Shown piece after piece: positions 1 to 64,000 of a stretch of DNA of 64,000 bases. Position 1 is the stretch's first letter. Every line of letters begins with the position of its first letter. The notes below the pieces were generated by a model. That model saw only the letters and a program-made list of their open reading frames with translations. It had not been told where the DNA came from and did not search any database. The stretch is from positions 868,001 to 932,000 of the forward strand of contig JAIXMN010000004.1 of the NCBI GenBank assembly GCA_025716815.1. Direction: 5' to 3'. Origin of the DNA: Dichotomocladium elegans (lineage: Eukaryota; Mucoromycota; Mucoromycetes; Mucorales; Lichtheimiaceae). Both the position numbers and the translations under genes were made by a program.

Positions 1-1438
1 ATTGGGCTTGTCAGCAGGAAGAACAACAACACAGTCGCAAAGTGAATGGACAAGAAGAAGAATATAAAGACGGAGAGGAGGGGGAAGAAAAGGATGAGTT
101 TGATGGCCTCGAGTTTCCGGACAATATGGCTGATCTGGGGATCAAGCCACGGTCGACATCGACCCCGTCCGCAGCCCCGGTTGCACTATCGAATAGCATT
201 CCCCTGGCGGTCAGACAACGATATATCTTAGCTATCGAAGACGATGACGAAGATTTCGGCAAGGATCTCCTTGTCGAGAATCCTAATGCATTCATCTTGC
301 GCAGCACGAACCCCAAGAAGCCTGTGCTCACATCGAGGATTCCGCGCCCTGCGGGATTACAGTTGCAACAATCCGCAGAAGATCTGTCACTAAAGGCACG
401 ATTCCAGCAAAACATCGTCTCTTCGTCCCAAAAGCGACAGGGCGCGATCCTAGCACCGTCTGGAACAGCAACAGGACAGAGAGTGCGGCCATCAGCAGCA
501 TCAATGACGCCAGGAAGACCTGTCGCAGCTACAGCGCACAAAGCACCCAAACTCGAACGCACATACGGTAACGGCAGTGAGCTGGATGGAATGGATCTCT
601 TGCCTGAATGGCGCCGCCGCAGTCTGTCCTTTTGGAAACGAGGTGTGAGAGAGCACACACACCACCTGTTCAACGATGAATTAAACGGAAACATTTTAGA
701 AAATAGGGCGTCAGATGGTGTCGATCCCCAAAGACCTTGGCGTCACAATATGGCAAGTGAAAATTAAACAATGGCATCCATGCTTACTTATTTTTATTGT
801 TAGACTCGACGCAAGCCAGACCTCATTCGGCCCCATGAGCGACCCCTACAAAAAGGTAAACAAAAACCAGGGCCCTCACACCCCTATATTTTAACACTCG
901 GTGATAAGCTCGACTGACTATAGCCGCATTCTGCTGCCCCACTCCATGAACAATAGAGTATGCTAATATGCGCTACGACGCCGTTCGATGCCAATGGCAA
1001 GGAAATGAAGAAAACGCACTTTCGTTTGGAAATGCCTTGAGGGACAAGCAATCCCAACCGTCAACTCGCCGTCGGCCTGCACTCTTGTCGAACAAGATGA
1101 AGTCGTCTGCCCCTGGCAAATACACGGAGATGGTTGTTGGATCCATGGTCTTTGATCCTGTTGAGATGCGCTGGATAAAGGCAATAGACGACGATGAAGA
1201 CAATGTGCTTGACCGGATTGAGGACCTTTCGCCAGCTACGCCCGGTACGACAAACCGTCCTACTGCTTCTGTCGCTGCCGACGCCTCCAGCGTATTCAAT
1301 CTCTCTCCTCGAGTCCAAAATCAGATGCGAGAGCAGGAGGAAATCAGTTTTCAGTGCATGTGGTCATGGTCTTTGCCAAATCATACGCGCAGAAGACAAA
1401 GCAAGCTCTCGATTGCCAACATGCTATATAATGCGTGA
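1..1438 (+). CDS. Byr4/Bfa1-like two-component GAP subunit (5' partial)
   Basis: Family role: Byr4/Bfa1 pairs with a TBC-domain partner (Cdc16/Bub2) to inhibit the Spg1/Tem1 GTPase of the septation/mitotic-exit network at the spindle pole body. The frame is open to the left edge, so the start lies outside. Exons fitted by phase: edge-644 (donor GTGAGA), 804-855, and 957 to about 1438. Joined, they give the hallmarks in order: an acidic N-terminal stretch, YGNGSELDGMDLLP, KPDLIRPHE, MRYDAVRCQWQGNEE and MVFDPVEMRWIK, followed by an acidic DRIEDLSP. Both W-containing repeats typical of the family are present. The extreme C-terminus is not convincing: after about 1350 the frame loses family resemblance, so another intron or a decayed tail is possible. 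The family call is fairly secure, the 3' end is not. Confidence 0.72.
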
Positions 1439-1791
1439 TTGACACACAGTGTTGCTTGCATAGTCGACTCGCACCCTACACTCATTCTGTCGCAGCTTAA
1501 CAAATAATTTCAAATGCATAAGTCGCACAAAGATCTTGTCAATTCCACCCGCTATACATCAAAGAATAACACAGCTGAATGGTGCTATGTACAGTATAGG
1601 CTCAGCTCTTTTAAGAGTATATACCATAGGTTCGCTCAGGTGCCCCAGGACTTTTCACTATTGATATGGCAACATATGCAATTTCTTTTAACATGATTAT
1701 GAAAATAATGTAGAATCATTGTACACGTGTATGAGACAGCAGATGCAACAGGCCAAGAGCTTTTCCTCACACATCCCCAGGGCATGTTCGT
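1439..1791. other. Intergenic, convergent 3' ends
   Basis: This lies between the Byr4-like gene and the 3' end of MON1. It is AT-rich with no supported coding region; the 60-codon frame at 1514 has no recognisable features. Confidence 0.5.
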
Positions 1792-3805
1792 CTAGAAGAC
1801 CGGCGAATCTAAAATGAAAAGGTTATCTTCATTCCTTCTGATCCAACGGAGCAGATGGTTTGAGCTCGATATGATGTTCCGCTTCGACGTTCCCGGTTTG
1901 AAGACGACGTAGAGTTCAAAGGACGATGTGATCTGCAATTGGCAACTAGGAATGAGATTAGGTTGTTCTTCTTCTCCCCCTTTTCTGCTCACCCATCCAA
2001 GAATGATCTCATGTTCATTTTCATGAAAGTAGAGCTTCAGAGGCCGAGCTCTGTTATGCATCCGATCATACACATATTGATATAGTCGGAAGAGCCGTTT
2101 GCAGTGGGTATCATTCGTGTAAGGGGCACTAAAATCAGGACATGTGAACTGCACATGAGCCTTGCTCTTGTATAAGAAATGAGCCAGGCCAGGCACGCCG
2201 ACATTCTCTGGAAGACCGCATATCAAAACGTAAGCATCATACACTTGGATCATGGGTTCGAATTGCCCTTAAAATGCACATACCGATCCGGTAGTTCTGT
2301 TCAGATGCATCCACAATCTTCTCAAGGATGGCCTCCTTTTGCAGCGTCTAGAAAACCGAGTCAGCATACCGGCTCCAGCAGAAGAATATGTAAGGATTAC
2401 CTCCACAATGGCCATCTTCCATTCGCTCAAATCGAAAAACCTGTCCTTGTCTGTGCTTATCATGACAATAGAAACATCTCGAGCGATATAGCAGATATAT
2501 GCGTGCAGAAATCCCTTTGAATTGAATTTGGGTAAACATAACGGTGTCCATGACTCTGCGGTATGGAAGGTGGTTGATCCGGTTAACATATTGAAGAGCA
2601 AGTGCAGGTCTATGAAAGCGAAAAATAGGTGAGCAATGGCCCCGAACCATCAAAGCAAAAGAAAAAAAAAGACATGGTCACTTACCAGAAGGATGCAGGC
2701 TATGTTTACGCGGTCGCAGTAGGGTCACCAGGCGGCCTTTAGCAACAATCATAGCATACAATAGATCCTAGTCCCATGATGCACTCAGCCGTTTTTTCTT
2801 TCGTCATCCCTTCGTATCAACAAACTTTGACTTTACGGCCCGTCAAGATGGATCCTACTTGCTCGCGAATCCTCTTGTTGAGACGGAGACATTGCAGTGC
2901 ACTCAGCATGAAGCTATGGTCTCGGTTAAAGAGCGTCGAGAGGCTGTCTAGGAAGACTTCGGTCCCTGATAACAGACGCCGCAAGTCGAAATTGACGCGC
3001 TGTTCAAAAATACGGGTCAGTTGAGCACCAGTCAGGACGCTCAGGATCTGGTTGTGTAAATACAATAACTGATCTCGAAGCTAATGCATATTCTTTTAGC
3101 TAAGCATTTAGCCATCGTCAGTCCACAATCGACATCCTACCTGGACGTCTGATTCGCCTGTTTTCGCGACTGCTAGATAGTACAGAGGCTCTCGATGAAG
3201 GAAGACAAATTTGTGATGGCCTGCATTCATCGTTCTAGACAGGATCAAGGTCATCCTACTGTTCACATGAGCCTGCTTCTTTCTATCTTACTTGATCGCA
3301 TCATCCCCGTCCTGGAAAAAAGATATGATGGCCTGTATGACTCCCATCAGCGTCGATATCCGTGACTCGTCGCCATATCTGTTCCAAAAATCCGTTAATT
3401 TCCACAAAGCGTTGCAAGAGCACAATGTTGTCATGACTATATGCCTTGTCCAGATAGGTTTTCCGGCACTGCTCAAGATAAAAAAATGTTTCTTGTGCTG
3501 CGTCCAGCTGGAGGTACCACATTCTAGTAGCAAAAAAAGGATAGGCGAGATTCCTCAGGTCAACGGTCGACTATCTCGTGTGATAGGATATCGTCGAACT
3601 TGCCATCAATATTCCTCCTGCTCGCCAAAACCGAACTTCGAGATCCCTGCCGTCGCAGTTTGTTGTAGTTCTTAACAGGATCGCTTACGTTCGAATTGGT
3701 GGAATAACTGGATTCATAAGAGGATGACACAAGCCCAGTCGATGAGGATTCATCGGAAGGTATACTTGGACTTGGAGTGGTTTGGATTGTGATTGGATCC
3801 TGCAT
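1792..3805 (-). CDS. MON1: Vacuolar fusion protein Mon1
   Basis: Mon1 forms with Ccz1 the GEF that activates Rab7/Ypt7 on late endosomes and vacuoles. Start ATG at 3805 begins a Ser/Thr-rich disordered leader. It is followed by the longin core: [14 protein letters not shown] (about 3490), [36 protein letters not shown] (about 3190), [21 protein letters not shown] (about 2990), [20 protein letters not shown] (about 2460), and the C-terminal [20 protein letters not shown] ending at 1792. Exons fitted from the 5' end are 3805-3604, 3523-3445, 3378-3292 and about five more. The first two introns fit the frame and the family alignment best with GC donors (GCAAGT at 3603, GCATAT at 3444), both ending in AG. 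Identification is strong; the exact 3' introns were not all fixed. Confidence 0.93.
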
Positions 3806-5883
3806 GGAAATGTTTGAGCAGCAGTGTCGATGTCCCAGCGGAAAGACGGAGTGAGAGGGAGAAAGGAAGATAATTCGAAGGAGCGCAAACCATTTTTGTA
3901 CTTTTTATCCCAAGAACGCATAACAATGTCTCTACAGCATAATGCTTGCCATCTACCAAGGAACATCAAACATTCCGCCACACTCCTCCCGTAACTTGTC
4001 AGTGTGAGTTCCTAGGTTTTTTTTTTTCTCCCGAAACGCAATCTTCAATGTGTTCTTTTCTGTTCTCTTCCCCGTAGGGAATTCACTCAAAATAACCTAC
4101 GACTAATTTGGAATGTACCTACAAATGACGTATAATTCTACATGCTATTGGGATAATGGTGCTACTCCCCAGTTCTTCCGCTCGCCCCCACGATATGTAC
4201 TTGTTACGAATTTTGACGTATCTTATCGCCTTCGCATATTTACACGGTATCTCGATTTCCTGACACCAAGCTGCATAACAACGCGCAAAATATTCAGTAC
4301 ACGCGTAGGTACGTTAATTCTTGAATTCCTATGGTAACTCCTCATATTTTTGATCATGTCGGCGTAGAGGGAAGATCTCTTGTGAATAGTATTTATTTCG
4401 ATACTTAATAAGGGCAACGTTGATACTGGTTTGGTATCCCCGATCCTAAAGTTATGGTGAAATATCACTATCAACGAGCAAGGCAACCTGTATTGACTCT
4501 ATATGATACCGTGATCAACTATCTGCAGATTTGATAGTTTCATTGTCAATGAAACTGGCTGGCTAGCTATCTGGCAGTCATCTCCACTTTGTTCATAACT
4601 GGTGTCCCTGTCCGTATGGGAAAGAACCACTTGGTGTTGGATGATTGCCAAATACATTGTTGCCTATAAGGAAGTTATATTATACATGTGCATTGCCACC
4701 CTCAAGGCCCAAGAACGGAGCATCAAAGATCGACTAGCAGATTGCTTCTTCTCGGGTTCAGAGACATATGCCAATAATGAATAATACGATGAGTGGTGAG
4801 CACCTCGTAGACAAGGCACCGGTTTGATGGGGATATCATCATCCTTCTTAACAAGGACAAACTCGTGCTTTTATCTGTCCCTGGCTCTCCCGAGCCTCCC
4901 CCTCCCCAACCGGCTATACTCTCGTATGGCAAAAGATCATACAGCTGAGATAGCGGGACTGATGTCCCGAAATGTCACCAAGATGTTCCGGTAGATCCAA
5001 TACTCTATGGGCTAAGCTTGGTAATACCATGCCCCAAGTGCCAGCAAGCAGCTGATAGCGATATCATGTTCAAAGAGATCAAGAAGTACGAGTACAAACA
5101 AAATACAATACCATAGCTTTACTGTTCCGAAATGAAGGCGTGCCCATCGATACGACAATTCTGAATGATTTGGCTGGAACCAAAGTAATACTGAAAGGAT
5201 GCCCTCTACTTATTTCTCTCGAGATAGCTTTGACTTGATATACCCAATGCAGAACGGGTATTTCTACCCTGTTCTCAACTGAACAACAGTGTGGCGCACA
5301 ATGCAGGATAGATCAGCAAGCGCATAGCGTGGCGACACCTTCTTTTGAGAACATAAACTCTTCACCATGATCACATAATGTCTCGTCTTTTAAATGTAAC
5401 TGTGGATGAAACGGACAAGTGTTCATAACACGAAGATCAATGCACTGTAGGGAAAGAATGCCATGTATATTAGCCTCAATGTTGTAAATCCTAACATAAG
5501 AACTATTTACAAAGGATTGGGGCCTAGATGCGTCTATTTACTGTGTACAGTACTTACTTCCAGAGCATAGGAAGTAAAAAGTAGACTAGGGAGTTTTTGT
5601 TTGCATGCTCAAAGAGAGGGGCCCGAGGATTGCCACACGTGCATAGTAAAGAATATCTTTTGCGATGATTGTTTTCTCGGCAGTTCTGAGACCGCTTTCA
5701 AGTTACTGCTGTACAGTACTGGGCCAACGCGCACTATTAACCATATAAGCGTCTGCAACAGCAAGGTTTTGCTCCCATACGTAAAACATCATACTATAAA
5801 ATAAATACTGTCATACCACCCGGTTCGCCTTTTCTCTCTTCCTATATCCTTTTCTCTCTTTTTTGTTTCTAATTTTCGACCAG
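3806..5883. other. Intergenic region between divergent genes
   Basis: About 2 kb between the starts of MON1 (minus) and the next plus-strand gene. The short frames here (for example near 4602) show no domain, and several stops break each one. It contains one small perfect inverted repeat, listed separately, and pyrimidine-rich sequence just before 5884 that probably belongs to the core promoter of the next gene. Confidence 0.45.
4537..4555. repeat. Small perfect inverted repeat
   Basis: GTTTCATTG and CAATGAAAC flank a single T, a 9-bp perfect palindrome. Flanking GATAG and CTATC about 15 bases further out extend the symmetry loosely. Confidence 0.5.
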
Positions 5884-7316
5884 ATGGAAGAGAAGAGACC
5901 TTTGCTCGACGGTGTCTCGTCCGTTGCTGTTCCCCATAACAGCTATAGGCATTTCGTGGCATTGTGCAAATTTGGTCTTCTCCTTGTCTTTATCTATCTG
6001 GCGAACAGATTTTACAGCATCTTCGATCTTCCTGAATCGACCATAGCAGACCCTACACCTATGGTAAGTATCTTCCACGCCTGCAAGGGCGTAACAAAAA
6101 GGAGCGTCATGTGGACAAGAAACATCGAGGCCTGGGTATGAATATATGTCTATCTATATTCCAGGGGATTTGTTCGGGTGTTCCGCGTATTCCTCTGCAG
6201 ACTGTCTTTACAATGCCAAGAGCTATGTACAAGGGTCTTGTGGTGGAGCAAACCGGACACAACAACGGGCTCACCATTGTGGTAAGTTCGGCATAAACTG
6301 TGTTGGAGTTGAAGCGGGGATTGTGCGCTGAAGCCGGAGAAGAGTTAATTTTGTTCTGGGCTGGGGTATTCCCCCCCCAAAAAAAAACCATCCGCTTGGG
6401 AAACAGGGAGGTTACACCCACCTTGTCCATAATCCGGAGGCAGGAGAAACTGTGGCCCGATTCGATATTCGATTGGTGAATAAGGAAGACGAAGATTTCA
6501 TCGTGATTTCTCGGGATGAACCAGAGACAGGAATCCTCCGGCTGTCCCTCGAGGCAAATATATATCCATCCCACCCCTTGGCAGTAGGCTCATGTGCATA
6601 TTCAGGCCAATAAGGAGCTCCTCGAGTTGCATCAGCGCGATGTTCTATGCATCAAAATGCATTTGACAATTGAAACGCCGGCCCTCGATGCGCTTGACGT
6701 ATTGGAAATCAACATACCACGAAGCAACATTCTGTTTATCGACAAAGGTTTCACAATCAAACAAGAATTAAAACTTGCCACTATAAAAGCCAATATCTTG
6801 TTCGAGGCAAGTCAGACAGGATAGGACAAGTTAAATGGAACAAAATTGACGAGGGATGTTCTTAGGATGTGATAGCTTCGATCGCAACCCTAACAAATGT
6901 CCAAGGGGACATCACTGCAAACTTCAATCGTCTCAGTGGTAACGATTTGACGGCAACGACATCACAGGGCAACGTTGCTATAAATATCACAGCCGTCGAT
7001 ATACCTGCACATATGAGCGTCCATGCAACGCAAGGCGACGCTACTGTTATTTTGGTACAAAACACAAAAGAATTTGAGTATAGTTTTATTCACGCAACGT
7101 CTATCATAGCCTGACGATTTCGATCCTGCATTCAAGGTTTCAGCATTGATGGGACATATTACAGTGGCTGCAGACGTGCATCCTGAGAAACTTCATATTG
7201 AGCGAAAGGGATTCTCGGAATATAGAGGTTACTATGGGTATTCCAAGGATGCAGTTGTTAATAACGAAATTAAGGTATCTGCGGTGATGGGTGATGCAAC
7301 ACTGCGATTTATTTAG
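5884..7316 (+). CDS. Type II membrane protein with beta-repeat (DUF4097-like) ectodomain
   Basis: Not tied to a named gene. The product starts with a short charged cytosolic tail (MEEKRPLLDG), then one hydrophobic segment (about residues 28-43, LCKFGLLLVFIYLANRF). After it comes an ectodomain of repeated short beta-strands such as HMHLTIETPALDALDVLEI-type runs, GDITANFNRLSGNDLTATTS, GDATVIL and GHITVAADV, the look of DUF4097/adhesin-like solenoids. Exons: 5884-6063, 6165-6281, 6407 to about 6583, 6606-6806, 6866-7054, 7110-7316. The junction before 6606 is unresolved: phase allows only a 22-nt intron or longer ones starting at 6476 or 6503. The intron 6807-6865 fits only with a GC donor (GCAAGT). 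Function unknown; a cell-surface role is inference. Confidence 0.6.
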
Positions 7317-7528
7317 AATAGTTGACGGCGATAATATACACCGAAAGCATTTGACAAAGAAGGCAAATGACGTGTCTGGGCCATAAAGAGGAAGCCACTG
7401 CGGAGATGAAGAAAGGGAAAGAAGGCTTTACGAAAGATTACGCAAGCATATGATCTGGGTTTCTAAATCAAATAAAAGCTCGGGTTTTGGCACCCGCATC
7501 TTTTTTTATCCTTATTACTTCTCCCACC

Positions 7529-8164
7529 ATGAGTTCTGTTGTCATTCCTCAAGCATACGGCTATGTGAGTCCTGCTTTCCTCTTGCCAGCAACCTCCATA
7601 AATCTCATCTATTTTCCCCTTTAATCTAGGTCCTTACTACCTTTGCAGCTGGCGCTCTCTTCCTTTTTGGCTTAGGCGCCCAGGTCGGAAAGTACCGCAG
7701 AGCAGCTGGAATCCCTTACCCTTACGGTATAATTCACCCTCATAAGTATTCATTCAGCTTGCACCTGACATATTTATTATTCATTTTGCAGCTTATGCCG
7801 AGAAAGCCGAAGCCGAAAAGGATCCGAAGAAGAACCTTTTCAATTGTGCTCAGCGTGTCCACCAGGTAAGAGAGAAAGGCAAAGACGTGCACGTTTCATG
7901 GTCACAGACATTGACTTGTGCGTCGTAAATTAGAACACCCTCGAAGTATTCCCGGTCTACTCAACCTTCCTCTTGATTGCCGGTATTAAATATCCTGTTT
8001 ACGCCTCTGCCTGTGGCGCCATCTTCTGGCTTGGCCGCTTCTTCTTCTCAACAGGCTACATGACCGGCAACCCCGCAAAACGCATGCGTGGCGCTATTAG
8101 TTACCTTGGTTTGCTCGGCCTTCTCGGAATGAGCGTCAACACATTGTACAGCATTCTCAACTAG
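7529..8164 (+). CDS. Microsomal glutathione S-transferase 3-like (MAPEG family)
   Basis: MAPEG enzymes are four-helix integral membrane trimers that conjugate or peroxidise lipid substrates with glutathione in the ER. Exons 7529-7564, 7630-7726, 7792-7865 and 7934-8164 join cleanly in phase to a protein of about 145 residues, the usual MGST3 length. The signature block FNCAQRVHQNTLE spans exons 3 and 4, and helices follow at VLTTFAAGALFLFGLGAQVG, FPVYSTFLLIAGI and YLGLLGLLGMSVNTLY. The G-x-x-R-R/K cytosolic loop is present as GKYRRAAGIPYPY. All introns are GT-AG. No neighbouring gene suggests a specific pathway. Confidence 0.93.
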
Positions 8165-9140
8165 ATACACCGTCTCTCGTTCTTTTCATACTGATTTTCC
8201 CTCCTCAATTCTACCTCTGATAATGAAATAATGATAGTTAGTTACTTGCGCACTTAATGCACCTTGTTGTGATTTGAATCGGGATGGAATACCCACAGAT
8301 CCGGTTTATAAAGTCGTCTGCCCCTTCTCACTTTCGCGTCTAGAGCATATCTTTAAAATAACAGGAGTATATCTGCGTGGACACCATGTTCGTTTGTATT
8401 GTCTTACTTCAGTTTATCTGCACTAATATTATCGTCCGCATGTCCACATATGAGTAGCTTCAAACCATTCAATTAATCATAAGCGATATAAAAATCCTAC
8501 TCATGTTTCTAGATTGATCTGACCAGCAACCTTTGGCAAAAAAGCATTAAAGGCTTTTGGTATGAGGGTCATCGCATGGCATAGATCAGCGAAGTATCGG
8601 ATACCCTTTGGGTGGTAACGAATTCGAAGATGGCTTCGTCAAGCGAACGGTCTTGGGGCCGCCATTGCGTCCGTCACGTGATGCCCAACAACGTTTGTTG
8701 GCTGAGGGTATTAAAACCACGCGATACTTCGCATCGTAGATCCCATGGCCCCGCGACCTGGCAGCGTTTTCAAAATATCATGTTCATCGCATTATTAAGT
8801 TATGGAAATACTATACACATTAGAACTTGGCAGATCCTAACGTGTTTTACACTGGTTTCCAAAATTGAAGTCGCTAGATCACAAAATAGAAGTCGCGTCT
8901 TGTCCAGAAAACTATATGCATGATGACAAAGCAAATGTCGCACAAAAAAGCTTCCATATCTACATTAGTAAATGAGCAATCTCTCTCTTTTTTTTTTTTA
9001 CAAAGATGGGCAAGACCATGTCGTTGCTGAGGAAATGTACTCTCTTCAGTACGTCTATCGTCGCACATAATATCTTCTGCACAATGTACACCGACAAGGA
9101 TAAGATCAGTTTTTCAAATTGATTTTTGAGAACGTCTTGA
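8165..9140. other. Intergenic sequence left of transposon relic
   Basis: No supported gene. The 3' UTR of the MAPEG gene probably occupies the first 100-200 bases. The rest is low-complexity AT-rich DNA with broken short frames, probably partly transposon-derived given the relic that follows. Confidence 0.4.
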
Positions 9141-10020
9141 GTGGCATCAGCTGCTGCAAAACAGCTAGGGGTCCATGTTCGGTCAGTTCAGCAATGGGCA
9201 TCACAGTGTGAGAATGGCCCTGGCAACATTTTTAAGAGACGAAGAGGCGGATGTCGTCCATGTATTCTCAACGAAGACCATAAGAGTGCAATTTTAGAAT
9301 GGTTTGATGACCATCCGTCAATTGTCCTAGAACAACTGATGGAGCAATTGCTCCAAAGATTGAAGGGTCTTAAATGTCACTGAAAAAGCACAGTTTTAGC
9401 CTTTAAAAGAAATGATGATGCAAAGACTTTAGAAAAAACTGTGTTTTCCTTGACGAATCTGATTCTACATTAACATGGAGCGCAGCATGGCATGCTCCAA
9501 GAAAGGGACTTCTTGCTGTAGTTACAGTGCCAAAAACAAGAGCGAAAATAACTACCATCTTGGGAACAATTTCGGTATCATGCATCATTAATTGTAGCTT
9601 GAGACTCCTACAACCACCAGCCAAAAAAGAAAAAAGAGGATAGTCCATAGCTGAGAGCAAAGGAGATGTACCTGGACACTATCTTAATTTCTTAAGGCTA
9701 CCATGGATGAAATGGGTAAGTATGAACATATGAAGAGACATTACGTATTTGATAATGGATAATGAACCTACTCAAAAGACTGAGGATATCTCTAAATACA
9801 CCGAGTCTCGAGGATATCGATGCGCTTATATTCCATCCTACTCGCGTAAATTCAATCCTATTGTGCATTTTGGATCGGTTGTGAAGAGCAAAGTAAAATC
9901 GAATAGGTTCTTGGAAAGTGAGACACTGATGACCCGAATCAGTGAAACTTCGAATAGCTTAAAGTTGAGCGATTTCTAAGGATACGTCTCTCATTCTCAC
10001 AAGTGTCTAGTTAATTGACT
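9141..10020 (+). mobile_element. Decayed IS630/Tc1-mariner transposase
   Basis: The plus strand reads a helix-turn-helix part (AAKQLGVHVRSVQQW, about 9155) and a linker with PSIVLEQLMEQLLQRLKGL. It then passes through many stops and shifts across the DDE core (about 9440-9660). It recovers as ATMDEMGKYEHMKRHY, SRGYRCAYIPSYSRKFNPIVHFGSVVKSKVK and LMTRISETSNSLKLSDF. The SP-x-FNPIVHFGSVVK block corresponds to the family's final catalytic motif (usually SPELNPIE-FW-VVK), with the acidic residue missing. At least three frames are needed, so it is a dead copy. No clear terminal repeats were delimited. Confidence 0.82.
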
Positions 10021-10832
10021 TAATTGGGGAAACTATGGTCCGACTTGTGATAATTCTACAGAGACTACCACGGTATGTGTCTGGATATGAACATGTTAAA
10101 AAAGAGGGGAAAAAGAGTGACTATGAGAAGATATCGGATCCCAGGATTCTTCGGATATGTTGAAGGGATCGTTGAGGTATAAGGAGCACTACTCCTGAGC
10201 CGAGTTGGTAAGTCAAAGTATAAAGGGGATGTGTTAATGTCTTCTGTTGACTAACGGAATTTTTTTACTTGAGGATACGACAATTTCGTGTAACTTTATG
10301 CGATACTATTTTGGAAAATAAAGTAAACCTCAATTGCTGCCCTACCCGAATCACATGAGGTCACGCCTCATAATTAGCTTACATCATGCTGGCCCCCATC
10401 CGGTGCTGTAAAATGGAGAAAAGAATATACTATTCTTTATTCTCACGGGCCTGATCTCCTTTTTCCAACCGACGACTACAGGATTTGCGCTTTATTGATA
10501 GCATTTATAGAAAGCCGGTAGTTAAGATCATACTTTGATGACACTTTGGATTCCGCTTGTAAATTGGCCGCATAAAGGGAAAGCTCCTTAATTTTAATGC
10601 AGATGTCATCTTGATATTGCATACAACCAAGCAATCTAAAAGGAAATAGCCAATAAATCTTTACCGATCGGAAGGCTTACGGGCGCTATGCGTTGGACGC
10701 CACTCACTTATTAATGCTATCAAAATATGATTCGCCGGGATTGCACTGCCCGATCTAGCAAAAAAATATGTTTTTCATTTTCATGCAGCTATTTGTCGAC
10801 GACATAACCGAAAGACACATCGCTTGTGCACT
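10021..10832. other. Intergenic, upstream of phosphoesterase gene
   Basis: No coding signal was recognised. The first part may be the tail of the transposon relic; the last 200 bases are the likely promoter region of the gene at 10897. Confidence 0.4.
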
Positions 10833-10840
10833 TATATAAG
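10833..10840 (+). promoter_or_regulatory. TATA box
   Basis: TATATAAG lies 57 bases before the start codon at 10897, a plausible core promoter position for a short 5' UTR. Confidence 0.5.
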
Positions 10841-10896
10841 TATAGGGCCGTGTTTTTACTCTTGCGTTGATATAACCCAGTTTTTCTTTCTACCAA

Positions 10897-12085
10897 ATGA
10901 AATTGACGGCGCCTTTGCTCACCCTTGTTGCTTTTATGCTAACCCTGCAAGAAGTACAGGGAAATCCGTTGCCGACGATGCAACTTGCACCGATCAATTA
11001 CTCCGCATCTCCCAGTGACACCAATGACACGGAACCGGCGGCCAGTCATCTTGTAAAAGGAAAGCATTTTGACCGCGTGGTGACCATTATTTTCGAGAAC
11101 AAAGACTACAGCACGGCAATGAAAGACAAATTCCTTAAATCATTGCCGTCGCTTTACAATGGTAAGAAGGATTCGTTTCGATCCGTGCCTTAATATACTT
11201 CTATTGACCATCATGGATGAATACAGGCGTATTGCTCACAAATTACCATGCGACAACACATCCTTCCCAGCCCAATTATGTAAGTTCTTGGAGTTTCCCA
11301 GATTTTGCTCGCTTAGAGAGTAACCACCTCCCATATATAATCAAAAAAGATTGCTTTGATAAGTGGGTCGACTGATGGAACCAACGAGGATGACGAATCC
11401 AATATCAACAGAAAGACAATTGTTGATCTACTTGAAAAGCGCAAGATCACATGGAAGGCTTACCAAGAGGATTACCCGGGCGGATGCAATAAAGAGATGG
11501 ACATCAAGAATTATGCCCGCAAACACAATCCATTCATCTCGTTCACCAATATTCAAAAGAATAAGAAACGGTGCGCCAATATCGTCAATGCCAAGGAGCT
11601 CGACAAGGATATTAAAAATAACAAGGTCCCGCAGTATGTCTTCTACACGCCTGATGTAAGTCCGTTTCTTTCTGTGCTGTCTGAGACTACTCGGCTAACT
11701 CATTGGCTAACATCTAGATCAATAACGATGCCCACGATACCCCCATGGCTTATGGATCAAAATGGCTAAAGAACTTCCTCCATGCGCGCATGGACAAGCC
11801 TGCTTTTACGAAAAATACCATGTTCGTGGTGACCTTTGACGAAGATGATAGCAACACAAAGGGCAATCAGGTGTATACCGCTCTCTTTGGACCTGATTTT
11901 AAGCGGTCGAGCAAATCAAAGAAAGATAGCAAGCGTTACACGCATTACTCGCTCTTGCGGACCATTGAAGACAATGTGCGTACTTATCTAGTGTTCAATA
12001 ATATGAGATATCTAACATGGTCATATAGTGGAACCTCGGCAATCTCGGCCAACATGACAAGGATGCGGTAGCAATTGATCTCTAA
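10897..12085 (+). CDS. Secreted phosphoesterase-family (acid phosphatase-like) protein
   Basis: The protein belongs to the phosphoesterase family (PF04185: acid phosphatases and phospholipase C-type enzymes). Exons 10897-11161, 11227-11279, 11350-11655, 11718-11975 and 12029-12085 join in phase with GT-AG borders. An N-terminal signal peptide (MKLTAPLLTLVAFMLTLQEVQG) directs secretion. Conserved blocks in order: FDRVVTIIFENKDYS (metal-binding and nucleophile region), NYHATTHPSQPNYIALISGS, PQYVFYTPDINNDAHDTPM, MFVVTFDEDD, and the C-terminal WNLGNLGQHDKDA. The length, about 310 residues, fits single-domain fungal members. The substrate is not deducible from sequence; phosphate scavenging is the family-level expectation. 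Confidence 0.92.
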
Positions 12086-12240
12086 AAAGCGATGGCTTCT
12101 CTGTTATCTCTTCTCTTCCCATCTCGTCCTTTTGACCGAAACATCTCTGGTAGATTTTGTAAGATTGTACTCTATTGCGTGTATAAAGGAAGCGAAATAA
12201 AACAATAAAAATAAGGGATGATTTTGAATACAAATGTCGT

Positions 12241-13678
<1,438 letters not shown>

Positions 13679-15934
13679 ATGGCAACCGAGAAACCATTTG
13701 ACCGCTCTGCATTGGAACAGCTCCTTACCAAGCGTTTCTTCTATGCCCCCTCCTTCCACATCTATGGTGGTAAGTCTCTGTGGTGCTTTCTTTTTTTCCG
13801 CGTATATATTTCATCCTCGGTTCACACATGGCTTCTCTAAATCTTAGGTGTTGCTGGTTTCTACGACTTTGGACCCTCTGGTTGCGCGCTCCTTAACAAC
13901 ATCATTGCCGCGTGGCGCAACCACTTTGTCCTCGAGGAAGAAATGCTCGAGTTGGACACGACCATCATGACCACCCATGATGTCCTGAAAACCTCTGGTC
14001 ACGTCGATAAGTTCGCCGATTGGATGTGCAAGGATTTGAAGAACGGTGAGATTTTCCGTGCCGATCATTTGGTTGAGGCTGTGTTGGAGGCTCGTCTTCA
14101 GGGTGACAAAGAAGCCCGGGCTGCCAAGGCTGGCAAGGCACCCGCTGAAGTTGCTACTGAAGCTCCTGCCTCGAAATCCGCCAACAAGAAGAAGAAGAAG
14201 GGTACTGTTGTTGCTGTCGAGCTTCCCGAAGAAGAACGCAAAGCCTACGAAATGATCCTGGCTCAGGTGCGAGGATGAAGTGTATTAGATCATAGCATTG
14301 CGGCAGCTGACCAATGTGGGTTTTCGTCTATATATTCAGATCGATAACTATGGTGGTCCCGAGTTGGCTGAGATCATCCAAAAGTACAAGATCCGTTCGC
14401 CCGAGTCTGGCAATGAACTCTCGCTGCCCCAGGAATTCAACCTCATGTTTGAGAGTCAGATCGGTCCCACTGGCCAGCTCAAGGGGTAAAAAGCGAAATG
14501 GACGTGCGGGTGTGTCGAAAATGAACCGTTACTGACCAAAGATACCATCGAAAAAGTTATCTACGTCCCGAGACTGCCCAGGGTCAATTCTTGAATTTCA
14601 AAAAGCTTCTCGAATTCAACAATGAGAAGATGCCCTTCGCCTCTGCTCAGGTTGGCCGTGCCTTCCGTAACGAAATCAGCCCTCGTTCGGGTCTTTTACG
14701 TGTTCGGTACGACTTGATAATAACACATGGTTTAATGGAACAGATGTACTCATTATGATACTGCTAGGGAGTTCACCATGGCTGAGATTGAGCACTACGT
14801 CGATCCTGATAACAAAGACCACCCTGGCTTCAACGAGGTCAAGGATGTTAAAGTTGCCATTTTGCCGAAGGATGTTCAACTTGCGGGTAAGACTGAACTC
14901 CAGGAGATCACTGTCGGTGAGGCTGTTGAGAAGGTTTGTTGAGAGTGCAACGCGGTTAAGACTTCAGCAAACGCCGGGGTGACTTACACATTGACTTTTA
15001 GGGCATCATTGACAACCAGACTCTTGGTTATTTCATTGCTCGTATCTACCAGTTCTTGACCAAGATTGGTATCAAGAAGGATCGCCTTCGTTTCCGTCAG
15101 CACATGAGCAATGAGATGGCCCACTATGCCTGCGACTGTTGGGATGCTGAGATCCACACTAGCTATGGCTGGATTGAGTGCGTTGGTTGTGCTGACCGAT
15201 CCGCTTATGACTTGACGGTGCACTCTGTGCGCACCAAGGAGAAGTTGGTTGTCCGTGAGCAGCTCGCAGAACCCCGCGTTGTTGAGCAGTGGCAGGTGGA
15301 GATCAACAAAAAGACATTTGGCCCTAAGTTTAAGAAGAATGCCAAAGCTGTCGAGGAGGCGCTCTTGGGCTATACTGATGAATGCTATGCTAAGCTTCAG
15401 AAGGAGCTCGAGACCAGTGGCACCGCGCAGGTCGTAATTGGCAGCGACAAATTTGAGATCAGCAAGACCGATGTCACTGTCCAGCGCGCCACCGTTACTG
15501 AGTATGTTCGTGAGTACACTCCTAACGTCATTGAACCTTCTTTCGGTGTCGGTCGTATTCTGTATGCACTTTTGGAACACAGCTGGTGGGTTCGTGAGGA
15601 CGACGAGGCCCGTAACGTTTTGTCATTCCCTGCCATCGTTGCTCCCTTTAAGTGCTGCATTCTTCCCCTTTCCGGCAATGCAGAGCTTGTTCCTTTCGTC
15701 AAAAAATATTCGCGCGCCCTCCGCCAGAATGGCGTTTCCACCCGCACTGATGATAGCAAGGCATCTATCGGTCGCCGCTATTCTCGTAACGACGAACTTG
15801 GCATTCCCTATGCCATCACCATTGATTTCGAGACAATTAAGGATGATACTGTCACTCTTCGTGAGCGTGATTCCACCAAGCAAATCCGCGACACGTTTGA
15901 GAACATTCTCAAGATCCTTAAGGCGGTTCAATAA
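13679..15934 (+). CDS. GRS1: Glycyl-tRNA synthetase
   Basis: Class II synthetase charging tRNA-Gly, cytosolic and often also mitochondrial in fungi. Exons 13679-13769, 13848-14266, 14340-14485, 14557-14706, 14768-14933 and 15002-15934 join in phase. Motif 1 region: [19 protein letters not shown] Lys-rich insertion ([10 protein letters not shown]) follows, typical of eukaryotic GlyRS. Motif 2: [21 protein letters not shown]. Motif 3: [16 protein letters not shown]. The C-terminal anticodon-binding domain has [12 protein letters not shown] and [21 protein letters not shown]. The total, about 635 residues, is usual. No N-terminal mitochondrial extension precedes the ATG; an upstream non-AUG start cannot be excluded. 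Confidence 0.97.
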
Positions 15935-16599
15935 ATTACACCCTTCATACACAGAAATTGTAGATAAGTCTTTTGCTTTTATTAAAAGGAAAAACCATGT
16001 TCAAATCGAGATTCTATATTTAATGTCGCAGCATTGGAATATAATCAACCAGGTCCAAAGATGCCATGGTTGATCGTTACCATGAAGTCATGCTCTAATC
16101 GCGCAGGCATACATTTTGTTAGTGAAGATGATGAATATGAACTGGAAAGTGATGTCGTCACCCGGTAATAGTAGAATTATATATATGTCGTTATAACCAG
16201 CAGATGTTGCTGGTATTATATACCATGATTGTCAATAAAACGAGACATGCCTAGTTCAAGAGACGGTTGGTAGCAGTCTTTGATGAATGCCATTTAGAGT
16301 CGGCCATGGTGTTATGCACTAGCTGATGACTTGTCATTCCAGATATCGGTTGACTCAGTATCAACCAGCAATGAGGGGGGGGGGCGCAGATGATTTACAC
16401 AGGTACCCCTCATTCTCAGCAATATAAAAAAAGTTGTTTCACTGGGCAATAGCAACAAGGTAAGGTACTTGCGTGTGAAGAAATCTAGCGTCTTTACCCT
16501 AGTCTCTGGAGCTAGGACTAGTGAATACTCTAGCGTGCGCTTGGAACACACCTTTTCGGTTTATTCCTCACATTTGATATTGTGACAGAATGCAGTGAC
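15935..16599. other. Intergenic, 3' of GRS1
   Basis: The 3' flank of the synthetase gene, AT-rich, with a short run of G (about 16376-16385). No coding feature is recognised. Confidence 0.4.
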
Positions 16600-16745
16600 C
16601 GCCAGTTACAGTGATATTCGTTATAACGATACACTTTATGAAGAACAAAATTGCCAGGTAGGGCTTATTCCAATTCGCTATAGTGATAATTCGTTATAGT
16701 GATGCGATTTCCTGGAACCGAGGGTATCACTATAACGGGGCGGCC
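16600..16745. repeat. Clustered TTCGYTATARYGAT repeats (terminal-repeat-like)
   Basis: Three direct copies of the motif TTCGYTATARYGAT (about 16617, 16674, 16689) and one inverted copy (ATCACTATAACG, about 16725) fall within 130 bases. CAGT-type ends nearby (CAGTGACCGCCAGTTACAGTG) resemble the terminal repeats of pogo/Tigger or other Tc1-mariner relatives. It sits directly beyond the 3' side of the minus-strand transposase relic, so it may be that element's end or a nested MITE. Confidence 0.45.
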
Positions 16746-16769
16746 ATTGTAGCTGGCTTTAGGGTTTGA

Positions 16770-17520
16770 GGTTTGAAAACTTACGCTACGTACATGGTAT
16801 CAAACCGCTCTGAGGTAGCATACCTATCCATCTCCTCCATTGTATCCTTAAAGCAGAGGCGATGTTCAGTTGCGGCTCGCCTCTATTGCAACTTTGAACT
16901 GCTCCGCTCTCTTTCCTTTCTTGGCTGGTAGCTGTCCGGATCTATAGCTTACCATTCTGGTTTTTTTTTTCTCTTGCCCTTGATATCATAATTATTGTGG
17001 ATGTTTATTTCCTGGACTATGCCATGGTGCGTTTCATGGTCATATGGATTCCAGACTCATCAAGGGCAATACAATTTCCTCTAAAGATATTATCTGTCAT
17101 AATCGATTAGCGCAACCAGTCAAAACATTTGAGAATCTTTATATTGCTATCCATGTTGACATTGGTCCCTTTTCAAGCCCTCAAATCTCTTGAGCAAGTT
17201 TCCCATGAGTTCTTCGAGGGGAAAGCGAGAGTGTGATAAAAGTGAGTAATCCGTGTTGGCTGTAAATTTGGCAGGCTTCATGGACTTACCAGTGTATAAT
17301 GGAAGAATTCTCATCAGCCTACGGATTCAAAGGTAAAAAAAAAGAAGACGATCTTTGGGTTCTTCGTTTCTTTAGAGGTTCTTTTTCATACCGCAACTCC
17401 CATCGCTGTGTTAAATGGACATGTATTCCTAGTTGCTTTCCTGCAGCTGATGCGCTCGAAACTTTCCCAAACATCAACTTAAAAAATTGAACCTTGTTGT
17501 GATCAGTGTAAGTTAGGTGC
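16770..17520 (-). mobile_element. Decayed Tc1-mariner transposase, minus strand
   Basis: Reading leftwards from 17520, one finds ASAAGKQLGIHVHLTQRW (HTH), then LEELMGNLLKRFEGLK (about 17210). Next comes ALDESGIHMTMKRTMA (about 17050, the first catalytic Asp block), and further on TMEEMDRYATSERFD (about 16800). The order matches the element at 9.1-10.0 kb. Stops and frame changes occur throughout, so it is a relic. It ends about 30 bases from the TTCGYTATARYGAT repeat cluster. Confidence 0.72.
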
Positions 17521-17522
17521 AT

Positions 17523-19470
17523 AAGTGAGCATAGGACTTGCTTCTTTCATTAGAATGTCAGTGTACTTTTGTTCTAAAATATGTATAGCAACAATCACGA
17601 AGTTACGGTTGCAAGATGGATCATGTAGGCATTCTGTATAGGAATAAATAGATTGAGGAGAGTATGTCTCCTCGTCAATAGTCTAATCCATGGGCTAGTG
17701 ACAGTCATTCTCATCAAACATCCTGTCCATGCTCATAAAAGAATTTGAATACTTAATTCAGAATGGTGAATGCATATGGAAGATGGTTTGGCGTGCTCTT
17801 TGTGCAAACTTACCTCTCCCTGATAATAGAGCATGCGCAATTAAATTTACCATTTTGGGTCAAAAAACGTTGAATCTGTGGAAACGATGTATATCGCGTA
17901 ACTGGCATTCATCACAGAGCATACATTTATCATTGCTTCTTAATGCTAACGGTTGTGTTCTTCTACTCGACTCGGTCTCTAGCATAAGCGCTTACTGTTG
18001 CTGAATGTCTTTATTGCTCCCATGAGTCGAGCGCTCTACTGCAGATTTTTTTTTTGCCGTCAAGAGTCTACAGATCTTAGGAGCAGATAGACTCTGTGCA
18101 TGAAAATCTCTTTGGGCCATGGGAAGTATGCTCCTATGCCATGCATAACAGGAATTTATCTTCAGAAGTCCAAAGAAGCACCTTATTGGTGTTCTTCGAA
18201 CACAGAATGTGGTCATATTTCACTCACTACTCGCTGGCAAAAACGGGGGAAAAGGCATGTTAAAATCTACGATGATTGCATTGACTGGGACGAACAAGAG
18301 ATGCTGAGGTATTTCTTCTTGGTATTCCAACATCAAATGTATTTTTATTGGGAGGGGTTGCTGCTGATAGCGTAATCCTCTGAGGTATTGTATATTGCGC
18401 TCTTATACAAACCGTCGCAGCTCAGCTCAGGATATTAGAAAGACTTGGGTTGTCGCTCTTTCTGCTTCAGCATTGTTATCTGGTATCCAGATGGACATGG
18501 TCAACACCATGGCTTTTCCTACATTGTATCTCCTTTATTTGCGATTTAAGAGGCGGATCAATAATAAATAAGCAAGGGTGATTTTTACCCGGGTTACGTA
18601 AAGCAATGGCTGGTTCTATCAATAGACGAGTTGGAAATTAAAAATAACTATGCGGGGTGCTTTCACCCAAGAAATAGTGATCCTTTGCACTAGTTCTTTT
18701 GAAAAGAAAACAATGAAATGCACCCATGGGTATATTGATAAAGAGTACATCGCTCCTTTTTCTCTAGCAATTTTAGCTAGGCACCCCCGGCAAGGTTCGG
18801 CTGGCATCACTGGAAAATCTAAAATTGTCCAAGCGCTAAGGTTCAATGGGCAACTTCACTTGTGTCACCATGCTTGCAGCTGCCTTTGATCATTTATTAT
18901 CGTACTACCATGAACCTATCGACAGTGTACAAAGTGCTTAATCAAATGACCATTTCTCACTCTTTTCCGGGACGGAAGGCCGTTCCGCTGTCGCATACAG
19001 TACACAATGTCACGAGGCTTGCATTTGCGATGAAGATTTGTGCGCATTTGTTGTGTTATTTTTCTATGGCGACGCTGATTTAAAGCTTGCTATCGAAAGA
19101 TGGTCACCATGGACAGATTTGATCAGCATTCTGATCGTGGCTCAAAACTCTTGCGCTTAACAGGCTCAAGCCAAAATCGAAGAAATAGGTATTCTGCAAT
19201 AGCCTTGTCAATTGAACAATTAAAACCACGCGCACGTTTTTTCTTCCCATTTCCTGATATGCATTGTTCATCTCTTTTACTACCCCGACCGGTCCAAAAC
19301 TTCCTTCCGCAAAAAGCCCCCCACCCGTTGCATTTTTCCACAAACTCTCTCTTTCGCTCTCTTTTATACACGCACACCCATTTCACCCGTCTTTCTGCAT
19401 TCTCAATCCTTTTGTCGCTCCTTCTATTTTCCCCAAAATATCAACTTCGCAACTTCGCTGATAGACAGCC
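17523..19470. other. Long gene-poor interval upstream of SSD1
   Basis: About 1.9 kb without a supported gene. Frames at 17729 and 18100 (about 90 codons each) have no recognisable domain and odd composition. From about 19230 onward the DNA is strongly pyrimidine-rich on the plus strand, likely the 5' UTR and promoter of SSD1. Confidence 0.4.
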
Positions 19471-22400
19471 ATGGAGGACAATCTTGAAACGCTGGAACAG
19501 CAAACCGCGCCCGAGAGCACCCGGGGCCTTTTTGGCCCACCGGAACCCGCAGTCGTTAGTCTTTTCTTGCCATGGTCCCTTTATATGGTAATCATTGTAA
19601 CCTGTCCGTCTTTAGCGTACACCCCCAAATTCCAGAAACGCCGACAAGCGTCGATCCCTTCATGTGTTTGGCCAACTGTCACATCATCACAGCTCGCCTT
19701 CTCCTCGCCAAAGCGATGGTCACCGACAGCAGCAACAGCAGCAGCAGCAGCAACAGCCGCGCGATCGTAGCCATCAGCGCAGCAAGTCCGCTATTATTTC
19801 TGACATGTCCAATCAAAGCCATGGTCGTCGGAAATCAAACTTTGGGTTACATACCCTGGCGGAGGAGGTTGACAGCCAGAAGCAACAGGACGACCAGTCT
19901 GTTACTGTAGACTCACTCCAGAACATGATTAACACCCTCAGGACTCTGCCTCCCTATGCTTCTAAAGAAGACGGAGACGTTTCTCCTCAGAGCAGTAGCA
20001 ACGGTGCTCATAGTCGTAACCGCAGATCCATTAGCGGTGCCCCAGCTACACCAGCAACGCCAACGAATGATGGTAAACGCATGTCGCATAATATCGGTAA
20101 CAGTGGTAACCGCAGGAGCAGCATGCATGGAGGGATCGATATCCAGTCGCTTTTGCCACTTCACCATGAGGCCAAATCTGATCGCCGTCGAAGCAGTATG
20201 ATGATGCGTGGGCGGCCATCAATTGAGGAGGAAAACGAAAACGAGGGTGAGGAAGACAGCTTCTTGTCACGCGAAGCTGCCCGGGCTGAAGCCGAGGCAA
20301 AACTGATGGGGACATTCAGGAACCCCGATGCATCACAGTCTTCACCTACTTCCCGGAGACAATCAAACCGCAATAGCATGTCGAGTGATCTTCTACGTGC
20401 ACTTAGCCGCCGCTATTCGGAATCTCCTTCTGATCCTACCAATCAAGGATCAAGCCGGGTATCTGTTCACCTTCCCACCTTGCCCGAAAGTCAGGAGACG
20501 AGCCGTACCAACCGCCGTATCTCATTCAACAAGCCCCTTAATCTTGGGGCTGACTCGAATAAATCAACCCAACGGTCGTCGCGTAACATTGATCATGACT
20601 GGCGATCCAGTAAGTCTCTTAAACATACATCGCCAGCGATGATGTCTGATGGCTCGATTATTTATTTTACATGGCATTACCTTCTCAAGGTATTTCTTCT
20701 CCCGTACTACCGTACTCGCCACGCTCGTCGACACTCCTCAACCCTCGACACTCGTTCAATCTCGTGCCTTTTACTCCAACCAGGGTCAATTTTTCACGCG
20801 ATGATGCCAATCCTCATCAGCGCCGCCCTCTGTTTATTGCACACCTTCCATTTTCAGCACTGACTCCCTTGTTTCGTGCCAGGCAACTGGTCCGCGGCAT
20901 ACTCCGTGTGAACAAACGCAACAGAAGCGATGCCTACGTCTTCTGCGACGAGCTGGATGCTGACATATACATCTGTGGTTCACGCGACCGTAACCGTGCG
21001 CTCGAGGGCGATGTGGTGGCGGTCCGGCTGGTAGATGTGGAAAAGGTTCTCCGCGAAAAGAAGGAGAAGGAGGAGGCCAAGCTGGCTCGCAACAACGGCC
21101 AGGTCAAGGTGCGCATGCCTGATGAGGAGGACGAGAACGAGATCATTTTTGGTGGCGATGACGACGTGGATGTGGTTAAGCCTAGATACTGCGGTGTGGT
21201 TGTGGCCATTCTTGAGCGAGCGCAAAATCAGGTGTTTTCGGGGCAAGTGCCAAAGCCGTTGCTTGTTTTTTTTTGGTTGCAAGCGAAGCTAACATGCCTC
21301 TCAATCTAGTACGCTAACGCTGATGCGACCCAACAACAAGCGCGCCCTGGAGGAAAAGGCGGCTGAGGAAGCCCAAAAGGGAGCAGCCACCAGTCAATCG
21401 GCAACTTCATCCAAGGAAGCCCCGAGGATCGTCTGGTTTAAAGCGACGGACAAACGCGTACCGCTCATTGCCATTCCTATTGAACAAGCGCCGGTCGATT
21501 TTGTCGAAAATAGCAAAGCTTATGCCGACCGTCTTTTTGTGGTAAGGCAACATCGATATGCGTGTGGGGAATGGGTGGCTGGTGTTGATGTTTCGGATTA
21601 GGGATCCATCAAACGCTGGCCCATTACATCTTTGCATCCATTTGGCGCGCTTGAACGAGAGCTCGGTTCGATCAACGATCTGTCTGTCCAGACGCAGGCT
21701 ATTCTGGCCGACAATAATGTGACCGATACCGAATTTTCGGATACTGTGTTGGAATGCCTTCCGAAGACGCCATACCCGCTCGAATCTGAAGATTTGGAGG
21801 AGCGCCGTGATATGAGAGATATCCGAGTGTTCACGTTAGAAGGCGAACCATCAGAAGGTGCGTCGTTTTGCGTCACCCTCTACCGTTTTATGGGGTGCTT
21901 TACTGACCAACAGGAGAAAAATTGTAGTTCTTGATAATGCCTTATCAATTCAAAAGATTGGCGCCGATACGTTTGAGGTGGGCGTACATGTCAGCGACGT
22001 CGCACATTTCATCAAGCCCCATTCTCCTGTTGACAAGGAAGCCCGTGCACGTGCCATCCGGGTTGAGCTGATTCACAAGTCGGTGCCTATCCTCCCGAAG
22101 CAATTTACGGAGCAAGTGACAAACTTGATTCCGGATGAAGCAAGGTATAGAGGATGCTTCATTAGTAGCGTATGTAAAGGAGCTAACGAGATTAATTCCA
22201 TCAAGGTTTGCATTTTCCATTATATGGAAGCTGAATTCAAGTGGCAAGGTCCTCGACACTTGGCTCGGAAAGACCGTTATAAAGTACATACCAAAAAATA
22301 GATATGGATGAGCGGGTCTAAAATGATATATACCTTTTTCTAGGTCGTCCGCTCGACTAACGCTGAACGATGCTCACCAGGCAATTGATAGCCAGAAACT

Positions 22401-23764
22401 AGACAGCGTGACAGACGATGCCCTTGCAGAAAACCTCGTCCAGGATATTCGTATGCTTTATGACATCACGCAGCAAATGCGCAATACCCGCTTTGCTGAA
22501 GGGGCTATGTCTGAAATGCGTCAAGAACTTGCCTTTAATTTCGACGAAAATAAGGTCCCTACGGGTATTTCCCTGAGCAACAAGGACAGCGTGTCAGTTA
22601 TCAATGACGAGCTTTTCCTGCTTGCCGACAAGAGCGTTGCCCAAAAGATCTCAAGCCATTTCCCAGAACAAGCGCTCCTGCGACGCCAGGGACCGCCCAA
22701 CAATCGCAAGCTTGTAAGTTATACCCCGTCAGCAATGATACATGACACTAACGTTTGTTTAGCATGAGCTTCAAGCATATGCTTTCAAATATTTGGGGGT
22801 TTCCATTGATATTTCCGGCGCTGGAAGCATTGAAAATGCTATCGAATCCATCGAGGACCCTACACTTCGCAAGATCATCTCGGTGCTTCTACTGAAGATC
22901 ATGCAGCCACCTAAATTCTTTTGTACTGGGATGCTGGATATCCTGAAATACTCGCATTACTCTCTTGATGTTCCGCTCTATACGCGCTTTACGTCCCCAT
23001 CCCGCTCCTTTGCGGACATCATTGTCCATCGGCAGCTTGAATGTGTCCTGACAGGAGAGAAGCGCTTCTATCTCGACCGCGATGCTGTCCAAAAGATTGC
23101 GCAGCATTGCAATGTCAAGAAGGAAGCAGCTCTGTACGCGCGTCAGCAAAGTCAGATGCTGTTCCTTGCATCGTATCTTAGCAAGCGCGGTATCCGACCT
23201 GCAGATGCGCCGCACATTGTTGTTGTCCGTCGCGAAGCGTTCGTCGTTGCGGTGTTTGACGGTTTCTTTGATGTAATGATTCCAGAACTACACCTGGAGA
23301 GGCGTATTCATCTCGCCAACTTGCCGGTGTGGCGGTCTGAGTTCGACAAGGAGACACGGTCGTTGACCATGTACTGGACCAAAGGCGTGGACACCAAGAC
23401 CGGAAAGCAACGTCCGTGGAATATGTCTGATGATGATGAGGAAGACGACCTAGATGAGGACGCGCTCCTGGAGGAAATGTACCAAGGCCAGACATCGCCA
23501 CCTGCAACTACTGTTGCACCAGTGAATGTCTCGTTGCAAGATAGGGCTAACCGAAGACGGTCATTCGCAGCCGATGCGGCAGCACGCTCGACTAGCAAGC
23601 GTACGTCCATGGTCCTCTCACGTCTTTCTGAAAGTACCGACTTTAGCACCGACTTGGGGTCACAGACAATTCAGGCACTTGACCGCGTCCAAGTGCTTGT
23701 CACAGTCGAGATGGTCAAGACGCCTCCTTTGATCCGTGTCTTGGGCGCCAACCCTTACGCTTAA
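19471..23764 (+). CDS. SSD1: SSD1-like RNB-fold translational regulator
   Basis: Ssd1 is a fungal RNB-fold mRNA-binding translational repressor of cell-wall mRNAs, controlled by the Cbk1 kinase; it is thought to lack nuclease activity. Exons: 19471-19554, 19616-20609, 20690-21242, 21310-21541, 21602 to about 21861, about 21914-22144, 22206-22283, 22344-22713, 22763-23764. The N-terminal third is disordered, with a polyQ run and basic-Ser motifs (HGRRKSN, NRRSSMHG) of the kind Cbk1 recognises. Cold-shock/RNB blocks follow: GILRVNKRNRSDAYVFCDE, DADIYICGSRDRNRALEGDVV, IVWFKATDKRVPLIAIP, FEVGVHVSDVAHFIK, FCTGMLDILKYSHYSLDVP and FADIIVHRQLE. Intron 21243-21309 is GC-AG. The 21.86-21.91 kb junction is my least certain one. 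The protein has about 1,200 residues. Confidence 0.93.
19726..19757 (+). repeat. CAG trinucleotide run encoding polyglutamine
   Basis: An interrupted CAG/CAA run inside SSD1 exon 2 encodes about ten Gln in the disordered N-terminal region; a likely length-variable site between strains. Confidence 0.7.
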
Positions 23765-24466
23765 AAGTTTCCTGTTCTTTTGTATCAATTTGTCCAATCT
23801 TTCTTTTTTTTTGGAGCTGTAGTATTTCTTTTTTTCTTTCTGTGTCGCATATTCTTCCGCTTTTCTTACATAACTCGTGTATTCCATTATACTGATCATC
23901 TACGCGAGAAGTATACAATTTCCATAAAGATTTCTACTCATTGGCTACTGCAGAGAACATGCAGAGTCTATGTACCTTGCAGCAGTAACTCTGAGCGCGT
24001 TGCTGCGCATATTTCCAACCAAGAGGATACCGCCATTCAAACTACACAGCGTATTGACACTGCGCAAATAAAAGGCTAGATTTCCCAAGTGGATGATGGA
24101 GAAGGCTTTGAGTGTCCATCAGCTAGCTATATAGACATGTCCGTTCGTTGTTGTATGGGCACTGCTGATTGGAAACAACGACCCTGAGCGCAGTTTTAAA
24201 TAAGTAGGACCAGGGGATCGCTCTACATGTTAATGAATAAACCGAAAGCATCATTTAGACTGTGTTGATGAGAACCTATCCACAGTTCCTATGGAGTGAT
24301 ATAACGAACTCAGAAAGTCTCTGAGCGGGCGTCAAATGGGGGTCGCCGGGATCGTCCTATATATCCTAATTTGGAAGCATTCGCGCTTTGAAATCCTTGA
24401 CAACTTTAACAAAGGGAAAAAAAAAAATCTCAGGTCCCCTCCTTATCGGCTTCAATTACAAACGGG
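23765..24466. other. Intergenic between SSD1 and MFS gene
   Basis: SSD1 3' UTR with T-rich tracts, then promoter sequence of the transporter gene. No coding region is supported. Confidence 0.4.
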
Positions 24467-26317
24467 ATGGCCTATCTTCAGTCGCTCCTCTTACTGCGAC
24501 CCAAGGTGACCAAGGATCCCCGGTCCCTTCCGCTATGGCGAAAGAGGTACCTTCTCGGGCTTGTGTGCTTCATTGCTATTATCCCTGGCTTTTGTTCTAC
24601 CATTTATGTGAGTGCTGAGATCATTTGCTTTCTACGACACATGGACTGCTCATCGTAAAAAAATTCGTTCATTAGCTGCCAGCGTTAGAAGAAGTGACTG
24701 CACAGCTGGCGAGCCCCTCCCTTATGGTGACACTGAGCAATTCGCTCTATATGCTCTTCATGGGTATTGCTGTAGGTTGCTTGATCCCCCACGTCCTTTT
24801 TATTGGGGGGTGGGGTGGAAAGTGTGGAGCGGGCGAAGGGAAAGCTGATTTGTTTAACCATACACACACACACAGCCCATTTTCTACAGCAGCATCAGCG
24901 ATCATTGGAACATTCGTCGGAGTGTTTACTTTTTTAGTATTGTCATCTACACTGCTGGATCGCTCGGCGGATGCTTTGCAGGCGACATCTACACACTACT
25001 GGGCATGCGCATTTTGCAGGCCGTTGGTATCTCTTCTGCCTGGGCTATTGGTGCTGGGTATGTACCGGGGAGTGGGGGTACGGACAAAGGAAAGCCACAT
25101 TGTTGGGCTGACACACACGCGTGCGCGCGCGCGCTTTTTGTGTTCAAGGACGGTGGCGGATGTTTACTCTGTGCATGAGCGAGGCAACGCGCTCGGGATC
25201 TACTTCACCGGACAGTTTGCAGGACCCCTTTTTGGACCGATCTTTGGAGGGTTTCTTGTCGAGCGCTGGGGATGGCAGTCGGTTTTTTGGCTCTTGTTTG
25301 TGATTGGATGCATCCTTTTGCTTCTTGTTGTATTTACGATGGAGGAGACGTACCGGGACGAGAGCGTGTGGGGAAAAGAATACAATCCGGACGGAAAGGA
25401 ACCCGAAGCCAAGTCCGAAGAAACCGTCGTCGACACGAAGATGGTGAACCCCTTGGCAGCCTTGGTATGTTTAACTTCTTTCTTTCTCTCTTCAGCCTCT
25501 GATGGAATTCTTTTATCCTCAAGGCCCTCTTGCGCCATCCTTTTGTGTTCATTTGTGCCACCGCCACCGGATTTGCATTTGGCGGCATGTTTGCTATCGA
25601 GAACATGCTCCCGGATCTTTACACGACCACCTACGGCTTCAGCGCCAGCTTGATTGGCCTCTCCTTCATTTCCCCCGGTCTTGGGGAAGTCATCGGGTCT
25701 CTGATCTCCGGCAAATTATCGGATATCTTTCTCCGACGCAACGTGCAGAAGCGCGATGGTGAAGCTGTTCCCGAAGACCGGTTAGCACCGAACGTCTGGT
25801 ATGTTAAGCAATGCCTTGCTTCGCGTTGGATGGGTTGGGGAGGGCGTGGAAGAAATCTCATTGACTTTCTTGTTTTATTGCAATAGGCCCTGTGCATTTA
25901 TCCTGAATCCTCTGTCGTTCTTTTTATGGGGTTGGCCTGTCGAAAAAGGGTGGAACGTGTGGGTGTCCATTATCATGTTCGGCATACAATGCTTTGCAAT
26001 GGTCAACGTGTTCAATCCCGTCATGTCGTACCTTGTGGATGCAGTAAGCCACCGTGGCGCAAGCGTCACTGCTGCAGCCAACCTTGTCCGGATGATCTGG
26101 ACCTTTGCGCTTAGCTTGATCGGTAATAATACATTCCCACACCTGTTGTTTCATATTTAACCTTGTTCCGCTTCCCCCGTTTTTAGCCAATCCCATGACA
26201 CGCGCAGTCGGTCCTGGTTGGGTCACCTTCTTCTTTGGCATGCTCAATCTGGTATGGGCGTTCCTCGTTCTCTTGCTCAAGGTCAAGCCAAGCGTTCGGA
26301 AATACTCTGGTTATTAA
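24467..26317 (+). CDS. MFS transporter, DHA1-type (12 TM)
   Basis: A major facilitator drug/H+ antiporter-like protein, probably of the plasma membrane. Exons 24467-24607, 24676-24771, 24876-25057, 25149-25464, 25524-25798, 25887-26122 and 26187-26317 join in phase with GT-AG borders. After a short tail (DPRSLPLWRKRYL, a family hallmark) come TM1 (LLGLVCFIAIIPGFCSTIY) and TM2 (LMVTLSNSLYMLFMGIA). The loop-2 motif degenerates to SDHWNIRRSV. Next come ILQAVGISSAWAIGAG, motif C-like GIYFTGQFAGPLFGPIFGGFL, a charged central loop, then a second six-helix half ending KPSVRKYSGY. The two hydrolases immediately downstream on the same strand suggest a small detoxification or metabolite group, which is inference only. 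Confidence 0.92.
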
Positions 26318-26558
26318 GAATACCCTATCCTTCCCTGGTGCTGCTCCTCCTCCTTCTGCACTATAGATGATTAAACATACCCATAGAACCACATCAGCTC
26401 GACAGTAAAAGCACTCGTCGCCTTCCATGCATGAAATTGTCTATTGTGAGATATGCCAGGACTGTTTTTTGGGTTGCTGCGGACGGGCACCGCCATGATA
26501 TAAAAAGCACGTTGAGCCGCATTCTCGCGCTCTTGCTCTCTTGGTCTTTATTTACAAG

Positions 26559-27796
26559 ATGCTAATTCAGTTGGATCCAATTGTTCAGCAAGTGCTTGAT
26601 GCTTCCCGCCCAGATGACCCGAGCCTTAGCATCCAAGAATTACGCAAATTAAAATCCGAAGAAGCAGAAGACTCGGGTGGACCAGAAGTGCTTGAGGAGA
26701 TCCATCAGATTCCTGTCCGGGACGGCACTCGCAACATAGATATCTTTGTCACCCGTCCGTTGGGGACTGAAAGCGAAGTGCTTCCGGTCATCCTCTATCT
26801 GTAAGATTGGTTTCTTTTGTCCTCTACATCACTTGTATATTGGCTCTTTAAGTTTACGTATATAGTATAACGTAATAGTCATGGCGGTGGATGGGTTTTT
26901 GGCGATGCCAACACCTATGGACGTACGCGACGCGAGGTACAGTAGCTGCCATGTGACACATGCATCGGGTCAAGACGTACTCATTTTCCCGTGTGATGAT
27001 CCCCCGCACCCCACCCCCTCCCCCCACCCAAAAAAAAAAGTTGACTGTGCGTGCGCACGCTGCGGTTATCTTTGTTGTTTATTCGCTATCGCCCGAGGTC
27101 CAGTATCCCGTGGCCCTCGAGGAGTGCTACGATGCGCTGACATGGACATTTTTCCAAGGAAAATCGATCCTCGTGGATCCTGATCGTATTGCTATTGCGG
27201 GTGATTCGGCTGGAGGAAACCTTGCAGCTGCAGTGACGAGTATGTATGGCCTGGATCATTAAGCCCTACCTATGAACAGACATGGGCCTGACCCCGGGGG
27301 GAGGGGTTTCCCTAATACTCTCTCCCTCATTTCTTTCTCTGCAGTGCTCGACAAGCAACGCAGCCTCGGAGCAGTAAAACATCAGGTGCTCTATTATCCT
27401 GTGACCGATTCAAACTTGGATCAGCCATCCTACGAGGAGTTTGCAACTGGCTACCAACTCGAAGCAAGCGAGATGCCCGTATTTTGGGATCATTATGTTC
27501 CGAACGGAAAGGACCGACTCAGCCCACTCGTTGCACCTCTCAGAGCAACCACCCAAGATCTGGAAGGTCTGCCGCCGGCGCTGGTCATTACCGCCGAAGC
27601 CGATGTCCTGCGCGATGAGGGCGAGGCTTATGCACGGAAACTCATGGCAGCCCATGTGCCGACCGTTGCAACGCGGTACCTAGGCACAATTCATAGCTTT
27701 CTAAAGCACACCAACTTGTCTGCCTCGGCCATTGCCGCGTACGATCAAACCGCCTCCGAGTTACAAAAGTCCTGGAGACGTGTGAAAGAGAATTAG
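26559..27796 (+). CDS. Alpha/beta hydrolase fold-3 (HSL family), copy A
   Basis: A hormone-sensitive-lipase-type esterase; substrates are usually short acyl esters or lactones. Exons 26559-26800, 26879-26936, 27041-27239 and 27345-27796 (intron phases 2, 0, 1). The oxyanion-hole motif HGGGWVFGD begins exon 2. The nucleophile is in GDSAGGNLAAA (exon 3), the acid is in ITAEADVLRDEGEAYA, and the base His is in GTIHSFLKH near the C-terminus. The product has about 316 residues and no signal peptide, so it is probably cytosolic. The ATG at 26559 is chosen because the seven upstream in-frame codons contain no ATG. It shares its exon layout and phases with copy B next door. Confidence 0.93.
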
Positions 27797-27925
27797 TCAT
27801 TAATAAAGGCGCTGGGTTGATTTCCCCGGCAACCGCCGCCATCACCACACACACATACGCACACCTTTTCTTTTCCTTTCCTCCCCACCTCTTTTTTTTT
27901 TCTTTACGCTCTCTCGTTCTAGAAG

Positions 27926-29149
27926 ATGTCCAACACGCGTATCCACCCTCTCTATATTGCTCCTCTTAAGAAACTCCAGGAGGGTCCCAAACTAGGCTCT
28001 ATCCCGATCGAGCAATACCGTTCGCTGAAAGACCAACAGGCAGCAGCTTTTCCCCTTCCGGACGTATTATCTGAGGACATCACAGTCAGCGCCAAAGATG
28101 GTCGGGATCTCCACTTGACGATTCTGCGACCGCTTGGCACTGAAGCCAAGGTGCTTCCTGTGGTTATCTATTAGTAAGCCCTGCGACTCCCCCTCTCACG
28201 GAAGTGATTATTCGCAGTTACGTTACTGAAAATGCGCCACTGCGGATATATACGTAGCCATGGTGGTGGTTGGGTTTTTGGCTCAAAGCAGACACACGGC
28301 AAAATTATTCGGGATGTAAGAGAGAGAGAGAGGGAGATGCCCATCATCACCACTTGGGCAAGTGAAGGGGGCAAACATGAACACACCGATACGTATGTAG
28401 ATCTGTATCCAGGCACGAGCGGCTGTGATTTTTGTCGACTATGTTCTCGCGCCTGCTGCAAAGTTCCCGGCTATCCATGAGGAGGCGTTCTCGGCGCTCC
28501 AATGGGTTGTGGAGAACGGTCGAGGCCGCCTGGGTATAGATGTGGACCGCTTGGCTGTGTGTGGTGACAGCGCTGGCGGCAATCTGGCAGCCGCGATGGC
28601 CATCATGGCCAAAGAGCGCGGATTGCAGGATGCGATCAAGGCGCAGATTCTGATCTATCCCTCCACCTCCCCCAAACCCGTGTTTCCCTCCTATCTCGAG
28701 TTTGGGACAGAAGACTTTATGCTCTCCAACGAGGACATTCGCTACTTTGGCACGGCCTATTACAGCAAGGCAATGCGGAACAGCAAGTACATGTATGCCC
28801 TGCTCGCCTCGCAAGAGGATCTTCAGGACTTGCCTCCCGCCCTTGTCCTGACAGCCGAGGCAGACGTTCTCCGCGACGAAGGCGAGGAATATGCCAGACG
28901 CTTGACCGATGCTGGCGTCAAGACAGTAGCAGTGCGGCTCATCGGTGCAAGTAAGCGTGTTGTTTCCTAACAATCCATATTTCCCAGATTTAACTTATGC
29001 CTTTCTCCCCCACCCTTTTTTTTCATCTCTCAGTCCATGGCTATGTGACCATTCCCATCGAAACACCCATCTACATCCAGACAATGGCGATGATCGTCCG
29101 GCAGCTGCAGGATGTCTTTGAGACATCGCGACATGCATCAAAGCTATAA
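27926..29149 (+). CDS. Alpha/beta hydrolase fold-3 (HSL family), copy B
   Basis: A tandem paralogue of copy A, 130 bases downstream. Exons 27926-28173, 28258-28315, 28401-28950 and 29034-29149, with the same intron phases (2, 0, 1) at the first two homologous sites. The third coding exon is fused over copy A's third intron position, and an extra intron splits the C-terminus just before the catalytic His. Motifs: HGGGWVFGS, AAVIFVDYVLAPAAKFPA, GDSAGGNLAAAM, LTAEADVLRDEGEEYARR and IHGYVT. The product has about 323 residues. Divergence between the copies is substantial outside the motifs, so the duplication is not recent. Confidence 0.93.
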
Positions 29150-29194
29150 AGCATGAGGACACAGGGCCAATAATAAAAGAGGGGTTACTACCAT

Positions 29195-29601
29195 TTATAC
29201 CGACATGGACAATGAACAATAGAACAGAAACACAAATGAGGTCGACACGATACTGCACAAGGCCATGAGCTTAAGTGCACGGTTTTGTTGGGCCGGCATA
29301 GCCCCATGATGTGCATGAGGAAAAGTGGTGGGGAGAAGCGAGATGGTATCATTATTATGCCACGACCAGATTGACTGCACTAGCTGGAAGAGACGATGAT
29401 GCGACTGAAGTAGCGCTGGTGATGGCGATGGCAAATTTCTGCTATTTCCGCCGCCGTTTCGCCTGAATCGACAGTCTTTGCAGGAAAATGGGTCGGACTG
29501 GGACGAAGAAGGATGGTCAAAGCTGCAGTAGTACACGTTGCTGCCATTCGGCGCTTTCAGCAACGGAGTCTGCGACACAGCACACGCAACTTCCGCGGCG
29601 G

Positions 29602-29634
<33 letters not shown>

Positions 29635-32020
29635 TGTTGCTCGCATTCAACTTGGGCCCCGTGCTTCGCTGGCTTTGGCTGCTGCTACTCCTGCTGAGGG
29701 AGACGATCGTCGAACTGATGCTCGATGAGGAGGTCCGGACATCATAAACAGACCGGCTTCTCGGGATGCCAGCAGTACTGTCTTTTATTTGGTCAAGTAA
29801 GGGTAGAGGGTTGCAAAGATGGCCGCTACCATGAGTTCGTGTCAGATCGATATTGATTTTGGATAGCTGTCCAACATGAAGAATATGTCCTAGGTTAACC
29901 ACAGTCCATTGAACCATCGCGATTTTTTTTTCTTTACCCAGGATGGGAAAACATGGATTTTGTGCGGCAAAAGGACACTGACCCCATGCAAGTAGGTCGA
30001 GAAATTGTGTACTGGCTCTAGCTATATGAACCCATATGAAAATAAGATGTTAAACAAGCACACTTTGTAAGCCGGCGGGAAAGTATGGCTCGCATTACCA
30101 AGGGCGACATGCAGAGGTCCGTGAGCCACTGAGGACGACTAGTAGTAGCTAACTTGCCCTGATACCGAATTTTTATGACGGCAAATGGAAATCGCACGAT
30201 GCTATTCGGCGACAAAGAGGCGTAAGGATAAAGTTCTCTGAGTGTTTGGAATCGGATGTCACGAAGCCCCTTTGATGATCCATCGTCGTCGCTGTCGCTA
30301 ACTCTGAGCATGACAATCTCCGTATCAATGGAGATCACTAGCTCAGAGTTTGAGAAGACTGTCCGATTCAATGCTGTTTCTAAAACTGAATAGTCCCAGA
30401 CATTCATTAATAGATAGTCCATATCGCCTTCCCCTCCCCAGCCTCTCAATTGCGCGCCCTTCCATATACCTGGTCCCATTTGACGCGAAAGCATGTCGCG
30501 TTCTAATTTTTGCATCCCTTCAAGATCTGCACCACCCAAGCTGTTTCCGCTAGCCTGATACCTCAATGATTTAGTATCGTCGGTATGTTTTGATGGTAAC
30601 CACAAGCGTTGTACAATTTTGGACTTGATCCCGACAATGTTTTCCGTGCTTAGCTCGCTATGATCGCACTGCGACGGTAGATTGACGTTAGATAGGCTTT
30701 TACCCATGCTTTTATGGCGGCGTGGAGGTGCTGAATCGTCGAGACCCGGCTGCGCTCGTGGATAATAAATTTTCTCCTCATAGGCTACTGCAGCGACCTC
30801 ATTATCATTATAGGACCGTATCCGCGATTCCGTGATCGGCTTATACTGCTCAATGTGCTGAGTGTAACATGCAAGTTCCGGCGTGTCAAAGTAAATGGTG
30901 CGCACGGCAGTAGTTGCCGACATTGATCCTGCGGCTGAAGTTCTGCAGGTATGGACAGCTGCGCCAGGCGCTAATTGCGTCTGTGATATGTTTGAGTCAC
31001 TACCTTGCGCGAGTTCAAGGTGCTTTGACAAATGGAGCAGGATCTCAACAACGTTGTCGGGGTGGGCCCAAAACTGTTCCTGCGTAGATTGTACGTGGTC
31101 CGGTAGAATTTCAGTCTCTGGCACAGCGTCGGTGCTCTGGAGACTAGCTGGTGCGGTAGCACTAGACTGGAGCGAAACGACGGATGACGAGGACGGGATA
31201 GCGTGCTCTTCTTCGTCGTCGTCTGATGCGGCGGGGGACGGTGGAAGTGGACAGAATGGATTATAAGTCCTAGCCGTAAGGAGAAGAGTGCGATCGCCGG
31301 ATGATGAGAAAAGAAAATCATGAGGACACGTGAACGTATTTTACCTTGCAATAAACTGAGTTCGACGGAACGAGGCCTGCAATCGATTGAGCTGGTTGAT
31401 CAATTCGAAGATATCCTTAGGGCGATAGAACGGCCTATCAGCTGTGATCAATCGATCCAGCCGTGACTGGGCAGCCGACTGACATCTCGGTGGCAGGAGA
31501 CCGAAAAGTTGGACATCAAGGTGCCCTATGACGACGAACAGCGCTCGATAGTTGGCTTTGACAAACACACTCAACCTATTGAGCTCTGCAGGGATATGAT
31601 GGAGGACCTCTGCAAATAATTCCTGGTGCTTCATGGGCATTTGTTCTGAACAATAGACAATGCGCCGTTGGATTTCGTCAAACTGGAGCCTGTAGAATTC
31701 GTGGACCTTTGGTCGATCAATAATTTTTTTTTAGCGGATAGTGCTACTTTTCAGGGTATGCGTGATACAGCCTCCTGTTTTGTCTGTCACTGTATTTGTA
31801 CCTTTGTCACCTCAGACTCAAGTGTTTGGATGATGGATGACCACCATCGCCATTCTGTTGGGGCTGACGCTGTAGTCGTTATAATGCCAGAAGAAATATA
31901 GAGCATGAGCTGGTAGGATGCCTGAAGCTCCCGATTTAGTCGTTCTAGATCAAGATAATAAAAGCGCCACGGCTGAATTCGTTGCTTTTTGTAAAGCGAA
32001 AGGTACTCGTTGGACACTTT
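29195..32020 (-). CDS. SPX-VTC domain protein (polyphosphate polymerase-like)
   Basis: The VTC complex makes polyphosphate at the vacuole; SPX domains sense inositol pyrophosphates. Exons supported: about 32020-31801, 31706-31345, 31269-30099, 30021-29938 and 29866-29195. The SPX part reads QRIQPWRFYYLDLERLNREL, ESEVTKVHEFYRLQFDEIQRR and LSVFVKANYRALF. A Ser-rich linker follows, then the VTC tunnel: EQFWAHPDNVVEILLHLSKHL, TIYFDTPELACYTQHI, VISIDTEIVMLR, VRFPFAVIKIRY, QWLTDLCMSPL|LEPVHNFSTYLHGVSVL. The usual MKFG start is not seen (the aligned residues are KVSN), so the 5' end is uncertain and may lie in an upstream exon up to 32284. The C-terminus is a Ser/Asn-rich stretch ending in one hydrophobic helix rather than the usual three-TM DUF202 block. 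Confidence 0.85.
29601..29640. repeat. CTG/GCT trinucleotide run
   Basis: An uninterrupted CTG-type run on the plus strand. On the coding (minus) strand it reads AGC and encodes the polySer block near the C-terminus of the SPX-VTC protein. Confidence 0.75.
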
Positions 32021-32284
32021 CGGGGGAAGGCATCTATTATCTGTGCAGTTGCTTTGTAAGCCATTCTCGCCATAGGCAGAGGTTACGTCAGTCAGTTGGC
32101 CGAGACTGGCCACTTGGTAAGGTACATGGACAGGTTCGAGTCGATTGAGAACGAGGTCAATATGCCTGCCTTGATGATGGATAAATGGAAGACTGGGCGA
32201 TGAGTCTGAAACGAGAAACATTAGGGTGCGGAGGAAAAAAGCGAAGAAAAATAACGGAGAGAAACAGTGAAGAAGAATTGGCAA

Positions 32285-33530
32285 AAGATGCTGGCTTTAT
32301 GCTCGTTGATGACTATTGATTGTGCGCGCACACATACGCGTGTGTGTTTGTGTGTGCTTTAGTATTGCTGGTCATGCACTGCCAATCCAACCTTCGTGGA
32401 GACTGTAAAACAGGAAAGTTCTACACAGTCCTGTTTACAGGTTTCATCGTAGACACCAATAGCCCAAAGGAAGAAGGCTTCCATAGAGCAATTGCTATTG
32501 TTGTTTGCATCATCACTTCGATACAGGTCGCTACAAGACAATGGTTGTTGCTGAAAAGGTACATTCATATCAGAGGAAGAAGGGAAATAGCTCCTGGGCG
32601 CACACAACGAGTTCTGGCCAATGAAGGTGTGTTGCCTACCGGGAGAATCTTTCCCGAAAATATTCCTGCAACAATTCCCTCGCAGCAGCATTTTTCCCAC
32701 CCGTCTGGAATTCCTTTCTTGCTGCCGCAGCGCTGCCTGCAGACACCATGGTTACATGGGTCAATTCGGCAGTAAGTCCATTCAACAAATTAACACCATG
32801 ACCGACCAGGCCTACAAACCGCCATGGGAAAGGGACGATCTACTCCCTTGGATATATGTCATGTGACTGGTCCGATACCCCCTACAGGAGGCTCCCCCCG
32901 ACCATCGAAAGTGTTCGAGAAGCGACAAAGCATGGAAAAACTTTTTGTTCTGGAATCCCGGAGGCGGGTGTCGATCAGGTTAAAATATTTCTTTTTGGTA
33001 ATTTGCGGGAAATCTTACTTTGGCCCCAACTTAATCTCTACCGGCTTCCAGATTTCCGGGAAAAGGGTGTTCGTAACAGATGATTTACGGAGGATGCAGA
33101 ATGATGGCGTAGCTTAATTTTCATTGGACAAAGGGACCTGGGCATGTCTCACCCATTGTCCTAGTCAGCCACAGCCACACACGCATGCACGCACCCTCTT
33201 CCTCTTGGTTCTCCTCTCACTCGGCGGGGCTGCAACTTGTCCTTCTCTTTCTCTCTTTTTCTTTTACCCAACCGCACGTCGTTTTCCTCGATCTCGGTTT
33301 TTACACGAGAAACCTACATTTCCGCTTCCTACTTTACTTCTTCCTTTCCGTCCACCCAGTCTCTTCCTCTTCCATCCCCATCTTCCCTACCTGCCGCTCC
33401 GTACTTACACACCTCTCTCATCCGATTCCTTTTCTCGCTCAAGTTTTCCGCTAGGCAAGTATTCCATTCTTTGCAGCATAGGATATATATATATATAGTT
33501 ATTTGAATATTAATCCATGTCCCAATAGCC
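32285..33530. other. Divergent intergenic region
   Basis: This lies between the SPX-VTC gene (minus) and the KH gene (plus). A frame at 32320-32775 (151 codons) and its antisense frame both lack recognisable domains, so neither is called. From about 33200 the plus strand is extremely pyrimidine-rich, ending in a TATATATATATA run (33481-33497) just before the start at 33531. Confidence 0.4.
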
Positions 33531-34934
33531 ATGTCCCAACCTTCTACATTCGCTTATGCCAATGCTAACGCCACACTTCCCACTGCGACCTCCAACCCTA
33601 ATGAGTTCCAGCAGCCAAGTGCTCTTTCTGGTCATAATCAGGAATTGAGCCGTAACAACAGCAATCTGTCAGACGAGCAGCCTGTTGATGAGGATGAGGA
33701 TGGTTTGACCCTCCGTGCCTTGCTCTCCACCAAGGAGGCTGGTGCTATTATAGGAAAAGGTGAGGTTTCTGCTGTTTTTCAGTGGACAAATGCTAAACTT
33801 TAACTTCCATCAATATCACTAGGAGGAAAAAATGTCGGCGAGCTAAGAGATTCTACAGGAGTTAAAGTCGGCGTGTCGAAAGTCGTGCAGGGAGTGCACG
33901 ATCGTGTACTTACCATTGCCGGCAGCGTGGAAGGTGTGGCCAAGGTAGTACATGGACCCGAATAAACCCTTTTTTTTATAAGTGACCGACTCCCCCTTTT
34001 TCACTAGGCCTATGCTTTTGTCGCCCAGACGCTCCTCGAGAATCCGGGCAACGCCGGTAGTCCTCCTGCGTCTCCCGTTGTGCCCGGTGGCGTGCCCAAC
34101 AATAGCAACAGCAGCGGTAGCATCACCCTTCGCTTGCTGATCTCGCACAACTTGATGGGCACGGTGATCGGCCGCCAAGGCGCCAAAATCAAGCATATTC
34201 AAGATACCTCTGGTGTGCACATGACGGCATCAAAGTCGTTGCTGCCTCAGAGCACAGAGCGTGTCGTTGAAGTTCGGGGTACGGTCTACGCCATCTCGAT
34301 TGCCATTCAAGAGATTGGTCAGTGTCTCTTGGAGGACAAGGAACGCGCGCACGGTACCATCCTATATAACCCAACAAAGGCGAGCAAGACCCAACAACAG
34401 CAATCCCAGCTACCATCGCAGCAGCAACAGCAGCAGTTACATCAGTCTTCACCATCTCACCGCCGCAACTCCTCCATCACGCGCACTGGAAACGGGAGCG
34501 ATTTTGCCGCACCTTCCTCGAATGACCTGTCCAACAATAATCAGGCAGGCCGTCGTCTTTCCCTCTCGAATAACCCAAATATTCGCACCCAAAACATTTC
34601 TATTCCCAGCGACATGGTTGGTTGCATCATCGGTAAGTTGCTGGACTGGGAGACAGAGAGTAAAGCGGGAAAAGCTCAAACACGGATCTCCCTTCTAGGC
34701 AAAGGCGGGGCTAAGATCTCTGAAATTCGAAAGCTCTCGGGATCACGCATTTCTATTGCCAAGATGCCCCACGACGAAAGTGGTGAACGTATGTTTACTA
34801 TCCAAGGAACACCTGAAGCCAATGAGCGTGCTCTCTATTTGCTTTATGGGCAGCTGGAGGTGGAGAAGGAGCGCCGTTTGAGAGGTGTGATGCAGCAGGA
34901 CGAGGACCTTCTCCTGGAGCTGGACGAAGAATAA
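33531..34934 (+). CDS. Three-KH-domain RNA-binding protein (PCBP/Pbp2/Rnc1 type)
   Basis: A poly(C)-binding-type regulator of mRNA stability and translation, cytoplasmic or nuclear. Exons 33531-33759, 33823-33944, 34008-34632 and 34699-34934 join in phase. KH1: LRALLSTKEAGAIIGKGGKNVGELR. KH2: LRLLISHNLMGTVIGRQGAKIKHIQ. KH3: ISIPSDMVGCIIGKGGAKISEIRK. Each GxxG loop is intact (GKGG, GRQG, GKGG). A Gln/Ser-rich linker separates KH2 from KH3. Introns interrupt KH1 and KH3 exactly at the GxxG glycine, in phase 1. The product has about 403 residues and ends in an acidic tail (DEDLLLELDEE). Confidence 0.95.
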
Positions 34935-36363
34935 CGTTCTTGTACATTGTCCATTCTTTACCTACACTCTATATACATATTTCCTCCTTTCTATCGCCAT
35001 TTATCTCTCTCACCCGCACGCACTCAGCGGAAAGCCTGAAAAGAAAAAAATTACACTATGGAAATGTAATCGCCTTTTGTATTGATTCAGCTCGGAATTA
35101 CCACACGTTTTAATAACCATTTCTGGCATTTTCAACTCATAAGCGAAATCAGAGATAGAACTATTTATACCCGGGGAATGTCAAAATACAAGTGTTTGCT
35201 TCTCTTTAGTTTGAACAAGGTAAAGCTCCAACATCCTCTACTCTATGAGCGTTTTTTAGTTGAGATCCGACGTTCTGTTGTGGACGCGACCATTGAGTAC
35301 CTGGACCTGGGCGGGCTCCCCACAGCCATGCCGATGCTGGCCATATAGTATTGTGTGCTCTGTGAACATACCTATCAAGGACGATAGATCGCTTGGGAAT
35401 ATTCCGTTGTCTATGTATTCTGCTAAATTGCAAAAGAAAATAACGTGTGAATCCGCTATATACATGGAACGGAAAGCGCGTGCACTGGTTTTCACAGAAA
35501 ATCAAGCACGATACAAAGAACCTGACGTCATTTGTCAAAATTCCCGAAAAGATAGGCAAAATTAAATCCTACCTGTGTTTTCAACCATAAAAGGAGACTT
35601 GACGCAGCCTTGTAGAAAAAGATATATACCTCCGTGGCCCTCAGAACGGGGGGTAAAGTTGCTGCGGTTTAACTACATCAGAACAATCAATACATCTTGT
35701 TGTCGAAAACAGAACAGATGAACACTAAGGCAATGATACGTACTTGGGAAGAGCTATTGGATAAGTCGGTCGGTCTCGTTAATAATCACCAGATAATGGA
35801 GAGATATCTAGTGCCAATGCGCTGGTAAGCTTGTGGTAATAAATGTAACGGGGCATCAGGTCAATCAATCTGCTGTGCGTAGAATTAGACCAAAGATTAC
35901 GGGACGAGGCAATTAAGCGTTCTTCGACGGCTATTTATGGCCTGGAGAGGAGGGCGCGGGAAAAGAAAGAAGGTCCAGCATCCACGGAACATATTCAGAT
36001 AACCTAAAAAGGCACCATGGATGCCGACGGACCATCTGCTATAACGCGAACACTTCATTTTCTTTGAATGTATGTATTGATTTTGATAGTTATAACCATG
36101 AAGCTCGACGGATATATATGATTGCTACACCGCCGATGCAGAACGCATGCAGATATTCACACTTGAACAAGAGGACCTTAGCACCCGCCGTATAATATAT
36201 ATATCGAATTTGACATTCGGTTCTGCCGGGTCCATGTATATATGAAGGAAAGGGATGGCCAAATACCGGATATTTATTCGACTGTTTGTTGCGGCTCTCG
36301 TTACCCTCCAAGACTCGATCCCCGATCTCCACTTTCTCGCTCTCTTCTCCTTCATTGACTGAA
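34935..36363. other. Intergenic between KH and ZIP genes
   Basis: No supported gene. Opposite-strand frames of 80-117 codons around 35206-35565 overlap one another and lack features. TATA-like AT runs occur near 36200 upstream of the ZIP gene. Confidence 0.4.
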
Positions 36364-37820
36364 ATGGGATCCTTCCCTCCACGTGCACTAACCGCAGCCG
36401 CTCTTGCATCGGCACTATTGCCAGTTACAAATGCCCATGATCAAGTAAACTTGGAAGGTAAAATGATCTGCAGCCGAACCCTACTATCCAGAGCGTTAGG
36501 CACACACAGGCCCATCGATGCAATATGTTCCCAGCTGTCCATTCTACATAGCAAAGTTGATCATTCTTTCCACGAACTTAGCTACTGCAGATGCGTGTAA
36601 AAGAGAAGACCTTGGCGAGTACGACATGTTTATGCGAGTAGGCTCTCTGTTTATCATACTCCTAACAAGCGCGATCGGTAAAAGCGCAACGTTCCACCCC
36701 CCTCATTTGCAAAAAGCATATGTTCACGAGTCCGACTTGTCGGTTTTTTTTTTTTTTTTTTTTATCTATAGCCATCTTTGCACCCATGGCGCTCCATCGT
36801 ATCCGTCCTTACCATAGCGGATCCACGCGTGACTGGATACTGACCGTTGGGAAGTTTTGTGAGTAAAAAAAAAAGACCATCAACATTCGAAGCACTCTGA
36901 CTTTTCAAAAAAAGTCGGCACGGGAGTCATCCTTGCAACAGCTTTTATCCACATGCTTCCGGGAGCCCTTGCAGGCTTCGCGAGTCCATGTCTAAGTCCG
37001 GGCTGGAAGAGCTACTCAGCATTTGCAGGCGTGTTTTGTATGATTGCGTCGTTTGCTCTCCAGCTGCTCGAAATGACGGCCATGACCCGTCTTGATCTGC
37101 TTCAGAAAAAGGAGGACAAGGACAGCGCGGCCGAGACCGAGTCTACGGCTTTGGAAAAAGAGAACAAGGAAGCACCAGAGGAGACGATCCAGGCTGGCCA
37201 TATGCACGGGTTTGGCTTCCTCGAAGAAGACAATGATCAATGTGCGCTCAAGTCGGTTGGGACGCTGATCCTTGAGCTTGGCATCGCAATGCACTCGATC
37301 ATTGTCGGAATAACCCTCTCAAACACCGTCCAGGAAAAGTACACCACCTTGTTTGTAGCGCTCATGTTTCATCAGGTAAGTCGTGCGCGCGGAGGTGAGG
37401 AGAGAGAGAGAGAAAAACTGATGGTTTGGGGGCCATCCAAACCCTTGGTGGGGCTTTTTTCTTCAGTTCTTTGAGGGAATCGCGCTCGGCACAAGGATCA
37501 ATGAGATGGACCACAAGGGCTGGGGTCGCCCCCTCCTGCTCGGCCTTTTCTTCATCACCATGACACCCATCGGCGTGGCGATCGGCATCGGCATCCACAG
37601 CTCCTTCAGTCTCACCTCAAGCGCATCGGTTCTTTCGAGCGCCATTCTCGACTCACTCTCTGCGGGCATCTTGCTCTATAATGCCTATGTCACTCTCATG
37701 TCGCAGGAATGCACCTTTAATCCTCGCTTCAGGAGCGCCCCCTTTTCTCGCAAACTTGTCTGCTTCATGTCCATGTACACCGGGGCGGCGCTCATGTCCG
37801 CTGTAGGAAAGTGGTCTTGA
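36364..37820 (+). CDS. ZIP-family zinc/iron transporter
   Basis: A ZIP (SLC39) metal importer. Exons 36364-36457, 36591-36677, 36772-36858, 36915-37375 and 37467-37820 join in phase (1, 1, 1, 0). A signal-like N-terminus precedes an HDQVNLED-ACKREDLGEYD leader. TM1-3 fall in exons 2-4. The variable cytosolic loop is Lys/Glu-rich and carries GHMHGFG, the metal-binding His motif. TM4 has the conserved ELGIAMHSIIVG and TM5 has FFEGIALGTRI, the His/Glu pair of the transport site. C-terminal helices follow to AALMSAVGKWS, an extracellular end typical of the family. The product has about 360 residues, similar to fungal Zrt1/Zrt2-type proteins. Confidence 0.94.
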
Positions 37821-38471
37821 AGAATGGTGGCGAACCCATATTTTTTTTTTTTGCATACCCTCTTGTTCCATCGCTTCATACATTTAAACATGCTGTATTT
37901 TTAAATGCATTCATCCCATCGTATATCGTAATAAGGCTTGCACCAGTCAGGAAGTCAAGTAGCCGTTGCCGTCCCTTTTTTGCTGTTGTTGTTGTTCTTT
38001 CTGTTATCAAAGAGTATCAGATACAGCGAACCGCAGGGCATTATTATCCAAAAAACGATCGCGACAACTGCGCCTCCCTTAAACCTCCCTAGCCTGGAAT
38101 GGTCATCCACAGTCGTCTTGGGTTAGCGACGAACAGGCCCTTGGAGCTGGGGTTGATTTTTCCCCCGCCCTGTTCAGGAACCCGATTCAGATAACAAGGC
38201 CCAGTTTTTTGCAACTATTAAAACCACACTTTCCCGTAGTAGCATGGATAAGATCAGATAAATACCTTTTCAGAGCATATATCAGCATCAAAGGGCACTC
38301 TTGTGATCGTGTCCTTCGAGTCATCTTATTCATTCATTGCAAAGTACCACGAGATGAAAACAGTGTTACACACCCAACGTATTGATTCTCAGCTTATCAA
38401 TCTGCTTATTCATAATTACGTAGTGGCAAGCATTGCGTGTGCGTTGATATTTTTGGTTTCCGCATGTGCTG
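37821..38471. other. Intergenic between ZIP and glutaredoxin genes
   Basis: The 3' UTR of the transporter gene and then the promoter of the glutaredoxin gene; no coding signal. Confidence 0.4.
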
Positions 38472-38480
38472 TATATAAAA
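38472..38480 (+). promoter_or_regulatory. TATA box of glutaredoxin gene
   Basis: TATATAAAA lies about 38 bases before the ATG at 38518, which implies a very short 5' UTR if functional. Confidence 0.45.
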
Positions 38481-38517
38481 ACGCGCTATACCTCACATCG
38501 ATCATGTTAGACACACG

Positions 38518-38958
38518 ATGCCAGCTGCCCTTACCCAAGATATCCAGAAGCTCGCCGAGCAACTCATTGCAGAGAACAAAGTTATGGTAAGAGAAAGACA
38601 TTGCAACCTTCTCCTCTCTCTCCCCACCCCCCCCAAAAAAACACTCAATGGCTCCATTTTCGGGCTGCGACGCTGCCCATCATAGGTCTTTGCCAAGTCG
38701 TACTGTCCTCACTGCAAAAACACTAAACGTGTCCTGGACGAGCTCCACGTCTCATACTACACCATCGATCTTGATCTTCGGCCTGATGGTGCCGATATTC
38801 AGGCAGCGCTTCTTCACCTCACTGGCCAGCGGACAGTCCCCAACATTTTTGTCAACCACCAGCATATTGGCGGCAACACCGACCTCGTCGCTGCCTTAGA
38901 ATCCGGCAAACTTGAGGTCCTGTTCAAGGAAGGCAACATTTCTTACTCCAAGCTGTAG
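38518..38958 (+). CDS. Dithiol glutaredoxin
   Basis: A class I glutaredoxin that reduces disulfides and glutathionylated proteins using GSH. Exons 38518-38586 and 38686-38958. The active site CPHC sits in VFAKSYCPHCKNTKRVL. The cis-Pro TVPNIFVNHQHIGGNTDL block and the glutathione-binding GGNTD motif are intact. The His in place of the usual Tyr/Phe of CPYC is a natural variant. The product has about 113 residues, the normal size, with no organelle signal, so a cytosolic location is likely. Confidence 0.95.
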
Positions 38959-39136
38959 TACTATGGCACCAACCATAAGAAGTCGCTCGCTCAAAATCAT
39001 AATAGCAATGCAATCATGCACACACACACAGAGAGAGAGAGAGAGCGCGAGAGAGACAGACAACAACAGACGCCAAATTTCCATCCGATCGTAAAATAAA
39101 GTAGAAAAGAAAAAACGATACACGCACGCTCACTTC

Positions 39137-39844
39137 TCAATAGGGTCTTCCGTAAGGATGGAAGTACCTGCAGTTGGTGGTGGTATGGCTGTCCACCTCT
39201 CGGCATTGCTTGCAGTATACGTGGTAATGGAATGTTCGAGCCTCGAAGGGATAGTGGCCATTGTAAGACTGCAGATAAGCCGTGGAAAGTCCTTTGGGAA
39301 TAGGATAGGCGTCCTCGAGCAGTGCCACGATCGAGCCATGGTACTCGTCCTCGAACTCGCCTCGAAGCTCGGGAAACACGGTCGACACACCGATCTTCTC
39401 GTTAGCCCAGCTCGGGAACAGCCGACGAACCGATTCCCGCACGCGACCCACAGCTGTCACAGGAGACTCGTCAGCGGGGAGACCGCTGATGCGCAGCACC
39501 ATGTACGCCCCCGCTTCATTCGACGCAATCGACGGAATAACAGGGATCGCCTGGTTGTTGACCTTAAGACCGCGGAGAAGGGCATTTCGCTTGGATCGCT
39601 CAGGCGTCAGAATCACCTCTACCGCAATCCAATCCGCCGATTCGCCGTACTGACTTGGCTTCAGGTTGTGAATGGTTAATGTCGTCTCGCCACTGAACTG
39701 TCGTCGAAGTATCTGTGCTGCCTCACCAACGCTGCCAACATGTGTCCCAAAGTCGTATATCACCGCATTGCGATCTGAAACCCACCAAGACTTAAAAGAA
39801 GGGTTGCGCACTAAACAATAGGACTCAAGATTCGGGATCGTCAT
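39137..39844 (-). CDS. Zinc-knuckle protein resembling retroelement ORF1/Gag
   Basis: A single intact 235-residue frame starting at 39844. The C-terminus has HYHVYCKQCREVDSHTTTNC, a C-x2-C-x5-H-x4-C variant zinc knuckle, after a run with YPIPKGLSTAYLQSYNGHYPFEARTFHYH. This layout (an alpha/beta RNA-binding-like body followed by one knuckle near the end) resembles ORF1/Gag-type nucleic-acid-binding proteins of retroelements. No reverse transcriptase, long terminal repeat or poly(A) tail is visible beside it. It may be a stand-alone or domesticated copy. Resemblance is from pattern recognition only and no named family is claimed. Confidence 0.55.
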   Translation of the reverse strand: MTIPNLESYCLVRNPSFKSWWVSDRNAVIYDFGTHVGSVGEAAQILRRQFSGETTLTIHNLKPSQYGESADWIAVEVILTPERSKRNALLRGLKVNNQAIPVIPSIASNEAGAYMVLRISGLPADESPVTAVGRVRESVRRLFPSWANEKIGVSTVFPELRGEFEDEYHGSIVALLEDAYPIPKGLSTAYLQSYNGHYPFEARTFHYHVYCKQCREVDSHTTTNCRYFHPYGRPY

Positions 39845-40126
39845 GATCTGATTGTTGCGTGTCCGGCCTAATGAAGGGGATGTGAAAAAGAGAAAGGAAA
39901 AGGATGGAGGTGGAGGACGGGGATTTCCGTTTCTTTTTTTTTGGACACGAGAACGTCAAAAAGTAAAGAGGGTTCGCATGATTTAATACTGTAGAAATCC
40001 GAAACAAATCAGACGGAGAGAGAGAGAGACAGAGAGAAAGAGAAAAGAGAGAAACGGTTAGTTAGAAAGTAGAAGAGCAGGTATCAAAAGATGGGATGTG
40101 GAGTGTACTCGAGTGGAAATGGATAG
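39845..40126. repeat. GA-rich low-complexity stretch
   Basis: The plus strand has a run of GAGAGAGAGACAGAGAGA type around 40015-40052, in the upstream region of the zinc-knuckle gene and at the 3' end of the kinase gene. Confidence 0.5.
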
Positions 40127-41874
40127 TTAAATGCAGAGATTACAGGTGACAATAGAGCAGAAACTACGCCAAAAACCACCTTTACCAAGGGATTCAGCAT
40201 CCTGGCCAGAGCCATGATGCAAAGCGCTGGTATCGATATTTTGATAGGTTGCAGGCTGGCTAACCATCATCCCCTGCGAAGATCGGTATACGTTGTTGCT
40301 GACGCGTTGTCTGCGTTGTGTAGAGTCGCGTCTTCGCGCTCCCCGAGCTGCATTAGCATTTGCATCGTTTAATGCTGCTATCGCGCCGTGGTTGCGTTGT
40401 GATGATCGGTGCTGCACCATTGTCTAAGTAGTTAATTCACATGTTCTTATCTTTCTGTCATGGCGTCTCTCGATCCGCTTCCTCCTTTTGCCCATTTACC
40501 TCCCATCCTTTGCCGTCGTTGAGCAGCATCCAGTCGTATATCCCGTCATCCACTTCGCCCATTTTCAAGAGCGCTGAGTCAAATAATTCGCGCAGGGCGT
40601 CGTAATCAGGCGTCTCCTCAAACCCGAGTTTCCGCGTGTTTCTCAAATAGAAGCCAAATTCCTCTGATTTCATCCCAAGAGTTAGTCTTGGCATGATGGT
40701 ATAGAACGTTGCCCTTTGCAATATGTGTTACCAGGATATCCTTCGCATAAGTCCTCTATAGCTGTTGTCTGCTTCTTTTTCCCAATCTTTTCATATTTTT
40801 GTTTATTTGTTGCAGCCTTGAGACCTTGCCATGGCAATGCTCCGCGTAAAAAGTACATGAACACATGTCCAAGTGATTCCAGATCGTCCCGTCGCGATTG
40901 TTCTGCCCATGATTACTTCAGAATTGATTGCATTCACTTCTTTGCATGTATTCTTGTACCTCTGCCGAGATGGGTGTTGATGCTCATGTAACGTGCAGTG
41001 CCTGATAGGCTCTTTCGTTCACGATATGGGATGTGCTGTTTGGTTTTCGGGTCACGATATTGTTTCGCCATGCCAAAATCAATCATGAAGATGGTGTTGG
41101 CGTTCTTCGTCCCCGGTCGACCAATTAAAAAGTTATCCGGTTTGATATCGCGGTAGATCAAGTTACGTTCGTGCACATGCTGGACGCGTGTGATCTTTTT
41201 CATCGAATTTTATACAAAAAAAAAATCATTCGTTATTGAGAATCCTTTCCCCACATCGATATTCAGGCGAGCATACATGCGCTTCAATGTCTTCTTACCA
41301 TATTCTTTGCCAGCATTGCTACGGTCTTGACACTGAATCGTCGATTACACATATCAAAGAGGTCTTCAAGACTAGGACCAAGCATGTCAATCACAAGGAT
41401 ATTATGGAGACCTTCCTGGCCAAAGTAGTAGGCCGGTGGAATGCCCGCTACCAACGGTAGGACAAAGAAATTAAAGTCAGTTCTAAAGGGAGAAACCGTA
41501 GCTGGTCAAGAGCAGCTGGAATATACACATACGCAGACCAGAGAGGATTTTGTAGGTCCTGTACTCGTCACGAAGCTGAGGAGCATCTGATTTTTTTGGC
41601 TCAAATTTGATAGCAACTTGTTGGTTGTTCAAGAGGTTGGTGCCTGCAGCAGAAGCCAGAGGAGACAAAATTGGGTCGTCAGCACTCACAGAAAAAAAAA
41701 AATTCGGTCGAGAGGAGTGAAAAAGAAAAGCGAACAACCTTCATAGATAATGCCAAAGCTGCCTTCACCAATCTTGCGGCCTACTCGGTAATGAACACCC
41801 ACAACGTTGGATGTTGAGGCCAAGGATGGTGCATTGGAACGGCCTTGAGAGTGACGGTTATGGTTTGCCGTCAT
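40127..41874 (-). CDS. Casein kinase 1, membrane-anchored (Yck/gamma type)
   Basis: A Ser/Thr kinase of the CK1 family. Exons 41874-41739, 41643-41533, 41447-41299, 41194-40960, 40902-40732, 40663-40500 and 40423-40127 join in phase. Kinase landmarks: [11 protein letters not shown] (P-loop), VAIKFEP (catalytic Lys), [37 protein letters not shown] (catalytic loop), [12 protein letters not shown] (DFG), and the CK1 signature [29 protein letters not shown], split by an intron. The last exon adds a Ser/Asn/Arg-rich tail ending [11 protein letters not shown]. These C-terminal cysteines match the palmitoylation anchor of yeast Yck proteins rather than a prenyl box. The product has about 420 residues. 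Confidence 0.95.
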
Positions 41875-42701
41875 TTCGTAAGAGAAAGAGAGAAAGAGAG
41901 AGAGAGAGAGAGGTGTGTTGTATGCGTATGGTAGTGCGCGCCTTGATTTTTTTCAGGGTGCGGCGTCAGTCGGATTTTGTATATCGAATAAGCAGACAGT
42001 TTTCGTTGTTTTCGGTGCGATTCTCAGTTCAAAGAAGACACTTACTGAAGAGAGAAGGTTGGCTAGATTGAGAAGCGATGAGGAGTATAGTCTACAGCAA
42101 GAGCGGGGGAGATGGCTTGCAAAGAGGGAAAAGAAAAAAAGAGCTAAGAAGAAAAGAAAACGTGAAACAGCGTCTCCCGCTTTCGCAGAAGAGTGCGTGC
42201 GTGCGTGTGTGTGTGCGTGTGTGTGTGTGTGTGTACATCTGCATGGGAGCTGAAGATGAATTCAGACACATTTAAGATTTGTGTTTTGCTGACCCCAGCA
42301 CAATCCAGGGACCTTCTCTCCGTGCTGCCCTGGCAGATGTGTGCATATCCACATAGTTGTTACCCTTAGAGAGACCACAAGTCCGGTTCGCTTTGTCTGG
42401 ATGATGATGCTGACTGTAACCGCACTGATCAGGGCCCCTTCTCTAGACCGATAGCGCTTCGAAAGAGCTGCATTCATGCGGCGCAATTATTTTTTAGGGT
42501 TGTTGCCCGATTTCTTTCTTTCCTCATGTGCGACATATTTCTTTCGGAACAACACGTCTACCTACCGATAAGTACACTGCTCTATTACACATATATTATA
42601 TACAATTTATTGCAGTAGTTCGTAACAGAATCTGACCGGGGAAGAATACAGGCTCATGGAGATGGTCGCAAATAATATTAATAATAAAAGCTAATTTTGC
42701 G
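41875..42701. repeat. Intergenic with GA and GT microsatellites
   Basis: Upstream of the kinase gene lies an AG run (about 41880-41912) and, further on, a GT/GC run (about 42199-42233). No gene is supported. The sequence before the dUTPase stop at 42702 is that gene's 3' flank. Confidence 0.5.
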
Positions 42702-43385
42702 TTACTGGTAGCCTGTTGACCCAAATCCACCAGCGCCTCTTTCGGTATTATCCAGTTCCTGATGACAGGATTGCGTTAGAATAATGAATTGCAACATTAT
42801 TAACGAACACACGCACACACACAAAGAGGGAGAGAGACTCACATCTACTTCAATGACCTCAGGAGTGTAGATACGTTCCAGGATCAACTGGGCGATTCTA
42901 TCTCCCTCGTTCACTATAGATGGAAGAAAGAGAGAGAAAGAGAGGCCACGGTTAAGATCCAACCTAACTGTGCCGCGAAAAGCACGCACACTCGTTCATC
43001 CCACTTTTCTACCTTGGTACTCTTCTGTCGAAAAATTAAAGAGGAGAACACCAAGCGGACCGCGATAGTCCTCGTCAATCACACCTGCACCGGTGTCAAT
43101 GAAGTGCTTGGACGCTAGGCCCGATCGGGGTGCAACACGTCCGTAGCACCCTTGGGGAATGGCAAGGGAGAGATCGGTGGGAATGACCGCCTTCCCCATG
43201 GCAGGGATCGCTACATTTGCCGCACTAAAATCTCACGAAAATTTAGCAATGGGCGAGAAAGACAATTGGGCTAAAGTCGAAGTGTACCTGTATAGATCAT
43301 AGCCGGCAGCGCCCGAAGAGCCACGGGTGGGCAGGCGAGCTTTACTTGAAAGGCGTTTTACAGCAAGTCGAGGTGCTACGGTCAT
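42702..43385 (-). CDS. DUT1: dUTP diphosphatase
   Basis: Hydrolyses dUTP to dUMP and pyrophosphate, keeping uracil out of DNA. Exons 43385-43288, 43224-43013, 42913-42843 and 42758-42702 join in phase. All five trimeric-dUTPase motifs are visible: [55 protein letters not shown], and [13 protein letters not shown] at the very C-terminus, on its own 57-nt exon. The product has about 145 residues, the standard size. Confidence 0.97.
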
Positions 43386-44141
43386 GGTATGCTAAGGAGA
43401 ATAATTGAGAGAAACGGAAAGCGGGCGGTCTGAAAGGAGAGCCAAAACGGTCAGAGGAGTATTAAAAAAAAAGTATACGCGACGCGTTTTGTAGACGTGC
43501 TTTCTCAACGGCGCATGTTTCATCTTCCGCGTTTTGAATTCCTCCCCTCTTGTCTACCTTCATCTTTTCTTACGAGTCAAGCTATCGATGCGATCTGTTT
43601 CAAAACGATCAAGGAACATGGATCGCATAGGTCCCAACCGAAGGTCTCTGTATATAGAGTGTCTGGAAATGTACGCCGTCACTAGCTAGTGTTGGTCCCG
43701 TCCGTAGGGAAATCACTAGTAGATGCTCTTGTTTATTTACAGCACATAAGTGAGAAAAGTCTTCTTGTGGGCGTGAGCCACCACAACCGCGTTGTCGGCG
43801 GGGCACCCTAAAGACTGAAATATCTCTTTAACACAATCCGCAGCGATCACTTGCTGCTGGCTCCTACGTGTGTTCTGTACGACCATCTTCATTCAAAGCC
43901 TGGAACAGTTCACATTCTCGTCGATAGCTATGCCAGTGGGCGCGACGCTCCCAATAGACCAAACCGCTGCATCATCCTCAGGCTCAAGATCGTCCTTGTG
44001 CCTTTTTCTCCTTACCCCTTTCATTCGCTCTGGGTCCTATTTGGTTCAGATGTATATATGTAGCTCCACTTCAAACCATGCTCTCAATGTCTCGACACCC
44101 CGACCATCGAGGCCTACATGCAATACAAAAAATAACAATTT
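43386..44141. other. Intergenic between dUTPase and SET genes
   Basis: No supported coding region. It includes the dUTPase promoter and the 3' flank of the SET gene. Confidence 0.4.
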
Positions 44142-44718
44142 TTATTGGCTGTCACGTTCTGCTAAAAGGGCGCGAATATGACTGGCCAAGGGGAATTGCT
44201 CCAGAATGCTCTTGGACAGATGTCGCGCACCTTGCACACGGCGTATACACTATGCACACACACACACACATGTCGACGGATGAGCTACTTCTCTTATCCT
44301 TCTCCATTCTTCAAAATTTTACCTTGGATGAACCGCACCAGCAGTCAAAGGGCTGGGCCATGTCCCATTCTGTCGAGGGGTAAAAGAAGTTCAGCTCGTC
44401 GCCAGCCTTAATATCCTTGATTGCGACCACGGCGCGCTTGTCAACGTCCATCGCAGCGGATGGATCACAGGAATGGTTCATATAGAGAAGATCGCTGTTG
44501 AGCTCGATATGTTCAGTCTTGGAGATCTGAACTGACGAGTACGCCTTCGGGCCGGGCGTCAAGCCTTTCAGCTCAGCAATGGTGCTTCCGAGAGGAAAGT
44601 CCCGCTCAGCAACCAACTTGCTAGAGTATTGCTCTGGGGTTCCTTGTCGGACGATGATGAAGTATCCCGGATGTGTCTGTTTAGTGGTATTTGCCTGTGG
44701 TTTGGTGATGACAGTCAT
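44142..44718 (-). CDS. Small SET-domain protein
   Basis: SET domains transfer methyl groups from SAM to lysine. Exons 44718-44323 and 44249-44142, 167 residues. It shows an N-terminal strand with GYFIIVRQGTPEQYSSKLVAERDFPLGSTIAEL, then the SET core YMNHSCDPSAAMDV and GDELNFFYPSTEWDMAQPFDCWCGS, with the NHSCxP pseudoknot element and a post-SET-like CxC. The second exon gives CIRRVQGARHLSKSILEQFPLASHIRALL. It lacks any pre-SET or reader domain and is unusually compact, so a non-histone substrate is possible. The second exon begins right after a GT-repeat-rich acceptor. Confidence 0.85.
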
Positions 44719-44907
44719 GGGTGAAGAAAAGAACGGTGAGTGTTAGTTTGGAAGAATCCCATTCTCTAGAAAACCTCGCCCATTTTAAGAGGAGACATGA
44801 CGGCGTTTGAATATTGTGGGGTACCATCGTCTTCCGATTCATGGATGTCATCAACAAAAGAAATGGCTAAATTAGGAAAGCGTTGTGCTGCAATGTTTCG
44901 ATATTTA

Positions 44908-47900
44908 TTAAGATGGTGGCGTGTTGTTACTGCTGGTGGGGGTGGGAGTTGCAGGAGGAAGAAATGGATTGATATTCGAGGCCGTCAAGGTTGCAATCAT
45001 GGAAGGGTTGATTGCGATGCTTTTCGTGCAGTCATTGGTCTTGTAGATGCCAACCAGTCTATCCGCTAATTCAAACATGTTGTTACGCAGGCTGATAATA
45101 ACAAACTGCGCATTCTTTGTTCGTTCGGCGATATAATTTGCCACAATTGAGACATTACGGAAGTCCAATGCTGCATCGATCTCGTCCATCACATATAATG
45201 GCGTAGGTTTGAAATGGTGCAACGCGAAGACGAGCGCGAGAGAGCTTAGCGTCTAATATAGCAAGTCGGTAATTTTGCTTATACATTGCCTATGTATTAT
45301 GGTATCCTCTACCTTCTCTCCACCTGATAAGTTCGAAATGTTCTTCCAGCTCTTCTTTGGAGGCATAACGCTAAAGACAATGCCTTCCGAGAAAGGGTCT
45401 AAACTGTCGACGAGCTCTAGCTCGGCATTACCTCCCATCGTAATCATCTACAGATCAAACAAGGCCTGTTACACAGGAACACGATAATCCCACGATTCTG
45501 TACCTGATACATCTCTTTGAGCTTCTGAGAAATAATGTTGAAACCATGCATAAACTCGTCCAGTCGTTGTTTGCGGAGTCTTTCCACTTCATTCTTGACC
45601 TCGTCTCGCTGCCGGGTAATTTCGTTCAGATCCTTCACACGCTCGTTGTACTCCTCTTCCCGCCGTCTGTACTCCTCCAGCACCGACAAGTTAGGTTTCG
45701 CGTTTTGTACAGACGCTACACGAGCCTTGGTTAAATTTGGGTCACTCGCATTTAATTCAGGGTCACCTTCAAGCTCTGCAATCTCTGCTTTCGTAGCTTG
45801 CAGAGATCTCAACAACCTCTTGAGAGTTTCCTCGTCAAATTCCTCGAGCTGCATCTTGCTTTCGGGCTCATTCCTGGATCGAACATAAGTTTGGGGTTAT
45901 ACATATTTTTCTGACTATGTTCGCGGATGGCTTACTTGTAGTTATGCAACGACAGTTTTGACCGCTGTTCTCTCCAGTGATTCGCCTTGCGCTGGTTGTC
46001 CATGACACTGCGTTGGTAATCCTCAAGCTTGCTTTTAATTTCAATTTGCGATTTTCGCAGGACATTGATCTCTTGAGTTTTCTTATCCAACTCCTTCTTT
46101 ATCTTCTCGGTCTGCGCCTTTTTCTCATTTACGCGCTACACAAAAATGATGAGTCGAAGAACGCATTTCTACTATACGATATACCTTTTTGGACTCGTCT
46201 GCTTCCCGCATGACCTGTGCAGCTTCTTTCGCCTTCTCCTTCGACTCCTCCTCTACCTCTTTGAGATCCGTTTCAATCTTCTCCTTCTCCTTCTCTGTCT
46301 TCTTGATGTTTGCCTCTAGCTTCGTGACATCTTTTTCGGCTTTGGCTTTTGCAACCATAGCTTTGGTAATCTTGTTGTTAAGCGAATCTATCCGTTTCTT
46401 CACATCGTCGACAACAATCTTTTGTAGCCGCAGATCCATGCCGCCTGCCTCCATGATATCTTCTTGGAGGGACTTGATCTGTTCCTCAATGTCAGCCGTT
46501 TTGTCTTTAAGCTCTTGCATTTCTTGTTGCAGACATTCAATCTCCCCCTCAATTTCGCTGTGCCGCTTGACGTCTTCCGGACTTGGTTTAACTTGGGCTC
46601 TAACAGTTAAATCGTTCGGATTTGAAGTTGTAGTGCATATCCTGAGTTCAAGTCACATGCTTACTTGAGCGTCGCAATGCGAGATTTTTCATCTGATAGC
46701 TGCTGATTCATGCTGGACATATCCATTTCAAGCTTCTCAAGTGCAACCTGCTTTCGAGGAAGACTTTCCTTCTTGGCCCGTAATGACATTTCGCAAGCAC
46801 GCTTCTCGTCAAGAACACCCTGTAGTTCATCCTCGATTTTGTCACGTTCGCGTTCCAATTTGACCACCATCTCTGCAGTAACACCATCATCCTTAAAGCG
46901 CGAATCCATGGCACCTCGAAGTTGTCGGTTTCCGCCACCAGTCATGGCACCAGATTTCTCAATAAGTTTGCCGTCAAGCGTAACGACACGCCAGCGCTTG
47001 TGACCATAAGCAATGCGGTTTGCTTGCTGCATATTCTCAGCAACGAGTGTATCTTGCATCACGCTATAAAATGCTGGCAAGAATTTCTTGTCTTTTGGTT
47101 TGATTAGATCGAAAAGCCTAGGGACGTCCTCAGGGGTATTGATTTTATCGTGCCACTGTTTTTCAAGCTTTTCCAGAACAGTAAAGACGCCTCTTCCTAG
47201 ATTGTTTTTGCGCAAATATTCGATGCATGCTTGACCAGCCTCCACTGTCTCAACAACAATATTGTCCAAAGCTGGACATGCTGTTGACACCGCAACGTCA
47301 TATTTGTCATCAATAACACCTAGACTACCTAGCCGATTCTATGACAAATTTCAGTACGTCCCACACAGCATGGTAGGATATGACTCACATAGATTCCTTT
47401 GATGCGCCCCGAATCCCGCATTCGTAGCAAACTGTCAAGAACTTTTCCCCTGCTTTGTGATTGCTGAAGTGACATCTTCGCATCATCGGCCTTTTGACGG
47501 GCAACACTCAGCTGATTTCTGCAGTTCCTTTCCTTCTCTTCGATAGACTGAGGATAGTTTCTTTCAGCACCTAATACTGCTCCTGCACATGCTTTCTTAC
47601 CTTGGTTTTGCTCTCTAACTCTCCAATCTCTTTCTGAATCAGTTTGATTTCCTTCGGCAATGTTTTGCTTTCGGCGTGCTTATTCCTTATTGATTCTTCA
47701 AGCATCTTTAATTGCTCCTCCGCTTCTCGGAAGGCTTTCTCACCAGACGATAACTTTTCTGCAAGGAGCTCGCGCTCGGATATCTTGACGTCAATGTGTT
47801 TCTTCTTTTCATTGATTTTTTCTGTCCAGGGAGCAAGCTTCCTTTGGTGTTCCTCGATCTTGGACATGTAGTCATCTGTTTTGCCTTTCAACTCAAGATT

Positions 47901-49787
47901 GATTTCCTCCAGCTTTTTTTCTTCCTCTTTAAGCTGTTTCTCAAGTTCCTTGAGGTCTTTTTTACGCTTTATAAGGTCGTCACCATTCTTTTTGATAGCC
48001 TCTCGCGCTTGGGTACGCCCTTCTCGATCCTGTATGCCTCATTGATGAGACCCATTGGTAATTTTTTGAGTTCAATGTGTATGTGGGTAGGTATACCTTT
48101 TGTAATGAAACTTCGGCTTTCTCCATCTTGCTTATGAGGTGTTCTTTCCGCTCGCGCAGTTGCACGTCTTCCTTTTCATACTTGGCATGGCGTTTAAGAA
48201 TTTTTTCCGTTTCAGCATCAAGGACCTGCGTTATCCGTAAGTCATTTATACAGTGACTCCTGTCTTATCCGGGCCTCACGTTGTATTCTTTTGTCGTTTC
48301 TTGGTAAACCTTGTCGAGTTCTTTGACCTCTTTCTCGAATTCAATATGGTTTGATTTCTCCTCCTCGAGTTTTTGCTTGAGCTCTTGCTGATAGAAGTAT
48401 TTAACAGATTTTATACTATTGAATTCAACTTAGACCAACATACCACCGCCTTATTTGCTGTTTCGATGTTTGTTTGTGCCTCGTAGGCATATACTTGATA
48501 GAGCTCATTCCTTCTGCGTGCTAATTCGTTTTCGCTTTCAAGATAATTCTCAGCTTCTTGTTTCTTCTCCTAAAGAAGGAATTAACAGAGTGACCTTTTT
48601 TGCTTCATCGTTGATCTTTACCTCAAGACTGTCTTTTTCTTTTCCAACATAGCGAGCCCGATTCAATTTTTCAACTCGCTCTTCGTTGATGGTCTCAAGT
48701 TTGCCATTTGCAGCTTCGATAGGTTCCTTATATTTTGATGTACCGATGATATCCTCGAGATATTCCAAAAGACCATCGTCGTTCTCATCCTTTGCCTTTG
48801 GTTTCATCAGTGCGATCGATTCGACTTCACCCTGATTGTGTTATATTGAACGCTTTTAGGCGTATGAGTTGTATACGTAATGGTCAGAGCTTACCTGTAA
48901 AATCAAGAATCGCTTGTGGTCAAGGTCAATGCCTCGCTCTCGCAGCAGTGCTGTAACTTCGGTGTAAGAGCTCGCTTTATCATTGATGAAGTATTTGCTG
49001 GAATTATTGCGATATGCATGGCGTGAAACCACCAGCTTTGAATTAGGTACTCTTTCGTATTCCTTGGGCGTGTCCTGGATCAAATTTGCTTTAGAAAGCC
49101 ATCATCCTCATGAAAAAAAGACTTCCGCTGCTTCTTACGCCATCAATAATCATCTGGAAATGAACTTCAACTGAACAAGACGTGCAATTTGGGTACTTTG
49201 CAGAGTTGTGAATCAGCTCCGAGAGCTTTCCTTGACGCATCTTATTTGCACGGTAGCCAAAGACAAAGAGTAAGGAGTCAATGACGTTCGATTTACCGGA
49301 TCCGTTCGGACCGACGACTATTAGATACATGTCAGGTGAGCACGATAAAGGTATCTGCACAATTGCAACATACTGGCACTGAACGACTATTGAAACGTAT
49401 TTTCTACATTAGAAAGAAAACCGTTAATTGGCGCTATTCCATGCTTACCTTTTGAAAAGGACCAATGACCTGCCGTCCAGCATAAGACTTGAAATTATTG
49501 AGCACCATCTTGGTAATAACGAGACGAGGTTTTCGCTCTTCTGATTCCTTGGACTTTTCTTGTGCATGGACCTGAGGGGCGAACGACACTCGGCGGTCAT
49601 CGTTGCTAGCCTGAGTTTGCCGACCTGAATCTCTCAACGAAGACGGAATCTGATCAACGTTGGGCAGCAGGGTGGCATCAGTCTGCATGGGTTCCTGTGA
49701 TGATCTGACATTGGTTTCTTTAAAGTCAGTGTCGTTTATCGTGTTATTCTCATCAACATGTCGCTTTTTTCGAGGTGGTTGTGTCAT
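44908..49787 (-). CDS. SMC4: Condensin subunit SMC4
   Basis: SMC4 pairs with SMC2 in condensin to compact mitotic chromosomes. Start at 49787. The head reads LVITKMVLNNFKSYAGRQVIGPFQK (first exon, ends 49449), SFSA on a 13-nt microexon (49386-49374), then VGPNGSGKSNVIDSLLFVFGYRANKMRQ (Walker A). Next come DHKRFLILQGEVESIALMKPK (Q-loop), about 350 residues of coiled coil, and the hinge (ACPALDNIVVETVEAGQACIEYL, GAMTGGGNR). A second coiled coil, NISNLSGGEK (signature) and LYVMDEIDAALDFRNV (Walker B) follow. It ends with a Pro/Thr-rich tail after PSMIATL. Many introns of about 50-70 nt interrupt the coils; not every border was fixed. SMC4 rather than SMC2 is indicated by the long N-terminal extension and LSELIHNSA. 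Confidence 0.95.
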
Positions 49788-50447
49788 TTTGATTATTTAT
49801 GCCCGTTGTTGGATGTGAAAATAATAAAACGCGACCACACGCATTTTTGTACCTTTCTGGAACTGGAGACGTGTTTCAATCGCCGACATTCGCAATGGCA
49901 AGACCATCATGCCATATCCTGCTATATTTTCACAGTAGACTCAAGCTCTTGATACACCAGTTTAGCGGAGAGCGCGTAATAAATGAGGTAATTAGGTCTA
50001 TACCGCACTCCTTTTGCTTCTGTCGCCTTAATATGCTATTTGCTATGTCTTCTTGCAACAATGAAACCCATGGCGCTCTACGCGCAATTACTTACCCCTC
50101 TTTGGTGTCTTTGTTCCTGCATTAATGATAGGAATAAAATATTATTGTCGTCCCATGATATACTCAACAGCCTGTCGGTTAGATAGCATCTTATTGTCTG
50201 AATTGAACGCACATGCTTTGGTCCGCACATTCTCCCCCGCCCCTGGGCGCTATCACGACTCGGCTGAATTTTGGAAGCGCTGCCATCTCATACTACTTTG
50301 GTGCTACGTAGGGCTTCATCACAAAGAACGAAACGGGATTAGATGATGGGGATATCAGGGATATGCTCGTAGGAAGATTCTCCCTATTATCTTATATATA
50401 TCATCTTCGTTTTAACAATCAAGTTATCTTCTAATATATTATACTTT
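49788..50447. other. Intergenic, upstream of SMC4
   Basis: The promoter region of SMC4 and the 3' flank of RRP46; no coding feature. Confidence 0.4.
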
Positions 50448-51400
50448 TTATTCATCCATAAGCTGCTGATACTCTTTTTGTTTCTTAGAGTCCACAGCAA
50501 CCCGTAAGAAGCCATGGACTTTATCGACCGCTTCATAGCATTTATCGTGGCATACAAAGTACTAAATTCTTTGTTAAGAACGATACAGTGTGGTGAGCCA
50601 AATAAGTCTTACCTGTTCTTGGGTGAATTCGCCCGCAGAATCAGATAATAGTACATGTGGGGTTTTGCTTAAATTATCGAATGCAAAAGTATGTACAGAT
50701 GCCGCGTTCTGGGTTTTGTGTTAGTGCATCGCTGCAAAAGAGCATGCGGACTCCTATAATATTTTATCCGTCTACCTCAAGTTCTTTGGTTGTCGGATCC
50801 ATTACAATTTCTTCTGTTTTACGGTCGATCATGCAGGTCATTGCCGCTATCATAAATTTCATGGGTATACCGCCGTCGAGCAACGCGAGCGTGATTCCGT
50901 TTAACGAGGCTGCAAGCACCTGCGAAATATATATATATATAGGGAGAGAGAGAAAAGAATACATCGTTGAGCGGAATGGAAAGAATCGCGTTTCGTTTTC
51001 ATTACCGATCCATCATCTTTCAACACCTGTACCACGATCTGAATAAGCGTGCGAGGCATCATGCCTCCGAGGATTACAGGCTCTATCGCCGTCCGTAAAG
51101 TTTGTTCGAGCAGCTTTTCTTTAGTCGTTGCAACCCCCTTATCCGGGCGCACAACCACTTCGACCGTAGCCTCGTCCATTTTCTCGTCGCGCATTTGTAC
51201 CTCGACCGGTCCAACCACAGACACCATAACTGACGTTTCGCCTGAATGACTTTAATGTAAGCTAGGATAGCAGAGATCAACCTCCCGATTAGCGCTGTAC
51301 CGAATTCGAAAGTTGCAGATCCGTCTGCCTGATTCAAGACATTCTGTGAGGCTGAAAAATTGCGTAGTTGGGTGTTTTCAGTTCTGCGGTCAGGTCTCAT
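50448..51400 (-). CDS. RRP46: RNA exosome ring subunit Rrp46
   Basis: An RNase PH-like, non-catalytic subunit of the nine-subunit exosome ring. Exons 51400-51301, 51241-51006, 50919-50776, 50708-50613 and 50561-50448 join in phase. Landmarks: MRPDRRTENTQLRNFSASQN, GSATFEFGETSVMVSVVGPVEVQMRDEKMDEATVEVVVRP (read in pieces across the first two exons), PRTLIQIVVQVLKDDGS, LNGITLALLDGGIPMKFM, and HVLLSDSAGEFTQEQ. The product has about 229 residues. The phosphate-binding and catalytic residues of bacterial RNase PH are not conserved, as expected for this subunit. Confidence 0.93.
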
Positions 51401-52874
51401 TATGGAAAGTTTGAAAGGACAGAGAAAAGAGTTTCTACTGACACATAAAACGCAGTCAATGCCCCCCCCCATTATTACTCTCCGACAAAGCAATCCGTCT
51501 TTTATTCCCAACCCATTAATCGTAGCATACAGAGATACTGTACAGAGTACCACGTAGATACACTGGTTCATGTACTCTGACGAACTCATAATATTGATGA
51601 AATAATACATAGCAATATTGAATGATTTGGTAACAACTACAGTATCGCTATCTTGAGCCTTTCCAAGTTAATGCGGTAATAATTATGAGGATTTTGTCAC
51701 CGGCTTGCCGCAAGATCTGGATTTTTCCAAGGATCGTCCACGAAGATGTTCTCTGGTATGGTGTATGGTAAGATATTGCAAGCCATTGAATGTTAACAAT
51801 GAATGAAAACTTTTGGCTCTCACAGTTAGTGCCACGATTGCAAATAATTCACCAAAATTAGTATAAATGCAGGGAAATTCGTATGTTAGACCGTTGAAAT
51901 TCTTCGCACGTAATCTCGCGGAGAGGCCATCCAAAAAAATATGCCATATATTCTATGTGAGGTCATTCATTTCGTCGAAGCAAGAAGCGAGGGTTACCTA
52001 TTTCATTGGAAACAAACGATGCTGAGATTTTTTAATATATCTTTCCGGAAGTGGGCCCCTGCAGCTGCTCGCAAAAAAAAAAAAAAACATGTCATCCATC
52101 AACCTAGGCAGTGTAAATGTGTTTCGAGAATCTCTTTGTGGACAACATAAACATCATCCTATATTCTATCCCGTTTTTAAGAAGCATCAGGTCGGCTCAA
52201 ACCGATCTTATATTGCAGCCGTTCCAGATACGGTCAAACCCCCCTCATTCCATCTCGCGGAAGTTAACTTATGGGCCATGTCCATGCAGTCAACGTATTC
52301 TGCTAAGTAAACCTTCAGGTCTTAACTTCAATATTGTTCAAGGCTGTGCCAAGTATAGCCCAAAGTCGGCTAACAAGGTCCATCTCTGTTCCTAAGTTTG
52401 CAATCATTTCAAGGGACCTCCCAGCGATACATGGTCATGACTCGGAGCGTAAGTTTTGCTCAGGTTTGCTGGAAAGGAACTCTTGCGACAACAACCCTCT
52501 AAGGGTCGCTGAGATGTTGAATGGAATCAGCATGTCAGGAAGACAACCAACTTGAGGGGTTGAGCTTCTCAACTATTCTGACCTGCTTCCATTCAGCAAT
52601 GATTGCTATGTAGATAAGCTATCATTCCTTCAGTTTTTGGCCAAATGTCGTAAGCAGCATGGTAAAGTAATATCTAAAATGACGGAAAAACAAGGAGAAA
52701 GGGTTCAATCAAATTTTCTCCTCTGCATGTCTTTTGTGGCATAGCTGATGTGTATGTCTGTGGTGATATGAGTCGAAGAGATCTTCCCCCCGCCAAGTCT
52801 GCATTAAGCAATTGCTTGCACTTCTATAGGCATTACCTTTGGGCTAGCATGAACATATAAAATAGTGGTATTGA
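51401..52874. other. Gene-poor interval
   Basis: About 1.5 kb with only short, featureless frames. An A run (about 52071-52087) and several direct short repeats occur, but no element could be delimited. It is the 3' flank of the Zn2Cys6 gene that follows on the minus strand. Confidence 0.4.
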
Positions 52875-55072
52875 TTATTGCGTAGATGCAGAAGAGGCTT
52901 TAAGCATGTCTAGGACAGTAAACACGGTGGTTGATTCGTTTGCAAATAAAGAACCATTTTCATAAGTCGGTAAAGGATCACACGACGGTCGCCAGTCTGC
53001 AAGATACTTTGTTATGATCTCAACGTGCTCTACTGAGCCGTATGAATCCCACGCCAGCTCGTTTACATGACGAAGATAGTCAAGTGCATTGGTAATGTCC
53101 TGCAAAAGTTTCTCTCCGATGGATGCCTTGTGGAGATTTAGCTTTTGAATTAGGGCGAGAATGAATCTTAGAGAAGCGTAGGCCTTCAATTTGTGTACAA
53201 CCGAAGTTCCGGGACATTGGCATAAATACTTTGGTGGGAGATCAATATCTGCTAATTGCTCTGGGTATGATGAAAACTAACCTTGTGGATCGAGACCGTA
53301 GTACAAAGGTGATTAAGAAAGATGGCAGACTGGCAATCGAGCTTGTCCCATATCCAATGTTCAAACACAAGTGTTATAACATCTGCTGCTTGCCGGCACA
53401 TCGAAATTGCCAAATTATCTGGAAAACGTGTACCCGCAAGCATGCTGGGATCGGGTACTACGGGTAAAAAGCTGTCAAACAGGACTACCCAATTGAGCGC
53501 ATGTTCCAACAAGAAGATATAGAGCCCCCGTTGGTGCCATCGACTAAGTGTCTTTGTGGTCATCAGCATGTTAATTTTGTATTTATCGTCTGTATGTTCG
53601 TAGAGCTTTCGCAGTTGTCGTACATGCTGAATAATCATGTTCAGCTGCTTTTGCTTATCCTTTTCCTTTTTAAAGCTCGAAATGCTGTTCCTAAGGTCGA
53701 TTCGCATCCATCGAGTTTCAATCATCAGCCGCAAACAACCCGTATAATCCAAGTCTTGTTCGATCATCCCTTCGCACACTTGGGGCCGGTCAATATGGAT
53801 GTCCGTAAGGCGTATGGAAGGCGGGCGATCTATCAGAAGTGCTATCTGGGTGTCATATAGCCAAAGGCTCCAGAATATACGTTTCAATAATTCAGCTTCA
53901 AGTGCGGTCAAGCCTTCAATTGGATTCGGTTTATGCAGCTGAAGCGTAAATGCCTTTGACGCTGCTTGACCAATGTTCACATAAGCCTGGGTGTAGAGAG
54001 CCTGTTCCAATAAGCGAGTGGTCTTGACAAGGTTCCAGTAGACGTTAGATATTGTGCAATTGCTCAGTTGCGTACGTTCGGATAGCGGCGTGACTTGTTT
54101 GGCAACGGCCAAAACATCCAACGAGAAGAGGCCATGCGGTGTATGAACACATTTGTAGAGCGATTGGTCTGTATAGATATCGGAAGCAAGTGCAGAAAGC
54201 TCGGGATGACTGTTCACTCTTTGCAAAAGCGGCGGGGACATGAGCAGGAGGAATAGGTGAGGACATGATAATTGTAGCGGCTTGATTACATGGGGCAACA
54301 TGTATTGTGTTAACGAAGTGCGCACAGGCACGTATATGGCATCGCGATCCTCGTCACCCTTGGTCACGGCGGGAAGGTCTTGGAGAAGCGAACCGGTACT
54401 CTGTACGCGATAGACACTATCGAGGGCTTGAGGAAGTACTGCTGCCAACTCCGTCATCGTTGTAAGGTTGGTGAAGATCATTTTTTGCCCACCCGAGCTT
54501 GGTGTAACCTTCCAGCCATATTCCGTTGCAAGCCTTGTGAGATCATCGTCGCCTGACTAAGTGGTAGAGTGATGGGTTGGCCAACATCAGAAGTCGTGGA
54601 TGATGACTTTAAGGTTCCCGTCCTTCTATTCTTATATAGCTCGCTCAATGGCGCACGCAGGAAACTACCTCACCTGCCGCCTCATACATGAATATTAACC
54701 TGGTTTTGAATCCCGACAAGTAGAGAGTCTACTCTGTTGGAGATGTCACCAATCTCGGTGTAGATGTCGTCCCGTTTCTGGCGGTCGGATATATGGTCAT
54801 AGCGCATTCCGCTGTGCGAGTAACTGCATTCAGCGTTGGCTTTAAGACAATTACTACATTTGGGTCTCTGTTCGTCGCACTTTACATGTCGACGCCGACA
54901 CCTGCGTGAATGACACAAACGGTAAGCAAAATAGGCTCAAGTGGATGCTTTAGGGAGGTCTCCAGCCAAGGGAGAAAACAAACACGTTGCATTTTCTTGA
55001 TTCACGGCTGGAACGAAGCACTGAGGGGTCTGGGTAGCTCTGAGCTTCTTGCCATAATCGTTTAGGTGGCAT
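52875..55072 (-). CDS. Zn2Cys6 transcription factor with fungal MHR domain
   Basis: A zinc-cluster activator or repressor of the Gal4 class. Exons: 55072-54984, 54901-54700, 54556-53282 and about 53183-52875. The binuclear cluster is split by intron 1 and reads RKCNVCRRRHVKCDEQRPKC then SNCLKANAEC, spacing C-x2-C-x6-C-x6-C-x2-C-x6-C. The middle homology region carries HPELSALASDIYTD, ALYTQAYVNIGQAASKAF, ALEAELLKRIFWSLWLYDTQ and LIDRPPSIRLTDI, the typical fungal-TF core. The product has about 620 residues. It is transcribed divergently from a second Zn2Cys6 gene 124 bases away. The target genes are unknown. The last exon's acceptor was chosen by phase and is the weakest point. Confidence 0.88.
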
Positions 55073-55196
55073 ATCGAGGAGAAAATAAAGAGAGAGAAAG
55101 GCTACAATATGTGTGGTACAAGACAAGCTTGTAAGAGGGGAGGGGTTACGGCTCAAGAGAGGAACTATCTTTTTCAACCTCCTTTTGATCTTGTAA
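55073..55196. promoter_or_regulatory. Compact divergent promoter between two Zn2Cys6 genes
   Basis: Only 124 bases separate the two start codons, so both regulators must share promoter sequence. No obvious inverted CGG zinc-cluster site was found by eye. Confidence 0.55.
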
Positions 55197-57146
55197 ATGT
55201 CGACCAAACCTCCCCCGAACAAACGAAGACGGCAGGTCGGGACCTGCATAAGGTACACATTTACTGACGATTCGTGGGAAGGCATTTCGTTTTGACCTTT
55301 CATTCAAAATAGTTGCCGTTCCTCTCGGAAGCAATGTGACAAGGGAAATCCTTGCCGCAATTGTGTCGACAACAATCGCAGGTGCCTTTACGCCAAGGAG
55401 TTCCCATATAGTAACTTACCACGGGAAGAACAGGCTGCTATTTTGGAACGGCTCCTCTTTGATACCCGTGGTAAATTCGAGCTGCTCAGGGATTACATCG
55501 AGCGGAACTCGATCAGCGACTGGCGGTCTCAAGTGGTCTTAGCGAATAATCGCCGCACACTGGTTCGCAACATCCGGCTGGAGGCAGATATGCACCAATA
55601 CATGCGGCGGTATACTGCGAGCTGGCTTATCAACGTCTCGGTGCCTGGTCAACCTGAATGGCGAGTGCATGATAGGGTTTTCAAGGGATCCTTCGACCGC
55701 AACGGGAGGATTCTGGATCTGATGGAATGTCTGCCAAAAGAAACTGTTTCTCCGGTCCCTCAGCTGCTGAAAAACATAGGCTACCTACCAATAGACATTG
55801 CACGAGCGATGGTATCTGTGGAGGAAGTTGAGATGATGATTGCTCTTTACAACGATTGCTATTCGTTCTCGGCGCTCCCCGACTTCATCTCCCCCCATTT
55901 TGACCAGAATGGGGAATACGATTTATTGCTGAGTTCCACGCTTTGCCTCATGTTCGCTCACTGCGTCAACCTCCATGCAATGAAGATGGACAACTATGAA
56001 ATGCTGTCCTGCGCATTCTACCACGACGCCAAAAAGAAGCGGGACGCACGCGTGGCCAACGGCGTCGACATCATGTCCCTTCATGCTACATATAATATCA
56101 TGTTATATGAGCTTGAAAATGGATTCCTCGAGGAGTGCTCTATGTCGCGACAGTATATGTCGATCATGATCGACATGCTTCATTCCCACTATGGCAACAT
56201 GTCAGTATGGCAGCAGAATTTGCTACGACATTTATTTTGGGCAATTTTCACAGCAGATGCCTCTGCACACGATATGAGAATGCAAGAGCACGTACTATGC
56301 GCACCATACATGCATGTCCATAAGCAACAGCCGTCTGACCAATGCGTTCAGATGGTAGAGAAATTAAAAGAGGAGTACATTTATTTCCGGTGCCGCCTCG
56401 CTGAAAATATTCGGGAAATATGGAAATCGTGTTACAAAGTTGAGACTCCACAGGTCGGTGGTGCAAAGGTCAAGGAACTTGAGGACAGGATGTGGGATAT
56501 CTATCATGAACTCCCAGCTTGGATCACGAGCGAGACCGAACTCGGTGACATTATACTTGAAACCTGTGAAGGCTACGAATGCTTCCGCGATGAACCAAAC
56601 AAACACGGACGCAAGCATCCCCTCTGCCACCGCTCTCTTGTCGAAGTCTGGATGCGACGTCTCCGATATCATTTTCTGGTTGAATGGCATGGTGCTTGGC
56701 TTTTTCTCTACCAGATATTCTTGCCCAAACCCGGCGACGTCATTAAACTTCCATTTATTCGGTGCCTTGAACACTGCAAACTGATGGTGGACGTCATGGA
56801 TCGATGGGCCGACGATCCTGATTTCTTTGATTGTTATTGTTACCCGTCCCTTCGCTCCCTTCTCATTACCTCCCATATCCAACGGTACCTCTTACAGTCA
56901 GATGTCTTTGAGGTGCGCCAGAAAGGATATCAGCTTCTGCATCGGCTTTTCTTGATCATCAAGCGATCCAATATCTATCACATGTATAAGGACACCAGTT
57001 TCATCATCGGTATTCGGGCAGCATTCGCGGGTATCCACAATAATTATACACAGATCGGTGGTATTTTCCCCATTTTTGACATCTCCACTGCCGCAGCAAA
57101 CAGCAGCCCGTCTGACCTGCATATGTTCTCAGCCGCGGCTTCCTAA
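55197..57146 (+). CDS. Zn2Cys6 transcription factor, divergent partner
   Basis: Exons 55197-55252 and 55313-57146 join in phase 2 and complete a zinc cluster: GTCISCRSSRKQCDKGNPC then RNCVDNNRRC, spacing C-x2-C-x6-C-x5-C-x2-C-x6-C. Without the short first exon the large frame (which opens at 55443 as an isolated ATG) would lack its DNA-binding domain. The remainder of about 580 residues is a fungal-TF regulatory region: SLHATYNIMLYELENGFLEECSMSRQYMSIMIDML, LLRHLFWAIFTADASAHDMRMQ and WMRRLRYHFLVEWHGAWLFLYQ. A basic leader (NKRRRQ) precedes the cluster and may act as a nuclear signal. The product has about 629 residues. Confidence 0.9.
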
Positions 57147-57487
57147 CAATAATAACAAATAATCATTTGTCTTTCTCTCATTTCTTGGCTATGTATGATG
57201 ATGAACAACAAAGCAAATTCAAACATGTTCTATTCATAAAAAGGAATCAATCAAGGAGGAGAGCAACTGATGGTATTCAATCTGATCTTTTTGGATGTGA
57301 AAGTATTGTTAAGAAAGAAGGGAGAAGATGGAGGCTAAAATGATACAGGAATGAGACAGAAAGAGATAAAAGACATAAATGACAAGCTGAAAAACGTATA
57401 GGATGAGGCGGGTGACGATGCTAGATATAACTGGGTAGGGGTTTACGGAGGCGGTTGACGTTGTTGTTCTTTTGGGGGAGGGATGAA
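57147..57487. other. Convergent 3' region
   Basis: The gap between the Zn2Cys6 gene (plus) and the TMEM198-like gene (minus); purine-rich, probably 3' UTRs of both. Confidence 0.4.
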
Positions 57488-58920
57488 CTAGGCAGCCGCC
57501 TTCTCTTCTACGACATTAATACCAAAGAGACGTTTATCCCTGTATATATTGAAGTAGTACTGGCCAGCTCCAGAAACCAAAGTGAGGATGATGACAAAAG
57601 CCATCATGACGATGACAGGCTGGTTCGTGATATAGACATTATAATGGTACGGATTGCCGTCAAAAATGAGCAACGTGGCGTTGATGAAGCCTGTGTGGGC
57701 AAAGAAATCGAGGCCGAGGATGAAGAGGTATGCCCCGATAAAAGACGTGCAAAAGAGAATAGTGTAACTCTCGAGGAGGACGATAAATATCACGAAAAGT
57801 ACGCCCATGCCAATAATAAAGCAGATTCGTGCCACTTTCTATTAAATAAACCAAAAAAAAAAAAAAGATGTGAATATTGGTGTGAAAAACATGGATCTGT
57901 GCAGTCAAGAAAAGGGTAACATACAATTTGAATAACCAGATTGGCCTTCCAGGACATGAGATACACCGCGAACAAGAAGCCACCCAGCACTGTTTGAATT
58001 CAATCAATAAGACTGGATAGCCTGATGTCTAAAAGAATTACTTACCTCCCACAAAATAAAGCCCGATGGGATAGAAGAATAAAAATAAAACGCCACCCAA
58101 AAGGCCAAGGCCGATGCTTACACAGATGTATACGATTTCAGTATGGGGATAACCCAAAGCAGGCTCGTTGTTCACTAATCCAATCCATGTCATATAAGCT
58201 GGAAGAGTGTGTGGTAAGTAAGAAGCCAACGTACAAAGTGAACGGAGTTTCCATCCAGTGGCGTACCAAAAAAGACAAATCCAACGAATCCGAGAGTTGG
58301 GCGGAAGAAACGGAAGCCGAAGATCATGAAGTAAAGTCCAATGAGAATGCAGGTGATACCCGTGAATCCCTGAGCAACAGTGATCCCATAGCCATATGTA
58401 TCTATGGAGCCGAAAACAAGGCGGCAATCAGAGCGCTGCGTAAGTATTTTCTCAATTTTAGAGAAAGGAGCAAGGATTAAGAGCACTCACGCCATAGGTA
58501 GTCGCTCCAACATTGAGCGTCACAGGTATACTTATCATCGTCCGGTGAAGATGGGGAGCCCGTCGGCGAGGAATGAACCGTCTTTGTTCTTGTCACGGTC
58601 TTGACCTTGTTATTGCCACAATAAATAGTGGTGGTGTGCCAGAGCTGCCGAATATCTGCATTGACATCCTTGTCCACAATACCACTGTCACGGTTGCAGT
58701 CATTTGCCCAGTCCTGGATCATACTGAGCGTTTCCTGGACATTATTGCGTTTGACGAGTTTGCGTCCCTCTATATCGGGTGCTCCAGTGGGTAAGACTCG
58801 GACATCACCCGCTTGATAGGGAATAGTTGCAGTAGGTTTCAGCGGCACGAGGGCATTAACATGGACATGGTAGCTAAATAGCGCAAGGAGTAAGAAAAGT
58901 ACGTAAATGCTTTTGTGCAT
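57488..58920 (-). CDS. TMEM198/TM7SF3-like (DUF4203) membrane protein
   Basis: Start at 58920 gives a signal peptide (YVLFLLLALFSYHVHVNA), then a luminal N-terminal domain of about 125 residues with Cys pairs (WANDCNRDS, TTTIYCGNNK, YTCDAQCWSDYLWREC). The rest is a multi-helix domain: GYGITVAQGFTGITCILIGLYFMIFGFRFFRPTLGFVGFVFFG, a helix around VYICVSIGLGLLGGVLFLFFYPIGLYFVGG, VLGGFLFAVYLMSW, and IGMGVLFVIFIVLLESYTILFCTSFIGAYLFILGLDFFA. It ends with a further TM and a short tail (KRLFGINVVEEKAAA). At least five exons. The FRFFRPTLGFVGF and GLD-type turns are characteristic of DUF4203. Function unknown; membrane trafficking or signalling is speculation. Confidence 0.8.
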
Positions 58921-59000
58921 TGTCGTATTGTGGATTAAAACAATGAGCAAAAGAAAGAAAGAAAGAGAACGATGGGTTTATTGTTATTCTTAAAGATAGT

Positions 59001-59291
59001 TCACTCTTGGGTGAATATCAGGAATTGTTTTGCACCTTCCATTATTGCTAGAGTTTCTGCCGCTTTGAGGGATTCAAGTGCGGGCGGATAACTGATTTCA
59101 GGATATTTCCATTTTTGAACAAATGTTTTTCTTCCCTCTCGTTGATTACACTGAACACTTTCGGGAAGTAAATTCGTCTTCACCAGGAAGCACATATGCA
59201 TCCCGTGGGTGGCAAGAATAAAGGTTGAAATATAGTCTGAGGCGTCCTGTTGCCTACAAGCGATGCCATTTTTTTTCTTCTTCCTTTCCAT
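59001..59291 (-). CDS. Hypothetical short protein
   Basis: A frame from MERKKKKNG to the stop at 59001, about 97 residues, with a fairly protein-like C-terminal half (ATHGMHMCFLVKTNLLPE, EISYPPALESLKAAETLAIM). Not recognised. A longer reading starts at 59363. It could be the last exon of an unplaced or broken gene at the edge of the mobile-element island. No upstream exon was found. Confidence 0.3.
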   Translation of the reverse strand: MERKKKKNGIACRQQDASDYISTFILATHGMHMCFLVKTNLLPESVQCNQREGRKTFVQKWKYPEISYPPALESLKAAETLAIMEGAKQFLIFTQE

Positions 59292-59399
59292 AATTGGAAA
59301 TTCTAGTAGTGAACATTCAGTTCTTGCATGAAAAGTGAGAAAGAAAATAAAATCTAATACCAAATGTTATCCTAATGGAAGAAGCCTCAACGAAGCGGA

Positions 59400-59580
59400 A
59401 TTATATGTACACGCTACTCTGCATCAATGCGAGGTGAGAATCTTCAAGCTCGTATTTGAAAAATGGCTGAGTGCGGCTGCGGCTACCAATCGTCCTGGGA
59501 TTCACGTTCGCACAGCACAAAAATGGGTTGAACAATGCGAGAAGGATATCTCCATCCATTCGTAATAAGGAACATAATAG
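59400..59580 (+). mobile_element. Tc1-mariner transposase fragment (HTH only)
   Basis: The plus strand shows SAAAATNRPGIHVRTAQKWVEQCEKD, equivalent to the helix-turn-helix of the element at 9.1 kb (AAKQLGVHVRSVQQW). It stops after about 60 residues, and no DDE part follows in register. Confidence 0.6.
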
Positions 59581-60084
59581 ATATTTTAAGATCATCATGG
59601 ATGTTGGTAACTGGGTTTGATGCCACAAATCTTTAATGGAAGTACAACTGAATATGCGAATAGCCATTGGATGGTTGATCAAATCACCGGACAATCACTG
59701 AACGAGGCTGCATGACAATAAATCGTATCTGATTTCCTGAGAGACACTGAAAAGTGAGCACGATATTGAATGTCCTGGATGCTTTATTATACAGCCGTGC
59801 AGGTTTTTCTGAGGAACAGGATAACTAAGACAAAAACTGTGGTCTTGATGGCACGGTTGTGTGATAAATGACTATAGGAGATGGAGGTCTATGATTTCCT
59901 GGCCTGGAACTGATAAGGTCGAGGCCCGTAACTTTTAGGTCTGATTTTTTCTTCAGCTTTCAGGTTAGAGAGCGATTTGCCAGTGAGAGCGAGAGGTAGA
60001 TGATCCGTTTTTTTGAGAGAGAGAGTCATTTGTAGGCAAAGCATCTGGCGCTTCTTGGCGCTGCTTTTTCGACCTTTTAATTGC

Positions 60085-60850
60085 TTCGTAGGTCCCGTGT
60101 ACTTCCATACCAAATCCCAACAAATCAAGGCATACAGGACCAAAACGTTCGGTCGGCTGAACGAATTAAGAGCAGCCTGTAAGACGCATTTGCTTTAGCA
60201 CCGCCTGTCTGAGGAGCGAAGGCGCACTCTGGTTCTGGATGACTTTCTCAGCTTCCTCTGTGTAAGGTCCGAGGTGTCTGCCGTTCTCTGCAGATTTTAC
60301 CACTTGCAGATATTAAGCTTGTCCGAGATTTAAAAGAGAAGTCTGGTAGCATCGCAGTCTTTTTTTTTTGGAAACTGGTTAGCTCATAAGACTCGATTCC
60401 ATGAGCCTGTACGTGGCAAAGGCTTCAGGCAGCTCCTGCGGAATCATACATTTGAGGTTTACCTGATAGACAAGTTCAAAACCAATCAACGTTGTCCATC
60501 CATTACGGTTTACCTCAGGATGGCCTCCATACTCTTTGTCATGGTCTTTGAGCTATGAAATTCATTCTAGAGCTTTTTCTTCAAAAGTGTAACGAAGTCA
60601 TCGACTTCTGTAGATGTCCCAGTAAAGACAATGACCCAGTACGTTGGATGCGTAACCGAAAATTTGCAACTTATGCATACCATTCGCGTCCTGTGTGTTT
60701 CCGGCCAGGTACACCAGAAGGTCTCAGAGAAGATTTATGGCCACGACCGCCAAAGCTACGCGGTCATGAAACACATGCCGATGACAATAAATCCATAAAA
60801 CCGATCAAGTTTACGCGATTCGATGCTTCACTGATTCCTATCATCGTCAA
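60085..60850 (+). pseudogene. Decayed Fanzor (TnpB-like) C-terminal half
   Basis: Read with several stops and shifts: YFHTKSQQIKAYRTKTFGRL (about 60100), which parallels FRYTKQLQDHTRKTKRYRRL of the better copy downstream. Then comes TLVLDDFLSFLCVRSEVSAV (about 60230), parallel to TLSVPNYDDGYLAAKNRVSV. Next, IKLVRDLKEKSGSIAV-FFFGNW (about 60320-60378) and RFHEPVRGKGFRQLLRNHTFEVYLIDKFKTNQRCPS (about 60385-60490, in two parts), the block that leads into RuvC-II and the zinc finger in Fanzor/TnpB proteins. The position usually occupied by the RuvC-II acidic residue reads Lys (LIDKF), and the zinc-finger second Cys is lost. A weak RuvC-III-like tail runs to about 60850. Clearly inactive. Confidence 0.7.
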
Positions 60851-61480
60851 CTTCTCGTTTTCCGAGTGGCCGGTGGCCGCAGGAATCTCAAGCTACATTT
60901 AATGATACATGATGCCGAAATTACTCCCAGGATGGTAATTGTTATCGCTCTTGGTTTCGGCACTGGAACTACGGCAGAAGTCCTCTTTTTGGGACCATGC
61001 CATGCTGCGTTTCATGTTAATATGAAATCCAGACTTATCAAGGAAAACACGGTCTTTTCTAAAGTCGATGTCGGTCATGCTCCTATCGGTGCACCCAGTC
61101 AAGACGTTCTTCGATCTTTGCATCACTATTCCTGTCTACATACTGAAACAGAGCCTTCTTCAGTGACAAGCTGCATTCATTTTTCATAGAGTTGCTTTCG
61201 ATGCTCTAAGACCCTCAAATCTCGGAACCAATTGCTCCATCAGGTGCTCTAGGACGATTGATGGATTCTCATCGATCCATTCTAAAATAGCACTGTCCTG
61301 CTCTTCCCTGAGAATACGTGAACGACCTCTGCCTCTAACTTTCTTAAAAATGCTTTCAGGGTTCCTTTTCATACTGTGACGCCATCATTACGCTCAGCAA
61401 ACATGGATTCCTAGCTGTTTTGCAGCAGCAGATACAACTCAAGTCCTTCTCGAACATCAGCTTGAGAAACCTGATATTAT
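60840..61480 (-). mobile_element. Tc1-mariner transposase relic, minus strand
   Basis: Reading leftwards: a damaged HTH (about 61450), FKKVRGRGRSRILREEQDSAILEWIDENPSIVLEHLMEQL in parts (61370-61240), VLTGCTDRSMTDIDFRKDRVFLDKSGFHINMKRSMAW in parts (61120-61010; DKSGF is the DESGF block with the Asp kept), then LEIPAATG-type sequence at about 60860, where it abuts the Fanzor relic. The C-terminal catalytic half is absent. Confidence 0.75.
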
Positions 61481-61682
61481 GTTTGTCGATGTAGCCATGT
61501 TTAAAGTCTGATTCTTTCATCTGAATGTCTATATCTTTTTTGCTTGCGGATACACGTATATACCAACAAGGTCAGGATAATCCCTGCATGATAGACTACA
61601 TAGATATTCTGTGTGAGAGCTAATGTATTGAAGAGAGCACATTTCCTCGTCAACGCCATAGTGCATTGGTTCAGAACAGCCC

Positions 61683-61870
61683 CGTTCATCAACGACATTG
61701 CAGTAAAAAAACAACTAGGAATCCATGTTCGTTCAGCACAGCGATGGGCATTACAGTAAGAAAAGAACCCTGACAGCATTTTAAGAAACGTAGAAGCAGA
61801 GGGCCGATCGTGTATTCTCAATGAAGAGCATTAGAAAGTTACAATACATTTATTGTTCTAGAATGCAATT
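61683..61870 (+). mobile_element. Tc1-mariner transposase fragment (HTH)
   Basis: The plus strand reads AVKKQLGIHVRSAQRWALQ, a stop, then EKNPDSI and GRSCILNEEH, matching the N-terminal part of the 9.1-kb element. Together with the minus-strand relic it forms a head-to-head arrangement. Confidence 0.65.
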
Positions 61871-62335
61871 GTCGCTAAAAATAGCCGTATTCAAAAGAAT
61901 CCTATATCGAGAAGAGTAAGTTATTCTTGGAAAAAACAAAGAACTATCGGAGTGTGCTTGTCTCTTTGTCAATGAGCCATTCAGCTAGGAGATTGTAACT
62001 CCGACGCTGGTTATCAAATGGAGTAATAATATTCAGAGAAATTATTCATTATGTACCTACACTTCCTGAACGTATGGATAAGGATGACAGCAGTGTCGTA
62101 TTTTGTTGTGTTGTAAGAGACTGAGAGAGTACGAAAAGAAGTACAATCTTCCTACACTACACGAGTGCCGGATATATATCGGATTATTCTTGAGATGGTC
62201 TCTTGGAATTACTTGTTGGAATTGTTTGGTATTTCATTGTTGATTTCAGACCGCCCTCACGTCGGTATGTAAAATCTCATAAAAGAACCCAGTGGGAAAA
62301 AGAAAATGACTGTGGAGATGGATCATTGCTGACAC
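61871..62335. other. Upstream flank of the Fanzor gene
   Basis: Contains no coding feature. Any left end of a Fanzor-carrying transposon should be in this stretch, but no terminal inverted repeat could be paired because the right end lies beyond the window. Confidence 0.4.
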
Positions 62336-62343
62336 TATAAATA
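62336..62343 (+). promoter_or_regulatory. TATA box upstream of Fanzor gene
   Basis: TATAAATA lies about 170 bases before the ATG at 62515, consistent with the gene retaining its own promoter. Confidence 0.5.
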
Positions 62344-62514
62344 GTGATGCTCAAGCAAACTGTACCTTTCCATTATCCACATACAAAACTATAGCCCATA
62401 CAGCCTACAGAAAATAACACAGCACCACATTTACGGTAGAAAGGTAATACGGCCGCTTTCATACTCGGCTCTGCGATACTAAGAAATAATATACCCTAGG
62501 TCTTCACCCACCAA

Positions 62515-64000
62515 ATGGCCCAACCCCACCGCCCCGTCATTCCCGAAGGCATGCGCACTGGCCACAGCATTGACCGCACTGGCCGTATAATTGGGGTGAA
62601 ATCGTCCATACGGGGCATCGGCTGGCGACAGCAGTACCGTGAACGTCTGTATCAGTTGATTGACCTTGTCCACAACACCACAACACAGGCGTATGCGTTC
62701 GCCAAATATATTTTCATCAACGAGGCAGCGCGCGATCCAACTTTTAACATCCAGGAAAACATCACGGGGTAGTTCTTTTCAGAAGTTCGGCTCTCCATGG
62801 TTAACAAAGCCGAATGCCGAACCCAAGGTGAAACTGCCCGCATCCGAGAACTAATTAATCGCCACAAGGATGAGTATCTTCGGATATCCGGATACGACAG
62901 GCCTGCGTTCCCTTATCCCCAGCAATGTCCTTCTTACGAAGGCACCAAGATTTATACTGCTTACGTGCATAATGCCCACATGCGGCTCGGGCAACACCTT
63001 CGGCGTGTCATCAATGTCATCCTGAATCTTCGTCAGCGAAAAGCCGACCGCAAGCGAGAGTTAATCGCACAGGGCCTAAGCCCCGATCAAGTACGCCAGG
63101 ATCTTTATGAAACCATCACCCGGCATGCCACAGGATTCAAGCTAGCAATTGCCCGTCGAGGTGTTTTGAGGGAAGACATTAATGCCGAACCTGGATTTCT
63201 TCGGGAAGCATACGATATCTTACAGCCTGTCTTAGACGCTTACCCCCGAAACCACCAATTCCAACACAAGAGTATCTATTACGACGCCAAGGCCAATCCT
63301 GTTAAGCATTTCAACGCCTTCTTCCAGCTTGCACGTGTTTGTCAACAGAACGGAATACGCGGATTCAACTGTTTTCCACTTCATCGCTCGTGGTCACCAT
63401 GCTACATGGAGATCGATACGAAAATCCTTTGCTACCATATTCTGGGCTGCAAAATGGAATCCCACACAAGCAATATGGAGTACTGGAGACGGGTTGTAAA
63501 CCTGAAGTCAAGAGCTTTCAATCCCCAAGAATCCGAGCTGCTCCAATTCCGTGGGACTATTCACACAGACGGCGTCGGTGTTACTGTGTTCAAGAAGACA
63601 AATGGCCTTCAATCGGTTTTCGGACAGAGATTTGGCATCCAGAGCGAAGATATCGAGTACGTCGCCCCACAGATAGTCCGGAACGAAGACTATAGAGGGC
63701 AATGGGTCACCATTGATCCTGGCAGAAGAGACCTGTTGTATTGCGTTCATGAGAACTCGTCACCCGACAACCACCAGACCTTCCGATATACAAAGCAGCT
63801 TCAAGATCATACACGGAAGACCAAACGGTACCGCAGACTCCGAGAACGACTCAAGTTAGAGCGTCCCGAAGTCGCGTTGGCTGAGCAGAATCTATCTCAA
63901 TTTCAAAGTCATACGCTTTCCGTGCCCAACTACGACGACGGATACCTCGCCGCCAAGAACCGGGTCTCTGTAGTTCTCAAGTCTTTCTACGCGACAAACA
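62515..64000 (+). CDS. Fanzor-family RNA-guided nuclease (TnpB homologue), 3' partial
   Basis: Fanzor proteins are eukaryotic relatives of transposon TnpB and Cas12; characterised members cut DNA guided by an RNA made from their own locus. ATG at 62515 (context CACCAAATGG) opens a frame interrupted by one TAG at 62770-62772. The same frame is then open without a break to 64000, with an in-frame ATG at 62797. Features: a basic helical N-terminal region, QHLRRVINVILNLRQRKADR (about 63000), FRGTIHTDGVGVTVFKK (about 63545-63600, the strand-rich block before RuvC), and WVTIDPGRRDLLYCV, whose DPG is the RuvC-I motif (Asp codon 63715). Next is a basic RKTKRYRRLRERLK helix and a frame open to the edge. 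RuvC-II, the zinc finger, RuvC-III and the guide-RNA region lie outside. The TAG could be a true nonsense change, a read-through or a sequencing error; no intron in phase removes it. Confidence 0.85.

Follow-up and report, generated by a model that had tools for sequence, protein, structure and literature searches.

Fanzor1 genes carried by Tc1/mariner elements, with or without a transposase, have been known since 2013 (PMC3627910). That survey (Bao and Jurka 2013) describes PGv-1, PUl-1, and PUl-4, in which Fanzor1 is accompanied by a Mariner-like transposase or stands alone, and it reports that the lone-Fanzor1 Mariner elements have ends identical to those of Mariner elements and show TA duplications (PMC3627910); unlike the analysis presented here, the portions of the survey on which we draw do not treat guide RNA. 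Another element from the same survey, MCi-2 of Mucor circinelloides, resembles ours in coming from a Mucorales genome and carrying Fanzor in multiple copies (11), but it differs in that its duplications span 11-12 bp and no inverted repeats can be recognized. Fanzor copy numbers of up to hundreds have been mentioned elsewhere (PMC10711439). In Spizellomyces punctatus, the Spu-1 family (encoding SpuFz1, PDB 8gkh) likewise holds Fanzor1 in many-copy elements with inverted repeats, and is described as comprising 42 loci with full or partial genes and 134 “ghosts” that keep the RNA region without the gene (PMC10432273). Finally, PpFz1 of Parasitella parasitica (PDB 9cf0-9cf3) is, like the protein described below, a Mucorales Fanzor1; its omegaRNA is 75 nt long with a 7-bp SL1 and a 4-bp SL2, and all three solved Fanzor1 omegaRNAs are reported to have a 7-bp SL1 (PMC11423790).

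We analyzed a 64-kb stretch of DNA from Dichotomocladium elegans (Mucorales, Lichtheimiaceae), referred to here as the window, at whose right edge the original prediction had placed a Fanzor nuclease candidate of an early-diverging fungus, based on an open frame at 62773..64000, a pre-RuvC block, a RuvC-I DPG motif, and an upstream TATA box. Each of these features is present on the forward strand. Positions 62773-63999 are stop-free over 409 codons, the IHTDGVGV block lies at 63559-63582 (the block of a sister copy aligns with ETDGVGV of PpFz1), and the DPG with its putative catalytic Asp lies at 63715-63723, aligning with MDPG of PpFz1 and IDP of SpuFz1. A TATA motif at 62335-62344, 180 bp upstream of the ATG, recurs in 20/20 examined copies, including the window copy. 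The start of the predicted frame at 62773 is an effect of a TAG at 62770-62772 that breaks the true frame; the latter starts with the ATG at 62515 and runs for 85 codons before this premature stop. Read rightward in the same contig, the frame continues to L004:2428 (551 codons). Fanzor1 exon 1 extends from 62515 through the window edge at 64000 to about 64364 in contig C57, with about 97% DNA identity to other copies; a predicted intron follows at about 64365-64428 and exon 2 starts at about 64429, all on the forward strand. The assignments to the Fanzor family and to an early-diverging fungus hold, whereas the proposal of a nuclease gene candidate at this very locus does not: judged by its sequence, the window copy is a pseudogene, and the left end of its element was not found.

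The window Fanzor is one of many copies of a large transposon family rather than a single gene. Pieces of its protein recur at many places elsewhere in the genome at 95-97% identity, far beyond chance, and a genome search with the window piece returned at least 110 matches, a lower bound obtained from scoring 102 of 626 candidates. We examined in detail the best 20 of these (at least 110) copies, and refer to the closely related group that includes the window copy as class A. Upstream of the window gene, noncoding 5′ sequence of the class A element occupies 61904-62514 on the forward strand (BLAST identity to class A of 86% over 61904-62267 and 97% from 62268). It is preceded on the same strand, within the element, by a relic of a Tc1/mariner transposase at 61708-61831, which is 95% identical to class A and falls within a tblastn transposase match at 61700-61846. 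An inverted, decayed Tc1/mariner transposase piece abuts the element at 60992-61714 on the reverse strand (tblastn, 50% over 255 aa, E 6e-57). A left-end scan of the window found no element left end beside either the Fanzor gene or this inverted piece. The window also holds other traces of these families, namely a second, divergent Fanzor fragment at 60205-60498 (forward strand, 34% to class A over 123 aa), a decayed Tc1/mariner transposase copy at 8846-10015 with a left-end-like start bearing 7 mismatches, and, at 16606-17721 on the reverse strand, Tc1 transposase pieces together with pieces of the class A 5′ region. Separately, positions 46001-48000 show strong strand asymmetry (GC skew -0.185, AT skew -0.268), making them a pyrimidine-rich stretch.

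The remainder of the protein was read from sister copies. In copy L006, a 639-codon frame is open, and the ATG matching that at 62515 of the window sits 15 bases after the frame start. This frame stops short of the expected RuvC-III, and the missing part, CTNQNC...WNRDLAAALNM, is found downstream of its stop; we rejected the 639-codon frame as the entire protein, as the zinc-finger sequence resumes past a predicted intron. Intron boundaries CG/GTATGA...CAATAG/A fit between the frame and the downstream exon, and once this predicted intron is taken out (its length is 64-69 bp among copies, with 69 bp here and 64 bp for the window copy), the sequence reads CHGLLRCTNQNC...WNRD. The class B and class E genes that we read are interrupted at the same place and have a conserved second exon, whereas a more distant Fanzor of this genome, L001, has the same finger uninterrupted (CHGLLRCTNLNC...WNRD). 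Two copies carry splice-site variants, a donor AT in place of GT in L011 and an acceptor AA in place of AG in L024. After predicted splicing, the score rises from 404 to 437 bits against PpFz1 and from 152 to 181 bits against SpuFz1, in a comparison of L006 unspliced with L008 spliced, the spliced proteins of the two being identical.

We assign the window gene to the Fanzor1 family by its matches to solved proteins. After predicted splicing, the protein of a sister class A copy finds PpFz1 at E 1e-129 and SpuFz1 at 3e-52, and these two are its sole PDB matches at E 0.001. The original prediction had proposed looking to the right of the edge for the RuvC-II Glu, a CxxC...CxxC finger, and the RuvC-III Asp, and all three are found there. 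Besides the RuvC-I Asp in DPG, the E of EYKTS and the D of WNRD align with the corresponding stretches of SpuFz1, whose catalytic residues are D383, E541, and D606 (PMC11423790). The Glu lies six residues ahead of the first CxxC (class A EYKTSKCCPVC aligned with SpuFz1 EYKTSSVCPRC), which is the spacing given for the Fanzor-type RuvC-II Glu (Ealt) in PMC10711439; DEYKTS is present in 15/16 full-length copies, and L019 has YEYKTS with the Glu retained. Once the predicted intron is taken out, a C4 finger is followed by the RD of RuvC-III (CPVC ... CTNQNC ... WNRD). PpFz1 aligns with class A over most of the protein, including the E of DE(F/Y)xTS and WNRD, but the two aligned stretches are separated in PpFz1 by about 93 residues with no counterpart in class A. 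These extra residues are presumably the FRI insertion named in PMC11423790.

A profile search had also been proposed, and here the TnpB-type Pfam family PF07282 misses the window Fanzor. The unspliced class A frame scores 15.4 bits against a cut-off of 26.3, and the spliced protein has no PF07282 match at E 0.01. A Mucor relative (P0001) is likewise below the cut-off (20.5 bits), so PF07282 is a weak profile for this clade. As a means of finding Fanzor genes, PF07282 gave only three genomic matches, the window copy not among them, and it was replaced by a protein query. A search of a 5.8-billion protein collection returned 115 matches, the named ones fungal and none named D. elegans; the top-scoring match, from Mucor mucedo, covers 98% of the query at 47% identity, and others reach 51% identity across roughly half the query length. 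Among the Fanzor proteins that we read, those of classes A, B, and E terminate in tails rich in arginine, which in class E contain RG repeats (L054:3140-3310), and a role as a nuclear signal or in RNA binding is possible for such a tail. The distant Fanzor L001 (G000:C101:757892-761023) is about 33% identical, and a poor UUAUCG-loop hairpin (6/8 pairs) lies on its strand.

We then considered the element that carries the gene. Three class A copies that could be read to the left end have about 3.9 kb in common, from TATA(C/T)ACC... to ...AAAGTA. The left end begins with TATA in 23/23 flanks (a set that includes C79:1095643, which carries a class C left end, and excludes the window copy L005 as well as L020), and the right end reads AAAGTA in 20/20; these flank sites were located by matching the ends, and the inverted repeat is imperfect and was judged by eye. 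The flanks are suggestive of TA duplication at the element ends. Throughout the genome, the left-end 29-mer has 139 matches with up to 3 mismatches (control, 0) and the right-end 25-mer has 328 (control, 0). In L004, into which the window frame continues, 37 bp separate the element right end from the end of a hexokinase frame of the opposite strand (L004:2992-3030). The product of this frame shows 100% identity to a D. elegans protein.

The 1.4 kb upstream of the class A gene contain the broken start of a transposase with stops within, a relic only, but relatives with such ends retain more. L028 combines both ends with pieces of a transposase and shows no match to Fanzor; in L055, a left end, pieces of a transposase, Fanzor, and a right end all share one strand. 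Together, L085 and L054 make up a 6.9-kb element (class E) with 3 mismatches in its left end and an exact right end, which contains a stop-free 475-codon transposase frame and, on the other strand, a Fanzor of 722 aa through exon 2. The transposase of L057 differs from that of L054 at 1/475 residues and has a DDE_3 match of 1.8e-30; in the stretch of L057 that was read, Fanzor is reduced to its end. Fanzor genes in the class C and D elements that we read are partial or absent. Terminal repeats with TA, together with the unbroken DDE transposases of the relatives L054 and L057, place the family in the Tc1/mariner group on sequence grounds. In the parts of the Spizellomyces paper on which we draw, no transposase was found between the Spu-1 repeats (PMC10432273), whereas D. 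elegans has transposases with such ends.

It could be that the Fanzor genes of this genome are functionless passengers and that copy number results from the transposase alone; many Fanzor copies are indeed broken or partial, the window copy included, and the state of the class C and D elements fits this idea as well. Of the 20 examined copies, 16 encode a 709-aa protein after predicted intron removal, with no coding stop; the broken ones are L005 (the window copy), L018, L022, and L024. Pooled pN/pS among these 16 copies, which were selected as full length, is 0.23, and 38 nonsynonymous changes were seen versus 57 expected under a null in which the same mutation types are placed at random (49-65 being the 95% range and 42 the minimum across 2000 nulls). 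Amino-acid changes thus fall below expectation while the transposase of the same element is broken by stops, and the pairing of the hairpin described below is largely retained across classes. We consider functionless passengers improbable. The deficit of amino-acid changes relative to neutrality instead supports constraint on the Fanzor protein during or after the spread of the family. Between classes, Fanzor identity is 57% for A versus B and 53% for A versus E, with dS >1.6 in both comparisons, and we therefore claim no ratio at that depth.

The original prediction had anticipated a guide RNA at the unseen 3′ end, and hairpin covariation supports a structured RNA there. About 20 bp past the class A stop codon, GCGTCAG-TTATCG-CTGACGC forms a 7-bp hairpin, which we call SL1. 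A degenerate SL1 pattern has 130 occurrences at up to 1 mismatch, compared with 1 for the reversed control. In an alignment of 16 copies from classes A, B, C, D, and E, with rows hand-picked among loci containing the loop, 94.6% of cells are paired, and the constancy of the loop is partly by choice, the loop having belonged to the search patterns. The covariation score is 0.540 versus 0.257 in shuffles and was reached by 0/500 of them, slid controls are much lower, and 5/7 pairs are changed on both sides (reached by 6/500 shuffles); the relatedness of the copies weakens both the shuffle and the slid controls. The class E row (GCCATTG/CAATGGT) was located through a scan that required pairing. 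When it is left out, the covariation score is 0.433 versus 0.251, again reached by 0/500 shuffles, but covariation is weaker by two other measures: 4 pairs are changed on both sides, which 95/500 shuffles match, and further pair types are matched by 155/500. After SL1, many copies appear by eye to have a second small stem, SL2, with a UUCG-like loop; alignment A3 misplaces the class B SL2, so its pairing was judged by eye and left unscored. Past the stop codon, 24/279 columns vary among the 16 full-length class A copies, just one of them within columns 16-125. Folding of single sequences gives modest z scores of -1.5 (285 nt), -2.2 (122 nt), and -1.05 (right end), and we rejected a helix UUUUCC/GGAGAA that would close the class A scaffold, since by eye it is not conserved in class E and L061. 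The 64-kb window, outside which the scaffold lies, contains no hairpin with the SL1 loop at ≥7/8 pairs and one at 6, and Rfam returned no family in window positions 60000-64000 or in L004, L085, and L084.

A hairpin near a transposon end need not act as RNA, and in the measured copies it lies near the right end even in elements that lack Fanzor, as would be expected of a transposase binding site or a DNA cruciform. Yet the stem sequence varies while its pairing is largely retained, as is more readily expected of an RNA than of a DNA site, a scan of five loci found no such hairpin at the left end, and 7 bp is precisely the SL1 length of the three solved omegaRNAs. We assign a DNA site little probability. 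The hairpin near the right end is likely an omegaRNA scaffold.

To compare the position of this putative scaffold among elements, we measured where SL2 ends relative to the right end. In 27 measured copies (the SL2 end of L063 being approximate), SL2 ends 63-215 nt inside the right end and its orientation toward that end is constant; in class A the distance is 215 nt. No right end was found in 6/32 hairpin loci. The orientation of Fanzor, in contrast, varies. In the class A and B elements read with a gene, the scaffold lies 3′ of Fanzor on the same strand, whereas in class E it is about 2 kb away on the opposite strand, and the Fanzor pieces of L084, L086, and L030 are antisense to the scaffold too. 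A scan of L085 and L054 for the SL1 loop found a single hairpin and none behind the class E Fanzor, although a scaffold with another loop would escape such a scan. L058 retains both ends and the scaffold and has lost most of Fanzor, and is thus a ghost in the sense in which the Spizellomyces paper describes the term (PMC10432273). As described there, the 75-nt Spu-1 scaffold spans the right-end repeat, whereas the D. elegans scaffold is recessed and sometimes antisense to Fanzor. Because the orientation of the scaffold near the right end stays the same whether Fanzor is on the same strand (A, B), on the opposite strand (E), or missing (L058, L028), we tentatively suggest, at somewhat less than even odds, that the scaffold belongs to the transposon end rather than to the Fanzor gene, and that a shared pool of Fanzor may serve many element families in trans, including those that encode a transposase. 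Within the literature searched, and as far as the consulted portions of those papers extend, two observations appear to be new: a transposase flanked by ends of the kind that also flank the scaffold, and a scaffold position independent of Fanzor orientation. A search for Dichotomocladium elegans together with transposable elements found no paper, and among the matches listed for literature from 2022 on, none names both Dichotomocladium and Fanzor.

The recessed scaffold bears on where a guide could come from. One possibility is that the fixed sequence directly after SL2, inside the element, serves as the guide, so that every copy would carry the same guide and address one target, e.g., related elements. 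SL1 and SL2 alone are near the length expected from PpFz1 (75-nt RNA, 4-bp SL2), and the invariant stretch of class A (columns 16-125, 16 copies) ends about 150 nt short of the right end, as a fixed guide would have it. The 21-mer that follows SL2, however, has 85 genomic matches at up to 3 mismatches, 46 exact and 39 inexact, and 43/46 exact matches adjoin a listed hairpin. Of the exact matches elsewhere, C46:1638617 is between listed left and right ends, C101:1208997 is near Fanzor pieces, and the third, C51:299263, has no assignment. The placement of the 46 exact matches thus leaves no clear separate target for a fixed guide, and on that account we set this candidate aside. In addition, the stretch after SL2 is itself a predicted hairpin, and the sequence past SL2 varies between class B deletion copies. 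All told, a fixed internal guide seems unlikely to us. The favored alternative is a guide drawn from the DNA flanking the right end, which, with SL2 recessed by 63-215 nt, would require an RNA longer than the 75 nt of PpFz1.

The sequences next to the insertion sites were tabulated with one row per site for left flanks, and right-flank classes were assigned by hand. Among the matches listed, AT precedes TATACAC in 21/25 class C, 3/17 class A, and 3/9 class D sites, and 17/19 class A right flanks start with T; the right-flank counts leave out class B (4 sites among those listed). According to the respective reports, Spizellomyces has a conserved CA before the left end, taken as part of a target motif (PMC10432273), and PpFz1 uses ATN (PMC11423790). 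The AT in our flanks could equally reflect the target sites that the transposase prefers or belong to the element itself, and we claim no motif.

These results lead us to propose, with considerable confidence, that the window copy is a decayed, left-truncated, non-autonomous element of Tc1/mariner type (class A) carrying Fanzor1 and a likely omegaRNA scaffold, in a family that would rely on the transposase of relatives in trans, a guide from the flank, and repair of Fanzor-cut sites. Class A would most likely be moved by the transposase of its relatives. Fanzor would bind the scaffold RNA, with a guide presumably drawn from the DNA adjoining the right end, as in Spizellomyces. The resulting ribonucleoprotein would cut the site vacated by excision, and repair from the sister chromatid would restore the element, thereby raising its copy number. 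This cut-and-repair scheme follows ideas discussed for TnpB and Fanzor (PMC10432273).

These findings bear on the role that Fanzor plays for its transposon: a single fungal genome combines a nuclease gene with a likely guide RNA, a ghost element, and, between such ends, an unbroken transposase. With all of these parts in the D. elegans genome, excision and RNA-guided repair could be tested in one system, and its recessed and antisense scaffolds provide a natural test of the position that a guide must occupy.
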